NCBI RefSeq assembly: GCF_024055795.1
Contig: NZ_JAMXMY010000006.1
Location: 1 to 64,000, forward strand
Direction: 5' to 3'
DNA from: Actinoallomurus purpureus
GTDB lineage: Bacteria; Actinomycetota; Actinomycetes; Streptosporangiales; Streptosporangiaceae
DNA length: 64,000 nucleotides
Within the stretch, counting starts at the first letter, position 1. Every line of letters starts with the position of its first letter. The notes below the pieces were generated by a model that was given only the letters and a program-made list of their open reading frames with translations, searched no databases and was not told the origin of the DNA. The position numbers and the translations under genes are program-made. Of this stretch, positions 1 through 64,000 are shown piece after piece.

Positions 1-38
1 CCCCGGACCGGCGGCCGGGCCCCCCCCGCCGTTTCGCG

Positions 39-527
39 TCAGGTGCGCGCGGGTGGCACGGTCGTCTCGATCGCGGCGCAGCGCCACCGGCCGCGGTCGC
101 GTTCCAGGCGCAGGGCCAGCGCCTGAACCCGCGGTCCGAACGCCGCGGTCGCCGTCACCTCCGCCACGTCCGGCGCGGGGGCACAGACCCGGACCGTGCG
201 CAGCCGCGGTGTGCGGCGGCCCGCCAGACGGGCGGCGAGCGAGCCGAGCTGCTCGAAGACGGACGGCGTCGTGCGCCCGGCCAGGTGATGGTACGGACGC
301 ACGCCGGCCAGCACCTCGAGGACCAGCCGGGCGATGAGCCGCGCGTCCGTGGTCAGGTCGGGGGCGCCGGGGCGTACGACACCGAGCGGCGGACGGGCGC
401 GTGGTGGCGGGCCGGAGTCCAGGGCGACGGCCAGTGAGCCATGGACGGCGATCTCGGCGGACGGGCCGGGACCGTACGGGATCAGACGGATCGGAGCCGG
501 GCGGCGTGCGGGTGGGTTTCTGCGCAT
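39..527 (-). CDS. Rv3235-like protein (DUF6459 type)
   Basis: A 162-residue soluble protein with a basic, Pro/Arg-rich N-terminus (about residues 1-60). The C-terminal half has helix and strand character, with a Thr-Pro-Ser-Val-Phe-Glu-Gln-Leu-Gly helix and a final strand ending in Arg-Trp-Arg-Cys-Ala-Ala-Ile-Glu. This layout matches the actinobacterial Rv3235 family, whose biochemical role is unknown; members often lie near secA. I chose the ATG at 525-527 because an AGGGAGG ribosome site precedes it. The longer open frame upstream runs through tandem repeats and is not believable. No signal peptide or membrane segment is visible. The family call is from memory of the pattern and the function is unassigned. 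Confidence 0.65.
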   Translation of the reverse strand: MRRNPPARRPAPIRLIPYGPGPSAEIAVHGSLAVALDSGPPPRARPPLGVVRPGAPDLTTDARLIARLVLEVLAGVRPYHHLAGRTTPSVFEQLGSLAARLAGRRTPRLRTVRVCAPAPDVAEVTATAAFGPRVQALALRLERDRGRWRCAAIETTVPPART

Positions 528-600
528 GACGGGCCTCCCTGGTGTCTGCCGCGGGGAGGGCGGCAGCCACAAAGAGGCCCGAGACGGCCCATTGATACAT

Positions 601-620
601 CGTGGCCGGATCCGGCCACG
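601..620. repeat. Perfect 20-bp palindrome
   Basis: CGTGGCCGGATCCGGCCACG reads identically on both strands. It lies in the spacer between the Rv3235-like gene and the 3' end of the GntR gene, both on the minus strand. It could be an operator or part of a termination/processing structure; no T-run follows on either side. Confidence 0.6.
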
Positions 621-660
621 AGGCGACGACGGGCGTTCACGAGAGGTGTCCCCGGCTGGA

Positions 661-802
661 CCGTTCCCAGGCCGTGCCCGAGAGGGGGTCCCGGTCCGGC
701 CGGTTTCCAGGCCGTTTCCGAGAGGGGTTCCGGTCCGGCCGGTTCCCAGGCCGTGCCCGAGGGGGTCCCGGTCCGGCCGGTTTCCAGGCCGTGCCCAGAG
801 CG
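661..802. repeat. 39-bp tandem repeat, about 3.6 units
   Basis: Units lie at 661-700, 701-739, 740-777 and a partial at 778-802. Each begins with a GGTT(T/C)CCAGGCCGT core and ends with GGTCCGGC. Unit lengths are 40, 39 and 38, which fits slippage. The array stops just before the stop codon of the GntR gene (806), so it occupies that gene's 3' untranslated region. Confidence 0.85.
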
Positions 803-805
803 CTC

Positions 806-1561
806 CTACTGGCGTGGGGCCGGGCGGTTGCGGCGGGGGATCTCCAGGGCACCGCGCAGCTGGTAGCGGTCGGCGCGGTAGGTGGAGACGGCGAGCTCGA
901 CGCACTTGCCGTTCATGAACGACCGGCGCTGGAGCAGCAGGACGGCACTGCCGCGAGGCAGGTCGAGGAGCCGTGCGTCCGCGCTGTCGGCCAGCCCCGC
1001 CTCGATGGTCTGCTCGCCGGCGTCGAACACCACGCCGAAGCGCTTCTCCAGCACGTCGTACAGCGAGACGTCGCCGAGGGAGATGTCCAGCAGGCCCGGC
1101 GCAACGGTCGCGGGGATCTGGGAGCGTTCCACCGCCATGGGCTCCCCGTCGGCGGTGCGCAGCCGTTCGATGACGTGGACGCCGGTGCCCACCGGTACGC
1201 CGAAGACCCGGGCGAGGTTCGCGTTGGCCTTCGTGGTGCGGTGGTCGAGGTCCCGGGCGCCGGGTTCGAGGCCGCGCGCCCGCATGTCCTCGGTGAAGGA
1301 CACGAGGCGCAGCGGCATCTCGATCTTCGGTCGCGCGACGAAGGTGCCCTTGCCCGGGACCCGGTAGAGCCGGCCCTCGGTGACCAGGTGGTCGACGGCC
1401 TGGCGGACCGTCATCCGCGACAGCCCGAACCGCTGGCAGAGCTCGCGCTCCGACGGGATCGGCGCGTCGACGGGCAGCTCCGCGTCATCGATCAGGTCGA
1501 GGAGGATGCCGCGAAGCTGGAAGTACTTGGGCACGGGGCTGGTGGGGTCGATCTTCCCCAT
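806..1561 (-). CDS. dasR: GntR/HutC-family repressor, DasR-like
   Basis: A 251-residue transcription regulator. Residues about 10-75 form the GntR winged helix (the segment Pro-Ser-Glu-Arg-Glu-Leu then Ser-Arg-Met-Thr-Val-Arg-Gln-Ala). Residues about 95-235 form the UTRA effector domain typical of the HutC subfamily. DasR proteins sense glucosamine/GlcNAc phosphates and repress amino-sugar genes. The assignment is supported by a near-perfect pair of dre half-sites immediately upstream (1605-1630) and by the divergent amino-sugar deaminase and PTS genes. Start ATG at 1559-1561. The 3' end abuts a tandem repeat. NagR is an equally valid name for this subfamily. Confidence 0.85.
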   Translation of the reverse strand: MGKIDPTSPVPKYFQLRGILLDLIDDAELPVDAPIPSERELCQRFGLSRMTVRQAVDHLVTEGRLYRVPGKGTFVARPKIEMPLRLVSFTEDMRARGLEPGARDLDHRTTKANANLARVFGVPVGTGVHVIERLRTADGEPMAVERSQIPATVAPGLLDISLGDVSLYDVLEKRFGVVFDAGEQTIEAGLADSADARLLDLPRGSAVLLLQRRSFMNGKCVELAVSTYRADRYQLRGALEIPRRNRPAPRQ

Positions 1562-1604
1562 TGGGTACCTCTGGCAGCGAAGTCGGGGGTGAAGTATGGT
1601 TCAG

Positions 1605-1630
1605 ACTGGTCTAGTCCGGACTAGACCACA
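1605..1630. promoter_or_regulatory. Overlapping inverted dre (DasR) operators
   Basis: TGGTCTAGTCC at 1607-1617 is followed directly by its exact reverse complement at 1618-1628, a perfect 22-bp palindrome. Each arm with its flank resembles the 16-bp dre consensus known from Streptomyces (ACTGGTCTAGACCACT). The site sits between the divergent dasR-like gene and the deaminase/ptsHI genes, so one element could control both directions. Confidence 0.8.
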
Positions 1631-1711
1631 TGTCAGAACTTACTGTCAATGCAGGTCAGGAACACGAAGACGTAACGACAAGATCACAGGCGGAAAGATG
1701 GGAAAGTTCTG

Positions 1712-2758
1712 ATGAGCACCTCTCGCATGCGCGCGGAGATCGGAGAGCAGCCCGCCGCCCTGCGGGCCACCCTCGACGCTCTGCTTCCCCGAATGCCCGA
1801 GATCGGCCTGCTCGCGCAGGACACCCGCCAGGTGCTGTTCATCGCGCGCGGATCGTCCGACAACGCCGCGGTCTACGGCAGCTACCTGGTCCAGACGCAC
1901 GCCGGCCGGCTGGCGGCCCTGGCCTCGCCGTCGGTGGCCACGGCCTACAAGAAGCGGGTCGACCTGTCCGGGGTCCTCGCGGTCGCGATCAGTCAGTCCG
2001 GCAAGACCGAGGAGATCGTCGAGTCGCTGGACTGGGCCGCCGACTGCGGCGCCCGTACGATCGCCGTCACCAACGGCGAGGGGTCGCCGCTCGCGGAGGC
2101 CGCCCAGATCGCCCTGGTGACGAGGGCCGGCGCCGAGGTGGCCGTCCCCGCCACCAAGACCTACACCACGCAGCTCGCGGCACTGGCCGTGCTCGGCATC
2201 GCCCTCGGGGCCGACGTGGACGTCGCCGACCTGCGCCGCGCGCCCGACGAGGTGGAGCGGCTGATCGCGGCGACCGAGGAGTCCGGTTCCCTGGCCCCGA
2301 TCGTCGAGGGCCTCGCGGGCGTGAAGGGGGTGGTGGTGTCCGGGCGCGGCATCGCGTACGGTACCGCCCTCGAACTGGCCCTCAAGCTCAAGGAGGCGTG
2401 CTACCTGCACGCCATGGGCCTGTCCTACGCCGACCTGCTGCACGGCCCGATCGCCGTCGTCGACGACGAGACGCCCGCGATCCTGGTCGCCGCGGACTCC
2501 GGCCCCACGCTGCCCGGCACGGTCGCGCTGGCCGAGCGGGTCGTGGCGGCGGGGGCCCGGGCGTACGGCGTCGGAGGCGGCCGTGCGCTGTCCGAAGCGA
2601 CCTCATGTGCACTACCTGGTCCGGATCTGCCAGAGTGGGTATCGCCGCTCGCCTTGATCGTGCCAGGCCAGCTGCTGACCGAGGCGTTGGCCCGTGGGCT
2701 CGGCATCGACCCCGATGTCCCGCGTGGCCTCGACAAGGTGACCCAGACGGATCAATGA
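1712..2758 (+). CDS. SIS-domain glucosamine-6-phosphate deaminase (NagB-II type)
   Basis: A 348-residue protein with two sugar-isomerase (SIS) folds, about residues 30-175 and 195-335. Visible motifs are Ala-Arg-Gly-Ser-Ser-Asp-Asn-Ala in the first and Ser-Gly-Arg-Gly-Ile-Ala-Tyr-Gly in the second, with the Ser-Gln-Ser-Gly-Lys-Thr-Glu-Glu phosphosugar loop between. It resembles GlmS without the glutaminase domain, as in NagB-II/AgaS enzymes that convert glucosamine-6-P to fructose-6-P and ammonia. It lies downstream of a DasR operator and 13 bases before ptsH, which fits amino-sugar catabolism. A galactosamine-type isomerase (AgaS) cannot be excluded. Confidence 0.8.
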   Translation: MSTSRMRAEIGEQPAALRATLDALLPRMPEIGLLAQDTRQVLFIARGSSDNAAVYGSYLVQTHAGRLAALASPSVATAYKKRVDLSGVLAVAISQSGKTEEIVESLDWAADCGARTIAVTNGEGSPLAEAAQIALVTRAGAEVAVPATKTYTTQLAALAVLGIALGADVDVADLRRAPDEVERLIAATEESGSLAPIVEGLAGVKGVVVSGRGIAYGTALELALKLKEACYLHAMGLSYADLLHGPIAVVDDETPAILVAADSGPTLPGTVALAERVVAAGARAYGVGGGRALSEATSCALPGPDLPEWVSPLALIVPGQLLTEALARGLGIDPDVPRGLDKVTQTDQ

Positions 2759-2771
2759 CCAGGAGGACCAC

Positions 2772-3035
2772 ATGGCCGAGCGCCGTGTCAGGGTCGAAAC
2801 GAAGGTAGGGCTGCACGCCCGCCCGGCCGCGCTGTTCGTCCAGGCGGCCACGAGGACGCCCCTGGACGTCACTGTGGCCAAGCCGGGCAAGGACCCGGTC
2901 AACGCCAAGAGCATTCTCTCCGTCCTCGGCCTCGACGCCCAGCAGGGCGAGGAGATCGTCATCGAGGCGGAGGGCGACGGCGCGGACGCGCTGCTCGACG
3001 AGCTGGCGGGACTGGTGACCGAGAAAAGTGCCTGA
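2772..3035 (+). CDS. ptsH: PTS phosphocarrier protein HPr
   Basis: An 87-residue HPr. The active-site histidine is His15 within Val-Gly-Leu-His-Ala-Arg-Pro-Ala. The second signature Asn-Ala-Lys-Ser-Ile-Leu-Ser-Val-Leu-Gly around residue 47 is the region phosphorylated by HPr kinase in Firmicutes. It carries phosphate from enzyme I to sugar-specific EIIA domains in the cytosol. An AGGAGG ribosome site precedes the ATG. Its last 8 bases overlap ptsI, indicating co-translation. No EII gene is in the window, so its sugar partners lie elsewhere. Confidence 0.95.
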   Translation: MAERRVRVETKVGLHARPAALFVQAATRTPLDVTVAKPGKDPVNAKSILSVLGLDAQQGEEIVIEAEGDGADALLDELAGLVTEKSA

Positions 3036-4689
3036 CGCCCTGCGCGGCACCGGGGTGAGCCCCGGCGTCGCGGCCGGGCCGGTACGGTCCATCTCCGGGA
3101 CGGTGCCGGAGCCGCCCGCCGGCGAGCGTCACGCGGGTGATGCGGCCGCCGAAGGTGCGCGTGCGCTGGCGGCGCTGGAGGCCGTCGGGTTGGACCTGGA
3201 CGAGCGGGGCGCGCGGGCGGGAGGCGAGGCGCGGGACGTCCTGGCCGCGCAGGCCATGATGGCCCGTGACCCAGGGCTCGCCGACCTGGTCGTGAGCAAG
3301 ATCGACGATGGGGTCTCGGCGCCGCGCGCGGTCTACGAGGCGTTCGGTGTGTTCCGCGCGACGCTGGCCGGCGCGGGGGAGTACATGGCGGCCCGGGTCG
3401 CCGACCTCGACGACATCCGGGACCGCGTCGTAGCGGTGCTCCTCGGTGTACCGGCCCCGGGCGTTCCCGACTCCGACGAGCCCTTCGTGCTGGTCGCCCG
3501 GGACCTCGCCCCGGCCGACACCGCCCTGCTGGATCCGGCGAAGGTCCTCGCGTTCGTCACGCGGGACGGCGGGCCGACCAGCCATACCGCGATCCTCGCC
3601 CGCGCGATGGGCGTGCCGGCGGTCGTCGCCTGCTCCGGCTGTATGGATCTGCCCGACGGCACGGTCGTGCTGGTCGACGGGGCCTCCGGAGAGGTGCACC
3701 CGGACCCCGCCGACGAGGAGATCGCGACCGCACGGGCGGCGGCCGAGGCGCGGGCGGCCGCGCTCGACGCGGCGACCGGGCCCGGCGCCACCGCCGACGG
3801 GCACCGGATCCCGCTGCTCGCCAATGTCGGCGGGCCGAAGGACGTCGAGGCCGCGCTGGCCCGCGGCGCGGAGGGCGTCGGCCTGTTCCGCACCGAGTTC
3901 CTCTTCCTCGGCCGTACGACCGCGCCCTCGGAGGAGGAGCAGGAGGCGGCCTACCGGGCCGTGCTGGAGGCGTTCCCGAGCGTCGTCGTACGGACGCTCG
4001 ACGCGGGAGCCGACAAGCCCCTCGCCTTCCTTCCGCCGCCGGGCGACGAGCCCAACCCGGCGCTCGGCGAACGAGGACTGCGTCTCTTCCAGAACTACCC
4101 TGAGGTGCTGACGGGACAGCTACGCGCCCTCGCCCGCGCCGCAGAGGGCCTGGACGTCGAACTGAACGTGATGGCGCCGATGGTGGCCGACGCCGCGGAG
4201 ACCCGTGACTTCGTCGCGGCGTGCCGTGCGGCCGGGCTGCCCCGCGTCGGCATCATGATCGAGATTCCGTCCGCAGCGCTGCGCGCCGCCGACCTCGCGA
4301 CCGAGGCCGACTTCTTCAGCCTCGGCACCAACGACCTCGCCCAGTACACCTTCGCCGCCGACCGGCAGATCGGCGCGCTGGCCCGGTTCCAGGACGCCTG
4401 GCAGCCCGCGCTGCTCGACCTCGTCGCCATGGCTGCCGAAGCGGCGGCGGAGGTGGGCAAGAGCTGCGGCGTCTGCGGCGAGGCCGCCGGCGACCCGGCG
4501 CTGGCCTGCGTCCTCACCGGCCTCGGCGTCACATCTCTGTCGATGAGCGCCCCGTCCCTGCCCCACGTACGCGCCGCACTGGCCGCGCACACCCTGGACC
4601 AGTGCCGCCACGCCGCCGAGGCGGCCCGGCAGGCCACAGACGCCGTCGGCGCCCGTACGGCTGCACGGGCCGAGCTGCCCAGCCTGTAG
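3028..4689 (+). CDS. ptsI: PTS enzyme I (phosphoenolpyruvate-protein phosphotransferase)
   Basis: A 553-residue enzyme I that transfers phosphate from phosphoenolpyruvate to HPr. The N-terminal HPr-binding/phosphohistidine half holds the active His186 in Gly-Gly-Pro-Thr-Ser-His-Thr-Ala-Ile-Leu-Ala-Arg. The C-terminal PEP-binding barrel (from about residue 250) has Gly-Leu-Phe-Arg-Thr-Glu-Phe-Leu-Phe, the Ser-Leu-Gly-Thr-Asn-Asp-Leu-Ala-Gln-Tyr loop and the Cys-Gly-Glu-Ala active-site turn. The GTG start at 3028 overlaps the ptsH stop. Length is normal for actinobacteria. Likely co-transcribed with the deaminase and ptsH from the dre-controlled promoter. Confidence 0.95.
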   Translation: MPDALRGTGVSPGVAAGPVRSISGTVPEPPAGERHAGDAAAEGARALAALEAVGLDLDERGARAGGEARDVLAAQAMMARDPGLADLVVSKIDDGVSAPRAVYEAFGVFRATLAGAGEYMAARVADLDDIRDRVVAVLLGVPAPGVPDSDEPFVLVARDLAPADTALLDPAKVLAFVTRDGGPTSHTAILARAMGVPAVVACSGCMDLPDGTVVLVDGASGEVHPDPADEEIATARAAAEARAAALDAATGPGATADGHRIPLLANVGGPKDVEAALARGAEGVGLFRTEFLFLGRTTAPSEEEQEAAYRAVLEAFPSVVVRTLDAGADKPLAFLPPPGDEPNPALGERGLRLFQNYPEVLTGQLRALARAAEGLDVELNVMAPMVADAAETRDFVAACRAAGLPRVGIMIEIPSAALRAADLATEADFFSLGTNDLAQYTFAADRQIGALARFQDAWQPALLDLVAMAAEAAAEVGKSCGVCGEAAGDPALACVLTGLGVTSLSMSAPSLPHVRAALAAHTLDQCRHAAEAARQATDAVGARTAARAELPSL

Positions 4690-5052
4690 GTGCCCCGCCC
4701 GCGACGGAGCCAGAGCGTGTTTGGCGCCGTGTGCAGAAGGTTCGGTGAATGCGTGATCGCCGCGCTGGCAGAACGCCAGATTGCCGGACGAATCACCGCA
4801 GCGGGGCTGCCTTTCCCGAGGATTCGGTCCACCCCGGCTTGCTCGAGCAGCTCGGCCGGCGGCGTGGGCCCCGCTCGATCCACCGCCGCCCGGTGCGCCC
4901 TCTGACGTGCCATCAGGGTGAGTACGGACAGCATCCCGGCGTTCGAGCCCGGACCGGACTGGATCAGTGGGCCCACCGGTGCGTTTGCCGGACGCCGATC
5001 CTACGGTTAGCGTCGTGCGGGATGTGAAGCGGCTTACGGGGAGGGCGGGACG
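4690..5052. other. Intergenic stretch without a convincing gene
   Basis: Short open frames exist on both strands, but none has a ribosome site, a recognisable motif or consistent codon use. No strong hairpin followed by a T-run is seen after ptsI. The last 50 bases contain the G-rich ribosome site (GGGGAGGGCGGGA) of the next gene. Confidence 0.6.
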
Positions 5053-6330
5053 GTGAGACGGATCGGCGGTCTACGGTTCCTGGCCGCCGTCGCCGCGGCC
5101 ACCGTCACGGCGTCGGTGTCCGCGTGCGGTGCATCCGAGGCGCGCTCCGACGACGGGCCCACACGGCGCACGGCGGCGGGCAATCGGACGACGCCGAGCG
5201 CCAGCCCCAGCCCCGACCCGGTTGTGGCGCTCGTCCGGCGGATGAGCACGGCGGACAAGGTCGGCCAGCTGTTCATCCCGACCGTCCAGGGCACCACCGC
5301 GTCCGCCGGCGCGGCGATGATCGAGCAGTACCACCCGGGCGGCGTCATCTACTTCCCGAACAACCTGCGGACCGCGCGGCAGACCGCGACGCTGTCCAAC
5401 GGTCTGCAGCGCGCGGCGATGAAGGGCGGCGTCCCGCTGCTCGTCGGCACCGACGAGGAGCAGGGCATCGTCTCCCGGGTCCCGTACATCACCCGGTTCC
5501 CGACGAACAAGGCGCTCGCCTCCACCAAGAACCCCGACGACGATGTGCGTACGGCGGCGAGGGCCACGGGGGAGGAGCTGCGAGCCGTCGGCATCAACCA
5601 GGACTTCGCGCCGGTCGCCGACGTCAACGTCAATCCGCGCAACCCGGTGATCGGGGTGCGGTCGTTCGGCGCGGACCCGCAGAAGGTGGCCCACCTCGTC
5701 GGCGTGGCGGTCGACGCCTACCGGGCGGCCGGGGTCGTGGCGACGGCCAAGCACTTCCCCGGGCACGGCGACACCGCGACCGACAGCCACACCGGCCTGC
5801 CGGTGATCAAGCACTCCATGGCGACGTGGGAGCGCCTGGACGCGCCGCCGTTCAGGACCGCCATCGCCCACCACGTCGACATGATCATGACGGCGCACAT
5901 CGTCGTCCCCGGCCTGGACACCTCCGGGGACCCGGCGACCATGTCCAAGACGGTCCTGACGGGCCTGCTCCGCGAGAAGCTCGGCTACGACGGGGTCGTG
6001 GTGACCGACTCGCTCAGCATGGCCGGGGCGACGATGAAGTACGGCGCGCCGGAGGCGGCGGTGCGCGCGGTCCGGGCCGGTGCGGACATGCTCCTCATGC
6101 CGCCCTCCCTGAGCAGCGCCTACCGCGCCGTGCTGGCCGCGGTGCGGTCGGGGCGGATACCGCAGAGCCGTCTCGACCAGGCGGTCACGCGCATCCTGCG
6201 GATGAAGCAGGCGCGGGGGCTCTTCCGGTCGCCGTACGTCGACGCCTCCCGGGTCTCCGGGATCGTGGGCTCGACGGAGCACCGGACGGCCGCGCGCAGG
6301 GTCGCCGCCCACGTCCGATCAGGTCGTTGA
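5053..6330 (+). CDS. Lipoprotein GH3 beta-N-acetylhexosaminidase (NagZ-like)
   Basis: 425 residues, GTG start at 5053. Residues 1-25 are a lipoprotein signal with lipobox Ser-Val-Ser-Ala-Cys, followed by a Pro/Ser/Thr linker. The rest is one GH3 barrel. The NagZ-specific loop Lys-His-Phe-Pro-Gly-His-Gly-Asp-Thr (233-241) leads to the Asp244-Ser-His246 catalytic dyad, and the nucleophile is Asp319 in Val-Val-Thr-Asp-Ser. The family cleaves terminal GlcNAc from muropeptides or chitin oligomers; here the enzyme would act outside the membrane. It has no C-terminal GH3 domain, unlike the next gene, a paralogue. Confidence 0.88.
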   Translation: MRRIGGLRFLAAVAAATVTASVSACGASEARSDDGPTRRTAAGNRTTPSASPSPDPVVALVRRMSTADKVGQLFIPTVQGTTASAGAAMIEQYHPGGVIYFPNNLRTARQTATLSNGLQRAAMKGGVPLLVGTDEEQGIVSRVPYITRFPTNKALASTKNPDDDVRTAARATGEELRAVGINQDFAPVADVNVNPRNPVIGVRSFGADPQKVAHLVGVAVDAYRAAGVVATAKHFPGHGDTATDSHTGLPVIKHSMATWERLDAPPFRTAIAHHVDMIMTAHIVVPGLDTSGDPATMSKTVLTGLLREKLGYDGVVVTDSLSMAGATMKYGAPEAAVRAVRAGADMLLMPPSLSSAYRAVLAAVRSGRIPQSRLDQAVTRILRMKQARGLFRSPYVDASRVSGIVGSTEHRTAARRVAAHVRSGR

Positions 6331-6390
6331 CGATCGCGTACACCCGAACCGTTGACGCGCGTCCCTGTGCGCAACTAAGTTCCAAAGGCT

Positions 6391-6410
6391 AGCTTCGTCT
6401 AGTCATTTTC
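6391..6410. promoter_or_regulatory. Possible degenerate dre site upstream of the second GH3 gene
   Basis: GTCTAGTC at 6397-6404 repeats the core of the dre element at 1605-1630. The flanks match the consensus poorly, so this rests on the shared 8-mer and its position 44 bases before the gene. Confidence 0.35.
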
Positions 6411-6448
6411 TTTCTATTCGTCTTCGGGGGCGGACGGAAGGAGTCTCG

Positions 6449-8281
6449 ATGTCCCGTCGCCGACGGCTCGCCGCGATCAGTACGGCGTCGTTCGTGGCCA
6501 TCGCGGGTCTGAGCGCGGGAACCGCCCAGGCCGCGCCCGCACACGGCAAGGACCAGAGCGTCCTGCGGACCCTCCACAAGATGACCCTTGAGGAGAAGGT
6601 CTCCCAGCTGTTCGTCCTCCAGGTGTACGGCACGAGCGCCGATACCAAGGACCCGGCCGCCGTCGCGGCCAACCAGAGGCTCTACGGGGTGGACAACGCC
6701 GAGCAGCTGATTGACAAGTACCACCCCGGCGGCGTCATCTACTACTCCGTCGACCCGCCCAACCTCGCGAGCCCCCAGCAGGTCGCGCACCTGTCCAACG
6801 GCATTCAGCACGCCGCCATGCGGCAGCGGGTGCCGATTCCGGCGACCATCGTCACCGACCAGGAGCAGGGCAGCGTGGTGACCCGCGTGCCCGCGCCGTT
6901 CACGCAGTTCCCCGGCAGCCAGGCCCTCGGGGCCGGGCGTAAGCCGCGCGACGCGTACACCACCTCCAAGATCACCGGGCAGGAGCTGCGGGCGATCGGC
7001 ATCAACACCGACTACGCGCCGGACTCCGACGTCAACGTGAACCCGGCCAACCCGGTGATCGGGGTCCGGTCCTTCGGCTCCGACCCGACACTGGTGTCCA
7101 AGTTCGTCGCCGCCGAGGTCGACGGCTACCAGGCCGCGGGCGTCATCCCGACGGCCAAGCACTTCCCGGGGCACGGCGACACCGACACCGACAGCCACAC
7201 CGGCGTCCCGAGGATCAACCACACGCGGGAGCAGTGGGAGAAGCTCGACCTGCCGCCCTTCAAGACCGCCATCGCGCACGGCGTCGACTCGATCATGACG
7301 GCGCACATCATCGTGCCGGCACTGGACCCGTCCCTCGACCCGGCGACGCTGTCCAAGCCGATCCTCACCGGCATCCTCCGCGACCAGCTGCACTTCAAGG
7401 GCGTCATCGCCACGGACGCCCTCGAGATGCAGGGCGTCCGGGACAAGTACGGCGACGACCGCGTGCCGGTGCTGGCCATCAAGGCGGGCGCGGACGAGCT
7501 GGAGAAGCCGCCGACGGACGCCAAGACCGGCAAGGGCCTGTTCGACCTGCAGTTCCACGCGGTGATCAACGCCGTGAAGAACGGAGAGCTCACCGAGTCC
7601 CGGATCGACGAGTCGGTGTACCGGCTGCTCGCGCTGAAGAAGAAGCACGGCCTGTTCGCCAACCCGTACGTCGACGAGAGCAAGGTCGCGGCGCGGGTCG
7701 GCACGGCCGCGCACCTGGCCACCGAGCAGCGCGTCACCGACCGCACCACCACGCTGGTCAAGAACGGCGCCCTGCCGCTGAAGAAGGACGGCGGCAAGGT
7801 CCTCGTGACCGGCTGGGGCGTCTCGACCACCCAGACGCTCGCCGGCGACATCCACAAGCGAGGCCCGGCCACGACGGTGTACCAGACCGGCACCGGCCCC
7901 TCGAAGGCGACGATCGACCAGGCCGTGGCCAAGGCCAAGGACAACGACGTCGTCGTCGTGACCACCAACCGCGCCTGGGACGTCTCCACGGAGTCCGGCC
8001 ACAACGGGCCGGGCCAGGCCGACCTCGTCAAGGCCCTGGTGGCCACCGGCAAGCCCGTCATCGTGGCCGCGGTACGCGACGCGTACGACATCGCCTACTT
8101 CACCGAGGTCAAGACCTACCTCGCCACGTACGGCTACACGCCGGCGTCGCTGGAGTCGCTGACCAAGGTGCTGTTCGGCGAGATCAGCCCGAAGGGCGAG
8201 CTGCCGGTCACCATTCCGGTCGCCGGCGACCCAAGCAAGACCCTCTACCCCTTCGGCACCGGGCTGACCTTCCGCAAGTAG
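6449..8281 (+). CDS. Secreted two-domain GH3 beta-N-acetylhexosaminidase
   Basis: 610 residues with a Sec signal peptide (Arg-rich start, hydrophobic core, cleavage after Ala-Gln-Ala at about 29). Residues about 35-400 are the GH3 barrel: NagZ-type Lys-His-Phe-Pro-Gly-His-Gly-Asp-Thr, dyad Asp248/His250 and nucleophile Asp323. Residues about 425-610 are the C-terminal GH3 domain. Two-domain NagZ enzymes, such as that of Bacillus subtilis, release GlcNAc from MurNAc-containing fragments outside the cell. The barrel is closely similar to the lipoprotein encoded just upstream, so the pair probably arose by duplication. GGAAGGAG precedes the ATG. Confidence 0.88.
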   Translation: MSRRRRLAAISTASFVAIAGLSAGTAQAAPAHGKDQSVLRTLHKMTLEEKVSQLFVLQVYGTSADTKDPAAVAANQRLYGVDNAEQLIDKYHPGGVIYYSVDPPNLASPQQVAHLSNGIQHAAMRQRVPIPATIVTDQEQGSVVTRVPAPFTQFPGSQALGAGRKPRDAYTTSKITGQELRAIGINTDYAPDSDVNVNPANPVIGVRSFGSDPTLVSKFVAAEVDGYQAAGVIPTAKHFPGHGDTDTDSHTGVPRINHTREQWEKLDLPPFKTAIAHGVDSIMTAHIIVPALDPSLDPATLSKPILTGILRDQLHFKGVIATDALEMQGVRDKYGDDRVPVLAIKAGADELEKPPTDAKTGKGLFDLQFHAVINAVKNGELTESRIDESVYRLLALKKKHGLFANPYVDESKVAARVGTAAHLATEQRVTDRTTTLVKNGALPLKKDGGKVLVTGWGVSTTQTLAGDIHKRGPATTVYQTGTGPSKATIDQAVAKAKDNDVVVVTTNRAWDVSTESGHNGPGQADLVKALVATGKPVIVAAVRDAYDIAYFTEVKTYLATYGYTPASLESLTKVLFGEISPKGELPVTIPVAGDPSKTLYPFGTGLTFRK

Positions 8282-8296
8282 GCCCGGCCCCGGTTC

Positions 8297-8328
8297 CCGC
8301 CTCCTCGATGTCCGGATCGACGAGGCGG
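8297..8328 (+). terminator. Hairpin after GH3 gene
   Basis: A 13-bp stem (CCGCCTCCTCGAT with ATCGACGAGGCGG, one mismatch) around a GTCCGG loop, 15 bases after the GH3 stop codon. No T-run follows, so it is either a weak terminator or an mRNA-stabilising stem. Confidence 0.5.
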
Positions 8329-8533
8329 GGCCCGGACCGCGTCGAGGCCGTCAGGCGTCGACGCCACAGACCGGGCGTGGGACGGCGGGACCCCGCCGGC
8401 CGCCGTCCCACGCCCCGGCCCAGTGATCGCCCCGCGAACACCATTCCCCGCTTCGGCGAAGCATGGGGGGACGTTGATCTTGAATCGACGTCCGTACCCC
8501 GGCGCCGATGGCGCTCGATGACGAGGAGAGGGA

Positions 8534-10183
8534 ATGGCGATCAAGAGAACACTGGCCGGGCTGGGGGCGCTTGCGCTGATCGCGACGGGACCCGTGTCGC
8601 AGGCACAGGCGACGGCATCGGCCAAGCCGGTCACAGCCGGGCCGGCGCAGCACGGCCACAAGCCGTTCCACCGCGGGATGGAGATCGAACGCAAGAAGAA
8701 GACACCGTCGTTCAGGCGGCTGTCGCGGACCCTGGCGGCGGGTGAGCACCAGCTGCAGGCCACGGTGCTCGACCGCAAGGGTGTGGCCGCCACGTCGGAT
8801 GAGGTGAACACCCTGTTCATCTGGCCGCTGAACGGCGACGACCCGTCCTTCGCCGACGTCGTGAACGGGCACGCCGAGGGGTCTCTGCCCCCCGGCGACT
8901 ACACGATCAACGCGACCGTGAAGACGCCGGAGCCGGACGGAACGACGTCCACGTCGCTCATCTACCTGCCGAAGGTGACGGTGGCCGGCGATGTGTCGCT
9001 CACCCTGGACGCCCGGAAGGCCAACCCCGTCCATGTGGAGGTGGACAAGGCAGGGGCGAAACCGGCCGGGACCGTCGTCTGGGTCTCGCAGCGGATCGGC
9101 GGCGTATTCCGGGACGTCACAGAGATCGATGGGGACCATCTCTATGTCACCCCGGCCGCCGCGGATGGCGGTGTCGAGTACGAGTTGCAGGCGCTGCTGA
9201 CCCAGGGAGGCGAGGAAGAGGGCAGCCCGTACGCGTACAACGTCGCCACGAAGGCGGCGGGCATCCCCACGGACCCGAATCTGAGCGCCCGCACGAAGGA
9301 CCTGGCGGCCGTGCGGGTCGAGTACGCCGGCGAGGGCAGACCCGCCTGCGCCCAGCAGTACGCGGGCGTCGACTTCGGAAGCAGCGCCATCGCCGTTTTC
9401 CGTACGGTCACGGGAGGCCTGCCGGCGACGCGGACCGAGTACTACACCCCCGGGTTCGACTGGGACTTGACCGGGGAGATCACCACCCCGGACTGCGCGT
9501 TCGATCAATACGATGTCCAGTTCCGCAACGAGCGGTTCCCGAAGGCGGGGACGTACACGCGGAGCTGGAACAAGGGCCCGCTCGGCCCGGCGGACGGTGA
9601 GCTCGTCCTCGACACGGGCGACGGGACGGGGTATTCGGCGGCGATGCTGTCCGGGCCCGACGGGCTGAGCAACGTCGGGAGTTATGCCTTTCTGAAGGGC
9701 GACTCGGCGCTCGAGAGTTCGACCGGCGAGTCCATCGGCCAGAGCCTTGTCCCGGGTTACGGCCAGATCTGGGCGCGCCCGGAGCCGGGCCGGTACACGC
9801 TCACCACGAATGCCACGCGGACGGCGCCGTGGTCGGACCTGGCGACGAGCCAGCATGTCGTCTGGGACGTCACCGTGGGCCAGGACAATGTCATCAAGCT
9901 ACCGACCGTCCAGTATCAGACGGCGCTCGACGACACCAACCGCGCCCGCGCGAACACCACGCAGACCCTGACGGTCGTGCCCCAGCAGGCGAAGGCGGGG
10001 GCCGAGCCGGCGCTGTGGACGTCCTTCGACGACGGGAAGTCGTGGACTCCGGTCCCCGTCCGCGCCGACGGCGACCGGTGGGTGGCGTCCTTCCGCAACC
10101 CGGCCAAGGGGTCCGTCTCCCTGCGGACGAAGATCGACGGGGCGGTCGACCAGACGGTGATCCGCGCCTACGGCGTCCGCTGA
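8534..10183 (+). CDS. Secreted protein resembling the C-terminal part of actinobacterial subtilases
   Basis: 549 residues. A signal peptide ends near residue 29 (Ala-Gln-Ala-Thr-Ala). The mature part is beta-rich, with two recognisable pieces: an N-terminal strand domain containing Leu-Pro-Pro-Gly-Asp-Tyr-Thr, and a C-terminal domain ending Ser-Phe-Asp-Asp-Gly-Lys-Ser-Trp-Thr-Pro-Val and Val-Ile-Arg-Ala-Tyr. That ending is typical of the tail of large secreted S8 peptidases, but no Asp/His/Ser protease domain is present. It may bind a cell-wall or carbohydrate ligand; the function is unknown. GAGGAGAGGG precedes the start. The domain resemblance is from memory. Confidence 0.6.
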   Translation: MAIKRTLAGLGALALIATGPVSQAQATASAKPVTAGPAQHGHKPFHRGMEIERKKKTPSFRRLSRTLAAGEHQLQATVLDRKGVAATSDEVNTLFIWPLNGDDPSFADVVNGHAEGSLPPGDYTINATVKTPEPDGTTSTSLIYLPKVTVAGDVSLTLDARKANPVHVEVDKAGAKPAGTVVWVSQRIGGVFRDVTEIDGDHLYVTPAAADGGVEYELQALLTQGGEEEGSPYAYNVATKAAGIPTDPNLSARTKDLAAVRVEYAGEGRPACAQQYAGVDFGSSAIAVFRTVTGGLPATRTEYYTPGFDWDLTGEITTPDCAFDQYDVQFRNERFPKAGTYTRSWNKGPLGPADGELVLDTGDGTGYSAAMLSGPDGLSNVGSYAFLKGDSALESSTGESIGQSLVPGYGQIWARPEPGRYTLTTNATRTAPWSDLATSQHVVWDVTVGQDNVIKLPTVQYQTALDDTNRARANTTQTLTVVPQQAKAGAEPALWTSFDDGKSWTPVPVRADGDRWVASFRNPAKGSVSLRTKIDGAVDQTVIRAYGVR

Positions 10184-10187
10184 CGCC

Positions 10188-10249
10188 GACCGACCCGGTC
10201 GGTCCATGACAGGTGACGACCCTCTACCCTCCTGGCGGGGCCGTCACCT
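10188..10249. terminator. Two hairpins between convergent genes
   Basis: GACCGAC-CCG-GTCGGTC at 10188-10204 is followed by AGGTGACG at 10211-10218 pairing with CGTCACCT at 10242-10249. They lie between the converging orphan secreted gene (+) and the kinase (-) and probably end one or both transcripts. No T-run is visible. Confidence 0.45.
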
Positions 10250-10315
10250 CACATGACTCACTCGCGCACGCTCACGGCCTCCGTCCTCGTGGCGGGGGCC
10301 GTCATCGTTCCCGGC

Positions 10316-11347
10316 TCACTCGCGGGCGGTCACGCCCGCGCGGCGGAGGGCCAGGCGGGCGGCTCCCAGGGCGCCGTCGCGGCTCACGGACGGCTCGACG
10401 CCGAACCGTTCGACCAGACCGGCGCGCACGTTGTCGGCGACCGGACCGCTCTCCAGCAGCGAACCGGCGACCACGACACCGGGGGCTCGGTCCTCGACGG
10501 TGCGGATCACCTCGTCGAGGGCGGGGCGCAGGGCGTCGACGTCGGCCAGCAGCCAGTCGGTCGCCTCGGCGACGATGCGCCGGGCGACCTCGTCGCCGTT
10601 CACGGCCGCCGCGCTGACCAGCGGGGCCACGCACCCGAGAGCGGCCGGGGGCCCGCCGTACACCTCCTTCAGGATGGCCTGGGGCAGTGCCGAACCGGAC
10701 GTCATCGTCGCCGCGGAGGCGTCGCCGGTGCCCGTGGTGAGGGCCTTCAGATCGATCTCGGCGAGGAGGGGATCGGCGACCTCGCCGAGCATCAGTCGCG
10801 GCACCGTCTCGGCCAGGACGGTGGGCGCGCCGCGCCCGTCGTAGGTGCGCAGCGCCGCGCGCACCCCCTCGATGCCGATCCAGACCCCGGAGCCGTCGTC
10901 GCCGACCAGCCAGCCGTAGCCGTCGGCACGGCGGACGATCGTGCCGTCGTCGATCACGGCGGCGCCCGCGCCGGTGCCGGCGAAGACCACAAGTCCTGCC
11001 GGTGCGGGGCTGGCCGCGGCGAACGCGACGGCGATGTCGGTGACCACTTCCGGTTGCCCCGGGATGGCCAGGGCCTGCCACGCGGTGGTCGCGGCGGCAA
11101 CCGCTTTCAGCCGCCCGGCCGCGCCGGCGCCGGCGATCCCGAAAACGCCGCTCACCACGCGTAGCGGGTCAAGGTCTCCCAAAGCGTCGCGTAGCGCCGT
11201 CGTCAGCGCGCCGGCCGGGTCGGCGCTGGAGTTAGGATTGGCGCCAGGACCGCGCCCTCGACCAGTGACGACGCCGTCAACGGTCATGACCGTGGCGCGA
11301 GTGTTGGTGCCCCCGGCATCCACTCCCACGACGTACGAGTCCCTCAT
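10316..11347 (-). CDS. BadF/BadG-type N-acetylglucosamine or N-acetylmuramic acid kinase
   Basis: 343 residues of the ASKHA fold. The phosphate-1 loop is Gly-Val-Asp-Ala-Gly-Gly-Thr-Asn-Thr (8-16); a second ATP loop is Val-Phe-Ala-Gly-Thr-Gly-Ala-Gly-Ala, followed by Gly-Trp-Leu-Val-Gly-Asp-Asp-Gly-Ser-Gly typical of NagK/MurK proteins. It phosphorylates a free amino sugar at C6. It diverges from an RpiR regulator and the murQ operon, so MurNAc (as for clostridial MurK, same family) is a credible substrate along with GlcNAc. The ATG at 11345-11347 is chosen because the conserved domain starts there; an in-frame upstream ATG would overlap the promoter. Confidence 0.82.
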   Translation of the reverse strand: MRDSYVVGVDAGGTNTRATVMTVDGVVTGRGRGPGANPNSSADPAGALTTALRDALGDLDPLRVVSGVFGIAGAGAAGRLKAVAAATTAWQALAIPGQPEVVTDIAVAFAAASPAPAGLVVFAGTGAGAAVIDDGTIVRRADGYGWLVGDDGSGVWIGIEGVRAALRTYDGRGAPTVLAETVPRLMLGEVADPLLAEIDLKALTTGTGDASAATMTSGSALPQAILKEVYGGPPAALGCVAPLVSAAAVNGDEVARRIVAEATDWLLADVDALRPALDEVIRTVEDRAPGVVVAGSLLESGPVADNVRAGLVERFGVEPSVSRDGALGAARLALRRAGVTARE

Positions 11348-11383
11348 TTCAGAACACACACTGTGACCGTAGAACATGGCATA

Positions 11384-11412
11384 TTGACATTGAATCATTT
11401 TCGTAGGAAAGT
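11384..11412. promoter_or_regulatory. Divergent promoter/operator of the kinase and RpiR gene
   Basis: The 72-base gap is visibly AT-rich. It contains TTGACA at 11384-11389 and an imperfect inverted repeat ATTTTC-GTAG-GAAAGT (11397-11412) just upstream of the RpiR start. Such a repeat is a plausible autoregulatory operator for the adjacent RpiR protein. Confidence 0.4.
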
Positions 11413-11419
11413 TACCTGC

Positions 11420-12349
11420 ATGAGCAAGGTCGGGCCCGACCCCGGGTCGGCGGCCGACGGTGCGAGCGCGTCGCTCAGCACGGTCGTTCGCGTCCGTTCC
11501 CTGTTGCCCTCCCTGCCTCCCGCGGAGGCGCGCGTCGCCCAGCGCGTCATCGACGATCCGGAGGCCGTGGCCAACTCCACCATCACCGAACTCGCGCAGG
11601 CCTGCGGGACCTCCGAGACGACGGTCATCCGGTTCTGCCGCGCGATCGGCTTCGCCGGTTACCCGGAGCTGCGGCTCACTCTGGCCACCGAGGCCGGGCG
11701 GGCCCAGGGGGTCACCGGCGGGCGGGTGGTCGGCAGCGACATCAGCACCGACGACACGCTCGAAGAGGTCGTGGAGAAGATCGCCTTCGCCGACGCGCGG
11801 GCGGTCGAGGAGACCGCCAACCAGCTCGACATCCAGGCGCTCGAGCGGGTCGTCGCGGCGATCGTCGACGCGCGCCGGGTCGACATCTACGGCGTGGCGG
11901 CCAGCGCGTTCGTCGCCCTGGACTTCCAGCAGAAGCTGCATCGCATCGGACGCACCTCCTACGGCTGGTCGGACGCGCACATCATGCTCACCAGCGCGGC
12001 CGTCCTGGAGCCCGGCGACGTCGCGGTCGGCATCTCCCACACCGGCACCACGGTGGACACGATCGACGCGCTCAACGTCGCCAAGCGGCGCGGCGCGACC
12101 ACGGTCGCGCTGACCAACTTCCCGCGTTCGCCGATCGCCGAGGTCGCCGACTACGTGCTGACCACGGCCGCCCGCGAGACCACCTTCCGGTCGGGCGCGA
12201 CGGCGAGCCGGCTGGCCCAGCTGACCGTCGTCGACTGCGTCTTCGTCGGCGTCGCACAGCGCACGTACGAGCCGACCCGCGAGCACCTGGAGGCGACCCG
12301 CGAAGCGGTCCGGGTCCGCCGCGTGGGATCCGATCGGAGACGCCGGTGA
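11420..12349 (+). CDS. RpiR/MurR-family transcription regulator
   Basis: 309 residues. An N-terminal RpiR helix-turn-helix (about 15-90; Leu-Ala-Gln-Ala-Cys-Gly-Thr-Ser-Glu-Thr-Thr-Val-Ile-Arg-Phe-Cys-Arg) is joined to a C-terminal SIS sugar-phosphate domain (about 135-275; Gly-Ile-Ser-His-Thr-Gly-Thr-Thr-Val-Asp-Thr). MurR proteins sense MurNAc-6-P. Its 4-base overlap with murQ makes this the likely regulator of the murQ-importer operon and of the divergent kinase. The ATG at 11420 has AGGAAA before it; a GTG-led extension at 11363 lacks a ribosome site and lies inside the promoter region. Confidence 0.88.
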   Translation: MSKVGPDPGSAADGASASLSTVVRVRSLLPSLPPAEARVAQRVIDDPEAVANSTITELAQACGTSETTVIRFCRAIGFAGYPELRLTLATEAGRAQGVTGGRVVGSDISTDDTLEEVVEKIAFADARAVEETANQLDIQALERVVAAIVDARRVDIYGVAASAFVALDFQQKLHRIGRTSYGWSDAHIMLTSAAVLEPGDVAVGISHTGTTVDTIDALNVAKRRGATTVALTNFPRSPIAEVADYVLTTAARETTFRSGATASRLAQLTVVDCVFVGVAQRTYEPTREHLEATREAVRVRRVGSDRRRR

Positions 12350-13269
12350 CCGATCGCCTCTCCGTCGGGGTATTGCAGGGGGTCCCCACCGAGGGTCGCA
12401 ATCCGCGCACCGTCGACATCGACCTGCTGCCCACCCTTGACGTGCTCCGTCTCATCAACGCCGAGGACGAACAGGTCCCCGGCGCGGTGGCGAAGGTGCT
12501 GCCGCAGGTCGCCAAGGCCGTCGACCTCGCCGTCGACGCGCTGCGCGACGGCGGGCGCGTGCACTACTTCGGCGCCGGCACCTCCGGGCGGCTCGCGGTG
12601 CTGGACGCCGCCGAGCTCCCGCCGACGTTCGGCATCGAGCCGGGTCTGGTCGTCGCCCACCACGCGGGCGGGCTCGGCGCGCTCTCCCAGGCCATCGAGG
12701 ACGTCGAGGACGACGACGATCTGGGGGCCCGCGACGCCGAGGACGTGCGCCTCGGCGAGCTCGCCGTGGGGATCACCGCGAGCGGCCGCACGCCGTACGT
12801 CGTGGGCGCCCTGCGCGCGGCGGCCCGGCGCGGTGCGCACACCGCGCTGATCAGCTCGAATCCCGCCGCGGTGTTCGGCGCGGAGGTCGACGTCAACATC
12901 GCCGTGGACACCGGGCCGGAGGCCGTCACGGGCTCCACCCGCATGAAGGCCGGCACCGCGACCAAGCTGGTGCTCAACGCCATGTCCACGGCCGCCATGG
13001 TGCGGCTCGGCCGCACCTACTCCAATCTCATGGTCAGCGTCGACGCGCTCAACTCCAAGCTGCGCGGCCGCGTGATCAAGATCCTTGTCGAGGCGACCGG
13101 TCTGGACGCCGAGACATGCGCGACGGCGCTGGCGGGTGCCGGCGGCGACACGCGCATCGCGTTGCTGTCCCTGTTGTGCGACGTGCCACCCGATCACGCG
13201 GCCGAGGCGCTGGCGGAGACCGGGGGTTCGGTGCGAGACGCCATGCGCAGGGTCCGGCGTGAGGTCTAG
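12346..13269 (+). CDS. murQ: N-acetylmuramic acid 6-phosphate etherase
   Basis: 307 residues, GTG start overlapping the regulator's stop as GTGA. MurQ cleaves D-lactate from MurNAc-6-P to give GlcNAc-6-P in the cytosol. Visible motifs: the N-terminal Glu-Gly-Arg-Asn-Pro-Arg-Thr segment, the SIS phosphosugar loop Gly-Ala-Gly-Thr-Ser-Gly-Arg-Leu, the catalytic-region Ala-Ala-Glu-Leu-Pro-Pro-Thr-Phe, Thr-Ala-Ser-Gly-Arg-Thr-Pro-Tyr-Val, and Gly-Ser-Thr-Arg-Met-Lys-Ala-Gly-Thr-Ala. The C-terminal three-helix lid is intact. Length is normal. It is followed by a sugar ABC importer, implying the operon takes up and degrades MurNAc. Confidence 0.95.
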   Translation: MTDRLSVGVLQGVPTEGRNPRTVDIDLLPTLDVLRLINAEDEQVPGAVAKVLPQVAKAVDLAVDALRDGGRVHYFGAGTSGRLAVLDAAELPPTFGIEPGLVVAHHAGGLGALSQAIEDVEDDDDLGARDAEDVRLGELAVGITASGRTPYVVGALRAAARRGAHTALISSNPAAVFGAEVDVNIAVDTGPEAVTGSTRMKAGTATKLVLNAMSTAAMVRLGRTYSNLMVSVDALNSKLRGRVIKILVEATGLDAETCATALAGAGGDTRIALLSLLCDVPPDHAAEALAETGGSVRDAMRRVRREV

Positions 13270-13278
13270 TCAGACGTC
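13259..13278. promoter_or_regulatory. Possible dre-like core before the sugar-binding protein gene
   Basis: GGTCTAGTC at 13263-13271 overlaps the murQ stop codon and repeats the core of the dre operator at 1605-1630. The outer positions do not match, so DasR control of the importer is only suggested. Confidence 0.33.
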
Positions 13279-13308
13279 GGGGGCACAGAGAAAGGGGCCA
13301 ACCTCCTG

Positions 13309-14574
13309 ATGCGGAAGTTCTGCACGCTTGTCGCGGCGCTCGGTGTCGCCTTCGCCCTCCCGGCGTGTGCACCCAGCACCAACAGCGGCAACGGCAAGGT
13401 CCACCTCACGGTCCTGTCCTGGCGTCCTGAGGACACCGCGGGGTACAAGAAGATCTTCGCCGCGTACGAGAAGAGTCACTCGAAGGTCACGATCGACTTC
13501 AAGCCGATCAAGGCCACCGACTACCTGACGATTCTGCCGAACGAGCTGAAGAAGTCGGTGGGCGGCCCCGACGTCGTCCAGCTGAAGCCGTACGGACCGC
13601 TGCAGTCCTACGTCAAGGCGGGCAACCTCGTGCCGCTCGACGGCCAGGTGAACGTCGGCGGCTGGCAGGACAAGGTGCTGCAGGCGGCCAAGGGCAAGGA
13701 CGACGGCAAGCTGTACGGCGTTCCGTACGCCCTGCAGACCCTGCAGGTGCTCTACAACAAGAAGATCTTCGCCGATCAGAAGATCGAGCCGCCGAAGACG
13801 TGGGCCGACTTCACCGCCGCCTGCGACAAGCTCAAGAAGGCGGGCATCACCCCGCTGGCCACGAGCGGTCTGCAGCCGTGGGTCCTGGCCATCGACCACC
13901 AGATCTTCGGCGCCACCCGCTACGGCGGCAACGACTTCGAGCAGGCCGTCCTCACCGGGAAGAAGAACTTCACCGACCCGGACTACACGGCGTCGCTGGG
14001 GACCGTCACGGGCCTGAAGCCGTACTTCCCGGACCAGGTCACCGCGATCGACTACCCCGACGCGCAGACGCTGTTCACCAGCGGTAAGGCCGCGATGTAC
14101 CCGGGTGGTTCGTACGAGATCGGCCCGTTCACCAAGACGGCGCCAGACATTCAGATCGGGTTCTTCGACGCCCCGCCGGCGCCGGGCGCCAAGGTCGACC
14201 ACGCGCTCACCTCCGGCTACGTCGACGGGTCGTACGGCGTCAACGCGCACTCCGAGCACAAGGCCGAGGCGACCGAGCTGGTGAAATGGATGGCGACGCC
14301 GGAGTTCGGGCAGCTGTACGCGAGCACGCTCAAGCAGATCTCGGTCGTGCCCGGCACGACGCCCGGCGACCCGCTGCTCGCCCAGGCGTCCCAGAACTAC
14401 AACGACCACGGAGCGACGTACATGATGGTCGTCGACTTCGGCTACGGGAACCCGCTCGGTCGTGACCAGGAGGGGCTGGCCCTGCAGAAGATGCTGGGCG
14501 GCACCTCGGCCGCGGACGCGGGCAAACTCGTCCAGAAGGGTATTTCAGCGTGGTTCAAGCCCAGCGGAGGCTGA
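13309..14574 (+). CDS. Sugar ABC transporter substrate-binding lipoprotein
   Basis: 421 residues. A lipoprotein signal with lipobox Leu-Pro-Ala-Cys near residue 20 is followed by a type-1 extracellular solute-binding fold (Val-Leu-Ser-Trp-Arg-Pro-Glu at the start; Tyr-Gly-Val-Pro-Tyr-Ala-Leu-Gln and Lys-Ala-Ala-Met-Tyr-Pro-Gly-Gly-Ser-Tyr further on). It is anchored to the outer face of the membrane and delivers a carbohydrate to the two permeases that follow, the first of which overlaps by 25 bases. Gene context (murQ, kinase, GH3 enzymes) points to MurNAc, GlcNAc or GlcNAc-MurNAc as ligand; that is inference. AAAGGGG lies before the ATG. Confidence 0.85.
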   Translation: MRKFCTLVAALGVAFALPACAPSTNSGNGKVHLTVLSWRPEDTAGYKKIFAAYEKSHSKVTIDFKPIKATDYLTILPNELKKSVGGPDVVQLKPYGPLQSYVKAGNLVPLDGQVNVGGWQDKVLQAAKGKDDGKLYGVPYALQTLQVLYNKKIFADQKIEPPKTWADFTAACDKLKKAGITPLATSGLQPWVLAIDHQIFGATRYGGNDFEQAVLTGKKNFTDPDYTASLGTVTGLKPYFPDQVTAIDYPDAQTLFTSGKAAMYPGGSYEIGPFTKTAPDIQIGFFDAPPAPGAKVDHALTSGYVDGSYGVNAHSEHKAEATELVKWMATPEFGQLYASTLKQISVVPGTTPGDPLLAQASQNYNDHGATYMMVVDFGYGNPLGRDQEGLALQKMLGGTSAADAGKLVQKGISAWFKPSGG

Positions 14575-15500
14575 GGCGTCCGGTCGGCACCGGCGGCGGT
14601 CGACCCCGCCGCCGGGTGCTGCTGACCTTCCTGCTGCCCGCTCTGGCGCTGTACACGGTGTTCATCGTCTACCCGCTGGTCTCCGCCGCGCAGTACAGCG
14701 TGTACTCGTGGTCGGGGAACCGGCAGGACGGCTTCGCCGGCCTGGCGAACTTCCGTGACCTGTTCACCAAGTACCCGCTGAGCGAGCAGGTGTGGCGCGC
14801 ACTCGGCCACAACTGTCTGTTCTTCATCGGCACGATGCTGATCCAGACCACCCTCGGCCTGACGTTCGCGGTGCTGCTGCACAGGTCGCGGCGCGGCAAG
14901 CGGTTCCTGCAGACCGCCTACACGCTGCCGCACCTGGTCAGCCCCATCGTCGTCGGCTACCTGTGGTCGCTCATGCTGAACCCGCAGTTCGGCGCGATCA
15001 ACGCCGCCCTGCGCGACGTGGGCCTCGGCTCGCTCGCGCAGCCGTGGCGCGGCGATCCCCACCTGGCGCTGCCGGTGTCGATCGTCGTCAACGCCTGGCA
15101 GTGGATCGGCTTCCCGATGCTGCTGTTCGGCGCGGCGCTCGCCGGCATCCCCGACGAGTACGAGCAGGCCGCCCGCGTCGACGGCGCGTCGTCGTGGCAG
15201 GTGTTCCGGCGGGTCACCCTGCCGCTGCTCACTCCGGTGCTGGGCATCGTGACCGTGCTGACGTTCATCGGCACGTTCAACGTGCTCGACCTGATCTACG
15301 CGCTGCAGGGATCGCACGGCAACCCGGAGTTCTCCACCGACGTGCTCGGGCTGGTGTTCTACCGGACGGCCTTCGAGAACTCGGACCCGAACGCCATCGG
15401 CCAGTCCTGCGCGCTCGCCGTGTGCATGTTCGTCCTGATCTTCGGAGTGTCGCTGGCGGCCAACCGCGTCTTCCGCAGGATGGAGGAACGCGTGCGATGA
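14550..15500 (+). CDS. Sugar ABC transporter permease (MalF/UgpA type)
   Basis: 316 residues, GTG start inside the end of the binding-protein gene. Six predicted membrane helices begin at Leu-Leu-Thr-Phe-Leu-Leu-Pro-Ala-Leu. The binding-protein-dependent permease EAA loop is Glu-Gln-Ala-Ala-Arg-Val-Asp-Gly-Ala-Ser, about residue 205-215, where the ATPase docks. It forms the inner-membrane channel with the next protein. No ATP-binding protein is encoded in the operon, as is usual for actinobacterial sugar importers that share an MsiK-type ATPase. Confidence 0.88.
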   Translation: MVQAQRRLRRPVGTGGGRPRRRVLLTFLLPALALYTVFIVYPLVSAAQYSVYSWSGNRQDGFAGLANFRDLFTKYPLSEQVWRALGHNCLFFIGTMLIQTTLGLTFAVLLHRSRRGKRFLQTAYTLPHLVSPIVVGYLWSLMLNPQFGAINAALRDVGLGSLAQPWRGDPHLALPVSIVVNAWQWIGFPMLLFGAALAGIPDEYEQAARVDGASSWQVFRRVTLPLLTPVLGIVTVLTFIGTFNVLDLIYALQGSHGNPEFSTDVLGLVFYRTAFENSDPNAIGQSCALAVCMFVLIFGVSLAANRVFRRMEERVR

Positions 15501-16390
15501 GCAGCACTCTCATGATCCGCAAGCCGCGCGCCGTCGCCCCGCCCGCAGGGACGTCCCGCCGGCGCAGCCGGGTCGGCGGGGTCGCCTCGGTGATCCTGCT
15601 GTGGACGTACGCCCTGGCGGCCCTCGCCCCGCTCGTGATCATGGCGTTCAACTCGCTGCGCACCGAGCAGGACCTGGCGAACAAGCCCCTCGGGCTGCCC
15701 CTGCACCCGGCCTTCCAGAACTACGCCCACGCCTGGTCCGAGGGCAACTTCAGCACCTACTTCCTGAACTCCGTCGTGATCACGGTGAGCTCGGTGCTCC
15801 TGGGCACCGGGGTGTCCGTGTTCGCCGCCTACCCGCTGGGGCGCTACCGCTTCCGCGGCCGGGGTGCGCTGTCGTCCTACTTCCTCGCCGGCCTCATGCT
15901 GCCGATCCGGCTCGGCGCCGTCCCGGTGTTCTACCTGGTCAACTCGCTGACCCAGGCGCTCCCGGGAGTCGACGGCCGGTTCTGGCTGATCTGCGTGTAC
16001 GCGGGGAGCGGCGTGCCGTTCTCGGTGTTCGTGCTGACGGCCTTCTTCCGGCAGCTGCCGATGGAGCTGGAGGAGGCGGCCCGCATCGACGGCGCGGGCG
16101 AGCTGCGGATCTTCGCCCGGATCATGGTGCCTATGGTCCGGCCCGCGCTCACGACAGTGGCGCTGTTCCAGTTCATTCCCTTGTGGAATGACTTCTTCTT
16201 CCCGCTGGTGCTGCTGAAGGACGATCAGTACACCCTGCCGACCGGCCTGACCCGGTTCTTCGCCGAGTTCGAGGCCGCCCACGCGCAGCTGTCCGCCGGC
16301 CTGGTGATCACGACGATCCCGCTCGTCGTGCTCTTCCTCGTGGCCACCAAACAGATCGTCGCCGGCCTCACCGCCGGAATGACCAAATAA
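15497..16390 (+). CDS. Sugar ABC transporter permease (MalG/UgpE type)
   Basis: 297 residues; the ATG at 15497 overlaps the upstream stop as ATGA. Six membrane helices are preceded by an Arg-rich cytosolic tail. The EAA loop is Leu-Glu-Glu-Ala-Ala-Arg-Ile-Asp-Gly-Ala-Gly-Glu near residue 195. It ends with the Ile-Val-Ala-Gly-Leu-Thr-Ala-Gly motif typical of MalG homologues. Last gene of the rpiR-murQ-importer operon; a strong hairpin follows about 100 bases downstream. Confidence 0.88.
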   Translation: MSSTLMIRKPRAVAPPAGTSRRRSRVGGVASVILLWTYALAALAPLVIMAFNSLRTEQDLANKPLGLPLHPAFQNYAHAWSEGNFSTYFLNSVVITVSSVLLGTGVSVFAAYPLGRYRFRGRGALSSYFLAGLMLPIRLGAVPVFYLVNSLTQALPGVDGRFWLICVYAGSGVPFSVFVLTAFFRQLPMELEEAARIDGAGELRIFARIMVPMVRPALTTVALFQFIPLWNDFFFPLVLLKDDQYTLPTGLTRFFAEFEAAHAQLSAGLVITTIPLVVLFLVATKQIVAGLTAGMTK

Positions 16391-16494
16391 TCGCTTTTTA
16401 TCCGCGCTCGATGTCCCGGACTATTGTCTTCGCTACGTCAGCGTGAGCGTGGTACGCTGAATCCGGTGCCTAGGTGAAAGCCGAACATCACATC

Positions 16495-16535
16495 CTGAGG
16501 CCGCCCCCTAAGGGGTCGGTCTCAGTGTATTTTTA
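16495..16535 (+). terminator. Rho-independent terminator of the importer operon
   Basis: CTGAGGCCG-C-CCCC pairs across a short CTAA loop with GGGG-T-CGGTCTCAG (one internal mismatch, one G-T pair), followed by TGTATTTTTAC. It ends about 6 bases before the next start codon, so it separates the sugar operon from the DUF3800 gene. Confidence 0.65.
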
Positions 16536-16540
16536 CGGTC

Positions 16541-17426
16541 ATGTATTTCTGTTATCTCGATGAGTCGGGTGGGTGTGAGCCGCCCGACCAGACTCCGAAC
16601 GCCACTCCGGCAATGGTCATCCTGGGCCTGATCATTCCAGCGCGGCACATCCCCGCACTGGCCCGCGACTTCCTCGCGCTGAAGCGCCGCCACTTCCCCG
16701 GGCGCTTCCGGTGCGGCCCCGCTCTCGACCACGTGCTGACCGAGGTCAAGGGCAGCGACATCCTCCAGATGACCCGCAAGGATTCACGCGACCGGCGGCG
16801 CCAGGCCAAATTAGTCCGTCATGACCTTCTCAAACTGGTCGACGGGTATGGATGCCAGATTGTCGGCCGGGTGTGGGTCAAGGAAAAGGGAAAGTCGCTC
16901 AAATCGGACCCCACTTACTGTTATGCCGTGCAGGACATAGCCCGGCATTATAGTAAATTCCTCTCAGAGGAGCACTCCAAAGGCGTGCTGATCGCGGACG
17001 GGCGGACGCCGGGGCTCAATGTCACGGTGGCGCACTCGATCTTCACGCAGAAGTGGCGGACCGCAGGGGATCCCTATCCGCCGCTCCTCGAGGTTCCGCT
17101 GTTCGCGCACAGCGACAACCACGTCGGCCTGCAGATCGCGGACCTCATCGCCTCCACGCTCGTCCTCCCGATGGCGGCCGCCGCCTACGGCGCCCCGCCC
17201 GACTCCGTCCACGCGCTACCCGGCGGTCCGGGCAGACCACGGCGGCGCCCTCCGCGACCTGCAGTACCGCTACCGCGACGAGACGGGCCGGTGGCGCGGC
17301 GGCCTAGTGGTCAGCGACCCGGCCTGCCGCCGCCCCGGATGGCTGCTCTTCGGCCCGGGCGAAGGCGAGGAGCGACTGATCCCCGAGCAGACCGGGCCGC
17401 TACGGCCCGACCTCACGCTCGGCTGA
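16541..17426 (+). pseudogene. DUF3800 protein, frameshifted
   Basis: The start reads Met-Tyr-Phe-Cys-Tyr-Leu-Asp-Glu-Ser-Gly, the hallmark of DUF3800 proteins, whose RNase-H-like fold uses Asp in that motif. The frame is good to Ser-Val-His-Ala at about 17212. After that the same family continues in another frame (Arg-Tyr-Pro-Ala-Val-Arg-Ala-Asp-His-Gly... to the TGA at 17424), consistent with loss of one CG dinucleotide in a GCGC run. Read in the original frame it ends in Pro/Arg-rich nonsense. A second, separately decayed copy of its tail lies at 22634-22965. A programmed or sequencing frameshift is the alternative. Confidence 0.75.
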
Positions 17427-17472
17427 CCGGGGACCGGATTCCGTCGTTGGGGTCATGCGACGGACGGGCCGT

Positions 17473-17795
17473 CAGGTGGCGGCGACGATGATGCGCTGGA
17501 TCTGGGCCGTCGTCGTGATCGCGCGGACGGTCTCTGGGGGTACAGCGCGCCGCCCATGTAGATGCCTGGCCGGGCTGTAGCGGGAGGGGGACGGTAGCGC
17601 CTCCGAGGCGGTGAAGTTGTGCAAGTCCTGGGCGCCGGTCTGTTCGGCGACGCGGGCGGCGGTGCGCTCGGTGATCCCGCTGCCCGGCAGGATGACGATC
17701 CGGCCCGCGACCCGCTGATCCTGCGGCTCTACGTTCAGCCGGTGGTGGCGAGCGCGATCAGTAGCCGGGGTCCGCCCCGCCGCTCGCCTGGTCGT
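17473..17795 (-). pseudogene. Mosaic of duplicated gene tails (cutC fragment plus unknown gene)
   Basis: 17473-17702 is a diverged copy of the 3' end of the cutC gene (about 23633-23868). On the minus strand it encodes Arg-Ile-Val-Ile-Leu-Pro-Gly-Ser-Gly-Ile, Glu-Arg-Thr-Ala-Ala-Arg-Val-Ala-Glu-Gln-Thr-Gly-Ala-Gln and Pro-Pro-Glu-Thr-Val-Arg-Ala-Ile. 17703-17795 then matches 22950-23037, the spot where the second DUF3800 tail meets the 3' end of the gene at 23005. The parts are in a different order from the source. No intact gene remains. Confidence 0.8.
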
Positions 17796-17881
17796 CGGCC
17801 ACGACGACGCGCACGTGGCGATGGCTGCCCGTGCGACTCGGTCTTGTGCTTGAAATGAATCTTCGACCATAGGCTGCCGCC

Positions 17882-18550
17882 ATGGACTGGCAGACCTGGC
17901 ACGACGACTACGATCTTCCCGATTCGCCGTTGGCGCGGCGATTGCGGGTGGTTCAAGAGCAGGTCCGGGCGGCCTTGGACCGCAGCCCCTCCGGTCCGTT
18001 GCGGGTGATCAGCCTGTGCGCTGGTCAAGGTCATGATCTGCTGGGTGTGCTGGCCGGGCATCCTCGCCGCGTTGATGTGCGGGCACGTCTCGTGGAGTTG
18101 GACGCGCGCAACACTGCGGCCGCGCTGGAGACGGCCAGAGGCGCCGGGCTTAGCCGGGTCGAGGTGGTGACGGCTGACGCCGCGCTCACCGACCACTATC
18201 GCGGCATGGTTCCCGCGGATCTCGTGCTGGCCTGCGGGGTGTTCGGCAACATCACCGACGAGGACATCGAGCGCACCATCGACTCCTGCTCCCAGTTGTG
18301 CAAGACCGGCGGCACCGTCATCTGGACCCGGCACCGCAGATTGCCCGACCGAGTGCCGTTGATCTGCGACTGGTTCGAGGGGCATGGCTTCGACCGGCAG
18401 TGGGTGTCCGAACCGGATGCGGGCTTCGGCGTTGGCGTGCACTGCTTCGCCGGCGAGCCGCGTCGGCTGGCCCTGGGCGTGCGTATGTTCACCTTCGTTG
18501 GGTCCGACCTGCTCAGGCAAACGAACCCGCCGGTTGGCGGGGCCGGCTGA
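17882..18550 (+). CDS. Class I SAM-dependent methyltransferase
   Basis: 222 residues. Motif I Leu-Arg-Val-Ile-Ser-Leu-Cys-Ala-Gly-Gln-Gly-His-Asp (about 39-52) and the acidic motif II region Val-Arg-Ala-Arg-Leu-Val-Glu-Leu-Asp form the S-adenosylmethionine pocket; Asp-Leu-Val-Leu-Ala-Cys-Gly-Val-Phe-Gly-Asn-Ile is motif IV. The family is common in actinomycetes but its methyl acceptor is unknown. A TAGGCT hexamer at 17870-17875, six bases before the ATG and without a ribosome site, suggests a leaderless transcript. It sits between decayed genes yet looks intact. Confidence 0.75.
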   Translation: MDWQTWHDDYDLPDSPLARRLRVVQEQVRAALDRSPSGPLRVISLCAGQGHDLLGVLAGHPRRVDVRARLVELDARNTAAALETARGAGLSRVEVVTADAALTDHYRGMVPADLVLACGVFGNITDEDIERTIDSCSQLCKTGGTVIWTRHRRLPDRVPLICDWFEGHGFDRQWVSEPDAGFGVGVHCFAGEPRRLALGVRMFTFVGSDLLRQTNPPVGGAG

Positions 18551-18747
18551 CGGCTGACGGCTGACGGATGGGGCAATCGGGGCGATCAGCTTCATTGGCT
18601 CAGGGAACTCTAGGGTTATTGCTTAATTCGCGATCCCGTTTTTTGTCTGCCTTTTTTGTGGTGATATGTGGCGTCGTTTAGCGGCGATCTTGCGATAGTA
18701 TGTTCGATGATTAGATGCGTTGAGGGCATGTCCAAAGGGGGTGTGGC

Positions 18748-20400
18748 GTGGCCCAGATAGCGTGCGCGGTTCCCTCTTACGGATATGTGACAGGGCGGGA
18801 TGGGGATCCATCCTACGTATGGCCGGGTGAATTCATCGAAGAGTCGGCGCCGGCGTGGTTCGATGACGGCCTGGAAGTGGATTTGTCCGACCTGGAGGTT
18901 CCACCGGGGCCAGGATCGGCGGCGACGCTGGCCGCCACGGATCTGGCGCCGCTTGACGATGATGGTCTGTTGACCGCGATCGGCGCCTGGCGACGGCTGG
19001 GGTCGTGGGCAAAGGCCGGGGAACTGGCCGCCGTGGCCGCGTTGCTTGAAAAGCGCACCCGGGGTGGGGGCGGCGTGCAGGCGTTCGAGTCCGCCGTGAG
19101 TGAGATCCAGTTGGAGCTCACCTTGACCGGATGGGGTGCCGCGCGGTTGCTGGAGCTGGCCTGTCCGCTGGCCGACAAGCTGCCGGGCACCATGGACGCC
19201 CTTCGTCAGGGGCTGATCGATGAGGCCAAGGCGCGGGTCATCGCCCGTGCCGTCGACGGCGCCCCGGACGCCACCACCGCGCGGCTGATGGAGCGGCGTG
19301 TGCTCCCCGAGGCGCCACGGCAGACGACCGGGCAGTTGCGGAGCGCGGTCCAGCGGGCGTTGATCGAGGTCGACCCTGGCGCGGCCGAGCGCCGCCGCGC
19401 GAATGCCGAAGCCGATCGCCGGGTCGAGTTGCGGGCCACGGACGACCACACCGCCGACCTGTGCGGGCGTGACCTGCCTGCCGACCAGGCACTGGCCGCC
19501 GACAATCGCATCACCGCATTGGCGCGAGCGCTCAAGACCGACGGCTCCTCGCATTCCCTGGCCTTCCTGCGTGCCCAGGTCTTCCTCGATCTGCTGCTGG
19601 GCGCCGGCCTCACGCCCAGCTGGCCACCGACGAACGATCAACCCGACGAACGGCCCGACACTGGTCCCGCTGACGAGTCAGGCGACATCGACAACCGGGC
19701 CCGGTTCGGCGAGGACGCCGATGCCAATGATCTCCGTGCCCGGCCGCCGGTGTCCCGGTCGGCGTCAAAGGCCGGTTTCGCCGGCAGGGTCCATCTGATC
19801 GTGCCGCTTCACACGCTGCTCGGCATGGCGGAGCAGCCCGGCGAAGTTCCCGGCCACGGCATGGTCCCGGCCTCGGTGGCGCGCGCGATCGCGGCCACGG
19901 CCACTGGGCGGCGCTGGTGCTACACCGTGATCGACCAGTCCGGATGTGCCGTCGGCCACGGGCACATTCCGCCACCTCGTGACGGTGACGAGGAGATGAA
20001 CCGAGAAGCCCTGGCCGACCTCATCACCGCATATTTCGGCGGTCTCGAGACGCGTCCTGGCTGTGGGCATGGGCCCAACTCGGTCGACGATCCGGGCAAT
20101 CGACACATCCAGGGTGCCTACCGGCCGCCGGAGACCCTGCGCCACAGGGTCGAGACCCGCGACCGTACGTGCAGATTCCCGACCTGCCGAAGACCGGCAG
20201 AAGCCTGCGACCTCGACCACACCGTTCCGTATGACGAGGGCGGAACGACATGCGATTGCAACCTCGCGCCGCTGTGTCGGAAACACCATCGGCTGAAGCA
20301 GTCGGCGGGATGGACATTGCTTCATCCGGAGCCAGGGCGACTGGTCTGGGTGACACCCACCGGACGGAAATACTTCGTCAGCCCAGACCCGTACGCATAG
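18748..20400 (+). CDS. DUF222/13E12-family HNH endonuclease
   Basis: 550 residues, GTG start after an AAAGGGGG ribosome site. Residues about 60-330 are the helical DUF222 domain. The C-terminus (about 465-515) is an HNH nuclease: Cys-Arg-Phe-Pro-Thr-Cys, the Asp490-His491 of the first HNH element, Asn-Leu-Ala-Pro-Leu-Cys and Lys-His-His-Arg-Leu-Lys. Four cysteines are placed to bind a structural zinc. These multi-copy actinobacterial genes are related to mycobacterial 13E12 repeats; their biological role is unsettled. The upstream 150 bases are AT-rich and unlike the neighbourhood. Confidence 0.85.
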   Translation: MAQIACAVPSYGYVTGRDGDPSYVWPGEFIEESAPAWFDDGLEVDLSDLEVPPGPGSAATLAATDLAPLDDDGLLTAIGAWRRLGSWAKAGELAAVAALLEKRTRGGGGVQAFESAVSEIQLELTLTGWGAARLLELACPLADKLPGTMDALRQGLIDEAKARVIARAVDGAPDATTARLMERRVLPEAPRQTTGQLRSAVQRALIEVDPGAAERRRANAEADRRVELRATDDHTADLCGRDLPADQALAADNRITALARALKTDGSSHSLAFLRAQVFLDLLLGAGLTPSWPPTNDQPDERPDTGPADESGDIDNRARFGEDADANDLRARPPVSRSASKAGFAGRVHLIVPLHTLLGMAEQPGEVPGHGMVPASVARAIAATATGRRWCYTVIDQSGCAVGHGHIPPPRDGDEEMNREALADLITAYFGGLETRPGCGHGPNSVDDPGNRHIQGAYRPPETLRHRVETRDRTCRFPTCRRPAEACDLDHTVPYDEGGTTCDCNLAPLCRKHHRLKQSAGWTLLHPEPGRLVWVTPTGRKYFVSPDPYA

Positions 20401-20467
20401 AGGGTTTCAGTGATCGCCCCGGCAGTCAGGGGGTGCTGGCGGCGATGCGCTGGCGAGCGTGGGCCTG

Positions 20468-20830
20468 CTACGGGGAAGGATGTGATGCACTACGGCTCCA
20501 GCAGGCGCATCGCATCGCGTCATGCAGATGTCGGTGCACGATCTTCACGCACGCGGGGTCGGTGGCGGGATCGTCTACCCAGCGGACTGCCTGTTCCATG
20601 AACCACTCGACCGCCCAGACGCGGTGCCAGCCGAGCGCCCACGCTTTGGTGGGCAGGCCGGCGCGCTACGTCAGGGCGTCGTGGTGGCCGCCCGCGTGGA
20701 CATAGGCCTCGATGAGTCGCCGCAGGCGAACCGGGTCGGGGGGTTCCACCGTGCCGTACCAGCTGGCTAGATCGAGCAGCCCCGGGCTGGTGAACGCGCG
20801 GCCGCGGCGACGCCATCGTGGTCGTCGGGT
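20468..20830 (-). pseudogene. Remnant of a phosphotransferase-like gene with an internal stop
   Basis: Read on the minus strand, one frame gives Ser-Pro-Gly-Leu-Leu-Asp-Leu-Ala-Ser-Trp-Tyr-Gly-Thr-Val, then Leu-Ile-Glu-Ala-Tyr-Val-His-Ala-Gly-Gly-His, a TAG, and then Ala-Leu-Gly-Trp-His-Arg-Val-Trp-Ala-Val-Glu-Trp-Phe-Met-Glu-Gln. It ends at the TAG at 20468-20470. The pattern recalls the C-terminus of aminoglycoside-phosphotransferase-fold proteins, but the family call is weak. No start or N-terminal half is present. Confidence 0.4.
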
Positions 20831-20878
20831 CCACGGGACGGTGCTCCATGCGAGTCGGTGGGACGCACGCCGTGGTCG

Positions 20879-21247
20879 TCACGATCGGCCCCGCAGGTAG
20901 GCGTGGACCTCCTCGGCGGTCATCTCATCGAACCGTCTCAGGGCGGCTCCGAGGAATCGGAGTTGATCGGTGTCGCCGGTCCCCACGCAGACCTGGCCAC
21001 CGGTCCACCGCCACAGCGGCAGCCCGCCGGTGTCCAGGACCGACGACCACCCCTGCGGCGGCACCGGCAGGTCGGTGCGATCCCGCTGCCGCCACTGGAG
21101 GCTCATCCGCGCGGCGGCCGGGTATTTGCGGATGAGGAAGTGGAGCTGAAACAGCTGCCTCGCCTCGGACGGTGGTCGGGTCGCCAGCGAGTCGACCAGG
21201 GCGCGTAGCGCCGGAAGCGAGCGCATGAGACGTTCTTCGGGCGTCAT
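20879..21247 (-). CDS. Hypothetical protein
   Basis: 122 residues, unrecognised. It starts Met-Thr-Pro-Glu-Glu-Arg-Leu-Met-Arg-Ser-Leu-Pro, has a helical N-terminal half and a Trp-rich C-terminal half (Leu-Gln-Trp-Arg-Gln-Arg, Pro-Gln-Gly-Trp-Ser-Ser, Leu-Trp-Arg-Trp-Thr-Gly-Gly). The ATG at 21245-21247 lies two bases after the stop of the upstream gene, so the two are one operon. The longer frame to 21373 would overlap that gene and is rejected. The pair sits head-to-head with the XRE/DUF397 genes. Confidence 0.6.
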   Translation of the reverse strand: MTPEERLMRSLPALRALVDSLATRPPSEARQLFQLHFLIRKYPAAARMSLQWRQRDRTDLPVPPQGWSSVLDTGGLPLWRWTGGQVCVGTGDTDQLRFLGAALRRFDEMTAEEVHAYLRGRS

Positions 21248-21249
21248 CG

Positions 21250-21558
21250 TCACATCCCCGTGCGCCGCAGCGGCACGCAGACGACCTTGCTGATCGACCG
21301 GATCAGCTCGTCGATGTCGTCGACGGCGAGGAGCCAGGAGGAGTCGCCCCGGCGGCCGATCGGGACTCCCCACGACCAGTGCCAGCGGGTATGTCCCTGT
21401 TCATCAGGTTTGCAGATGATCCTCTCGCTGAGGTGATTGCTCGCCCCGTGTATAAGGATCTCCGCACCGTACTGCTCGGCGTTCAGCCCCGCCGCCTGGC
21501 ATTCCTGAGTCAGCCACTTCGCGTACGCGTGAATGTCTTCCGATGTGTACGGTTCCAC
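21250..21558 (-). CDS. Hypothetical protein
   Basis: 102 residues, unrecognised. N-terminal helix (Asp-Ile-His-Ala-Tyr-Ala-Lys-Trp-Leu-Thr-Gln-Glu-Cys), then mixed strand/helix with His-Thr-Arg-Trp-His-Trp-Ser-Trp-Gly and an acidic Asp-Asp-Ile-Asp-Glu-Leu-Ile helix. First gene of a two-gene operon reading away from the XRE regulator at 21676; the shared 117-base gap is AT-rich and should hold both promoters. The context resembles small unknowns found beside DUF397/XRE pairs in actinomycetes. Confidence 0.6.
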   Translation of the reverse strand: MEPYTSEDIHAYAKWLTQECQAAGLNAEQYGAEILIHGASNHLSERIICKPDEQGHTRWHWSWGVPIGRRGDSSWLLAVDDIDELIRSISKVVCVPLRRTGM

Positions 21559-21675
21559 GACTTATTCCCTTTTATTCGCCCGCCGATTTCCAGTGACCAG
21601 ACTCACACGCTGAGTTACTTTGAGCTACAGACAGGCGTCACCCAATGACCCCCTGGCCCTCTCGAAGGACTCACC

Positions 21676-22494
21676 ATGGCGAATGGCGCGCTCACCCGAG
21701 ACCCCCTGATCCGAGCGTTCGGCGCCGTGCTGCGCGGCCACCGCGAGGCGGCGAAGCTCTCACGCCCCGCGCTGGCCAAGGCACTGGGCTGCACACCTCA
21801 GTGGATCGAGAAGCTCGAAACCGGCCAGCGGGCACCATCGGAGGCGACATCGGAAGACTTCGATACTTACTTCAAGACTCCGGAGACCTTCCACCGGATG
21901 TGGGTCGAGATCCGCCGCGCCGGAAAGCACGCGGAGCTACCGCCAGGCTTCTCTGGATTCGTGGACCTGGAGGCCAAGGCGACCATCATGTACATCTTTG
22001 AAAACATGGCCATCACAGGCCTGTTCCAGACACCCCAGTACGCCTATGAGGTTCTCAAGGCGGGCCGGAAGCCAGAGGTGGTCGAACGGCTGGTCGCCAC
22101 ACGGATGGAGCGTCAGCAGATCCTCGCCCGCGACAACCCTCCTCAAATCGTTCTCGTCCTCGACGAGTGGGTTCTGCATCGACCGGTTGGGGACCAGGGG
22201 ACCCGCAAAGAGCAGATCGGTCGCTTGATTGAAAACGCCCAGGAGCCGAACATCGCTGTTCAGGTGGTGCCTAGCAGGACCGGTGCATACCTCGGGTTCA
22301 TGGGTTCGTTCACCATGCTGAGCTTCGACGACGGCCCGGATCTCGTGTACGTGGAGGGTCACGCTGAAGGCCAAGTGATCGATACGCCTAACAAGGTCCA
22401 GGATCACGAACTAAACTTTAATATGATCAGAGGTGGAGCCGTGTCCGTAGAAGACTCACTGAATTTACTTCGCACCATGTGGGAGGACCTATGA
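21676..22494 (+). CDS. XRE-family regulator with DUF5753 domain
   Basis: 272 residues. Residues about 12-70 are a Cro/CI helix-turn-helix (Leu-Ser-Arg-Pro-Ala-Leu-Ala-Lys-Ala-Leu-Gly-Cys-Thr-Pro-Gln-Trp-Ile). Residues about 90-265 are the DUF5753 domain, with Pro-Gly-Phe-Ser-Gly-Phe-Val-Asp-Leu-Glu, Gly-Leu-Phe-Gln-Thr-Pro-Gln-Tyr-Ala and Val-Gln-Val-Val-Pro. Such proteins pair with a small DUF397 partner, many copies per genome, in Streptomyces development and toxin-antitoxin-like modules. The stop overlaps the next start as ATGA, as in normal pairs. Confidence 0.85.
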   Translation: MANGALTRDPLIRAFGAVLRGHREAAKLSRPALAKALGCTPQWIEKLETGQRAPSEATSEDFDTYFKTPETFHRMWVEIRRAGKHAELPPGFSGFVDLEAKATIMYIFENMAITGLFQTPQYAYEVLKAGRKPEVVERLVATRMERQQILARDNPPQIVLVLDEWVLHRPVGDQGTRKEQIGRLIENAQEPNIAVQVVPSRTGAYLGFMGSFTMLSFDDGPDLVYVEGHAEGQVIDTPNKVQDHELNFNMIRGGAVSVEDSLNLLRTMWEDL

Positions 22495-22628
22495 AGATTC
22501 TGGATCTGCCCACCGGCTCATGGCGTAAGAGCAGCCGCAGTGGCCCCACCGGTGGCCAATGCATCGAAGTCGCCGCCGTGCGGTCGCTGGCCACCGCTTG
22601 CGACGCCGAACCGCCGACGAACGCGTAG
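22491..22628 (+). CDS. Truncated DUF397 protein
   Basis: 45 codons. Met-Lys-Ile-Leu-Asp-Leu then Ser-Trp-Arg-Lys-Ser-Ser-Arg-Ser-Gly-Pro-Thr-Gly-Gly-Gln-Cys-Ile-Glu-Val-Ala is the unmistakable DUF397 N-terminus. Normal members run to about 60-75 residues with an Asp-Ser-Lys-(Asp/Asn)-Pro motif and a Trp-containing tail. Here the sequence breaks after Val-Ala-Ala-Val and ends at a TAG, just before a copied DUF3800 tail. It overlaps the XRE gene by four bases. Probably a non-functional partner, cut by rearrangement. Confidence 0.72.
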   Translation: MKILDLPTGSWRKSSRSGPTGGQCIEVAAVRSLATACDAEPPTNA

Positions 22629-22633
22629 TCGGG

Positions 22634-22965
22634 CCGCTGCTCGAGGTCCCCCTGTTCGCGCACCGCGACAACCACGTCGGCCTGCAGATCGCGGGCCTCG
22701 CCGTGTCGACGCTCGTCCTCCCGATAGCGGCCACCGCCTACGCGGCCCGGCTCCGTGCACGCCTCCGGCCGATGCCCTGCGGTGCGCACCGACCACGGCG
22801 CGGCGCTGCGCGACCGCCAGTATCGCTACCGGGACGAGACCGGTCGGTTGCGGGGCGGCCTCGTGGTCAGCGACCCCGGTCACCGCAGGCCCGGATCGCT
22901 GCCGTTGGGCGAGCGAGGACGACCAGCCGATCGTCCTGCCGTACGCCGAGCCCGCGACCGGCTGA
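22634..22965 (+). pseudogene. Second, decayed DUF3800 C-terminal fragment
   Basis: The DNA is closely similar to 17081-17400: both begin CCGCT(C/G)CTCGAGGT and contain the frame Val-Pro-Leu-Phe-Ala-His-(Ser/Arg)-Asp-Asn-His-Val-Gly-Leu-Gln-Ile. It has no N-terminus and at least two frame changes: one near 22745, where five bases are missing relative to the other copy, and one near 22895. The true tail resumes in a third frame (Asp-Asp-Gln-Pro-Ile-Val-Leu-Pro-Tyr) and ends with the TGA at 22963. Its lesions differ from those of the first copy. Confidence 0.75.
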
Positions 22966-23004
22966 TCCTGCGGCGCCACGTTCAGCCGGTGGTGGCGAGC
23001 TCGA

Positions 23005-23553
23005 TCAGTAGCCGGGACCCGTCCCGCCGCTCGCCTCGATCAGCCAGTACAGCGTTCCGGTGCCGAAAGGCAGCCCGGTCGTGGCGACGTCGATCCAGCC
23101 CGTACCCGGTGCGTCGGTTCCGGCATTCCACCACCACCAGCTCCGGTCGTCGCCTCCGCCCTCTTCTTCGTCCAGGTCGAAATAGAAGAGCCAGTTCGAA
23201 AGGCTCCACGGCGCCTTGCCCGCGGTGGCCTCCTCCGCCGGAGTCGTGGTCTGCCAGCGCTCCAGCCAGGCGGCGGCCCTGTCGGCAGGATCGAAGACCG
23301 GTTCCGGTGGGGACGGCTTGACTTCCGGTGCGGACCGTTCGACGAACCAGGAGGGGAGGATCTCCGGCCACTCTTCCTCTGCCGGCCATGAATCCACCCG
23401 CTCGACAACGCATCCGAGCACCTCGCGCGCACGGGCGATCACGGCCGCCGGGTCGGTCGCCGTGAAGAACACCCGTACGAGGAGCAGGCCTTCCTCGTCA
23501 TCCTCGGCGGGGCCGAGCCGGATACGTCGCAGTTCGCCCTCGGAGATCTTCAT
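23005..23553 (-). CDS. Hypothetical acidic protein
   Basis: 182 residues, unrecognised. The N-terminal part (Lys-Ile-Ser-Glu-Gly-Glu-Leu-Arg-Arg-Ile, Val-Arg-Val-Phe-Phe-Thr-Ala-Thr-Asp) could be a small alpha/beta fold. The middle is acidic and Pro-rich; the C-terminus is aromatic (Ser-Trp-Trp-Trp-Trp-Asn, Tyr-Trp-Leu-Ile-Glu). No signal or membrane segment. Its last codons and downstream flank are present again at 17703-17795. It stands alone on the minus strand, with a 73-base gap to cutC, which is also minus and lies upstream of it. Confidence 0.6.
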   Translation of the reverse strand: MKISEGELRRIRLGPAEDDEEGLLLVRVFFTATDPAAVIARAREVLGCVVERVDSWPAEEEWPEILPSWFVERSAPEVKPSPPEPVFDPADRAAAWLERWQTTTPAEEATAGKAPWSLSNWLFYFDLDEEEGGGDDRSWWWWNAGTDAPGTGWIDVATTGLPFGTGTLYWLIEASGGTGPGY

Positions 23554-23626
23554 ATCCGAAGTGTGCAGGATCTCGGACGATGCGGAGGTTCCTGGAAGGG
23601 CATCCCCGCCTCCGTTCGAGAAGAAA

Positions 23627-24367
23627 TCAGCCGACGGCGGCGATGATGCTGTGGATCCGGGCCGTCGTCGTGATCGCGCGGACGGTCTCCGGGGGGTACA
23701 GCGCGCCGCCCATGTGGATGCCCGGCCGGATGAAGCGGGACAGGGACGGTAGCGCCTCCGAGGCGGTGAAGTGCAGCTCCTGGGCGCCGGTCTGTTCGGC
23801 GACGCGGGCGGCGGTGCGTTCGTTGATCCCGCCGGCGGGGAGGATGACGATCCGCGCAGCGGCCTTCTCGACGAGGCGCGCGATGAGGTCCGCGCCCTCC
23901 AGGGCCGTGGGGGCCGCGCCGGAGGTGAGCAGCCGGTCCACGCCGAGGCCGATGACGTCCTCGAACGCCGCTTCGGGGTCGCGGGTGACGTCGTACGCGC
24001 GGTGGAAGGTGACGCTGAGAGGGCGCGCGGCCTCGACGAGCCGCGCGCACAGTTCGGTGTCGATCTCCGCGTCCGGGGTCAGCGCGCCGATGACGACGCC
24101 GTCCGCGCCGGCGGCCTTGACCGCCGCGATGTCGCGCAGCATCACCGCGGCTTCGGCGGGGCCGTACACGAAGTCCCCGCCACGGGGGCGAATGATCACA
24201 TGGACCTTGATCCGGCCGGCCGCGGCGGCGACGGCCTGTTCGATCATCCCGATGCTCGGCGTGATCCCTCCCTCGAAGAGGGCGGCGCACAGTTCGACGC
24301 GGTCGGCACCGGCGTCGACCGCGGCCGCGACGTCGTCGGCGGAGGCCAGGCAGATCTCGAAGCGCAT
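23627..24367 (-). CDS. cutC: CutC family protein
   Basis: 246 residues, a TIM-barrel of the CutC family. N-terminal Phe-Glu-Ile-Cys-Leu-Ala-Ser, then Gly-Ala-Asp-Arg-Val-Glu-Leu-Cys-Ala-Ala-Leu-Phe-Glu-Gly-Gly-Ile-Thr-Pro-Ser, Ile-Ile-Arg-Pro-Arg-Gly-Gly-Asp-Phe and Val-Thr-Phe-His-Arg-Ala-Tyr-Asp, are all family signatures. It was described as copper homeostasis in E. coli, but the true function is doubtful. The ATG at 24365-24367 is chosen because homology starts there. Its 3' end was copied to 17473-17702. Confidence 0.9.
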   Translation of the reverse strand: MRFEICLASADDVAAAVDAGADRVELCAALFEGGITPSIGMIEQAVAAAAGRIKVHVIIRPRGGDFVYGPAEAAVMLRDIAAVKAAGADGVVIGALTPDAEIDTELCARLVEAARPLSVTFHRAYDVTRDPEAAFEDVIGLGVDRLLTSGAAPTALEGADLIARLVEKAAARIVILPAGGINERTAARVAEQTGAQELHFTASEALPSLSRFIRPGIHMGGALYPPETVRAITTTARIHSIIAAVG

Positions 24368-24427
24368 GGCGGGCAGTTTGGCAGAACCGCGATCGGCCGT
24401 CGGTGGGCCGTCGCCTACGATCGCCGC

Positions 24428-25072
24428 GTGACAGTGCGCGGACTCATCACCGACTGGGGCGGCGTGCTCACCACGCCGCTGAAGGAAACGATCACGGCGT
24501 GGATCGAGGCGGACGACATCGACGCCGACGCCTACCGGCTGGTCATGCGGGAGTGGGTGAGTGAGGCGTACGCCGGCGACGGCGTGGTGAACCCCATCCA
24601 CGGGCTGGAGGATGGCTCACTGAGCCCCGCGGAGTTCGAACGGCGGCTGGCCGAGCGGCTGCGTACCCGGACGGGGGCGGCGGTCCCCGCCGACGGGCTG
24701 CTGACCCGGATGTTCCTCGCCTTCGAGCCGGTCGAGCCGATGTACGACGCGCTGCGCCGGGCGCGGGCGGCCGGCCTCCGCACGTGCCTGCTGTCCAACT
24801 CCTGGGGCAACACCTATCCACGGGAGCTGTTCGCCGAGCTGTTCGACGCGGTGGTGATCTCCTCGGAGGTCAGGCTGCGCAAGCCCGACCCGGCGATCTT
24901 CCATCACGCCCTGGAACTGCTCGGGCTGCCGCCGGAGGAGTGCGCGTTCATCGACGACATCGAGCACAACGTCCGCGCCGCCGAGGAGCTCGGCATCACC
25001 GGCGTGCACTACGTCGACACCGAGAGCACGGTCGCCCGGCTGGAGCACCTGCTGGGCATCTCCCTGATCTAG
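24428..25072 (+). CDS. HAD-superfamily hydrolase (epoxide-hydrolase N-terminal-like subclass)
   Basis: 214 residues, GTG start. Motif I is Ile-Thr-Asp-Trp-Gly-Gly-Val-Leu with the nucleophile Asp and the usual second Asp replaced by Gly, as in the HAD-IA variant-3 group. Motif II is Leu-Leu-Ser-Asn-Ser-Trp; motif III/IV is Arg-Lys-Pro-Asp-Pro-Ala-Ile and Cys-Ala-Phe-Ile-Asp-Asp-Ile-Glu-His-Asn. The substrate is unknown. TACGAT at 24416-24421, exactly six bases before the GTG and without a ribosome site, indicates a leaderless mRNA. Divergent from cutC. Confidence 0.85.
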   Translation: MTVRGLITDWGGVLTTPLKETITAWIEADDIDADAYRLVMREWVSEAYAGDGVVNPIHGLEDGSLSPAEFERRLAERLRTRTGAAVPADGLLTRMFLAFEPVEPMYDALRRARAAGLRTCLLSNSWGNTYPRELFAELFDAVVISSEVRLRKPDPAIFHHALELLGLPPEECAFIDDIEHNVRAAEELGITGVHYVDTESTVARLEHLLGISLI

Positions 25073-25125
25073 TCCGTCGACGGAGCGCGCATTCGCGGTC
25101 CGGTACTGGCACACTCTCCAGAGTC

Positions 25126-25632
25126 ATGCGCGTTTATCTACCGTCCACACTCGACGGCCTGGCCCGGATCCTCCGTGATCGGGAGCTCGGGCCGGTGCCG
25201 CTGACCGCCTACGCCGTGACGCCGGCGCTGCGGGAGTGGTACGCGTCCGCGGACCTCGAGGAGCTCGAGTACGCCGCGATGTCGGACGCCGCCAAGGCGT
25301 CCCTCCGGCTGCTGGCCGACGACCCGGAGGCGCCGTCCCGCCGGGTCGTCATCGTCGCCGAGGTCCCCGACGAGTCCGTGACCTACGCCGTCGGCGACCT
25401 GGTCGACGCCGAGGATCGGGCGGTCGTACGAGTGTCGGAGAAGATCCCCCTGAGCCGGGTCGTCTCCGGGCACATCGACGACGCCGAGGCCGAGCCGGAC
25501 GTCCGTGCCGCGCGCGCCGCCATCCACGCCGCCGACGCCGGTGACGACGACGCCCGGTTCGCCGTCGACGGCGCCGCCGGGCACGACCTCATGTGGTACG
25601 CCACCCAGGAGCTCCGTCACCTGTCGTCCTGA
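25126..25632 (+). CDS. DUF6912-type hypothetical protein
   Basis: 168 residues. Met-Arg-Val-Tyr-Leu-Pro-Ser-Thr-Leu at the start, then Ala-Tyr-Ala-Val-Thr-Pro-Ala-Leu-Arg-Glu-Trp-Tyr, Arg-Arg-Val-Val-Ile-Val-Ala-Glu-Val-Pro-Asp and the C-terminal His-Asp-Leu-Met-Trp-Tyr-Ala-Thr-Gln-Glu-Leu are characteristic of a conserved actinobacterial family without a known function. Soluble and acidic. It directly follows the HAD gene on the same strand with a 53-base gap. Confidence 0.75.
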   Translation: MRVYLPSTLDGLARILRDRELGPVPLTAYAVTPALREWYASADLEELEYAAMSDAAKASLRLLADDPEAPSRRVVIVAEVPDESVTYAVGDLVDAEDRAVVRVSEKIPLSRVVSGHIDDAEAEPDVRAARAAIHAADAGDDDARFAVDGAAGHDLMWYATQELRHLSS

Positions 25633-25704
25633 CCACGTCGGCCGCGGCCCACGGGAGCGTGCTCCCCGAGGACCGCGGCACGCGCTTCTGAGTCGACCGG
25701 GCCC

Positions 25705-26760
25705 CTACTGACCCGCTTGCTGGACGAAGGTGTTCGTGTAGGTCTTGCTCAGGTCGACCTGGTGGCCCCTGACGTCGGGAGAGAAGCCGCTCAGGACGTT
25801 CAGGACCGTCTTGGGGCCGTCGGCCGGCATGAGGCCGTCCGGGCTGTACATGCCCTTCTCGTTCTGCAGCGCCTTGACGTAGGCGTCCATGCCCACGCCG
25901 GTGTAGTACGCGGCCGGCATCTTGCCGGCGACCTCGGCCGCGCTGTGGGCGTTGATCCACTTGAGCGTCTTGACGAACGCGTTCACCAGCTTCTGCACGG
26001 TGTCCTTGTGGGTGCTCACCCAGTCCGTGCGGAGGTACAGGCAGGATGACGGATAGGTGCCGCCGAGCGCCTGGCGGGCGCCCTGGGCCGTCCGCATGTC
26101 GATCAGCGGCTGGGCCAGATGCTTCTGGATCAGGGCGGTGATCGTGGGTTCGGTGGTCATTCCGGCGTCGATCTGGTGATGCTGCATCGCCGCGATGAAC
26201 GTCGGGCCGGCCTCGACCGGGACCGAGGTGATCTGGTTCACGGGCACCCCGGCATGCACGGCGAGGGCCTTGGTGAGGAAGTTGGTGGAGGAGCCGAGGC
26301 CGGTCACGCCGAGGTGCTTGCCCTTGAAATCGGCGGCGGACTTGATCTGGCCGGCCTCGTCGGTGCGGACCATCTCCACCTCGCCGGGTGCCTGCAGCAG
26401 TTGGACCACGGATTCGGTCTGCTTGCCCTTGGCCTGCAGGTCGATGTTGTGGTCATAGAAGCCGACGACGCCGTCGACGTTGCCGGCGAGCATCTGGTTC
26501 TCGGCGTCCACACCGGCCGGTTCGTCGGACAGTTGCACGTTCAGCCCGGCGGCCTGGAAGTAGCCGAGCCGCTGACTGAGCATGGCCGGAAGGTAGATCT
26601 GCTTGTCGAGCCCGCCCACCATGAGTTTCACGGTGGTGGACCCGCCGCCCGACGTACCGCTGCCCGCGGACGTCTTCGTACCACTCGAACCGCAGGCGGT
26701 CGCGGACAGGGCCAGCGCGGCTGCGGCCATGCCGATCAGGACTCTTCGTGGCAGGGACAT
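25705..26760 (-). CDS. ABC transporter substrate-binding lipoprotein (NMT1/THI5/SsuA-like)
   Basis: 351 residues. Lipobox Ala-Thr-Ala-Cys near residue 23, a Gly/Ser linker, then a periplasmic-binding fold type II: Gly-Gly-Leu-Asp-Lys-Gln-Ile-Tyr-Leu-Pro, Gly-Tyr-Phe-Gln-Ala-Ala-Gly-Leu-Asn-Val, and Leu-Gly-Val-Thr-Gly-Leu-Gly-Ser-Ser-Thr. Relatives bind sulfonates, nitrate, taurine or pyrimidine precursors. It is the last gene of the ATPase-permease-binding protein operon. The adjacent CitA-like sensor may detect the same ligand. The substrate is not predictable from sequence alone. Confidence 0.85.
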   Translation of the reverse strand: MSLPRRVLIGMAAAALALSATACGSSGTKTSAGSGTSGGGSTTVKLMVGGLDKQIYLPAMLSQRLGYFQAAGLNVQLSDEPAGVDAENQMLAGNVDGVVGFYDHNIDLQAKGKQTESVVQLLQAPGEVEMVRTDEAGQIKSAADFKGKHLGVTGLGSSTNFLTKALAVHAGVPVNQITSVPVEAGPTFIAAMQHHQIDAGMTTEPTITALIQKHLAQPLIDMRTAQGARQALGGTYPSSCLYLRTDWVSTHKDTVQKLVNAFVKTLKWINAHSAAEVAGKMPAAYYTGVGMDAYVKALQNEKGMYSPDGLMPADGPKTVLNVLSGFSPDVRGHQVDLSKTYTNTFVQQAGQ

Positions 26761-26830
26761 GACGAATCTCCTTCGGAGTGGTGCGACCCGGGCGTGTCGC
26801 GCGGACGGGTGCCGGGCCGCCGGGGACTCT

Positions 26831-27718
26831 CTACAGACCGCTCTCGGGGTCGCGGTCGTTGGACGGGCGCCAGGCGAGCAGCCGGCGTTCGAGCACCGTG
26901 AGCAGGAATTCGGCGGCCAGCGCCATCACCGCGACCAGCACGGTGCCGGCGTAGACCCCATTCGGGTTGAAGTTGCCCTTCGCCTGGTTGATGAGCAGGC
27001 CCAGGCCGTGCTGGGCGCCGATGATCTCGCCGACGACCGCGCCGATGAGGGCGAAGCCGAAGGCGACGTGGAGGCTGGCGATGATCCATGTGAACGCGGA
27101 GGGGACGACGACCTGGGTCGTCACCTTCCACGGCGAGGCACCAAGGATCCGTGCGTTGGCGATCAGGTTCCGGTCGACCTCACGGGTGCCCTGGAAGGCG
27201 TTGAAGAACACCACGAAGAACACCAGGACGACGGCGGTCGCCACCTTGCCGGGAATCGCGAGGCCGAACCACAGCGCGAAGATCGCTGCGAGCACGATCC
27301 GGGGAATGGAATTGAAGAGCTTGATGAACGGGCCGAAGATCGCGGCCAGGATCCGCACCCTGCCGAGTGCGACGCCGAGCACGATGCCCGCCACCGAGCC
27401 GATCAGGAAGCCGAGGAGGGCCTCCTCCAGCGTCACCTCGAACTGCTGCCAGATGGACCCGACCTCGGTGCCGTGCTCGAACCAGTCGACCAGCTGCTTC
27501 CACACGCCGGACGGCTGCCCGTACAGGAAGGTGTCGATCCACTTCTGGCGCGCGGCCAGTTCCCAGCTCCCCAGCACGGCGACGACCAGCACCGCCTGGA
27601 TGGACAGGATCGTCGCGCGGCCGCGCAGTCGGCGTCTCCTCGCCGTCACGGCCGTCGGCGAGTCGTGGGGCGCCGCTTCTTGCGCGGCGGACACCGCCGT
27701 CATGTTCTGCTCGCTCAT
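26831..27718 (-). CDS. ABC transporter permease (SsuC/TauC type)
   Basis: 295 residues with about six membrane helices. The permease signature Asn-Ala-Arg-Ile-Leu-Gly-Ala-Ser-Pro-Trp-Lys lies near residue 205, with Asn-Ser-Ile-Pro-Arg-Ile-Val-Leu upstream and Gly-Leu-Gly-Leu-Leu-Ile-Asn-Gln-Ala downstream, all typical of the nitrate/sulfonate/taurine family. The ATG at 27716-27718 has a perfect GAAGGAGG site in front; the longer frame to 27823 would overlap the ATPase gene. A single permease gene implies a homodimeric channel. Confidence 0.88.
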   Translation of the reverse strand: MSEQNMTAVSAAQEAAPHDSPTAVTARRRRLRGRATILSIQAVLVVAVLGSWELAARQKWIDTFLYGQPSGVWKQLVDWFEHGTEVGSIWQQFEVTLEEALLGFLIGSVAGIVLGVALGRVRILAAIFGPFIKLFNSIPRIVLAAIFALWFGLAIPGKVATAVVLVFFVVFFNAFQGTREVDRNLIANARILGASPWKVTTQVVVPSAFTWIIASLHVAFGFALIGAVVGEIIGAQHGLGLLINQAKGNFNPNGVYAGTVLVAVMALAAEFLLTVLERRLLAWRPSNDRDPESGL

Positions 27719-27773
27719 GCGACCTCCTTCGTCGGAGGAGTGACCGGGCGCGCTGTGCTTTTGATTCGCTCGC

Positions 27774-28592
27774 TCATGCCGCCTCACCGGCCGTCCGCGA
27801 GTAGGCCGCCCGCACCTCGTCACGCAGCGAGTTCCAGATCCGCTCGTAGAGCGCGACGAACCGCGGCTCGAACTTGATCTCCTGGACGCGACGCGGGCGG
27901 GGGAGTTCGATGGGGAAGACGTCCTTGACCCTGCCGGGGCCGACGGTGAGGACGACGACCTTGTCGGCCAGCGCGATGGCCTCTTCGAGGTCGTGCGTGA
28001 CGAACACGACCGAAGGCCGGGTCAGCTCCCACAGGTCGAGCAGCTCGTCCGACATGATCTGCCGGGTCTGCACGTCGAGGGCGGAGAACGGTTCGTCCAT
28101 CAGCAGGATCCGTGGCTCGTTGATCAGCGTCTGGGCGAGCGCGACGCGCTTGCGCATGCCGCCGGACAGCTGGTGCGGGTAGTGGTCCTCGAACCCCGAC
28201 AACCCGACCCGTCGCAGCCAGTCTCGTGACCGGTCGATCGCCTCGCGCTTGGCCGCCCCTCGGAACAGCGGCCCGGCCGCCACATTGGTGAGCACCGACT
28301 TCCAGGGGAAGACGGCGTCCTGCTGGAACATGAAGCCCACCCGCCGGTCGATCCCGCTGACCGGCCTCCCATCGATCGTCACCGTTCCCGTGCTCGCCTC
28401 CTCGAGGCCGGAGATGAGCGAGAGGGTGGTGGACTTACCGCAGCCGGTGGGGCCGACCACGGCGCAGAACTCGCCAGGCGCGACCGTGAGATCGATGTCG
28501 CGCAGTGCGGTGTAGGTGGAACCATCCGGAGTCCGGAATCTCTTGGTGGCGCCACGCAGCTCGATCGGCGGCGTGGCCTCGGACTGGGTCAT
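27774..28592 (-). CDS. ABC transporter ATP-binding protein (SsuB/TauB type)
   Basis: 272 residues. Walker A Gly-Pro-Thr-Gly-Cys-Gly-Lys-Ser-Thr (about 48-56), Q-loop Phe-Met-Phe-Gln-Gln-Asp, signature Leu-Ser-Gly-Gly-Met-Arg-Lys-Arg, Walker B Ile-Leu-Leu-Met-Asp-Glu-Pro and the switch His in Val-Thr-His-Asp-Leu-Glu-Glu-Ala. It powers the importer formed with the permease downstream. First gene of the operon. Its start faces the two-component sensor gene across a 173-base AT-rich gap, so transcription of the importer may depend on that regulator. Confidence 0.92.
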   Translation of the reverse strand: MTQSEATPPIELRGATKRFRTPDGSTYTALRDIDLTVAPGEFCAVVGPTGCGKSTTLSLISGLEEASTGTVTIDGRPVSGIDRRVGFMFQQDAVFPWKSVLTNVAAGPLFRGAAKREAIDRSRDWLRRVGLSGFEDHYPHQLSGGMRKRVALAQTLINEPRILLMDEPFSALDVQTRQIMSDELLDLWELTRPSVVFVTHDLEEAIALADKVVVLTVGPGRVKDVFPIELPRPRRVQEIKFEPRFVALYERIWNSLRDEVRAAYSRTAGEAA

Positions 28593-28765
28593 GGGACTCT
28601 CCCCGCGTTCGTGTTGCGGAGACGTTAAGGAGCCCTCACGCTGCGGGGCGACCCTTCTGTTCGTTGTGGCGGATCTTCGGCTTTTTCGTGGTTTTGAGCG
28701 TTTTGCTTATCGCTTGAATCGGGCAAATAGGACGTTTCATTCGTGTTGCTTGGCATACTCGTCCC

Positions 28766-30454
28766 ATGTGGCCCGCGCCTGGCCGGAAACTGTCCACCCG
28801 CATCCTGACCAGCCAGCTCACCATCCTGGCCGCGAGCATGCTGGTCGGTTTCGGGCTGTTCGCTCACGAAGAGCGGGCGAAGCTGGACGAGCAGTACCGC
28901 CGGCGGGCTCTCGCGATCGCCCAGACGACGGCGGGCACCCCGGAGATCCAGGCGGCGATGGAGTACGGCGGAGCCGGCGACCTGGTGCAGAGCACCGCCG
29001 AGCGGATGCGCAAGGCCTCCGGCGCCGGCTACATCGTGGTGCTCGACCTCCAGTCGGTCCGGCACTCCCATCCCAACCCGGCCCTGGTCGGAAAGCCGGT
29101 CGCGGAACCGCTCATCGCGGCCGACGGGGGCGGCCACACCGGCATCGACCACGGCAGTCTCTGCCGTTCCGCGAACGGCAAGGCCCCGCTGTACGGACCG
29201 TCCGGCGCCCTCGTCGGCGAGGTGTCCGCCGGGATCTGCGAGCGCGCCGTCTCCAGCACGCTGTGGAGTGAGCTCCCCGCGTTCGGCCTGTGGCTGGGCA
29301 TCGCGCTGGCCTTGGGCGCCGGCGCGTCGTACGTGCTCGCGTGGCGGCTGAAGCGCCGCACGTTCGGGCTCGAGCTGGAGGAGATCGCCACGCTCCTGCA
29401 GGAGCGCGAGGCCATGTTGCACGGGATCAAGGAGGGCGTGATCGGCTTCGACCGCGCCGAGCGGATCACCATCGTGAACGACGAGGCCCGGCGGCTGCTC
29501 GGGCTCGGCGCGTCGGCGGTCGGGCGCCGCCTGGAGGAGGTCGTACCGCCTGGGCGGCTACGCGACGTCCTGGCCGGTGCGGACGACGGTGCCGACGCGT
29601 CCGTACTCACCGACGAGCACTACCTGACGGTCAACCGCCGGCCGGTACGCCTGCGCGGCCGGGAACTGGGCGCCGTGGTGACACTGCGGGACCGCACCGA
29701 GCTGTCGGGCCTGCTACGCGAGTTGGACGGTGTGCGCGCCCTGACCGACGCGCTCCGGGCCCAGCAGCACGAGTTCTCCAACCGCATGCACACCGTCGCC
29801 GGGCTGCTGGAACTCGGCGACCATGACGAGGCGATCGCCTACCTCACCACCGCGCAGGGCGCGGAGGCGGCGCTGTCGGAGTCGGTGCGGGAGCGCATCG
29901 CGAACCCGTTGGTGGTCGGTCTGATCCTGGCGAAGTCCGTGGTCGCCGCCGAGCGCGGCGTCACGCTGACGCTCACTGAGGATTCCTGGCTGGGAGAGTC
30001 TCCCTCGCACGTCCAGGCGGTGCTCACCATCCTCGGCAACCTCGTGGACAACGCCATCGACGCCGCCGGGAGGCCCCGGCCGGGAGCGTCGGCGGCGCGC
30101 CCCGCCGAGGTGACCGTGCGGCTCACCGACGGTGACGGCATCACGATGGCCGTCTCCGACACCGGGCCGGGTATCCCGCCCGGTTACGCCGATCTGATCT
30201 TCACCGACGGGTACAGCACCAAGCACACCGATCACGGCGGCACGGACGACGCGAGGCGAGCGTTCGAGGTGCGCCGTCGAGGGCTCGGCCTGGCCATCGT
30301 CCACCGGCTCGTCCGCCGGATCGGCGGCAGAATCCGCGTCGGCGAGGGGCCGGGGGCCACATTCACGGTGCGATTGCCCGACTCCACGTGGCCCCACCCG
30401 GCCGGCGAGCGCCGCGCGCCCGGTCCCCCGCCGCACGAGAAGGAGACGATCTGA
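28766..30454 (+). CDS. CitA/DcuS-family sensor histidine kinase
   Basis: 562 residues. Membrane helix at about 14-32, an extracytoplasmic PAS-like sensor (about 35-170; Val-Leu-Asp-Leu-Gln-Ser-Val-Arg-His-Ser-His-Pro), a second helix at about 175-197, a cytosolic PAS (about 210-315), the phospho-acceptor His335 in Gln-Gln-His-Glu-Phe-Ser-Asn-Arg and an HATPase with Asn-Leu-Val-Asp-Asn-Ala-Ile-Asp-Ala and Asp-Thr-Gly-Pro-Gly-Ile. The family senses citrate or C4-dicarboxylates. CATACT six bases before the ATG suggests leaderless expression. It overlaps the response regulator by one base. Confidence 0.9.
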   Translation: MWPAPGRKLSTRILTSQLTILAASMLVGFGLFAHEERAKLDEQYRRRALAIAQTTAGTPEIQAAMEYGGAGDLVQSTAERMRKASGAGYIVVLDLQSVRHSHPNPALVGKPVAEPLIAADGGGHTGIDHGSLCRSANGKAPLYGPSGALVGEVSAGICERAVSSTLWSELPAFGLWLGIALALGAGASYVLAWRLKRRTFGLELEEIATLLQEREAMLHGIKEGVIGFDRAERITIVNDEARRLLGLGASAVGRRLEEVVPPGRLRDVLAGADDGADASVLTDEHYLTVNRRPVRLRGRELGAVVTLRDRTELSGLLRELDGVRALTDALRAQQHEFSNRMHTVAGLLELGDHDEAIAYLTTAQGAEAALSESVRERIANPLVVGLILAKSVVAAERGVTLTLTEDSWLGESPSHVQAVLTILGNLVDNAIDAAGRPRPGASAARPAEVTVRLTDGDGITMAVSDTGPGIPPGYADLIFTDGYSTKHTDHGGTDDARRAFEVRRRGLGLAIVHRLVRRIGGRIRVGEGPGATFTVRLPDSTWPHPAGERRAPGPPPHEKETI

Positions 30455-31158
30455 TGATCGGTGTGCTGGTCGCCGATGACGACTTCCACGTCGCCAAGAT
30501 CCACACGAAGTACGTCGAGCGCGTCCCGGGGTTCTCGGTTCTCGGGCAGGCGCACAGCGCCGCCGACGCGCTCACCGCCGTCGCCGAACTGCACCCCGAT
30601 CTGGTGCTGCTCGACATCTACCTGCCGGATGACAACGGCCTGAACGTCATCCGGCGGGTGCTCGACCAAGCGGCCCGCGATGACGGTTCCGCGCCGCCGG
30701 ACTTCATCGTGATCAGCTCGGCCCGCGACGTGGCGAGCGTGCGGCGGGCCATGCAGCTCGGAACCGTGCACTATCTGGTCAAGCCCTTCGGCTTCGCGGC
30801 ACTGCGGGAGCGGCTGACGGCGTACGAGGAACTCCACACTCGGCTCACCACGCTGGACGACCAGACCGCCGATCAGGCGGATGTCGACGCGCTGTACGGC
30901 CTGCTCCGCGGGCCCACGGCCCTTCCGTCGAGCCTGCCGAAGGGGCATTCGGCGCCGACGCTGCAACACGTCCGGGACGCCGTACGGTCGGCGCCTGGGG
31001 ACATGTCGGCCGCCGAGGTCGCCGCGCTCGTGGGCATCAGCCGCCCGACCGCCCAGCGGTATCTCGCCTACCTGGCGCGGCACGGCGTCGTCGACCTGCG
31101 GCTCCGCTACGGCATCACCGGTCGGCCGGAGCATCGCTACAGCGCCGCCGCTCGCTGA
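30454..31158 (+). CDS. CitB/DcuR-family response regulator
   Basis: 234 residues; the ATG at 30454 overlaps the kinase stop as TGATG. Receiver domain (1-125) with acidic pocket Asp8-Asp9-Asp10, phospho-acceptor Asp54 in Leu-Val-Leu-Leu-Asp-Ile-Tyr-Leu-Pro and the conserved Lys of Tyr-Leu-Val-Lys-Pro-Phe. The C-terminal winged helix (about 175-230) has Ala-Glu-Val-Ala-Ala-Leu-Val-Gly-Ile-Ser-Arg-Pro-Thr-Ala-Gln-Arg-Tyr. It should control the divergent ABC importer operon and possibly its own promoter. Confidence 0.92.
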   Translation: MIGVLVADDDFHVAKIHTKYVERVPGFSVLGQAHSAADALTAVAELHPDLVLLDIYLPDDNGLNVIRRVLDQAARDDGSAPPDFIVISSARDVASVRRAMQLGTVHYLVKPFGFAALRERLTAYEELHTRLTTLDDQTADQADVDALYGLLRGPTALPSSLPKGHSAPTLQHVRDAVRSAPGDMSAAEVAALVGISRPTAQRYLAYLARHGVVDLRLRYGITGRPEHRYSAAAR

Positions 31159-31203
31159 CGTTCACCGTCATCGCGGCGCAGCCGTGGTCCGAGCCGGCTG
31201 TCT

Positions 31204-31209
31204 TATGAT
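31204..31209 (+). promoter_or_regulatory. -10 element of a leaderless transcript
   Basis: TATGAT, a near-consensus -10 hexamer, ends nine bases before the ATG of the HAD gene at 31219, and there is no ribosome site. Transcription would begin at or next to the start codon. Confidence 0.55.
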
Positions 31210-31218
31210 CGATGCGTT

Positions 31219-31854
31219 ATGACGCACATCGTGTGGGACTGGAACGGCACGCTCTTCGACGACCTCGACGCCATCGTGGACGCCACCAACGAGATCTTCC
31301 TCTCGTACGGCCTGGCGACGATGGATCTGGAGGGGTTCCGATCGATCTACACGCGCCCGATCTGGGCCTGCTACGAGCGCATGTTGGGCCGCTCGCTGGA
31401 GGACGGGGAGTGGGTGCGGCTCGACGCGGCGTTTCACGACTCCTACCACCGGCTGATGGAGCGCTGCCGGCTCGCGGCGGACGCCCGGCACGCGATCGAC
31501 GCCCTCGCCGACGCCGGGCACACCCAGTCCCTGCTGTCGATGTGGCACCACGACCGGCTGACCGTCGCGGTGCGCGAGCACGGCATCGGTGAGATCTTCC
31601 GCCGGGTCGACGGCCTGCGGCCGGAGGAGGCCGGCGGGCCGAAGGCGGAGTTCATGGTGCGGCACCTGGCCGCGCTGGGGATCGACCCGGCCGAGGTGGT
31701 GGCGATCGGGGACAGCGTCGACGACGCGGCGGCCGCCCGTCACGCGGGGGCGCGCGCGATCCTGTACACCGGGGGCATGCAGGCGAGGGCGGATCTCGAC
31801 CGCTTCGGGGTACCGGTCGTGGACCGGCTCACTGAGATCTCGGCGTACATTTGA
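31219..31854 (+). CDS. HAD-family hydrolase (phosphoglycolate phosphatase-like)
   Basis: 211 residues. Motif I Ile-Val-Trp-Asp-Trp-Asn-Gly-Thr-Leu has the nucleophile Asp7 with Asn at the second position; a helical cap spans about 18-85. Motif II is Leu-Leu-Ser-Met-Trp; motif III is Lys after Gly-Gly-Pro; motif IV is Val-Ala-Ile-Gly-Asp-Ser-Val-Asp-Asp. Such proteins dephosphorylate small metabolites in the cytosol; the substrate is unknown. It is expressed from its own leaderless-type promoter just after the response-regulator gene. Confidence 0.82.
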   Translation: MTHIVWDWNGTLFDDLDAIVDATNEIFLSYGLATMDLEGFRSIYTRPIWACYERMLGRSLEDGEWVRLDAAFHDSYHRLMERCRLAADARHAIDALADAGHTQSLLSMWHHDRLTVAVREHGIGEIFRRVDGLRPEEAGGPKAEFMVRHLAALGIDPAEVVAIGDSVDDAAAARHAGARAILYTGGMQARADLDRFGVPVVDRLTEISAYI

Positions 31855-31990
31855 CCTGCAGAATGGGTGTTTTGTCGCGTTGACGGCGTCGTGCGAGGAT
31901 GCACAGTGCGATCCTCACGAGGGATCGTGACCACGGTCCCTATCCGGGATCCTCATGACGACGCTGTCACGAACTGCGGGGAGGCCTCTC

Positions 31991-33619
31991 ATGGACGCTG
32001 TCACGAACGTACCGGTCCCCGTGAACGAGCCGGTCAAGGCGTATGCCCCCGGCGGTCAGGACCGGACCGGCCTCGAGGCGAAGATCAAGGAACTCGCCGG
32101 CGAGCAGATCGACCTCACGATGACGATCGGGGGCGAGCGGCGGCTCGGCGGCGGACGGCCCATCGACACGGTGCAGCCGCACAAGCACCAGCACGTCCTC
32201 GGACAGGCACGGGAGGCCACCGACGACGACGTGCGCGCGGCCATCGAGGCCGCGCGGCAGGCCGCGCCGGCCTGGCGGGCGCTGTCGTTCGACGACCGGG
32301 CCGCCATCTTCCTGAAGGCCGCCGACCTGCTGGCCGGCCCGTGGCGGAACACGCTGAACGCCGCGACCATCCTCGGCCAGTCCAAGTCGGTGCAGCAGGC
32401 TGAGATCGACGCGGCATGCGAGCTGATCGACTTCCTGCGCTTCAACGTCGCCTTCGCCCGCGAACTGCTCACCCAGCAGCCGATCTCCTCGCCCGGCGTG
32501 TGGAACCGCCTGGAGTACCGGCCGCTCGAGGGCTTCGTCACCGCGATCACGCCGTTCAACTTCACGGCGATCGCCGGCAACCTGCCCACCTCCGTCGCGC
32601 TCATGGGCAACGTCGTCCTGTGGAAGCCCTCGCCGACGCAGCAGTTCGCCGCGCACTTCACGATGCGCCTGCTGGAGGAGGCCGGCCTGCCGCCCGGCGT
32701 CATCAACCTGGTCACCGGCAACGGCGAGGCGATCTCGGGCGTCGCGCTGCGCCACCCCGACCTGGCGGGCATCCACTTCACCGGCTCGACCGCGACCTTC
32801 CAGCACCTGTGGCGCACCGTCGGCGAGAACATCACCGGCTACCGGGCCTACCCCCGGCTCGTCGGTGAGACCGGCGGCAAGGACTTCGTCGTCGCCCACC
32901 CGTCGGCCGACCCGCGGGTGCTCGCGACGGCGCTGGTCCGCGGCGCGTTCGAGTACCAGGGCCAGAAGTGCTCCGCGGCGTCGCGGGCGTACGTCCCGCG
33001 CTCGGTGTGGAACACCATGCGCGACGACTTCCTCGCCACGGTCGAGTCCCTGACCGTGGGGAACGTCGCCGAGGACCTGTCGGCCTTCATGGGCGCCGTG
33101 ATCGACGACCGGGCGTTCGCCAAGCACCGGGCCGCGATCGAGCGCGCCCGGTCCCACGACGGCATCGACATCCTCGTCGGCGGCGGCCTCGACGACTCCG
33201 AGGGCTACTTCGTCCAGCCGACGGTGCTGCTGAGCGGCGACCCGGAGGACGAGATCTTCACCAAGGAGTACTTCGGCCCGATCCTCGGCGTGCACGTCTA
33301 CGACGACGCCGACTACGACACCGTGCTCACCCAGATGGAGAGCGCCGCGCCGTACGGCCTGACCGGGGCGGTCATCGCCCAGGACCGCCGGGCCATCGCG
33401 GAGGCGTCGGAGAAGCTGCGGTTCGCCGCCGGCAACTTCTACGTCAACGACAAGCCGACCGGCGCGGTGGTCGGCCAGCAGCCGTTCGGCGGCGCGCGCG
33501 CGAGCGGCACCAACGACAAGGCCGGCTCGATCTTCAACCTGATCCGGTGGGTGAACACCCGGTCGATCAAGGAGACGTTCGTGCCGCCGACCGACCATCG
33601 GTACCCCCACATGGGGTGA
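31991..33619 (+). CDS. pruA: 1-pyrroline-5-carboxylate dehydrogenase
   Basis: 542 residues, the second enzyme of proline catabolism, oxidising glutamate semialdehyde to glutamate with NAD+. The aldehyde dehydrogenase fold shows Ile-Thr-Pro-Phe-Asn-Phe-Thr-Ala-Ile, Phe-Thr-Gly-Ser-Thr, the general base Glu in Leu-Val-Gly-Glu-Thr-Gly-Gly-Lys-Asp-Phe and the catalytic Cys in Tyr-Gln-Gly-Gln-Lys-Cys-Ser-Ala. The ATG at 31991 has GGGGAGG before it; a frame from 31955 is longer but lacks one. No proline dehydrogenase gene is adjacent. The glutamate it makes could feed the NAD-dehydrogenase at 39962. Confidence 0.93.
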   Translation: MDAVTNVPVPVNEPVKAYAPGGQDRTGLEAKIKELAGEQIDLTMTIGGERRLGGGRPIDTVQPHKHQHVLGQAREATDDDVRAAIEAARQAAPAWRALSFDDRAAIFLKAADLLAGPWRNTLNAATILGQSKSVQQAEIDAACELIDFLRFNVAFARELLTQQPISSPGVWNRLEYRPLEGFVTAITPFNFTAIAGNLPTSVALMGNVVLWKPSPTQQFAAHFTMRLLEEAGLPPGVINLVTGNGEAISGVALRHPDLAGIHFTGSTATFQHLWRTVGENITGYRAYPRLVGETGGKDFVVAHPSADPRVLATALVRGAFEYQGQKCSAASRAYVPRSVWNTMRDDFLATVESLTVGNVAEDLSAFMGAVIDDRAFAKHRAAIERARSHDGIDILVGGGLDDSEGYFVQPTVLLSGDPEDEIFTKEYFGPILGVHVYDDADYDTVLTQMESAAPYGLTGAVIAQDRRAIAEASEKLRFAAGNFYVNDKPTGAVVGQQPFGGARASGTNDKAGSIFNLIRWVNTRSIKETFVPPTDHRYPHMG

Positions 33620-33724
33620 TCGCCTCGGCTCCCCCCGGCCGGTAACGTTCGTTTCGTATGGGCCATGGCATAGCCTGTGAACAGGCAGAATGCGTGGCAC
33701 GCCTACGGCAGACCGGGGGGCTGT

Positions 33725-34273
33725 GTGGGGCGTCTGACGTCATCGGCCGTCGTCCTCATCTGCGCGGCGGCGGCCGGGTTCGCGGTCAAGGTGCTCACCA
33801 CCGAGGCCGATTCGCGTCCCGCCCGCGTCGTCGACGCGGAGGGGGACGCCGACTTGGGCCGCCTCTCGCTCAACGCCGATCCGCGGCTGGTCCCCCTGAC
33901 CGGTGACCGGCTCGTCCCGGGAAGGCGCGCCGGGTACAGCTTCAGCGTGACCAACGCCGGTCCGGACACCATCCGGCACGTCGTCGCCCGCAGCGTCAAG
34001 GTCGCCGCCCCCGGCACGGGCGACCGGCTGGCCGTCGTGTCCGTCAGCGACCCGGCGTGCTGGGGGATCGGCCGGGTCGAGTGCATCTTCCAGCAACTCG
34101 CCCCAGGGGAGACGCGGACCGTGCGCGTCGTCGTGGACACCCCGGCGGACCGGCCGCCGCGCGGCCGGATGGTGATCCACACGTTCATGGGCCGGTTCAC
34201 CGAGCCCGTCGGCGGGACCATCCCAATGGAGGTGCTCGGCGAGATCAGGGCGACGACGGGCCGGTTCCCCTGA
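33725..34273 (+). CDS. Membrane-anchored extracytoplasmic protein with a DUF11-like domain
   Basis: 182 residues from the GTG at 33725, which has GGGGGG five bases upstream; a GTG at 33677 would add 16 unlikely residues. A hydrophobic segment at about 4-23 is a membrane anchor or signal. The rest is a single beta-sandwich: Gly-Tyr-Ser-Phe-Ser-Val-Thr-Asn-Ala-Gly-Pro-Asp-Thr, Asp-Pro-Ala-Cys-Trp-Gly paired with Val-Glu-Cys-Ile-Phe (two cysteines likely bridged), and Leu-Ala-Pro-Gly-Glu-Thr-Arg-Thr-Val. This is the DUF11/CARDB-type surface repeat pattern. No enzyme motif. Confidence 0.6.
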   Translation: MGRLTSSAVVLICAAAAGFAVKVLTTEADSRPARVVDAEGDADLGRLSLNADPRLVPLTGDRLVPGRRAGYSFSVTNAGPDTIRHVVARSVKVAAPGTGDRLAVVSVSDPACWGIGRVECIFQQLAPGETRTVRVVVDTPADRPPRGRMVIHTFMGRFTEPVGGTIPMEVLGEIRATTGRFP

Positions 34274-34476
34274 CCCCGCGGGCCTGCGAGCGGCGCGCCG
34301 GCCCGATGACGGGGTCGCACCCGTCGTGAACAGCCGGGTTTGCGCGGACGGGCCGCAGCCTCCACGATTGACCGGCGAGTCGACCGGCTCGACGGCCGAG
34401 ACGCGAGGCTTCCCCGGTGCACGTCCGGTGGTGCCCGTCGGCCGTGCTCGCGGGGAGCTACGTGCAGGAGACCGCC

Positions 34477-35187
34477 ATGCCTCGTCTGGTGCTGTGGAAC
34501 ATCGATCACACGCTGGTCGACGTCGGCAAGGTGACCCGGGAGGCGTACGCCGAGGCCTTCGAGCGCGTGACCGGGCGGCCGCTCGTCCGCCTCGCCGCGA
34601 CCGCAGGTCGCACCGAGTCGGAGATCATCTTCGAGACCCTGGCGTTCAACGACGTGGTGACCACCGAGGACCACCTGCCGGCGTTCATATCCGCGCTGGC
34701 CGACGCGTTCACGGCGCGCAAGGGCGCGGTCCGCAAGGAGGGGCGGGTGCTGCCCGGCGCCCGTGAGGCCCTCACGGCGGTGAGCCGGCTGCGCGACGTG
34801 GTCCAGTCGGTGCTGACGGGCTCCATTCAGCCGAACGCCATCACCAAGCTCAAGGCGCTCGGCCTGGACAAGCACCTCGACTTCGAGGTCGGCGGCTACG
34901 GCTCGGAGACCTACCCCAAGGCCGCTCTGGTCGAGCTGGCCCGCACCCGCGCGGGGGAGAGGTACGGCGGCGTGATCGCCGAGGCGGCCACCGTGCTCGT
35001 GGCCGACTCCCCACGCGACGTGCAGGCGGCGCGGATCGCCCACGCGAAGACGATCGCGGTGGCGACCGGCACGGCCACCGAGGCGGAGCTGCGCGGCGCG
35101 GGAGCGGACGTGGTCCTGCCGACCCTCGCCGAGACCGACGACGTCGTCGCCGCGATTCAGGACCTCACGCGGGCACCGCGCGCCTGA
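34477..35187 (+). CDS. HAD-superfamily protein with a substituted nucleophile
   Basis: 236 residues; ATG at 34477 with CAGGAG upstream. The HAD fold is clear: cap helices at about 20-85, motif II Ser-Val-Leu-Thr-Gly-Ser, Lys in Thr-Tyr-Pro-Lys-Ala, and motif IV Val-Leu-Val-Ala-Asp-Ser-Pro-Arg-Asp. Motif I reads Leu-Trp-Asn8-Ile-Asp10-His-Thr-Leu where relatives normally have Asp-Ile-Asp-His-Thr-Leu, so the residue that should form the phospho-aspartate is Asn. It may be catalytically weak, or a binding protein. An assembly error is possible. Confidence 0.75.
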   Translation: MPRLVLWNIDHTLVDVGKVTREAYAEAFERVTGRPLVRLAATAGRTESEIIFETLAFNDVVTTEDHLPAFISALADAFTARKGAVRKEGRVLPGAREALTAVSRLRDVVQSVLTGSIQPNAITKLKALGLDKHLDFEVGGYGSETYPKAALVELARTRAGERYGGVIAEAATVLVADSPRDVQAARIAHAKTIAVATGTATEAELRGAGADVVLPTLAETDDVVAAIQDLTRAPRA

Positions 35188-35200
35188 CGGCGCCACGCCC

Positions 35201-35251
35201 TTGACGGCATCCCGCGCCTGACGGCATCCCGTGTCTGACGGCATCCCGCGC
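35201..35251. repeat. 17-bp tandem repeat, three units
   Basis: (T/C)TGACGGCATCCCG(C/T)G(C/T) is repeated at 35201-35217, 35218-35234 and 35235-35251, with degenerate units on both sides. It fills the short gap between the HAD gene and acetoacetyl-CoA synthetase. Confidence 0.85.
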
Positions 35252-35344
35252 CGGACGGCGGCGAACGCCTGGGGCGACCCGGCATTGCGGTCGGTGGTCA
35301 CCGCCGTGAATGCTGGGTGCCACGAGACTGTGAGGAGGCGCGCC

Positions 35345-37309
35345 GTGTCCATTGCCGAGGGTGACCTGCTGTGGGAACCGTCCGAGGAGGTCCGAGGGAC
35401 CGCCCGTGTCGCCCGGTTCATGCGTGAACGCGGGTTCGGTTCCCATGACGAGCTGTGGCGCTGGTCCGTCACCGAGGTCGACGCCTTCTGGGACGCGATC
35501 TGGACCTACTTCGGCGTGCTGGGCGACCGCGGCGACGGGCCGGTGCTGGAGCGGGCGGAGATGCCGGGCGCCCGTTGGTTCCCCGGCGCGACGCTCAACC
35601 ACGCGCGCAACATGCTGCGGCGACACGAGGAGGATCCGGACGCCACGGCGGTGGTGTTCCGCACGGAGGCCGACGACGGTTCCGGCGGCCCGCGCCGCTC
35701 GCGGACGCTGACCTACGCGGAGCTCGCCGCCGAGGTCGCCGAGGTCCGTGCCGGGCTGCGAGCGCTCGGCGTCGGCCGGGGGGACCGCGTGGCGGCGTAC
35801 GTTCCGAACATCCCCGAGGCGCTGGTCGCCTTCCTCGCGACCGCGTCCCTCGGCGCGATCTGGTCGTCGTGCTCGCCGGACTTCGGGGCGCCGAGCGTGA
35901 TCGACCGGTTCGCCCAGATCGAGCCGAAGGTCCTGATCGCGGTGGACGGCTACGCCTACAACGGCAGGCGGTTCGACCGGTCGGCGATGGTGCGGGACAT
36001 CCAGGCGTCCCTGCCCACGCTGGAGGCCACGGTCACGATCCCGTACCTCGATCTGGAGACCGGGCCGATCGGCTCGGGCGAGGGCAGGGCGATCCGCTAC
36101 GCCGACCTGCGGCGCGCCGGTGAGCCTCTGGGCTTCGAGGAGGTGCCCTTCGACCATCCGCTGTGGATCCTGTACTCCTCGGGCACCACGGGCCTTCCCA
36201 AGCCCATCGTGCACGGGCACGGCGGCATCGTCCTCGAGCACCTCAAGGCCCTCGCCTTCCACCAGGACCTCGGCCCCGGCGACGTCTTCTTCTGGTACAC
36301 GACGACCGGCTGGATGATGTGGAACTACCTCATCGGCGGCCTGCTCGTCGGCGCGACGATCGTGCTGTACGACGGCGCCCCCGGCGGCGACACGCTGTGG
36401 CGGCTGGCCGCCGAGACCGGGGTCACCTATTTCGGGGTCGGCGCGCCGTACGTCCTGGCGTCGATGAAGGCGGGTCTGGAACCCGGCCGGACCCACGACC
36501 TGTCCCGGATCCGCGGGATCGGCTCGACCGGTTCGCCGCTGCCGCCGGAGGGCTTCGGCTGGCTGCATGACCATGTCGGGCGCGATCTGCTCGTCGGCTC
36601 GTTCTCCGGGGGCACCGACGTGGCGACCGGGTTCGTCGGGCCGTGCCCGCTGCTGCCGTTGCGCGCCGGCGTCATCCAGTGCCGGGGGCTCGGCGCGAAG
36701 GTCGAGGCGTACGACGAGAAGGGCGAGCCGGTCGTCGGCGAGGTCGGGGAACTGGTGCTCACCGAACCGATGCCGTCGATGCCGATCTACTTCTGGAACG
36801 ACGAGGACGGCGACCGGTATCGCGACTCGTACTTCGGGGTGTACCCCGGCGTGTGGCGCCACGGCGACTGGATCAAGATCCTGCCCGACGGCGGATGCGT
36901 GATCTACGGGCGGTCCGACTCGACCCTCAACCGCGGGGGCGTACGGATGGGCACCGCCGACTTCTACCGCGTCGTCGAGGGGTTCGAGGAGATCGCCGAC
37001 TCCCTGGTCGTCGACACCGGGCAGCTGGGGAAGGAGGGCCGGCTGCTGCTGTACGTCCAGCTCGCCGAGGGCGTCTCCCTGTCCGACGACCTGGTCGGGC
37101 GGATCCGTTCCGCTCTGCGGTCGACGTTGTCCCCCCGCCACGTCCCCGACGAGATCCGGGTGGTGCCGGGCGTGCCGCGCACGCTGTCCGGTAAGAAGCT
37201 CGAGGTTCCAGTCCGTAAGATCTTGCTCGGCGCGCCTATCGACAAGGCGGCGAATCCGGACGCGATGGCCAATCCGGAAGTGCTGCGGCACTTCACTCCG
37301 GATTCCTGA
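35345..37309 (+). CDS. Acetoacetyl-CoA synthetase
   Basis: 654 residues from a GTG with GAGGAGG in front; a longer open frame from 35231 runs through tandem repeats and lacks a ribosome site. The adenylate-forming fold has the P-loop Tyr-Ser-Ser-Gly-Thr-Thr-Gly-Leu-Pro-Lys-Pro, Trp-Tyr-Thr-Thr-Thr-Gly-Trp-Met-Met-Trp and the C-terminal catalytic Lys region Ser-Gly-Lys-Lys-Leu-Glu-Val-Pro-Val-Arg-Lys. The N-terminal Leu-Leu-Trp-Glu-Pro-Ser and the length match the acetoacetate-specific clade rather than acetyl-CoA synthetase. It activates acetoacetate for ketone-body, PHB or leucine metabolism. Confidence 0.9.
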   Translation: MSIAEGDLLWEPSEEVRGTARVARFMRERGFGSHDELWRWSVTEVDAFWDAIWTYFGVLGDRGDGPVLERAEMPGARWFPGATLNHARNMLRRHEEDPDATAVVFRTEADDGSGGPRRSRTLTYAELAAEVAEVRAGLRALGVGRGDRVAAYVPNIPEALVAFLATASLGAIWSSCSPDFGAPSVIDRFAQIEPKVLIAVDGYAYNGRRFDRSAMVRDIQASLPTLEATVTIPYLDLETGPIGSGEGRAIRYADLRRAGEPLGFEEVPFDHPLWILYSSGTTGLPKPIVHGHGGIVLEHLKALAFHQDLGPGDVFFWYTTTGWMMWNYLIGGLLVGATIVLYDGAPGGDTLWRLAAETGVTYFGVGAPYVLASMKAGLEPGRTHDLSRIRGIGSTGSPLPPEGFGWLHDHVGRDLLVGSFSGGTDVATGFVGPCPLLPLRAGVIQCRGLGAKVEAYDEKGEPVVGEVGELVLTEPMPSMPIYFWNDEDGDRYRDSYFGVYPGVWRHGDWIKILPDGGCVIYGRSDSTLNRGGVRMGTADFYRVVEGFEEIADSLVVDTGQLGKEGRLLLYVQLAEGVSLSDDLVGRIRSALRSTLSPRHVPDEIRVVPGVPRTLSGKKLEVPVRKILLGAPIDKAANPDAMANPEVLRHFTPDS

Positions 37310-37558
37310 CCCGGGTCGGGCGCGTCTCCAGTACGGGACATGTCCGTCACCCGGCGCGGCCTTCTCTGGGCTCGCGGCGTCGGTGGGGGATATGTTCGGC
37401 AGATGCGGTTCGTCGCCCGTGCCCTGATCGGTGGGCCGGCGGGGGAGTGATCTTCCCTGGCAGCCCGGTCGAACCAGGGGGACGTCGACCGCATCTCAAC
37501 CGATATGCCCGGCCGTGGGGACGGTCGGCGGGGACCAACGGAAGGGATGCGGTCGGCC

Positions 37559-39373
37559 ATGGACCGGACTGCGGCGGACCAGAATGCGATCCCCCTGCAG
37601 CCAGGTGATCCTCGGCGGCTGGGGGCGTACGAGCTCATCGGACGGTTGGGGAGGGGCGGCCAGGGCGCCGTCTTCCTCGGCACGTCGCCTGAGGGCGCCC
37701 ACGTCGCGATCAAGCTCCTCCACCCCGAACTGGCCCAGGACGCCACGGCGCGGTCCCGCTTCGAGCGCGAGGTGAGCGCCGCCAAGCGGGTAGCGCGGTT
37801 CTGCACCGCGCAGGTGCTGGACGCCGACGTCGACGGCGAGCGGCCCTACATCGTCAGTGAGTACGTCCCCGGCCGGTCGCTGTACGACCTGGTCAAGGAG
37901 AGCGGTCCGCTCAGCGGCGCCCGGCTGGAGCGGCTGGCGATCGGCACGGCCACCGCGCTCGTCGCCATCCACCAGGCGGGGGTCGTACACCGGGATCTCA
38001 AGCCGCACAACGTGCTGATCGGGCCCGACGGCCCGCGGGTCATCGACTTCGGCATCGCGCGGGCGCTGGACACGACCGCGACGGTTTCCAGCCGGGTCGT
38101 GGGCACGCCCGCCTACATGGCCCCCGAGCAGATCCGCGGCGAGACGGTCGGACCGGCCACCGACGTCTTCGCCTGGGCCGGCACGATCGTGTTCGCGGCC
38201 ACCGGAACCCCGGCGTTCGGCAGTGACGCGATCTCGGTGGTGGTCAGCCGTATCCTGCTCGAGCAGCCCCGGCTCGGCGACCTGCCCGCCCCGATCCGCG
38301 CGCTCGTCGCCGGATGCCTGCAGAAGGACCCCGAAGAACGGCTCACGGCCGACGCCCTCCTGCTGCGCCTGCTCGGCGGCGGCGCGGCGGCTCGGCCACA
38401 GGAGCCCGCCACCGAACTGCTCCCGCCGGTCCCCATGTCGGTCGACGCGGGTCCCGCGACGGTCCCCGCCGACCTGCTCCAGCACGCCGCCACGATGGCG
38501 GCGCAGCGGACGCCGCCCACCGGCACGGTCCTGGCGGGGACACCGCACCCCGGGACCACGGCGGCGGCGCACAAGACCCCCGTCGGGGCTCCCAAGACTC
38601 CCGTCGGGGCTCCCAAGACCCCCGTCGGGCGCCCTCAGACGCCGGCTGGGGGCCACACGACGCCGGTGGGCCGGACCATGCCCGCCGGGGGGTACACGAT
38701 GCCCGCCCCGGCCCGTACGGTGCCCGTCGCGGCGGACCGGACGCCCCTGCTCCCGCCGGTCCCGGAGGATCGGACGTCGCCGGTCCTTCCGCCCGTGCCC
38801 GGCGCCGCACCGGGGCCCGCCCGCTGGTCGGCGCTGTCGCGAGGCCGCCGGGCGCTCGCCGCCGCCGGTGCGGCGTTCGTCGCGGCGGCGGCGGTCGTCA
38901 GTGCGATCGTCCTGACCTCCCACGCGGACGACCGCTCGGGCCAGAACACCGGGTACACCCCTCAGGGCACCCAGAGCCACGTCTCACCGTCCGAGGGCGG
39001 GCAGAAGCACCAGGGGGTGCCCAACGGTTCGCGGTCCTCGTCGCGGCCCCAGCGAACGTCCACGCCGACGGACTCCCCCACGCCCACTTACTCGCCGACG
39101 CCGACTCACTCGCCCACGCCGACTCACTCGCCGACGCCGACTCACTCGATCACCCCGACACCCTCCACCACGCCGACGCCCGCGACGAGCCCGAGCACCG
39201 GGGGCGGCGGGGGTACGACGCCCGGCTCGGGAAGCGGTGGTGGATCGGGATCGGGCTCCGGAGGCGGCAGCGGATCGAGCTCCGGCAAGTCCGGGTCCAC
39301 CGGCGGGGGAACGGGCTCCCACACCGCACCGGACGCCCACTCCGGGGCGACGACCAGCACCGGAGGCCGGTGA
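37559..39373 (+). CDS. Membrane Ser/Thr protein kinase
   Basis: 604 residues from the ATG at 37559 (GGAAGGG upstream); starts at 37505 or 37547 are possible. Kinase domain about 24-285: Gly-rich loop Gly-Arg-Gly-Gly-Gln-Gly-Ala-Val, ATP-binding Lys52, catalytic loop His-Arg-Asp-Leu-Lys-Pro-His-Asn and Asp-Phe-Gly. A Thr/Pro-rich juxtamembrane region carries a 7-residue repeat (Lys-Thr-Pro-Val-Gly-Ala-Pro). One membrane helix follows (about 425-447), then an extracellular tail of Ser-Pro-Thr-Pro-Thr-His repeats and Gly/Ser. No PASTA or other sensor domain is visible, so the signal is unclear. Confidence 0.9.
   Translation: MDRTAADQNAIPLQPGDPRRLGAYELIGRLGRGGQGAVFLGTSPEGAHVAIKLLHPELAQDATARSRFEREVSAAKRVARFCTAQVLDADVDGERPYIVSEYVPGRSLYDLVKESGPLSGARLERLAIGTATALVAIHQAGVVHRDLKPHNVLIGPDGPRVIDFGIARALDTTATVSSRVVGTPAYMAPEQIRGETVGPATDVFAWAGTIVFAATGTPAFGSDAISVVVSRILLEQPRLGDLPAPIRALVAGCLQKDPEERLTADALLLRLLGGGAAARPQEPATELLPPVPMSVDAGPATVPADLLQHAATMAAQRTPPTGTVLAGTPHPGTTAAAHKTPVGAPKTPVGAPKTPVGRPQTPAGGHTTPVGRTMPAGGYTMPAPARTVPVAADRTPLLPPVPEDRTSPVLPPVPGAAPGPARWSALSRGRRALAAAGAAFVAAAAVVSAIVLTSHADDRSGQNTGYTPQGTQSHVSPSEGGQKHQGVPNGSRSSSRPQRTSTPTDSPTPTYSPTPTHSPTPTHSPTPTHSITPTPSTTPTPATSPSTGGGGGTTPGSGSGGGSGSGSGGGSGSSSGKSGSTGGGTGSHTAPDAHSGATTSTGGR
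38573..38635. repeat. 21-bp in-frame tandem repeat in the kinase gene
   Basis: Three units (38573-38593, 38594-38614, 38615-38635) of AAGAC(C/T)CCCGTCGGGG encode Lys-Thr-Pro-Val-Gly-Ala-Pro in the juxtamembrane linker. Confidence 0.85.
39091..39144. repeat. 18-bp in-frame tandem repeat in the kinase gene
   Basis: Three units (39091-39108, 39109-39126, 39127-39144) of CTCGCC(G/C)ACGCCGACTCA encode Ser-Pro-Thr-Pro-Thr-His in the predicted extracellular tail. Confidence 0.85.
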
Positions 39374-39961
39374 TCCGGTCCCGTCGAGTCGGATAATTTC
39401 GGTTTTCGCGTTAACCTGGCCGCCGTGAGCACAACACCACAACGGCGTGGTGCGGCCGCGTCCGGTTCCGGCGTGTCCGGACACGGTTCCGGCGTGCCCG
39501 GGCGTAGCTTCGTAATCCTTCCGCGAAAACACGTCCGCCCACTGGAGACGCCCCAAACAGGCGCTCTCCGGCAGCGAGGCATCACCGTGACCGTCATGAC
39601 GACCTCAGGCGACTCGTCGAAGATCTTCTCGAATCCGACGAGATGGCGGCGCGGCGCGTACGGCACGGCAGGCCGGTCGAGCGGCGGTCCGTTCCCGGAC
39701 CGGGGACGGGCGGTCTCACCGGCAGGCCGCACCCGCACGGCCGACCGACCTGCGGCACCACCGTGACCGACGGCCGTCCCGCCATGACCGGGCCGCGTTC
39801 TCGACACGTCATGGCGGGAACAACGGTCGCCGAAGTCCGCGGCCGCGTGAAGCACTGGACTCGCGAAGGTACTGAGGGAGACTTGAGATGAGGGGCGAAC
39901 CGACGATGGGTCGGGTCCGACAGGCTGCGATGGGTCAGGTCCGGCCGTCCGGGGGGCAGGT
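39374..39961. other. Long intergenic region before the glutamate dehydrogenase gene
   Basis: No gene can be supported with confidence. A TAACCT hexamer at 39412-39417 lies seven bases before a GTG (39425) that opens a 113-codon frame to 39766; its product is Arg/Gly/Ser-rich, matches nothing I know, and the codon pattern is poor. Near-duplicate GGTTCCGGCGTG segments flank a 14-bp palindrome CGTGTCCGGACACG at 39472-39485, and GATGGGTC(G/A)GGTCCG occurs twice at 39904-39941. The region may be a long leader or regulatory zone for the dehydrogenase gene. Confidence 0.45.
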
Positions 39962-42900
39962 ATGAGCGCGAGTGCCATCGTGAGCGGCACCGGCGGACTC
40001 GATGACGCCAAGAACGAGCTTCTGAGGCGCGCCGCACAGGCGTGCGCGCAGACGCCGGGGGCGCGGCAGGACGCCGACGAGGCTTTCGGCTACCTGCGGT
40101 TCTACTACCGCCATGTCGCGCCGGAGGACCTCCTCGACCGCGACCCGGTGGACGTGTGCGGCCCGGCGCTGGTCCACCGGCACCTGGGTGAGGAGCGGCC
40201 GCAGGGACGGGCCAGGGTGCGGGCGTTCACTCCGACGCTCGAGGAGTACGGCTGGGACCCCGGGCACACTGTCGTGCAGGTGGTCACCGACGACATGCCG
40301 TACCTCGTCGACTCGGTGGTCATGGAGCTCAACCGGCACCGGCTCTCCACGCACCTGATCGTCCATCCGCAGCTGAAGGTCGCCCGTGACGTGGCCGGGC
40401 ACCTGCAGGGGATCGGCGACGGTGGCGGGGACGGCCCCGTGCTCGAGGAGTCCTGGATCCACATCGAGATCGACCGGCAGAGCGATCGGGTCCTGCTCGA
40501 CGAGCTCGAGGCCGACCTGCGGCGGGTGCTCGGCGACGTGCGCTACGCCGTCGAGGATGAGCAGAAGATGCGCGCGCTGGCGGGCACGATCGCGGTCGAG
40601 GTGGCCGAGAAGCGGCCGCCGCTGCCGGACAGGGAGATCACCGACGGCGTCGAACTGCTGGACTGGCTGGCCGACGACCACTTCACCTTCCTCGGCTACC
40701 GGGAGTACAAGCTGGAGGAAGGCCCTGACGGCGAGCAGCTGCGCGCGGTGCCCGGCACCGGCCTGGGCATCCTGCGCTCCGACCAGGCGGAGTCCACCAG
40801 CTTCGCGTCGCTGCCCCAGCAGGTGCGATCGAAGGCGCGCGAGGCGCACCTGCTCGTGCTCACGAAGGCCAACTCGCGGGCGACCGTGCACCGCTCCGCC
40901 TACCTCGACTACGTCGGGGTCAAGAAGTTCGGCGACAGCGGGGAGGTCGTCGGCGAGCGCCGCTTCCTCGGGCTGTTCACCCATACCGCCTACAGCCAGA
41001 GCATCGCGCACATCCCGGTGCTGCGGCACAAGCTGGAGGAGGTGATCGAACGCGCCGGGCTCGCCGTCGACAGCTACGACGGCAAGGACCTCATCGAGAT
41101 CCTCGAGACCTACCCGCGCGACGATCTGTTCCAGATCTCCGTCGACGAGCTGCTGCCGCTCGCGCTCGGCGTGCTGCGGCTGCGGGCGCGCAAGCAGCTG
41201 AAGCTGTTCGTCCGCAAGGACGAGTACGACCGGTACATGTCGTGCCTGGTCTTCCTGCCGCGCGACCGGTACACCACGCAGATCCGGCTGCGCATCCAGG
41301 ACATCCTGCTCAAGGCGTACGACGGCCTCTCCGTCGACTACAGCGCGATGGTCGGCGACTCGATCCTCGCGCGCCTCCACGTCGTCGTCCGCGGCGAGCG
41401 GGGCCGCCCGCTGCCGGAGGTGGACCCGGTCGACCTGGAGCGGCGCCTGATCGCCGCCACCCGGTCCTGGACCGACGACCTCGCCGAGGCGATCGTCCAG
41501 CAGTGCGGCGAGGAGCAGGCCAGCGCGCTCATCCGCCGGTACACCGAGGCGTTCCCCGAGGGCTACAAGGCGGACTTCCCGGCCCGGACGGCCTGCGCCG
41601 ATCTCAAGCGGCTCGAGGAGCTGGCCGAGCCCGGCGAGATCTCGATCAACCTGTACGAGCCGTACGACGCCGGGCCGGGCGAGCGGCGCCTGAAGATCTA
41701 CCGGTTCGGCCCGCCGATCTCCCTGTCCCATATCCTGCCGCTGCTGCAGGAGATGGGCGTCGAGGTCGTGGACGAGCGGCCGTACGAGATCGCCCGCGCC
41801 GATGGGCGCGAGTCGTGGATCTACGACCTCGGCCTGCGGTACGAACCCTCGCCCGACGTCGACGACACCGAGGTCAAGGGGCTCTTCCAGGAGGCCTTCG
41901 AGGCGCTGTGGCGCGGCGACGTGGAGAGCGACCGGTTCAACGCGCTGGTGCTGCGCGCGGGCCTGGGCTGGCGGTCCGCGATGGTGCTGCGTGCCTACGC
42001 CCGGTACCTGCGCCAGACCAAGACGACCTTCAGCGAGCGGTACATCGAGCAGGTCCTCGTCGCGAACCCGCGCGTCGCCCGGCTGCTGGTCCGGCTGTTC
42101 GAGGCGCGGCTCGACCCGCGGCTGAACCACGCCGGTGACGACCGGTCGGCGGCCGCCCACGATGAGCTCGCGGCGGCCATCGCCGAGGAGATCGAAGGCG
42201 CGCTCGACGCGGTCACCAGCCTGGACGAGGACCGCATCCTCCGCAGCTACCTGGCGATGATCCGCGCAACCTTGCGCACCAACCACTACCAGCGGACCGC
42301 CGACGGCCGGCCGAAGCCGTACCTGTCGCTGAAGTTCGATCCGGAGGCGATCCCGGACCTGCCGCAGCCGCGGCCGAAGTTCGAGATCTTCGTGTACTCG
42401 CCGCGCCTCGAGGGCGTGCACCTACGGTTCGGGCAGGTGGCCCGCGGTGGCCTGCGCTGGTCCGACCGCAAGGAGGACTTCCGCACGGAGGTCCTCGGGC
42501 TGGTCAAGGCCCAGGCGGTGAAGAACACCGTCATCGTGCCGGCCGGCGCGAAGGGCGGGTTCGTCTGCAAGCAGCTGCCCGACCCGAGCGATCGGGAGGC
42601 GTTCCTCGCCGAGGGCGTCGCCTCGTACAAGCAGTTCATCAGCGGCCTGCTCGACATCACCGACAACCTCGTCGGTGGCGAGGAGGGGGTGGGCCCCCGT
42701 AAGGGGGCCGGCCAGATGCGCGTCGTGCCCGCGCCGGACGTCGTGCGGCACGACGGCGACGACACCTACCTGGTCGTGGCGGCCGACAAGGGCACGGCGA
42801 CGTTCTCCGACATCGCCAACGAGGTCGCCGCGTCGTACGACTTCTGGCTGGGCGACGCGTTCGCGTCGGGCGGCTCGGTGGGTTACGACCACAAGGCCAT

Positions 42901-44899
42901 GGGGATCACCGCGCGCGGCGCCTGGGAGTCGGTGAAGTACCTCTTCCGCTCGCTCGGCGTCGACGTGCAGAACGAGGACTTCACCGTCGTCGGCGTCGGC
43001 GACATGTCCGGTGACGTGTTCGGCAACGGGATGCTGCTGTCCGAGCACATCAAGCTGGTGGCCGCGTTCGACCACCGGCACATCTTCCTCGACCCGAACC
43101 CCGATCCGGCGACGTCGTTCCGGGAGCGCAAGCGCATGTTCGCGCTGCCGCGCAGCTCCTGGGCCGACTACGACACCTCCCTGATCTCCAAGGGCGGCGG
43201 TGTGCACCCGCGCACCGCCAAGAAGATCCCGATCACCCCGCAGGTCCGCGAGGCGCTCGGCATCGACGACGGGGTCGCCGCCATGACCCCGCACGAGCTG
43301 ATCCACGCGATCCTGTGCGCCCCCGTCGACCTGCTGTGGAACGGCGGGATCGGCACGTACGTCAAGGCGACGAACGAGAACCACGCCGACGTGGGCGACC
43401 GGGCCAACGACGCCCTGCGCGCCGACGCGACCGAGCTGCGCTGCAAGGTCATCGGCGAGGGCGGCAACCTGGGCTTCACCCAGCGCGCCCGGATCGAGTT
43501 CTCCCGCGGTGGGGGCCTGGTCAACACGGACTTCATCGACAACTCCGCCGGGGTGGACACCTCCGACCACGAGGTGAACATAAAGATCCTGCTCGACCAG
43601 GTCGTCCGCGACGGCGAGATGACCCGCAAGCAGCGGGACGCGCTGTTCCTCGAGATGACCGACGAGGTGGGCGATCTGGTGCTGCGCGACAACTACGCGC
43701 AGAACGTCGTGCTCGCCGCGTCCCGCAAGCAGGCGCCGTCGATGCTGCACGTCCACGCGCGCTACCTGCGCAAGCTGGAACGGGACGGCAAGCTGAAGCG
43801 GCGGCTGGAGGACCTGCCCGACGACAAGGCCCTGGCCGAACGGCGGCAGGCGGGTCTCGGCCTGACCGGCCCCGAGTTCGCCACGCTGCTCGCCTACACG
43901 AAGCTGACGCTGGAAGAGGAGATCCGGGCCTCCGACCTGCCGGACGACCCCGACCTCGCGACCCGGCTCGTGGAGTACTTCCCGACGCCGCTGCGGGAGC
44001 GTTTCCGGGACTACATGGACCGGCATCCGCTGCGGCGGGAGATCATCTCCACGTCCGTCGTGAACAGCATGGTCAACAACAGCGGTACGACCTTCGCGTT
44101 CCGGATGAACGAGGAGACCGGCGCCTCGCCCTCCGACATCGCCCGCGCCTACCTTGTGGCGCGCGCGGTGTTCGACATGCCGCAGTTCTGGCGCTCGGTG
44201 GACTCGCTGGACTACCAGGTCGACACCGCCACGCAGATCCGGATGCGCCTGGAGTCGCGCAAGCTGACCGAGCGCGGCGCCCGCTGGCTGCTGCACAACC
44301 GGCGGATGCCGTTCGACCTGCGCGAGACGGTGGACTTCTTCGCCGACGGCGCGGCCACGCTCGCGCCCCAGCTGCCGAAGCTGCTGGTCGGCCGCGATCT
44401 GGAGGGCTTCGAGGAACGGCGGGACCGCTTCACGGAGGCGGGCGTGCCCGGCGAGCTGGCCGAGCATGTCGCGATCATGGTCCCGGCGTACTCCACCTTC
44501 GACCTGGTGGAGATCGCGCACAGCACGGGACGGCCGGTCGGCGAGGTCGCCGAGGTGTACTTCGACCTGGCCGACCGTCTGCAGCTCTCCCGGCTGCGCG
44601 AGCGCGTCATCGCGTTGCCGCGTGACGACCGGTGGCAGTCGATGGCCCGTTCGGCGCTGCGCGACGACCTGTACGCCGCGCACGCGGCACTCGCCCGCGA
44701 CGTGCTGGTGACCAGCGAGCCCGGAGCTGATCCCGAAGAACGCCTGGTCACCTGGTCGGAGAAGAACAGCGCCGCTGTGTCGCGCGCCGCGCAGACCCTC
44801 GGTGAGATCTGGGAGAGCGACAGCTTCGGCATCGCGACCCTGTCGGTCGCACTACGCGCGATCCGCACGCTCGTGACCGCGAGCACGCTGCCCGGCTGA
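39962..44899 (+). CDS. gdh: NAD-specific glutamate dehydrogenase, large (180 kDa) type
   Basis: 1645 residues, the full length of the L-GDH180 class known from Streptomyces and Pseudomonas, which deaminates glutamate to 2-oxoglutarate with NAD+. A long N-terminal regulatory part (about 1-690, ACT-like segments) precedes the catalytic core. The core has Gly-Gly-Leu-Arg-Trp-Ser-Asp-Arg, Gly-Ala-Lys-Gly-Gly-Phe-Val, the nucleotide-binding Val-Val-Gly-Val-Gly-Asp-Met-Ser-Gly-Asp-Val-Phe-Gly-Asn-Gly and Gly-Glu-Gly-Gly-Asn-Leu-Gly. A C-terminal helical domain follows. The ATG has GGGGGGCAGG upstream. Stand-alone; an 11-bp hairpin follows the stop. Confidence 0.95.
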   Translation: MSASAIVSGTGGLDDAKNELLRRAAQACAQTPGARQDADEAFGYLRFYYRHVAPEDLLDRDPVDVCGPALVHRHLGEERPQGRARVRAFTPTLEEYGWDPGHTVVQVVTDDMPYLVDSVVMELNRHRLSTHLIVHPQLKVARDVAGHLQGIGDGGGDGPVLEESWIHIEIDRQSDRVLLDELEADLRRVLGDVRYAVEDEQKMRALAGTIAVEVAEKRPPLPDREITDGVELLDWLADDHFTFLGYREYKLEEGPDGEQLRAVPGTGLGILRSDQAESTSFASLPQQVRSKAREAHLLVLTKANSRATVHRSAYLDYVGVKKFGDSGEVVGERRFLGLFTHTAYSQSIAHIPVLRHKLEEVIERAGLAVDSYDGKDLIEILETYPRDDLFQISVDELLPLALGVLRLRARKQLKLFVRKDEYDRYMSCLVFLPRDRYTTQIRLRIQDILLKAYDGLSVDYSAMVGDSILARLHVVVRGERGRPLPEVDPVDLERRLIAATRSWTDDLAEAIVQQCGEEQASALIRRYTEAFPEGYKADFPARTACADLKRLEELAEPGEISINLYEPYDAGPGERRLKIYRFGPPISLSHILPLLQEMGVEVVDERPYEIARADGRESWIYDLGLRYEPSPDVDDTEVKGLFQEAFEALWRGDVESDRFNALVLRAGLGWRSAMVLRAYARYLRQTKTTFSERYIEQVLVANPRVARLLVRLFEARLDPRLNHAGDDRSAAAHDELAAAIAEEIEGALDAVTSLDEDRILRSYLAMIRATLRTNHYQRTADGRPKPYLSLKFDPEAIPDLPQPRPKFEIFVYSPRLEGVHLRFGQVARGGLRWSDRKEDFRTEVLGLVKAQAVKNTVIVPAGAKGGFVCKQLPDPSDREAFLAEGVASYKQFISGLLDITDNLVGGEEGVGPRKGAGQMRVVPAPDVVRHDGDDTYLVVAADKGTATFSDIANEVAASYDFWLGDAFASGGSVGYDHKAMGITARGAWESVKYLFRSLGVDVQNEDFTVVGVGDMSGDVFGNGMLLSEHIKLVAAFDHRHIFLDPNPDPATSFRERKRMFALPRSSWADYDTSLISKGGGVHPRTAKKIPITPQVREALGIDDGVAAMTPHELIHAILCAPVDLLWNGGIGTYVKATNENHADVGDRANDALRADATELRCKVIGEGGNLGFTQRARIEFSRGGGLVNTDFIDNSAGVDTSDHEVNIKILLDQVVRDGEMTRKQRDALFLEMTDEVGDLVLRDNYAQNVVLAASRKQAPSMLHVHARYLRKLERDGKLKRRLEDLPDDKALAERRQAGLGLTGPEFATLLAYTKLTLEEEIRASDLPDDPDLATRLVEYFPTPLRERFRDYMDRHPLRREIISTSVVNSMVNNSGTTFAFRMNEETGASPSDIARAYLVARAVFDMPQFWRSVDSLDYQVDTATQIRMRLESRKLTERGARWLLHNRRMPFDLRETVDFFADGAATLAPQLPKLLVGRDLEGFEERRDRFTEAGVPGELAEHVAIMVPAYSTFDLVEIAHSTGRPVGEVAEVYFDLADRLQLSRLRERVIALPRDDRWQSMARSALRDDLYAAHAALARDVLVTSEPGADPEERLVTWSEKNSAAVSRAAQTLGEIWESDSFGIATLSVALRAIRTLVTASTLPG

Positions 44900-44912
44900 C
44901 GCGCCGATGGAC

Positions 44913-44938
44913 GACGCCCCGGCGGTCGCCGGGGCGTC
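44913..44938 (+). terminator. Hairpin after glutamate dehydrogenase
   Basis: A perfect 11-bp stem GACGCCCCGGC / GCCGGGGCGTC with a GGTC loop starts 14 bases after the stop codon. There is no T-run, as in many actinobacterial terminators. Confidence 0.55.
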
Positions 44939-44999
44939 TCCTGAGGAGAATTCCAGATTCGCAGAGTAATCGAATGATCACTGTGCGAATCTGGTCCGC

Positions 45000-45911
45000 A
45001 TGCTTCGACACCTCACCGCCCTGACGGTCGTCCTGCTGCCTCTGGCCGCGTGCGGCGGCTCGCCGGCGATCGCCGCGCCCGCCGTGACCAAGGACCGGGC
45101 CGCGCAGCTGCTCGCCCACTACCAGTCCGTCAACAACCGGGCCAACGGCACGTCCGACGAAAAGCTGCTGGCCACCGTGGAGACCGGCGCCCAGCTCGAC
45201 ATGGACCGGGCCGAATACCGGCGGCGTGCGGCGGCCGGGGAGAAGTACGCTCCCTTCGCCTACACCGGTCCGGCGTACTACATTCCCCGGCAGACGGGGT
45301 TCCCCAAGTGGTTCGCGGTCACCGCCGCCACCGGCAAGATGCGGCACGCCCTGGTCTTCGCCCAGGAGCGGCCCGGCGGCCCCTGGCTGCTCACCGCCGA
45401 CCCGTTCCCCATCGCGACCATCAGCGGCATCGCCCTGGACAAGGACGGATACGCCACCGCCGTCGCCCCCGACGACACGAAGACGGCGCCGGCACCGGGG
45501 AAGGTCGCCGCGGTGCACGCCGCCAACCTGTCGCGCGGCACGTCCGGCATCGCCCCCGGCCCCTACACCACGCAGGCGCACGACGCGCTGGTCAAGGCGG
45601 AGTCCGCGCTCAAGCGCCGGGGGGTGAGGCTCACCTCCGACTTCCGGCCCGACCGGCAGCAGGCGTTCGCGCTGCGCACCACCGACGGCGGCGCTCTCGT
45701 CTGGTACGTCGTCCGGCAGAGCGAGACCTACGAGCTGGCCAAGCCGGGGGTCATCGGCAGCGGCGGCGATCTGGCCGGCCTGATCGACGGCAAGGTCCGT
45801 CACCACCTGGCCACCACCGCGCTGACCCAGTACCTCGCCGTGGTGCCCCCGCAGGGGGCCGCGCGGGTCGTCGGAAGCTACCGGAAGGCGATCCAGGCGG
45901 CGGCGTCGTAG
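45000..45911 (+). CDS. Lipoprotein, first of three related
   Basis: 303 residues. Lipobox Leu-Ala-Ala-Cys near residue 18. An N-terminal domain (about 28-155) has a helix Val-Asn-Asn-Arg-Ala-Asn-Gly-Thr and the segment Tyr-Tyr-Ile-Pro-Arg-Gln-Thr-Gly-Phe-Pro-Lys-Trp-Phe-Ala-Val. A C-terminal domain (about 165-300) has Phe-Ala-Leu-Arg-Thr-Thr-Asp-Gly-Gly-Ala-Leu-Val-Trp-Tyr. The same two-domain plan recurs in the next gene and in the one at 47043, so they are paralogues (possibly the DUF8094 family). Anchored outside the membrane. Function unknown; no catalytic motif. Confidence 0.78.
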   Translation: MLRHLTALTVVLLPLAACGGSPAIAAPAVTKDRAAQLLAHYQSVNNRANGTSDEKLLATVETGAQLDMDRAEYRRRAAAGEKYAPFAYTGPAYYIPRQTGFPKWFAVTAATGKMRHALVFAQERPGGPWLLTADPFPIATISGIALDKDGYATAVAPDDTKTAPAPGKVAAVHAANLSRGTSGIAPGPYTTQAHDALVKAESALKRRGVRLTSDFRPDRQQAFALRTTDGGALVWYVVRQSETYELAKPGVIGSGGDLAGLIDGKVRHHLATTALTQYLAVVPPQGAARVVGSYRKAIQAAAS

Positions 45912-45968
45912 CGCACACGGGCGCGCGGGGAACGTGCGACCGTACGTCCGTGGTGTAAGAATTCGGCA

Positions 45969-46922
45969 ATGCGCCCCCGCCGTGTCGCGCCGGCCGTGCT
46001 GGCGATCCTCCTGCTCACCGGGTGCGAGGGCGGCCATGACGACGGTGACGCGGCCGATGACGCGCCCGCGCCGGCCGTCTCGGCGGACGCCTCGGCGCGG
46101 ATTCTCGCCGCCTACGTCCGGGGCTACAACAAGGCGGTCACGGCGGGTGACGCGAAGGAATGGCGGGGCCTCGGCACCGACGCGCTCGGTGCCACCGCCG
46201 AGGCCGCCCTGCGCCTCGGCGGCGGACGGCCGCCGCGAGCCGGGGCGATCTCCCTGCGCAATCCCGTGATGTATGTTCCGCGGCTGCGCGGTCTGCCCCG
46301 ATGGTTCGCGACGGTGGCGCTGGAGCGGCGCGGCGGCGGCGAACGCCCGATCTTCGCGGTGTTCGTCGAGAAGAGCGCGAGGTCCGGGTGGCGGCTGTCG
46401 AGCCGGATGTACTTCCGGGGACTGCCACCGCGGATCACCACGGACGAGCAGGGCTACGCGGTCGCGGTGGATCCGGGGGCCTCGGCGCCGGCGACGACGC
46501 CGTCCGCGCTCCCCGCGGCGCACGCCGCGTACCTCGACCGCGGTGACGACCGGTCGATCTGGCCGGGAACCACCGCCCGCCGGTGGCGGACCGCCGAGGC
46601 CCGGCAGGAGAAGCAGTTGCGCGCCCACCACGTGGCCGTGACCGGCCGGTCCTCGCCGACGGGCTACCCCGTCTACGCGCTGCGGACCGACGACGGCGGG
46701 GCGATCGTCACCTACTCGCTGCGGCGTACGACGACCTACACCGCGACCGGCGGCGGTGACGTCGCGGCCGTGCCGGCGGACGTCCGCACCTACCTCCACG
46801 GCAGGACCGGGCACCGGGTGACGGCCACCTGGGTCTGGCGCGCCGTCGCCTACGTTCCGGTACGCGGCCGCGCGACCGTGCTGATCGAGGACTTCGACCT
46901 CGCCTCGGCCCGGGTCGCCTGA
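45969..46922 (+). CDS. Lipoprotein, second of three related
   Basis: 317 residues. Lipobox Leu-Leu-Thr-Gly-Cys near residue 19. Domain 1 has Tyr-Asn-Lys-Ala-Val-Thr-Ala-Gly-Asp and Met-Tyr-Val-Pro-Arg-Leu-Arg-Gly-Leu-Pro-Arg-Trp-Phe-Ala-Thr; domain 2 has Tyr-Ala-Leu-Arg-Thr-Asp-Asp-Gly-Gly-Ala-Ile-Val-Thr-Tyr. It aligns by eye with the products at 45000 and 47043. It follows the first copy by 57 bases on the same strand. AAGAAT six bases before the ATG hints at its own leaderless promoter. Function unknown. Confidence 0.76.
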   Translation: MRPRRVAPAVLAILLLTGCEGGHDDGDAADDAPAPAVSADASARILAAYVRGYNKAVTAGDAKEWRGLGTDALGATAEAALRLGGGRPPRAGAISLRNPVMYVPRLRGLPRWFATVALERRGGGERPIFAVFVEKSARSGWRLSSRMYFRGLPPRITTDEQGYAVAVDPGASAPATTPSALPAAHAAYLDRGDDRSIWPGTTARRWRTAEARQEKQLRAHHVAVTGRSSPTGYPVYALRTDDGGAIVTYSLRRTTTYTATGGGDVAAVPADVRTYLHGRTGHRVTATWVWRAVAYVPVRGRATVLIEDFDLASARVA

Positions 46923-47042
46923 AGGACGGGCGGTCGTACACCCCGGCGGGAGGCATGGGCAAGAAGTCACGGCGGCCACACCGGCAAAGGCGACCCTGCA
47001 CACCACCCAGGTCGGCCGCGCCTTCGGCTGGGCAGTACCGCG

Positions 47043-48086
47043 CTACTTGCCGGGAACCGACGCCTTGACCGTGCCGCCGTCCGCGCCGATGATCTCGGTC
47101 TTGACGGTGCCGTCGTCCTTCTTCGGTTTGGCCGGGACGACGGCGACGTACTGCATGGTCTGGCTGAAGTCGATCTCGTTGCGCACGAGCTTGGAGCTGA
47201 GGAACGGCATGGCGTCCTCGGGGACCGGGACGCGGCCCGGCTTGCTCTTGCTCTTGGAGATCACCGTGTCGCGGCTCAGCGAGTACAGCACCAGGCCGCC
47301 GCCGTCCGCGGTCGCCAGCGGGAAGATCGAGAAGGAGGTCGCGGCGTAGACGACGCTGCTGCGCAGGCCGGCCTTCTTGTCCTTCTTGCCCTTCATGGAC
47401 TTCTGGTCCGTGCTGTAGTAGCCGGTGGTGTACTTCCCGGCGCGCATCACCTGGGCCGCGACGTTCTGCGGGCCCTCCTCGGCCAGCGTGGCCTGGATCG
47501 ACGGCACCAGCCGGGGCGGGATCAGCAGGGCGTTGTCGAAGGTGGGCAGGGCCTTCGCGTAGCCCTGCGCGTCCATCAGGATGTTCGGGGGCTTCTGCTT
47601 GTCGTCCAGCACGGCGGCCAGGCTCAGCCGCCAGCGCTCGACCGGCTCGGACCGGAGGAACCCCATGTACACGGTGTGGGGGTTCTTGCCGTCCGCGGTG
47701 GTGCGGCGCGCGCTCACGACGAACCACTGCGGCCCGGTCGCCAGCAGGTGCGGCACGTAGAAGACCGGTGCGTCGTAGCGGTAGCGGGGCACCGGCTCAC
47801 CCGCGGCGACGGCTCGCCGGAACGCCGACGCCGTGAGCTGGGACTGCCCCTCGCTGGTCCACCACAGGGCGAGCCGCTCGTCTCCACTGGCCCGGGCCAC
47901 GTCGTCGTTGTTCACGAACGAGTGGAACGCCTTGGCCGCCGTCTCGGGCGTGACGGACTCGGGAGCGGGGCTGCTCTCGGCGGCGACCGGGGTCGTCCGG
48001 ACGGTGCGGTGGGTCTTGCCCGAGCAGCCCGCGGCACCGGTGAGGGTGAGCATCGCCACGAGCGTGGACGCAACCGCCTTGTTCAT
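47043..48086 (-). CDS. Lipoprotein, third of three related
   Basis: 347 residues. Lipobox Ala-Ala-Gly-Cys near residue 21 and a Pro/Ser/Thr linker. Domain 1 carries Phe-Tyr-Val-Pro-His-Leu-Leu-Ala-Thr-Gly-Pro-Gln-Trp-Phe-Val-Val; domain 2 carries Ala-Thr-Ala-Asp-Gly-Gly-Gly-Leu-Val-Leu-Tyr-Ser and a Lys-rich loop. It converges with the other two copies. The divergence is large, so the duplication is old. Its start faces prfB. Function unknown. Confidence 0.76.
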   Translation of the reverse strand: MNKAVASTLVAMLTLTGAAGCSGKTHRTVRTTPVAAESSPAPESVTPETAAKAFHSFVNNDDVARASGDERLALWWTSEGQSQLTASAFRRAVAAGEPVPRYRYDAPVFYVPHLLATGPQWFVVSARRTTADGKNPHTVYMGFLRSEPVERWRLSLAAVLDDKQKPPNILMDAQGYAKALPTFDNALLIPPRLVPSIQATLAEEGPQNVAAQVMRAGKYTTGYYSTDQKSMKGKKDKKAGLRSSVVYAATSFSIFPLATADGGGLVLYSLSRDTVISKSKSKPGRVPVPEDAMPFLSSKLVRNEIDFSQTMQYVAVVPAKPKKDDGTVKTEIIGADGGTVKASVPGK

Positions 48087-48232
48087 GTTCCCCGGCCGAT
48101 CATCGTTACATCTGTGGGGCAGAGTATGCCAGGGATCTCCAAGTGGACCGGCCGGAGGACCAGGCGGAGCCGGGTCGGCAAAGACCGACCGAGCGCGTAC
48201 GCGGAGAGTACAGGCACGGGTAGGCTTCGAAC

Positions 48233-49354
48233 GTGGCAGCCATGGATCCCTCTGAAGAGATAAAGGAGCTCGGTTCGATGCTCACCGGCATCGAGACCGT
48301 CCTCGACCTCGACGCGATGCGTCGCGACATCGGAGAGCTACGCGAGCAGGCTGCCGATCCCGACCTGTGGAACGACCAGGACCGCGCCCAGCAGGTGACC
48401 CGGCGGCTGTCCTACCTCGAGGGTGAGCTGGGCAAGGTGGAGGGCCTGCGCGGCAGGCTCGACGACGCCACCGTCCTGCTCGAGCTGGCCTCCGAGGAGG
48501 CCGACGACGACGCCCGCGGCGAGGCCGAGCGTGAGCTCGGCGCGCTCCGCAAGGAGGTCGAGCAGCTCGAGGTCCGCACCCTCATGTCGGGGGAGTACGA
48601 CTCCCGCGAGGCGCTCGTCACGATCAACGCGCAGGCGGGTGGCGTGGACGCCGCCGACTTCGCCCAGATGGTGCAGCGGATGTACATGCGCTGGGCCGAG
48701 CGGCACGGCTACCCGACGGAGGTGTACGACACGTCGTACGCGGAAGAGGCGGGGATCAAGTCGACGACCTTCACGGTCAAGGCGCCGTACGCCTATGGCA
48801 CGCTCCGCGGCGAGCACGGCACCCACCGCATGGTCCGGATCTCCCCGTACGACAACCAGGGCCGCCGGCAGACCTCGTTCGCCGGCGTCGACATCGTGCC
48901 GGTCGTGGAGCAGACCGACCACGTCGACATCCCCGAGGACGAGCTGCGCATCGACGTCTACCGCTCGAGCGGCCCCGGCGGGCAGGGCGTCAACACGACC
49001 GACTCGGCGGTGCGGATCACACACCTGCCGACCGGCATCGTCGTCTCCTGTCAGAACGAGCGCAGCCAGCTGCAGAACCGCGCGACGGCGATGTCGGTGC
49101 TGCAGGCCAAGCTCCTGGAGCGCACGCGCCAGGAGGAACTCCAGCGGATGAACGACCTACGCGGCGAGTCGACGAGCTCGTGGGGCACGCAGATCCGTAA
49201 CTACGTCCTGCACCCGTACCAGATCGTCAAGGATCTGCGCACGGGCACCGAGGCGGGGAATCCCACCGCCGTCCTCGACGGCGACATCGATGAGTTCATC
49301 GAGGCCGAGATCAGGTGGATGCGCCGCCGGGAGGCCGGCGAAGAGCAGGCGTGA
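48233..49354 (+). CDS. prfB: Peptide chain release factor 2
   Basis: 373 residues. RF2 reads UGA/UAA and triggers hydrolysis at the ribosome. The hydrolysis loop Gly249-Gly250-Gln251 lies in [12 protein letters not shown]. The stop-codon reading tripeptide, Ser-Pro-Phe in E. coli RF2, is Ser204-Pro205-Tyr206 here. The reading frame is continuous: no in-frame UGA or frameshift site near codon 25, as usual in actinobacteria. The GTG at 48233 is supported by TAGGCT six bases upstream (leaderless); an ATG at 48242 is the alternative. First gene of the prfB-ftsEX-smpB block. Confidence 0.95.
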
Positions 49355-49436
49355 CGCCCGATCCGTTCGCGATGACCGCGCGCCGGGGAGCGGGGAGCCG
49401 GTGGCCTGGTGCAGGCCAGAGCGGGGAGCCGGTGGC

Positions 49437-49622
49437 CTAGTGCAGGCCCAGCTTGAGGGCGATTAGCAGCGTCAGCGCCAGAATCAGGGCGCCGATCAAG
49501 ATGGGGGACAGGCCGAACGGGCCGGGCCGGTGCACCTCCGCCCGTGCCGCGCGGCACGCGGGGCAGCGCCCCTCGACGACAGGGCCCGAGCATCGCGCGC
49601 AGATCAGATGTTCGCAGCTCAT
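49437..49622 (-). CDS. Small zinc-ribbon membrane protein
   Basis: 61 residues, ATG at 49620-49622 after AAGGAG. The N-terminus holds a compact zinc ribbon: Cys-Glu-His-Leu-Ile-Cys-Ala-Arg-Cys and Cys-Pro-Ala-Cys. The C-terminus is one membrane helix (Ile-Leu-Ile-Gly-Ala-Leu-Ile-Leu-Ala-Leu-Thr-Leu-Leu-Ile-Ala-Leu). It sits between prfB and ftsE on the opposite strand; the function is unknown. The very long minus-strand frame of which it is the tail is antisense to ftsEX and not real. Confidence 0.68.
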   Translation of the reverse strand: MSCEHLICARCSGPVVEGRCPACRAARAEVHRPGPFGLSPILIGALILALTLLIALKLGLH

Positions 49623-49864
49623 CCGGCTCCTTCCGAACGTTGAGCGGGGAGTCCGCCCAGCGTATGCGTTCCTGGCCGGTGGCCCGCCGTCAATGGGGCG
49701 ACGGGTGTCCGTGATGCCCGGTTGCTTTCCCTGGGTGTACCCAAGTTGGACGATCCATGCCAGTCTCCCCCCTAGACTGCTGCTTGGCCAATCGGCCCGC
49801 CAAGCCGGGAAGCCGCGGCAGGGGTCTGTCGACGAAAAGACAGCCGCTGCCGTCCCCCAGCCCC

Positions 49865-49893
49865 TAGACTGGCACGTCGTGATGCAGCCGTGA
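49865..49893 (+). promoter_or_regulatory. ftsE promoter with a four-codon leader frame
   Basis: TAGACT at 49865-49870 is followed eight bases later by GTG ATG CAG CCG TGA (49879-49893). The TGA overlaps the ftsE start codon as GTGA. A near-leaderless mRNA would thus translate a mini-frame that re-initiates at ftsE. The same CCCCTAGACTG 11-mer also occurs about 92 bases upstream (49770). Confidence 0.4.
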
Positions 49894-50588
49894 TCCACTT
49901 CGATAACGTCACCAAGGTCTATTCGCACCAGAGTCGACCGGCCCTCCAGGGTGTCAACGTGGCCGTGGAGAAGGGCGAGTTCGTCTTTCTCGTCGGTCCT
50001 TCCGGTTCCGGCAAGTCGACCTTCCTGCGCCTGATCCTCAAGGAGGAGCGGCCGACGCAGGGAGGCATCCAGGTCGCCGGTAAGGATCTGAGTCGGCTGA
50101 CCAACTGGAAGATCCCGCACCTGCGCCGCCGCATCGGCTGCGTGTTCCAGGACTTCCGGTTGCTCCCCAACAAGAACGTCTATGAGAACGTCGCGTTCGC
50201 TCTCGAGGTCATCGGGAAGCCGCGGCGCTTCATCCGCAAGGTCGTCCCGGAGGTCATCGACCTGGTCGGCCTCGAGGGCAAGTCCCACCGGATGCCCGAT
50301 GAGCTGTCCGGCGGTGAGCAGCAGCGTGTCGCGATCGCGCGGGCGTTCGTCAACCGGCCGATGATCCTGCTGGCCGACGAGCCGACGGGCAACATCGACC
50401 CGGCGACGAGCATCGGCATCATGAAGGTGCTCGACCGGATCAACCGGACGGGCACGACCGTCGTGATGGCGACGCATGACGCGGCGATCGTCGACGCCTT
50501 CCGTAAGCGAGTGGTCGAACTGGAGGACGGCCGCGTCGTGCGCGACCAGTCGCGCGGCGTCTACGGCCAGGCGTACGGCGGCGTCTAG
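49890..50588 (+). CDS. ftsE: Cell division ATP-binding protein FtsE
   Basis: 232 residues, GTG start. ABC ATPase: Walker A Gly-Pro-Ser-Gly-Ser-Gly-Lys-Ser-Thr, Q-loop Val-Phe-Gln-Asp-Phe-Arg-Leu-Leu, signature Leu-Ser-Gly-Gly-Glu-Gln-Gln-Arg, Walker B [10 protein letters not shown] and the switch His of Ala-Thr-His-Asp. It pairs with FtsX at the membrane and couples ATP hydrolysis to activation of cell-wall hydrolases at the division septum. Only 57 bases separate it from ftsX. No ribosome site is seen before the GTG. Confidence 0.96.
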
Positions 50589-50645
50589 CCGGCCGCGCCG
50601 CCGCGACGACACGACCCCACACCGGACGACCAAGGACATCGAGGC

Positions 50646-51551
50646 ATGCGCGTACAGTTCGTTCTTCAGGAGATCTGGATCGGTCTCCGCAGGAACCTCA
50701 CCATGACCATCGCGCTCGTCGTGACCGTCGCCATCGCGATGGCGCTGTTCGGCACCGGTGTGCTGCTGAAGATGCAGGTCGACAAGTCGAACAACTACTG
50801 GTCGAACAAGGTCGAGGTCTCGATCTACCTGTGCAACAAGCTGAGCGCCAACCCGGCCTGCAAGAAGGCCGCGCCAACGGCGGAGCAGAAGGGAGAGATC
50901 CAGAAGCAGCTCGAGGGCATGTCGCAGGTGGCGAAGGTCACCCCGGAGACGGCGGAGCAGGCGTTCCAACGCGCCAAGGAGCAGTTCAAGGACAGCCCCG
51001 GCATCGCCGGCTCCATCCAGCCCGGTGACATCCCCGACTCCTTCCGGGTGAAGCTCAAGGACCCCAAGGACTTCGCGGCGGTCGTGGCGCAGATGAACCA
51101 GCGGGCGGGCGTCGACCAAGTGGTCAACGAACGTGCCATCCTCGAGAAGTTCTTCAAGATCCTCGGTGGTCTGCAGTGGGCGGCCCTGACCATCGCCGCG
51201 ATCCAGCTCATCGCGGCCGTGCTGCTGGTGGCGAACACCATCCGTCTCTCGGCGTTCAACCGAAGACGGGAGACCGGCATCATGCGGCTGGTCGGCGCCT
51301 CCAACATCTACATCCAGTTGCCGTTCGTCCTCGAGGGCGCGATCGCCGGCCTCGTCGGCGGGGTCTTCGCCGCCGTTCTGCTGAGCTTCTCCAAGGTCTT
51401 CCTGCTCGGCAGGCTGCAGAAGAACCTGCAGTTCGCGACGCCGTTGAGCTGGGTCGACGTGACGACGGTCATCGTCGCCTCGATGTGCTTCGGCGTGGTG
51501 CTGTGTGCCCTGGCGTCGTTCCTCACCCTGCGCCGCTACCTCAAGATCTGA
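50646..51551 (+). CDS. ftsX: Cell division protein FtsX
   Basis: 301 residues. A cytosolic N-terminus and membrane helix (about 20-45), a large extracytoplasmic loop (about 46-170) containing two cysteines (Tyr-Leu-Cys and Ala-Cys-Lys-Lys), then three further helices of the FtsX/permease domain with Glu-Thr-Gly-Ile-Met-Arg-Leu-Val-Gly-Ala-Ser. The extracellular loop contacts peptidoglycan hydrolases such as RipC in mycobacteria. No NlpC/P60 hydrolase is adjacent here; the S41 protease and PBP homologue that follow may be functionally linked. Confidence 0.95.
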   Translation: MRVQFVLQEIWIGLRRNLTMTIALVVTVAIAMALFGTGVLLKMQVDKSNNYWSNKVEVSIYLCNKLSANPACKKAAPTAEQKGEIQKQLEGMSQVAKVTPETAEQAFQRAKEQFKDSPGIAGSIQPGDIPDSFRVKLKDPKDFAAVVAQMNQRAGVDQVVNERAILEKFFKILGGLQWAALTIAAIQLIAAVLLVANTIRLSAFNRRRETGIMRLVGASNIYIQLPFVLEGAIAGLVGGVFAAVLLSFSKVFLLGRLQKNLQFATPLSWVDVTTVIVASMCFGVVLCALASFLTLRRYLKI

Positions 51552-51606
51552 CGCTGCTCCCGGCGATGTGCCGGTCCGGTGATCAGGTCGCTCGTACAAT
51601 CCTGGC

Positions 51607-52773
51607 ATGCCCCGGCTGACCGGTCGTGTGCTCCGCAGGGCGGCCGCCGTGGCCGCCCTGGCGTTCGCGTACGCCATGGACGCCGGGGCGGGCGGGCCGG
51701 ACACCGGCGTGCCGGCACACCCGGAGGCGTCCCGGAAGGATCACCGGCCGGTCGAGCAGCCGATGGCCCAGGCGTACAGCGCAGCGGCGGATCCCGCGCG
51801 AGAGCGCGCCGCGGTCGAGAAGACGCTGCGCCGCCTCGGTGACCGGTGGGCGCGGTTCTACACGGCGGCGGAGTTCGGCGGCCTCGAGGAAACCCTGAAC
51901 GGCTGGTACAGCGGCGTGGGCCTGTGGTTGGAGAAGACCGGGAAGGACGTCCGGATCGTCGGCGTCCAGCCGGGGTCTCCCGCCGAGCGTGCGGGCGTAC
52001 GGCCGGGTGACGTCATCTCGGCGGTCGACGGCATCGCCACGCGCGACCTGACGGTCGCCACCGTCGCCGCGGCGCTGCGCGGACAGCCCGCCACCAGCGT
52101 CGGCCTCGCCGTGCGCCGCGACGGCGTCCCCCTGCGGTTCGCGCTGGTGCGCGCGGCGATGGCGTCGCACGACGTGGACGCGTCCTTCACCCCCGACGGC
52201 GTCGTGGTCATCCGGATCGCCGCGTTCACGCGAGGGGTCGGACGGGAGGTGCGCGAGGCGGTGGCCGGACGTCCCGGGCACCGCGGCGGCGTCCTGCTCG
52301 ACCTGCGGGCGAACCCCGGCGGCCTGCTGGACGAGGCGGTCGAGACCGCGTCGGTCTTCCTGTCGGGCGGAACGGTGGTGACCTTCGAACGCGCCGGGTC
52401 CCCGCCGGAGCGGCTCCTGGCCGGCCCGGACGGCGACACCACCGTCCCTCTCGTCGTCCTGGTCGACGGAGGAACGGCCAGTGCCGCCGAGGTCGTCGCG
52501 GGCTCATTGCGTGATCGAGATCGCGCAGTGATCGTCGGATCGCGTACCTTCGGAAAGGGGTCGGTGCAGGAGCCGTTGCGGCTGGCCGACGGATCCGCGA
52601 TCGAAGTCACCGTCGGTCGATACCGGACTCCGAGTGGCCGTAACCTCGATGGGTCCGGAATCGATCCCGACGTCGCGGTCAACGCGAACCGCCCACCCCG
52701 GGAGGCCGAGCGGCGCGCGCTCACCGTCGTGCGCGGACTGCTGGCCACCCTGCCGACGAAGGACCGAGGCTGA
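51607..52773 (+). CDS. S41-family C-terminal processing peptidase
   Basis: 388 residues. N-terminal signal/anchor (about 8-28), a PDZ domain (about 100-185; Gly-Val-Gly-Leu-Trp-Leu-Glu and Gly-Ser-Pro-Ala-Glu-Arg-Ala-Gly-Val) and the protease domain with the catalytic Ser292 in Gly-Gly-Thr-Ala-Ser-Ala-Ala-Glu and Lys317 in Thr-Phe-Gly-Lys-Gly-Ser-Val-Gln. Such Ser/Lys proteases trim exported proteins. TACAAT six bases before the ATG and no ribosome site indicate a leaderless mRNA separate from ftsX. Next to smpB in many actinomycetes. Confidence 0.92.
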
Positions 52774-52777
52774 GTCA

Positions 52778-53251
52778 TTGCCACGCGAAGAGGGACGCAA
52801 ACTGATCGCGCAGAACAAGCGCGCGCGTCACGATTACCACATAGAGGACACGTACGAGGCGGGCCTCGTGCTCACCGGCACCGAGGTGAAGTCGCTGCGC
52901 GCCGGACGGGCCAACCTCACGGACGGGTACGCTCTGATCCGCGACGGAGAGGCCTGGCTCGAGGGAGTGCACATTCCCGAATACACGATGGGGACGTGGA
53001 CCAACCACGCGGCGCGTCGTCCCCGCAAGCTCCTGCTGCACCGGCGAGAGATCGGCAAGCTGATCGCTAAGACGAACGAGCCCGGCCACACGCTGGTCCC
53101 GCTGGCCCTGTACTTCAAGGACGGCAAGGCGAAGGTCGAGATCGCGGTCGCGCGCGGCAAGCGCGAATACGACAAGCGACAGGCCATCGCCAAGCGGGAC
53201 GCCGCCCGGGAGATGGAGCGGGCTCGCGCCGCACGGCTGCGGAGGCGCTGA
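52778..53251 (+). CDS. smpB: SsrA-binding protein SmpB
   Basis: 157 residues from a TTG at 52778. It binds tmRNA and brings it to stalled ribosomes. Conserved features: Asn-Lys-Arg-Ala-Arg-His-Asp-Tyr near the start, Gly-Thr-Glu-Val-Lys-Ser-Leu-Arg, [12 protein letters not shown] and the basic tail with Lys-Arg-Asp-Ala. An ATG-led start further upstream would overlap the protease gene by more than 100 bases. The gene for its RNA partner, ssrA, lies 2.4 kb downstream. Confidence 0.95.
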
Positions 53252-53253
53252 GG

Positions 53254-55116
53254 GTGGGCATCCGACGGCTCCGGTCGACGGCCGCGCTGGCCGCGACCCT
53301 GCTGGTCACCACGACGAGCGCCGGCTGCTTCGCCGAGCCCTCGCCGCTGCCGACCATCCGGGACTTCCTCGTGGCGTGGCAGAACAGCAACTACCGCAAC
53401 GCCGCGAAGCAGACCAACGGCGACCGGGACGTGGTCGCGGCGGCCCTTGGCGCCGTACCCGCCCAGCTGGACCTCGCGTCGCTGCATCTCGCGCTCGGCC
53501 GCGTTCGGCAGAACGGCGAGGACGCGACCGCCCAGTTCGCGGTGAACGTCGACCTCGGGGACGGCGGCTCGCCGTGGAGCTACGGCAGTTCGATGCGGCT
53601 GCACCGCACGAACGGCACCTGGAAGGTCGTCTGGAGCCCGTCGATCATCCATCCGGACCTGGGTCCGGGCCAGCGGCTGGCCATCGTCACGAAGACGCCG
53701 GTGCGCCAGCACATCCTGGACAACCGGGGCAAAACGCTCCTCAAGAAGGTCAATGTCGAGATCTTCGGCGTGACGCCCGGCAGACTCGCCAACGCGGAGC
53801 AGACCCTCGGCCAGCTCGCCAAGATCACGCACTTGGACAAGGACCGCGTGATCGCCCACGTACGGTCCGCACCTCCGCAGACGTTCCTGCCGCTGGTCAC
53901 CCTCCAGACCCCCGACCAGGCCGGCGACGCAGCCCAGTTGCGGCAGGTTCCCGGCGTCGAGCGCCGGTCCCGCCTGTCGTACGTCGCCCCGGCGGTCGCC
54001 GACGAGATCGTGGGCAGGCTCGGGCCGGCCACCGCCGAACGCCTCCAGCAGGTCGGCGCGCCGTACCAGCCCGGCGACACGATCGGCGTGTCCGGGCTGC
54101 AGGTCCTGCAGCAGCGGACCCTGGCCGGCACGCCGACCGTCGATGTCGTGGCGCAGGATCCCTCCGGAATCAACCCGAAGGAGCTGTTCGAGGTCCGGGG
54201 CGCCGAGAGCCAGTCGGTGACCACGACGATCGACCGCAAGACGCAGAACGCCGCCGAGAGCGCCCTCAGGAGGGTGCGCTACCCGGCATCGCTGGCCGCG
54301 ATCGACCCGGCCACCGGCAACGTCCTCGCCGCTGCGAACAACGCCGCGTCGCAGCGGAAGTACGGCGCGGCCAAGGGAGATGACGCCTCGCAGGAGAACA
54401 GCGCCGCGCTGAACGGCCACTACCCCCCGGGGATGACGTTCAGCATCGTGACCACCCGCGCGCTCCTGCAGTACCCGAACCAGAAGATCACCTCGCCGCT
54501 GCGCTGCCTGAAGGGCACCCAGGTCGGCGGGCAGACCTTCACCTACTCAGGTCCTGTGGGGAAGACGTTCCAGGCCAACTTCGCGGTGGGCTGCACGACG
54601 GCGTTCGCCAACCTGTACCGCAGCATCGCGCCCCAGGACCTGCCCGCGAGCGCGGCCCGCTTCGGGATCGGAGCCCCATGGAGTCTGCCACTGCCCTCGT
54701 TCTCCGGTTCGGTGGCGGTCCCGGCCAACGACGCCGAGCGCGCCGCCGAGATGGTCGGGCAGGGCAGGATCGAGGTCAGCCCGCTGTCCATGGCGCTGGT
54801 CGCCGGGGCGGTCAGCAGTGGCACCTGGCGGCCCCCGCAGCTCCTCAAGGACGCCTCACCGTCGGTGCCGCCCAAGAACACGGACCCCTCAGACGGGATC
54901 CCGACCCTGCAGGGCCTCATGCAGCGCGCCGTGGTGAGCGGCACCGCGAAGGGCACCAAGGTCTCCGGGGGCGTCACCGCCACGGTGCCGTACCGTAACG
55001 GACAGTACGTCTCCTGGTTCGTCGGCTACCGCCAGGGTGTGGCCTTCGCGATCGCCGTGGAGGGCAAGGCCCCTGCGGACGACCTGGCCGCGAAGTTCGT
55101 GAAGGCGCAGAGCTGA
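53254..55116 (+). CDS. Penicillin-binding-protein homologue lacking all catalytic motifs
   Basis: 620 residues, GTG start two bases after smpB. Lipobox Ser-Ala-Gly-Cys near residue 25, an NTF2-like MecA-type domain (about 30-140), a PBP dimer-type domain (about 145-310) and a transpeptidase fold (about 325-615; Val-Gly-Gln-Gly, Ser-Pro-Leu-Ser-Met-Ala and Trp-Phe-Val-Gly-Tyr-Arg are kept). The acylation motif Ser-Thr-Phe-Lys is Met394-Thr-Phe-Ser397. The second motif Ser-x-Asn is Gly446-Cys-Thr448. The expected Lys-Thr-Gly strand reads Gly-Gly-Val-Thr-Ala-Thr around 573-577. It should not bind beta-lactams covalently and may be a structural or regulatory partner in septal wall synthesis. Confidence 0.88.
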   Translation: MGIRRLRSTAALAATLLVTTTSAGCFAEPSPLPTIRDFLVAWQNSNYRNAAKQTNGDRDVVAAALGAVPAQLDLASLHLALGRVRQNGEDATAQFAVNVDLGDGGSPWSYGSSMRLHRTNGTWKVVWSPSIIHPDLGPGQRLAIVTKTPVRQHILDNRGKTLLKKVNVEIFGVTPGRLANAEQTLGQLAKITHLDKDRVIAHVRSAPPQTFLPLVTLQTPDQAGDAAQLRQVPGVERRSRLSYVAPAVADEIVGRLGPATAERLQQVGAPYQPGDTIGVSGLQVLQQRTLAGTPTVDVVAQDPSGINPKELFEVRGAESQSVTTTIDRKTQNAAESALRRVRYPASLAAIDPATGNVLAAANNAASQRKYGAAKGDDASQENSAALNGHYPPGMTFSIVTTRALLQYPNQKITSPLRCLKGTQVGGQTFTYSGPVGKTFQANFAVGCTTAFANLYRSIAPQDLPASAARFGIGAPWSLPLPSFSGSVAVPANDAERAAEMVGQGRIEVSPLSMALVAGAVSSGTWRPPQLLKDASPSVPPKNTDPSDGIPTLQGLMQRAVVSGTAKGTKVSGGVTATVPYRNGQYVSWFVGYRQGVAFAIAVEGKAPADDLAAKFVKAQS

Positions 55117-55204
55117 CGCGGGGCCGCGGACGCGGCGGTGACCGGTGTGACGGCTTTGTCATTTCTTGACTCTGGGGTCGCAACCATCCGTATGCGATCG
55201 GACG

Positions 55205-55295
55205 TCTTAACAAGTGACTGAGACTCCGCTCGGGGGGTTGCGGACTCAGTCGCCGTGATGAGACCAGAGCCTCGTCTCGGGGGAGGCTCTGCCGT
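55205..55295 (-). ncRNA. 6C small RNA
   Basis: On the minus strand two hairpins lie in tandem. The first has stem CAGAGCCTC / GAGGCTCTG with CCCC in the loop; the second has stem GACTGAG..CCGC / GCGG..CTCAGTC with AACCCCCCG in the loop, followed by ACTTGTTAAG. Two C-loaded hairpins in this arrangement define the actinobacterial 6C RNA motif (B11 in M. tuberculosis), which pairs with G-rich target sequences. The plus strand can fold as well, but its loops are G-rich and fit no known RNA. Confidence 0.68.
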
Positions 55296-55321
55296 CCGGA
55301 CCGGCCCGACCCTGCCGGTCA

Positions 55322-55369
55322 CCCCCGTGGGTGTGCCTAGTTCACGCCCACGGGGGTTCTCGTCTTTCT
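55322..55369 (+). terminator. Strong Rho-independent terminator
   Basis: CCCCCGTGGGTGTG (55322-55335) pairs with CACGCCCACGGGGG (55343-55356) through 14 base pairs with one G-T, loop CCTAGTT, followed by TTCTCGTCTTTCT. It would end plus-strand transcription from the smpB/PBP genes. On the minus strand the same stem lies in the upstream region of the 6C RNA. Confidence 0.8.
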
Positions 55370-55607
55370 GAAACCCTTCGCCGCGTACGGTCTGCCGGCC
55401 GCCTCGATGCGTGACCACGTCGCCTCACGGCCCCGCGTCATGACCTGGATGCGCCGCGTCATCGCCGGCTCCTTCGCGGCCCTCGGCGTCAGGCTCGCCT
55501 CCGCCGCCCGATAGATCTCCCGTGGCGGGAATCTCGTTGGCATCGCTGGCGTTGAAGATGTACGGTCGACGCGACGGGCGCTTCGGTGCCCGGTTGACAA
55601 CTCAAGA

Positions 55608-55979
55608 GGGGGTGACCGGTTTCGACTTCGGTATGTCGAGACACGGGGAAGCGGGCCGAGGGCTGCGGTTATGACCTCGTTAATCCTGTGACCGCAAACG
55701 AACAAGTGCCAACTCTAAGCGCACTCAGTTCGCCCTTGCCGCCTGAGGCTAGGTAGCGAACTTGTCAGCCCGGGAGTGTCTCCGGCCCGGGACCTGGCAT
55801 CGCTAGGAGACTCAACCTGCCACTCCGGCCACGGGAGTGACGGGGAAACCTAACAGTGGCTGAGCCTGTCGGCGACACGCCTGCGTGAGCGCCGGGGCTG
55901 AGAAAACGACTAGCAGGCTGCGCCCGGAGAAGCCCTGTCTTGGTACTGAAGGACGCGGGTTCGATTCCCGCCACCTCCA
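55608..55979 (+). ncRNA. ssrA: Transfer-messenger RNA
   Basis: 372 nt. The 5' end GGGGGTG pairs with CACCTCC at the 3' end to form the acceptor stem; the T-arm GCGGGTTCGATTCCCGC and the 5' GGTTTCGAC motif are typical. The tag frame starts at GCC 55708-55710 and reads Ala-Asn-Ser-Lys-Arg-Thr-Gln-Phe-Ala-Leu-Ala-Ala, ending at TGA 55744-55746. The terminal CCA is not encoded (ACGA follows). It rescues stalled ribosomes with SmpB and marks proteins for degradation. Confidence 0.95.
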
Positions 55980-56027
55980 CGAGGCGGGCCTGTGTGCTCG
56001 GTGGCTTTGGCCACCTTCGCGCAGGCC

Positions 56028-56226
56028 CGCTATGTCTTTCGGGGGGCGACCCCCCGAACCCCCCCGGTGTGCGGCTTCGCCGCGCCTCCGGGCTGGGCGT
56101 TCGTGCCCCGGTCGGCCAACGGTGCTCGACGACCTTCGGTCGTCTTTGCCGTTCGCCGCTATGTCTTTCCATGGTGGCGATCCCCGACCCCCCGGTGTGC
56201 GGCTTCGCCTCGCTTCCGGGCTGGGC
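56028..56226. repeat. Two direct copies of a 71-bp element downstream of tmRNA
   Basis: 56028-56098 and 56156-56226 both begin CCGCTATGTCTTTC and contain CCCCCCGGTGTGCGGCTTCGCC and TTCCGGGCTGGGC-type ends. They are 128 bases apart; a third partial copy of the C/G-rich part follows. Between them is a perfect hairpin GACGACC-TTC-GGTCGTC (56129-56145). The 411-base region from 55980 to 56390 holds these copies and the hairpins listed separately; no protein-coding gene is supported there. Confidence 0.75.
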
Positions 56227-56279
56227 TTGGGGGGGCGACCTCCCGGGTCCTCCGGTGGGCGGCTCCTAGGGGGAGATCA

Positions 56280-56314
56280 GCCGTTGACCTGTCGGTCAGC
56301 GGCTTTTTCTTTTT
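56280..56314 (+). terminator. Rho-independent terminator
   Basis: GCCGTTGACC / GGTCAGCGGC stem with TGTC loop followed by TTTTTCTTTTT. It is the canonical end of the tmRNA transcription unit. Confidence 0.85.
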
Positions 56315-56328
56315 GTCTCGTGACAGAT

Positions 56329-56372
56329 CCGTCGGCCTTACCGGGGGCTACGAGGCCCCGGTAGGCCGACGG
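56329..56372. terminator. Long hairpin between convergent genes
   Basis: CCGTCGGCCTTACCGGGG pairs with CCCCGGTAGGCCGACGG (one bulged base) around a nine-base loop. It lies 18 bases after the stop of the minus-strand TPR gene and may terminate it. Confidence 0.55.
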
Positions 56373-56390
56373 CCGACTCGGTAGTTGCCG

Positions 56391-56747
56391 TTAGTCGGCG
56401 AGGTTGGCGGCGGTGACGCTGATGTCGGTGGGCTGGGCGGGCTCGGTGCCCATGGCGACGGCCAGCTTGCGGTGGCGCTCGGCCTCGGCGGGGCGGCCAC
56501 GGCGCTCGAGGGTGCGGGCCAGGGCTTCGTGTGCCCAGCCGTTCGCCGGGTCCAGGTCGACGAGTCGCCGGAAGGTCTCCTCGGCCCGGCCGAGCTGGGC
56601 GCTGTGGAAGTACGCCCGGCCGAGCAGTTCCACCGCCGCCCGGTTGGACGGGTCTCGCTCGACGATCGGAGCGAGGATGCGGCCGGCCCCGGCGTAGTCC
56701 TTCGCGTCGAAGAACATGCTTCCGCGCTGGTAGTCCTCGTAGGTCAT
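56391..56747 (-). CDS. TPR-repeat protein
   Basis: 118 residues; ATG at 56745-56747 after GGAGGA. Three tetratricopeptide helical pairs: Gly-Ser-Met-Phe-Phe-Asp-Ala-Lys-Asp-Tyr, Ala-Ala-Val-Glu-Leu-Leu-Gly-Arg-Ala-Tyr-Phe, and Gly-Trp-Ala-His-Glu-Ala-Leu-Ala-Arg-Thr-Leu-Glu-Arg-Arg. Cytosolic, a protein-protein adaptor; partner unknown. A longer frame starting at 56795 lacks a ribosome site. It converges with the tmRNA gene. Confidence 0.85.
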   Translation of the reverse strand: MTYEDYQRGSMFFDAKDYAGAGRILAPIVERDPSNRAAVELLGRAYFHSAQLGRAEETFRRLVDLDPANGWAHEALARTLERRGRPAEAERHRKLAVAMGTEPAQPTDISVTAANLAD

Positions 56748-56893
56748 CGTTCCTCCATCGAAGGCGTCCCCTTGACGAGGCGCCGGGCGCCACAACGCCG
56801 GCAGGTGCCGGTCTCTTCCCGGCGGGTGAACGGCTTCAGCGCTGTCCCGGCTTCTCCTGACGTCGCACGGTGATCGGGCTCTAATGTGGGCGC

Positions 56894-57676
56894 GTGCGAG
56901 ATTTCGTGATCGGAGTCCGGTATTTCCTGCGGGGTATGGGATGGGTGGCGCGGCGGCCCCGGCAGTGGCTGTTCGGCCTGATTCCGGCGCTGATCGTCCT
57001 CGTCGTCTACGTCGTCGCTCTGGTCCTCCTGGTCCGTTACGACTGGGATCTGGCCAAGTCGATGAGCCCGTTCGCCGACCACTGGTCGAAAGGCGCCCGC
57101 GAGACCACGCGCGGGCTGATCGCCGCGCTCGTCTTCGCGGCGGCGATCATGATCGCGATCGTCACCTTCACCGGCGTCACGCTGATCGTCGGCGACCCCT
57201 TCTACGAGAGTCTCTCCGGGCGGGTGGAGGAGAGCACCGGCGGGCTTCCTCCCGAGGTCGACGTCCCGCTGCTGCGGACGCTCGCGCGCGCCACGGTCGA
57301 CGCGATCGTCGTCGGGACGGTGACCGCGCTGTTCGCGGTGCTGTTCTTCGCCCTGGGCTTCGTGCCTGCCGTCGGGCAGACGGTCGTCCCCGTCGTCGCG
57401 GCGTGCGTGTCGGGGTACTTCCTCACGTTCGAGCTGACGTCCATCGCGTTGGAGCGGCGCGGCATGCGGCGGCGCGAGCGTTTCGCCATCCTGCGCCGTA
57501 ACAAGGGGCTGTCCCTGGGGTTCGGGGTGGCGGTCGTTGTGGTCTTCCTCATCCCGCTCGGCTCGGTGTTGACGATGCCGGGCGCCGTGGCGGGCGGTAC
57601 GCTCCTGGCGCGCGAAAGGCTCACCGGACCGGGTATTCCGCCAGATCACGGCGCCCTCGCGGAGAACGCCGCGTGA
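56894..57676 (+). CDS. EI24-domain membrane protein (CysZ-like)
   Basis: 260 residues, GTG start. Four or more membrane helices (about 28-48, 75-97, 135-160 and 205-230) and the family segments Gly-Val-Arg-Tyr-Phe-Leu-Arg-Gly, Asp-Pro-Phe-Tyr-Glu and Arg-Arg-Asn-Lys-Gly-Leu-Ser-Leu-Gly-Phe-Gly. EI24/CysZ proteins include the sulfate channel CysZ, but most actinobacterial members are uncharacterised. TAATGT six bases before the start and no ribosome site indicate leaderless expression. Divergent from the TPR gene across 146 bases. Confidence 0.82.
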   Translation: MRDFVIGVRYFLRGMGWVARRPRQWLFGLIPALIVLVVYVVALVLLVRYDWDLAKSMSPFADHWSKGARETTRGLIAALVFAAAIMIAIVTFTGVTLIVGDPFYESLSGRVEESTGGLPPEVDVPLLRTLARATVDAIVVGTVTALFAVLFFALGFVPAVGQTVVPVVAACVSGYFLTFELTSIALERRGMRRRERFAILRRNKGLSLGFGVAVVVVFLIPLGSVLTMPGAVAGGTLLARERLTGPGIPPDHGALAENAA

Positions 57677-57777
57677 GGGTGATGTCACGGTGGGCCATGC
57701 CCCGGCTAACAAGCTGTGGCCTGAGCGTAATTAGTGACTGAAGCGAGAAATGTTGATCTTCACGTAACCTGTGCGGC

Positions 57778-59595
57778 ATGTCTGATCAGGGGAGCGCCGG
57801 GCAGTGGCGTCCGGCGAACAGCCACACTGGCCGATACTCCGAACAGGATGAGCCGACAGGCCCGCTTCCCGCGGTCAACGGACAGGATGCCGCACCGGCG
57901 GGGTTCCCTCCCGTGAGCGATCAGCCGGGTTCCTGGTCCGCGGACGACGACGCGCCGACGGGCGGGTTCCCCAGTGTCCCGACGTCGGCGGAGCCGCCGA
58001 CGGCGACTCGCCGGGAGCGCGCGCCGTTCGAACCCGTCGACCCGGGCGGCGGGCCGGTGACGCCCGACTCCGGCGGCGAGTCCGAGACCTCCGCGGAGTA
58101 CGGGCCTGAGCCGGGCGCTTCGTTCCCGCCCGGGGGCTCGTTCGGTTCCGAGACAGCCGAGCCGGAGCCCTCCTTCCAACCGACCACGGCGTTCGAGTCC
58201 GTGGCACCGCAGGAGGAGGCGCCGTCGAGCTCCTTCGGCCGGTCCACGACGACGGAGTTCTCCGCCGACGTCATGGAGCCCGCCCGGCACGAGACCGGGA
58301 GCTCCGGCTCGACCCCGTCCTTCGGGACGGAGACTCCCAGCGTCGACCCGTACGACGCGCGGGACGCGGCGTACGGGTACGAGGTGGCGGACCCCTCGTT
58401 CGGCTTGACCGGGCGTGACCCCATCGGGGAGCCCGGTGCGCCGGACCACGTGATGACCTCGGGCCCCAGCAAGGCGTCGGAGCCCTTCTCGTACGAGTCC
58501 CTGCTGAAGCCGGGGGAGGGCACCTCCGGCGCCGCGGCGCCGAACGGGCTACAGCAGTACGACGACGCGCCGCCCCAGTCGTTCCGCGCTCCTGGGGAGA
58601 CGGCGTTCGACGGCGAGCCCGGTGCCTCGCCGTTCCCCGCGGGCCGGCCGGTGTCGGCCGAGGACCAGGCCGCGGAGAACGAGTTCTTCGCGCCGGACGA
58701 TCATTCACCGATGTGGGACAAGCCGGTGGGCCCGTCCGGTCCGCCGCCGCAGCCCGGTAAGCCCAGCAGCGGCAACCTGCGGCTGCCGGAATGGATGCGC
58801 GACGAGAACGGTGGTACCGGCGGTCCGGTCGCTCCGCCGAGCGAGGACTTCCGGGAGGAGGGTCGGTCGAAGCTGCCGCTGATCGCCGGCCTGGGCGTGC
58901 TCGTCGTCGGCCTGATCGTGGCGGGCGGTGTCTACTTCGTCAAGGTGCGCGGGGGTTCGGAGACCACCGCGCGCTCCGCTCAGAGCCATCCGCCGAAGAC
59001 GTCGTCGTCGAAGACGAGTCAGCCGGCGCCGGCGGAGAAGGCGCTCACGCAGTTCAAGGGCGACCACACCAAGCCGGTGGGGCGGATCAACGACCCCCGT
59101 TCCGGGCTGTCGTACCCGAAGCTCGGCAAGCCGTGGCAGATGCAGACCCAGAAGAGCGCCATGGCCGAGCTCGGGTTCAGCGCCGGCCAGTTCGCGGTGA
59201 CCGAGAAGGCCGGGAACCAGCCGAAGCGCTGGGGTCGCCTGCTGAGCGCCCAGCTGGGCGGCTCCGAGAAGAACGACTATGACGGCCCGGGCACGGAGCG
59301 GAGCGCCGCCACGCGGGTCGCCGACTCCTACGAGGCGCGGATGTACGGCTACAAGCATCACAAGAAGGTGCTGGCCTCGCAGCCACTGGAGGTCGACGGG
59401 CACAAGGGATGGCTGGTCGGCTACTACCTGACGTACCACCGCCCCGGGGTGAAGGCCACGGGCGAGCTCTTCGCGGTCGCCCTCGTCGACACGGGCAAGA
59501 AGGTGCCCGGCGTGGTGCTCATGTCGGTGCCGAACACCCACAAGACGCTGTGGCCGGATGTGAACTACGTGATGCGGTCCATCAAGGTGTCGTGA
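57778..59595 (+). CDS. Large membrane-anchored protein with a disordered N-terminus
   Basis: 605 residues. Residues 1-360 are low-complexity, acidic and rich in Pro, Ser, Gly and Glu, presumably cytosolic and disordered. One membrane helix lies at about 366-388 (Leu-Pro-Leu-Ile-Ala-Gly-Leu-Gly-Val-Leu-Val-Val). After a Ser/Lys linker, an extracytoplasmic domain (about 430-605) has Tyr-Pro-Lys-Leu-Gly-Lys-Pro-Trp, Gly-Trp-Leu-Val-Gly-Tyr-Tyr-Leu-Thr-Tyr and a closing Asn-Tyr-Val-Met-Arg-Ser-Ile-Lys-Val. Such proteins are conserved in actinomycetes without known function. TAACCT seven bases before the ATG suggests a leaderless mRNA. Confidence 0.75.
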   Translation: MSDQGSAGQWRPANSHTGRYSEQDEPTGPLPAVNGQDAAPAGFPPVSDQPGSWSADDDAPTGGFPSVPTSAEPPTATRRERAPFEPVDPGGGPVTPDSGGESETSAEYGPEPGASFPPGGSFGSETAEPEPSFQPTTAFESVAPQEEAPSSSFGRSTTTEFSADVMEPARHETGSSGSTPSFGTETPSVDPYDARDAAYGYEVADPSFGLTGRDPIGEPGAPDHVMTSGPSKASEPFSYESLLKPGEGTSGAAAPNGLQQYDDAPPQSFRAPGETAFDGEPGASPFPAGRPVSAEDQAAENEFFAPDDHSPMWDKPVGPSGPPPQPGKPSSGNLRLPEWMRDENGGTGGPVAPPSEDFREEGRSKLPLIAGLGVLVVGLIVAGGVYFVKVRGGSETTARSAQSHPPKTSSSKTSQPAPAEKALTQFKGDHTKPVGRINDPRSGLSYPKLGKPWQMQTQKSAMAELGFSAGQFAVTEKAGNQPKRWGRLLSAQLGGSEKNDYDGPGTERSAATRVADSYEARMYGYKHHKKVLASQPLEVDGHKGWLVGYYLTYHRPGVKATGELFAVALVDTGKKVPGVVLMSVPNTHKTLWPDVNYVMRSIKVS

Positions 59596-59705
59596 CCCGG
59601 CTCCTCGGTCTCCGAAAGCCGCGTCACATACCGAATCCCATTCCACTCGGCCTCGGCGGCGATCTAAGGTAGGCCGCAACAGGACGTTGTGAATGGGGTG
59701 GAGAC

Positions 59706-61904
59706 ATGGCCATCGGGCTGACCGAGGAGCACGAGGCGCTGGCCGACGCGGTGTGCGGATGGGCGGAGCGCAACGCGCCCGTCGACGTCGTACGCGCGAC
59801 GCTCGACGTGGACGAGGAGGTCCGCCCCGCATTCTGGGCGGGCCTCGCCGACCAGGGTCTGCTCGGTCTGCACGTACCCGAGGAGTACGGCGGGCAGGGC
59901 GCCGGCCTGCTGGAGCTCGCGGTCGCCCTGGAGGCGCTCGGCCGCGCCGTCGTGCCCGGCCCGTTCCTGCCGACGGTGCTGGCCAGTGCCGCGCTGCTGC
60001 GCGCGGAACAGGCCGGCAAGGCCCACTCCGAGCTGCTGCCGGGCCTCGCCGACGGCTCCCTGGTCGGCGCCCTGTCCCTGGCGACCGGCCTCACCGGCCG
60101 CCGTACGGACGCCGGCCTGACGATCAGCGGCACGGTCGAGCCGGTTCTGGGCGCGGGGCTCGCCGACGTCATCGTGCTGCCGATCGCCACCGGCGATGGC
60201 GAGGAGTGGGTGGCCGTCGACGCCGCCCGGCTCACGGTCACGCCGGTCAGGAGCCTGGACCGCACCCGCCGCGTCGCCCGCGTGTCCGCCGACGACGTCA
60301 CCGTCCCGGCCGACCGGATCCTGACCGGCCTCACGGGCCCGGAGGTCCTCGACCTGGCCGCGTTGCTCATTGGCGCCGAGGCCGCCGGCCTCGCCGACTG
60401 GTGCGTGACCACCGCCGCGGAGTACGCCAAGGTGCGCGAGCAGTTCGGCCGCCCGATCGGGCAGTTTCAGGGTGTCAAGCACAAGTGCGCCCGGATGCTG
60501 ATCGAGCTGGAGAAGGCGCGCGCCGCCGTCTGGGACGCCGCCCGCGCCTCCGACGACCCCGCCGAGGAGTCCGGCTTCGCGGCCGGCGTCGCCGCCGCCA
60601 TCGCCCCGGACGCCGCGCTGCGCTGCGCCCGCGACTGCATCCAGGTGCTCGGCGGCATCGGCTTCACGTGGGAGCACGAGGCCCACCTGTACCTGCGCCG
60701 TGCCTCGACGCTGCGCGTCCTCCTCGGTCCGGGCAAGGACTGGGCCGCCTCGGTGGCGCGGCTGGCGCGGGGCGGCGCGCGCCGCGCGGTCGAGGTCGAG
60801 CTGGACGAGGACACCGAGCCGCTGCGCAACCGCATCCGCGCGGAGGTCGAGCAGCTCGCCGCCATCACCGACGGTCAGGAGCGGTTCGCGAAGATGGGCG
60901 ACGAGGGCTGGGTGTTCCCGCACCTGCCCCGGCCCTGGGGCAAGGCCGCGTCCCCGATGGAGCAGGTGCTCATCCTCCAGGAGCTGCGCGCCGCGAAGGT
61001 CAAGGGACCGCAGCTGGCCATCGGCGCGTGGGTGGTCCCGTCGCTGGTGAGGTACGGCACGCCGGACCAGCAGGAGCGGTTCCTCGCGCCGACCCTGCGC
61101 GGCGAGCTGGTCTGGTGCCAGCTGTTCAGCGAGCCCGGAGCGGGCTCGGACCTCGCGTCGCTGCAGATGCGGGCCGAGCGGGTCGAGGGTGGTTGGCGGC
61201 TCACCGGGCAGAAGATCTGGACGTCCATCGCCCAGCACGCGCAGTGGGCGATCTGCATCGCCCGCACCTCGGTCGAGTCGAAGAAGCACGACGGCATCAC
61301 GTACTTCATCGTCGACATGAAGTCCGAGGGCGTCGACGTGCGGCCGCTGCGGGAGCTGACCGGCGAGGCGATGTTCAACGAGGTGTTCCTCGACGGGGTG
61401 TTCGTGCCCGACGACCGCGTCGTCGGCGAGGTCGGCCAGGGCTGGAAGGTCGCCCGCAACACCCTCAGCAACGAGCGGGTGCAGCTGTCCAGCGGGCAGG
61501 GCCTCGGTGCGGGCACGAAGGAGCTGCTGGGCTTCTTCCAGGGCAAGGACCTCGGCCCGGTCACGCTCGCCGAGCTCGGCGGGCTGCTGTGCGAGGGGCA
61601 GGCCATCGACCTGCTCGGGCTGCGCCTCACGCTGAAGCAGATCTCCGGGCACGAGCCGGGCGCCGAGGCGAGCGTCCGCAAGCTGCTCGGCGTGCAGTAC
61701 AACCAGCAGGCCGCCGACTTCATCTGGGAGGCGCAGGGCGCGGTCGCCGCCGAGGAGGAGCCCGGCCAGGCCACCGGCCTCTGGGCCCGCTACATGCTGT
61801 TCAGCCGGTCGATGACCATCTACGGCGGCACCACCGAGGTGCAGCTGAACGTCATCGCCGAGCGCATGCTCGGCCTGCCGCGTGACCCGGAGCCCGGCAA
61901 GTAG
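59706..61904 (+). CDS. Double-domain (fused) acyl-CoA dehydrogenase
   Basis: 732 residues comprising two acyl-CoA dehydrogenase units in one chain, as in mycobacterial FadE6/FadE22. Unit 1 (about 1-365) starts Leu-Thr-Glu-Glu-His-Glu-Ala-Leu and ends with Gln-Val-Leu-Gly-Gly-Ile-Gly-Phe-Thr-Trp-Glu-His, the FAD/acyl pattern of the beta-type partner. Unit 2 (about 375-725) has the FAD-binding Cys-Gln-Leu-Phe-Ser-Glu-Pro-Gly-Ala-Gly-Ser-Asp and the C-terminal Tyr-Gly-Gly-Thr-Thr-Glu-Val-Gln. It probably oxidises bulky acyl-CoA such as a steroid side chain or branched acid. Followed at once by a paralogue. Confidence 0.92.
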   Translation: MAIGLTEEHEALADAVCGWAERNAPVDVVRATLDVDEEVRPAFWAGLADQGLLGLHVPEEYGGQGAGLLELAVALEALGRAVVPGPFLPTVLASAALLRAEQAGKAHSELLPGLADGSLVGALSLATGLTGRRTDAGLTISGTVEPVLGAGLADVIVLPIATGDGEEWVAVDAARLTVTPVRSLDRTRRVARVSADDVTVPADRILTGLTGPEVLDLAALLIGAEAAGLADWCVTTAAEYAKVREQFGRPIGQFQGVKHKCARMLIELEKARAAVWDAARASDDPAEESGFAAGVAAAIAPDAALRCARDCIQVLGGIGFTWEHEAHLYLRRASTLRVLLGPGKDWAASVARLARGGARRAVEVELDEDTEPLRNRIRAEVEQLAAITDGQERFAKMGDEGWVFPHLPRPWGKAASPMEQVLILQELRAAKVKGPQLAIGAWVVPSLVRYGTPDQQERFLAPTLRGELVWCQLFSEPGAGSDLASLQMRAERVEGGWRLTGQKIWTSIAQHAQWAICIARTSVESKKHDGITYFIVDMKSEGVDVRPLRELTGEAMFNEVFLDGVFVPDDRVVGEVGQGWKVARNTLSNERVQLSSGQGLGAGTKELLGFFQGKDLGPVTLAELGGLLCEGQAIDLLGLRLTLKQISGHEPGAEASVRKLLGVQYNQQAADFIWEAQGAVAAEEEPGQATGLWARYMLFSRSMTIYGGTTEVQLNVIAERMLGLPRDPEPGK

Positions 61905-61928
61905 GCAAGAGACACGGGGGACCGGCCG

Positions 61929-64000
61929 ATGGGGATCGGGCTGATCGAGGAGCACGAGGAGCTGGCCGCGACCGTGCGGCGCTTCACCGCACGCCACGTG
62001 CCTCGCACGGTGGTACGGGCGGCAGTGGCGGACGAGGGCGTACGGGAGTCGCGGCCCGCCTTCTGGCCGGAGTTGGCGGAGCAGGGCCTGCTCGGTCTGC
62101 ATCTTCCGGAGAAGTACGGCGGGCAGGGCTTCTCCGTCCTGGAACTCGCGGTCGCCGTCGAGGAGATGGGGCGGGCGCTGGCGCCGGGGCCGTACGTGCC
62201 GACGGTGCTGGCGAGCGCCGTCGTCGCCGCGGCCGACGCGCCCAGGGCGCACGAGGAACTGCTGGGCGGCCTCGCCCAGGGGGCGCGGACCGGTGCGGTG
62301 TGCCTGGCGGCAGGGCTGACCGGCCGCCGCGACGGCGGCACCCTCGTCGTCGGCGGCGTCGCCGGGCCGGTGCCCGGCGGCCTGCCGGCCGACGTCCTCG
62401 TGGTCCCGGTCGCCGTCGACGGCGGCGCCGAGGAGTGGGTGGTCCTGTACCGGCGTGAGCTCGGCGAGGGCATCGAGGCGATGGACGGCGTCGACGCCGT
62501 ACGGGGGATGGCGCGCGTCGCGCCGCGCGGCGTCGTCGTGCCCGAGCACCGCGTCCTGACCGGGCTCACGCGGTCCGGCGTCCTGGCCCTCGCGGCGGTG
62601 ATCCTCGGCGCCGAGGCCTGCGGGGTGGCCGGGTGGGCGGTCGATGCGGCGGCGTCGTACGCCCGGTGCCGGGAGCAGTTCGGCCGCCCGATCGGGCAGT
62701 TCCAGGGGGTGAAGCACAAGTGCGCCCGGATGCTGATCGAGCTGGAGAAGGCCCGCGCCGCCGTCTGGGACGCCGCCCAGGCCGTCACCGGCGGTGACCA
62801 GGTCCCGTACGCCACCGGGGTCGCGGCCGTCGTCGCCCCCGACGCGGCGGTGGCCTGCGCCGAGGACTGCATCCAGGTGCACGGCGGCATCGGCTACACC
62901 TTCGAGCACGACGCCCATCTGTACTACCGGCGGGCCCTGACCCTGCGGGCGGTGCTGGGCCGCGCGGCGGGGTGGCGCGCGTCGATCGCCGGGCTCGCCC
63001 TCGCCGGCACGACGCGGGATCGGGAGCCGGACCTGCCGCCCGAGGCCGAGCCGCTGCGGCAGGAGATCCGGGCGCGGGTGGCCGAGCTGGCCGCGCTGGA
63101 GGAGCGCGAGCGCGTCGCGGAGCTGGCCGCCGGCGGCTGGGTGCAGCCGCACCTGCCCCGGCCGTGGGGCCGGGCGGCCTCACCGCTCGAACAGGTCGTC
63201 ATCCACCAGGAACTGCGCGCCGCCGCGCTCCAGGGGCCGCGGCTGGGCATCGGCGCGTGGGTCGTGCCGTCGCTGGCCGCCTACGGCACGCCGGAGCAGC
63301 AGGAACGCTTCCTGCCCGCGACGCTCCGGGGCGAGATCGTGTGGTGCCAGCTGTTCAGCGAGCCGGGCGCCGGCTCGGACCTGGCCGGCCTGCGCACCCG
63401 GGCGGAGCGCGCCGAGGGGGTGGTGGGGCGTGGCCATGGGGGTGGAACCGGGGGGGTGGCGGGGCGTGGCTATGGGGGTGGAGCACAGACCGGCTGGCGG
63501 GTGTCGGGGCAGAAGATCTGGACCTCCCTCGCCCAGTACGCCCAGTGGGGCATCTGCGTCGCCCGCACCGACCCGGACGCGCCCAAGCGCGAGGGCATCA
63601 CCTACTTCCTGATCGACATGGCGTCTCCGGGAGTCGAGGTACGGCCGCTGAGGGACCTCACCGGCGAGGAGGTCTTCAACGAGGTGTTCCTCGACGAGGT
63701 CTTCGTGCCCGACTCCCTCGTCGTCGGCCCGGTGAACGCCGGCTGGCAGGTCGCGCGGGTCACCCTCACCGCCGAGCGCGTCAACCTGTCGACCGGCTGG
63801 CAGCTCGGCGCCGACGTGCCCCGGCTGCTGGAACTGGTCGGCGAGCTCGGCCTCGCCGAGGACCCGGTCGTACGTGACGGAGTCGGCGGCCTGGTCGCCG
63901 ACGCCCACGTGTTCGCGCTGCTGGGCCTGCGGGCCACCCTCAAACGGCTGTCCGGCGTGGACGCCGGCGCCACCGCGAACGTCAGCAAGCTCGTCGGCAT
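61929..64000 (+). CDS. Second double-domain acyl-CoA dehydrogenase, cut by the window end
   Basis: At least 690 residues, open to the last base. Collinear with the preceding gene: start Met-Gly-Ile-Gly-Leu-Ile-Glu-Glu-His-Glu-Glu-Leu, unit 1 ending Gln-Val-His-Gly-Gly-Ile-Gly-Tyr-Thr-Phe-Glu-His, unit 2 with Cys-Gln-Leu-Phe-Ser-Glu-Pro-Gly-Ala-Gly-Ser-Asp. A Gly-rich insertion of 24 codons (63420-63491) interrupts unit 2 before Gly-Trp-Arg-Val-Ser-Gly-Gln-Lys-Ile-Trp-Thr; it keeps the frame. GGGGGA precedes the ATG. The two genes look co-transcribed and may form heteromers or handle related substrates. Confidence 0.88.
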   Translation, partial: MGIGLIEEHEELAATVRRFTARHVPRTVVRAAVADEGVRESRPAFWPELAEQGLLGLHLPEKYGGQGFSVLELAVAVEEMGRALAPGPYVPTVLASAVVAAADAPRAHEELLGGLAQGARTGAVCLAAGLTGRRDGGTLVVGGVAGPVPGGLPADVLVVPVAVDGGAEEWVVLYRRELGEGIEAMDGVDAVRGMARVAPRGVVVPEHRVLTGLTRSGVLALAAVILGAEACGVAGWAVDAAASYARCREQFGRPIGQFQGVKHKCARMLIELEKARAAVWDAAQAVTGGDQVPYATGVAAVVAPDAAVACAEDCIQVHGGIGYTFEHDAHLYYRRALTLRAVLGRAAGWRASIAGLALAGTTRDREPDLPPEAEPLRQEIRARVAELAALEERERVAELAAGGWVQPHLPRPWGRAASPLEQVVIHQELRAAALQGPRLGIGAWVVPSLAAYGTPEQQERFLPATLRGEIVWCQLFSEPGAGSDLAGLRTRAERAEGVVGRGHGGGTGGVAGRGYGGGAQTGWRVSGQKIWTSLAQYAQWGICVARTDPDAPKREGITYFLIDMASPGVEVRPLRDLTGEEVFNEVFLDEVFVPDSLVVGPVNAGWQVARVTLTAERVNLSTGWQLGADVPRLLELVGELGLAEDPVVRDGVGGLVADAHVFALLGLRATLKRLSGVDAGATANVSKLVG
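63420..63491. repeat. In-frame 36-bp tandem duplication inside an enzyme gene
   Basis: 63420-63455 and 63456-63491 share GTGG(T/C)GGGGCGTGGC and ATGGGGGTGGA. They encode Val-Val-Gly-Arg-Gly-His-Gly-Gly-Gly and Val-Ala-Gly-Arg-Gly-Tyr-Gly-Gly-Gly. The paralogue at 59706 has no residues at this position. Confidence 0.9.

Follow-up and report, generated by a model that had tools for sequence, protein, structure and literature searches.

A class B penicillin-binding protein relative encoded beside smpB that lost its catalytic motifs once and is retained across an actinomycete lineage

We analysed a 64,000-nucleotide stretch of the Actinoallomurus purpureus genome (the window; NCBI order Streptosporangiales; closest named records, Actinoallomurus soli, 78%, and Actinoallomurus spadix, 76%), in which a reading frame for a penicillin-binding protein (PBP)-like product, here called pseudo-PBP, lies between smpB and ssrA.

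49890..50588, + strand: ftsE, an ABC ATPase (ABC_tran), named from its position beside ftsX
50646..51551, + strand: ftsX, from an FtsX_ECD match
51607..52773, + strand: S41 peptidase with a PDZ domain, from the domain search
52778..53251, + strand: smpB, directly upstream of the pseudo-PBP ORF (PF01668, E 1.1e-62); start codon putative
53254..55116, + strand: pseudo-PBP ORF, 620 aa with a GTG start, from profile matches and relatives
55608..55982, + strand: ssrA (tmRNA), downstream of the pseudo-PBP ORF, from RNA gene prediction

The domain searches and the tmRNA prediction agree with the preliminary description, which had placed the ORF next to ftsEX, an S41 protease, smpB and ssrA. Only 2 bp separate the smpB stop codon from the GTG start, and a GGAGG is present ahead of it at 53241-53245, suggesting that pseudo-PBP is probably translated together with smpB; ssrA follows about 0.5 kb 3' of the ORF. 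The predicted protein has a signal peptide and three domains.

53254..53328, + strand: signal peptide with lipobox-like TTTSAGC ending at Cys25 (loose lipobox pattern)
53344..53673, + strand: MecA_N (NTF2-like) domain, residues 31-140 (PF05223, E 2.2e-12)
53695..54168, + strand: PBP_dimer (pedestal) domain, residues 148-305 (PF03717, E 5.6e-9)
54295..55071, + strand: Transpeptidase domain, residues 348-606 (PF00905, E 2.5e-19)

All three domains scored above the Pfam curated cut-offs and follow the order of a MecA-like class B PBP, the same as that of Enterococcus PBP5 and Staphylococcus PBP2a (PF05223, PF03717 and PF00905), which marks the protein by sequence as a relative of the MecA/PBP2a type. 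The best solved relatives by sequence were 6c84 (E 1.6e-20), PBP5 chains (mostly about 3e-19) and PBP2a chains (2e-18 to 8e-17), and the NCBIfam equivalog cut-offs were missed for PBP4_5_Efaec (84.7 against 700 bits), MECA_PBP2A (50.5 against 750) and pbp2_mrdA (106.5 against 455). TTTSAGC, which fits a loose lipobox pattern, has a counterpart Cys in 75 of 88 members of the clade described below, and the remaining 13 have a hydrophobic stretch, judged by eye, without the lipobox Cys; membrane attachment is thus probably kept by one means or the other, with lipidation predicted. At the positions of the three catalytic motifs, the following replacements were found.

54433..54444, + strand: MTFS for SxxK, residues 394-397, from alignments (Lys397 in 0/107)
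54589..54597, + strand: GCT for SxN, residues 446-448, with Cys447 invariant, from alignments
54970..54981, + strand: GVTA for (G)KTG, residues 573-576 (Lys, Arg or His at 574 in 0/107)

Residues 391-397 read PPGMTFS, and the landmarks GQG, SPL and WFVGYR are retained, so that the preliminary description, which had reported the loss of all three motifs from an otherwise recognizable fold, held when the translation and alignments were re-read. Misalignment of the motifs was judged unlikely, as separate MAFFT runs on overlapping sets gave the same columns.

The clade as examined comprises 107 genomes, 106 from the window's own family (f1) and one from f2 (f2 and f3 being two more families of the order). 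A row counted as a member when the retrieved sequence had smpB upstream of it in the same orientation, which makes adjacency within the 107 a matter of selection; of the retrieved rows lacking smpB, L048 alone was without SxxK. Loci were chosen as best matches or by hand, in part one for each genus, with genus g63 over-represented. Left out of the counts were the duplicate loci L001, L111, L045, L097, L098, L099, L100, L105, L071 and L072, the broken paralogue L052, and L172 and L189, from genomes already counted; the 107 also exclude the contig-end-cut genes of G066, G067, G108, G256 and G262. None of the 107 genomes retains an intact SxxK, SxN or KTG, which excludes chance motif loss and answers the question, raised in the preliminary description, of whether an alignment with relatives would find the triple loss conserved. 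Asn448 persists in two members and Ser394 in seven, and Ser446 was retained in 37 of 89. Entropy at the motif columns was 2.9 bits (394), 2.9 bits (448) and 3.3 bits (577) in the clade, compared with 0-0.25 in other rows. Transpeptidation and penicillin acylation depend on these Lys and Asn residues, as is established in PBP chemistry; with both Lys missing from every member examined, and the Asn left in just two, it is very unlikely that these proteins carry out DD-transpeptidation or are acylated by penicillin.

Among 48 other MecA-like PBPs, by comparison, SxxK was present in 47, SxN in 48 and KTG in 47, the exception both times being L048. Eighteen of the 48 are f1 and f2 paralogues at other loci, all intact, and one of them, L051, belongs to the intact-looking PBPs of the window's own genome. 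Outside the clade, five active smpB-adjacent relatives from other actinomycete families (L025, L030, L038, L040 and L102; three f3, one f9 and one f37) share the smpB position, the architecture and a Cys pair with pseudo-PBP but differ in that STFK, SCN and KTG are intact in all five.

The possibility that the protein is still an enzyme, using another nucleophile, is raised by Cys447, which lies inside the second motif and is invariant in 107/107 members. This residue has a candidate partner:

54505..54507, + strand: Cys418, probable disulfide partner of Cys447, from the alignment

Cys occupies column 418 in 105/107 members (L002 and L003 are one residue off), and the same pair was equally invariant in the 48 other MecA-like rows, suggesting that Cys418 and Cys447 probably form a structural disulfide shared by both groups and making Cys447 an unlikely nucleophile. 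In addition, the Transpeptidase columns conserved at 85% or more in the clade offer no new polar residue that replaces Ser and both Lys, and we regard retention of enzymatic activity by such means as very improbable.

In a tree of 137 rows, 20 of them with unusual composition, built with the motif columns removed by a quick LG+G4 search, the 89 motif-less proteins formed one clade (SH-aLRT 100) and motif loss changed state once. Loss of SxxK over all rows required two changes, L048 being the only row outside the clade without it. The motif loss is lineage-wide and has one origin on the tree. The intact group nearest to the clade is either the f3 proteins or the f1 paralogues, and because this fork is open, the orthology of the active smpB-adjacent PBPs to the motif-less clade is argued from their position. 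The f2 protein, which branches at an open fork basal to the rest of the clade, has SVFQ and so keeps Ser394 without the Lys, suggesting that the SxxK Lys may have been the first to go.

Other PBPs with altered motifs were also observed. L048 (G052, family f15), with TAFK for STFK and TTG for KTG, is an independent degenerate MecA-like paralogue outside the clade. The window's genome encodes a class A PBP-like protein, L166 (G000:C2:281205-282833), in which the SxxK Lys is replaced (SSFA); its relatives have SSFH in L167 and SSFD in L168, L170 and L171, the pattern was not found in L169, and of eight genomes from the genus two gave no match at E 1e-120. L166 seems to be a second PBP of the genus whose acylation motif is damaged. 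An active-type MecA-like PBP (L052/L156, G000:C48 about 50006) is apparently broken in the window's genome, where a 360-aa C-terminal frame contains SCN and KTG with SxxK not in frame, and its likely counterparts by motif likeness in other species of the genus, L066-L070, keep SxxK, SxN and KTG.

With its catalytic motifs gone, pseudo-PBP might also be a decaying pseudogene, carried as a passive passenger between smpB and ssrA. However, 106/107 members extend to the alignment's C-terminal end, the other, L035, being truncated where its contig stops, and dN/dS (NG86, residues 30-606) was 0.18-0.41 in 18 clade pairs sharing members, as against 0.15-0.50 in ten pairs, also sharing members, of active proteins. 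Moreover, pseudo-PBP was matched at E 1e-60 in 248 of the 249 genomes of the order, motif state being read in 107, and in the sole miss, G067, the contig stops just past smpB, after 53 residues of the gene; at E 1e-3 matches were obtained in 59 of 60 genomes (41 of the order and 19 of the class only). A pseudogene was rejected on the open frames, the dN/dS and the conservation, and is scarcely credible. The combination considered in the preliminary description as contrary to a selected role, intact motifs in close relatives with pseudogene decay here, was likewise not what we found, intact smpB-adjacent relatives occurring only in other families. By these sequence criteria pseudo-PBP is a pseudoenzyme, in which the domain has been kept and the catalytic residues lost under purifying selection across the clade.

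Although the reading frame is preserved, constraint within it has shifted. Transpeptidase-domain dN/dS was 0.16-0.70 in the clade and 0.15-0.35 in active proteins, reaching 0.70 in L119/L130 and 0.42-0.45 in pairs with the window protein, which suggests that part of the domain may be drifting. On a fixed topology, the tree length of the clade's Transpeptidase domain was 1.22 relative to MecA_N and 0.96 relative to the pedestal, whereas the same ratios in three other groups were 0.59/0.44, 0.42/0.52 and 0.50/0.67, the last including L048. Terminal branches were compared between 88 of the 89 motif-less rows (one was too short) and 30 full-length active-type rows outside f1 and f2, including the degenerate L048; the median ratio of the Transpeptidase rate to that of the stalk (MecA_N plus pedestal) was 1.14 (n=88) versus 0.59 (n=30; Mann-Whitney P 9e-13, branches treated as independent) and exceeded 1 in 54/88 versus 1/30. 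Relative to the stalk, the Transpeptidase domain of the clade thus evolves about twice as fast as that of full-length active relatives, and what is normally the slowest part of the protein now evolves about as fast as the stalk. The stalk is not always the more conserved part, as in L117/L124 and L006/L007 for MecA_N. Columns with conservation of 95% or more numbered 18 in the clade and four in the other rows for MecA_N, 14 and two for the pedestal, and 42 and 51 for the Transpeptidase domain, the other rows having greater diversity and some gaps. Entropy of the pedestal in a small matched set was 1.22 in the clade versus 0.69 in the active f1/f2 paralogues, a result we discounted because just one of these 18 paralogues covers 80% of each of the three domains; comparison of the stalk with these shorter active paralogues was dropped as unsafe in favour of the full-length rows outside the group.

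At seventeen columns, conservation of at least 90% in the other rows drops to under 50% in the clade (394, 397, 446, 448, 503, 518, 574-579, 586, 587, 600, 605 and 610); ten of these columns belong to the motifs or to the three positions that follow KTG. Conversely, residues including Ala50, Arg141, Ala143, Val173, Pro175, Leu214, Gln287 and Trp476 are near-invariant in the clade (106-107/107) and reach no more than 44% elsewhere. These patterns bear on whether pseudo-PBP could be a non-covalent receptor, whose altered cleft would still hold stem peptides or beta-lactams and either signal their presence or sequester them. Retention of the Transpeptidase domain and conservation of G393, F396, G471, G502, W588 and G591, which presumably lie at the cleft, would fit such a role, but the motif columns vary freely, with no common replacement seen in the clade, which disfavours a ligand receptor, and a Pfam search found no signalling domain in pseudo-PBP. 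We consider a receptor of this kind unlikely.

The gene order around pseudo-PBP was compared in 94 loci. The S41 peptidase gene lies upstream of smpB in 33 of them; among the 61 loci without it, ftsX ends 13-158 bp before smpB in 60, L009 having too little sequence. A tmRNA was found downstream on the same strand by ARAGORN in 81 of 87 loci, the 18 later-added genomes being left out of this count; two of the other six, L007 and L035, run into the end of a contig, and in the remaining four an Rfam search placed ssrA 2.3, about 14.5 or about 19 kb downstream or, in one case, on another contig. The order ftsX-(S41)-smpB-PBP might suggest that pseudo-PBP is an FtsEX-specific regulator that docks on FtsX and controls activation of a septal hydrolase or synthase. 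However, the order is common to motif-less and active forms and takes in smpB and ssrA, which are not known to have a wall role. Because active relatives share it, the ftsEX neighbourhood lends weak support to a septal role and names no partner, and gene order by itself was not accepted as a functional link; FtsX may be a partner, and a dedicated FtsEX regulator is rather unlikely. Thus, where the preliminary description had proposed a non-catalytic role under selection as a regulator of septal wall synthesis, the selected non-catalytic role gains support from the lineage-wide loss, its single origin and the purifying selection, whereas the septal part is left weak.

The data are probably best explained by an ancient PBP pseudoenzyme that lost catalysis once and has been kept as a membrane-anchored scaffold or regulator of wall synthesis acting through its stalk. 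A MecA/PBP2a-type class B PBP adjacent to smpB would have lost DD-transpeptidase chemistry once, before the family radiated, and would since have been kept as a non-catalytic, membrane-anchored extracytoplasmic protein. Most likely the stalk is the working part and binds a component of the wall-synthesis machinery, for which an active PBP, a SEDS synthase or the FtsEX complex of the neighbouring genes are candidates, and the Transpeptidase domain may serve as a structural or interaction surface; a protein partner is favoured because the relative conservation of the stalk is raised. Absence of activity, scaffold or regulatory role, partner and site of action are what we infer for pseudo-PBP. 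Such a scaffold would be expected to function despite beta-lactams, because a PBP without catalytic residues should not be acylated. The window's family includes many antibiotic producers. We put forward more tentatively the fuller proposal of a lineage-wide, beta-lactam-proof scaffold or activator of wall synthesis, fixed when the lineage began and encoded alongside ftsEX, in which selection has moved away from the Transpeptidase domain and towards the stalk.

Compared with PBP5 and PBP2a, pseudo-PBP is without all three motifs, constraint is no longer strongest in its Transpeptidase domain, and its gene is chromosomal and fixed beside smpB. Among the matches listed in a search covering titles, the beginnings of abstracts and few subscription papers, we found neither a description of pseudo-PBP nor an experiment on it. 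In published work, catalytically inactive PBP 2B supports division of Bacillus subtilis through a structural role (PMC5656894), and in a methicillin-resistant Staphylococcus aureus strain depletion of PBP1 inhibits growth whereas inactivation of its transpeptidase does not (PMC9426605), although PBP catalysis is often required too, this activity being described as essential in a methicillin-sensitive background (PMC9426605), and mecA alone did not replace PBP1 activity (PMC7617827). The role of pseudo-PBP may be likened to this need in division for PBP 2B and PBP1 apart from catalysis. However, PBP 2B and PBP1 are active enzymes inactivated in the laboratory, whereas the inactivation of pseudo-PBP is natural and family-wide.

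Laboratory active-site mutants, among them those of PMC5656894 and PMC9426605, have served to study the non-catalytic roles of class B PBPs, and evolution appears to have produced such a mutant a single time and retained it throughout a large family. Annotation by domain only would count pseudo-PBP as a drug target. The motif-less clade may offer a natural system in which to locate the part of a PBP that carries the non-catalytic function, and, if the scaffold interpretation is true, pseudo-PBP would be a separation-of-function allele that arose naturally in a class B PBP.
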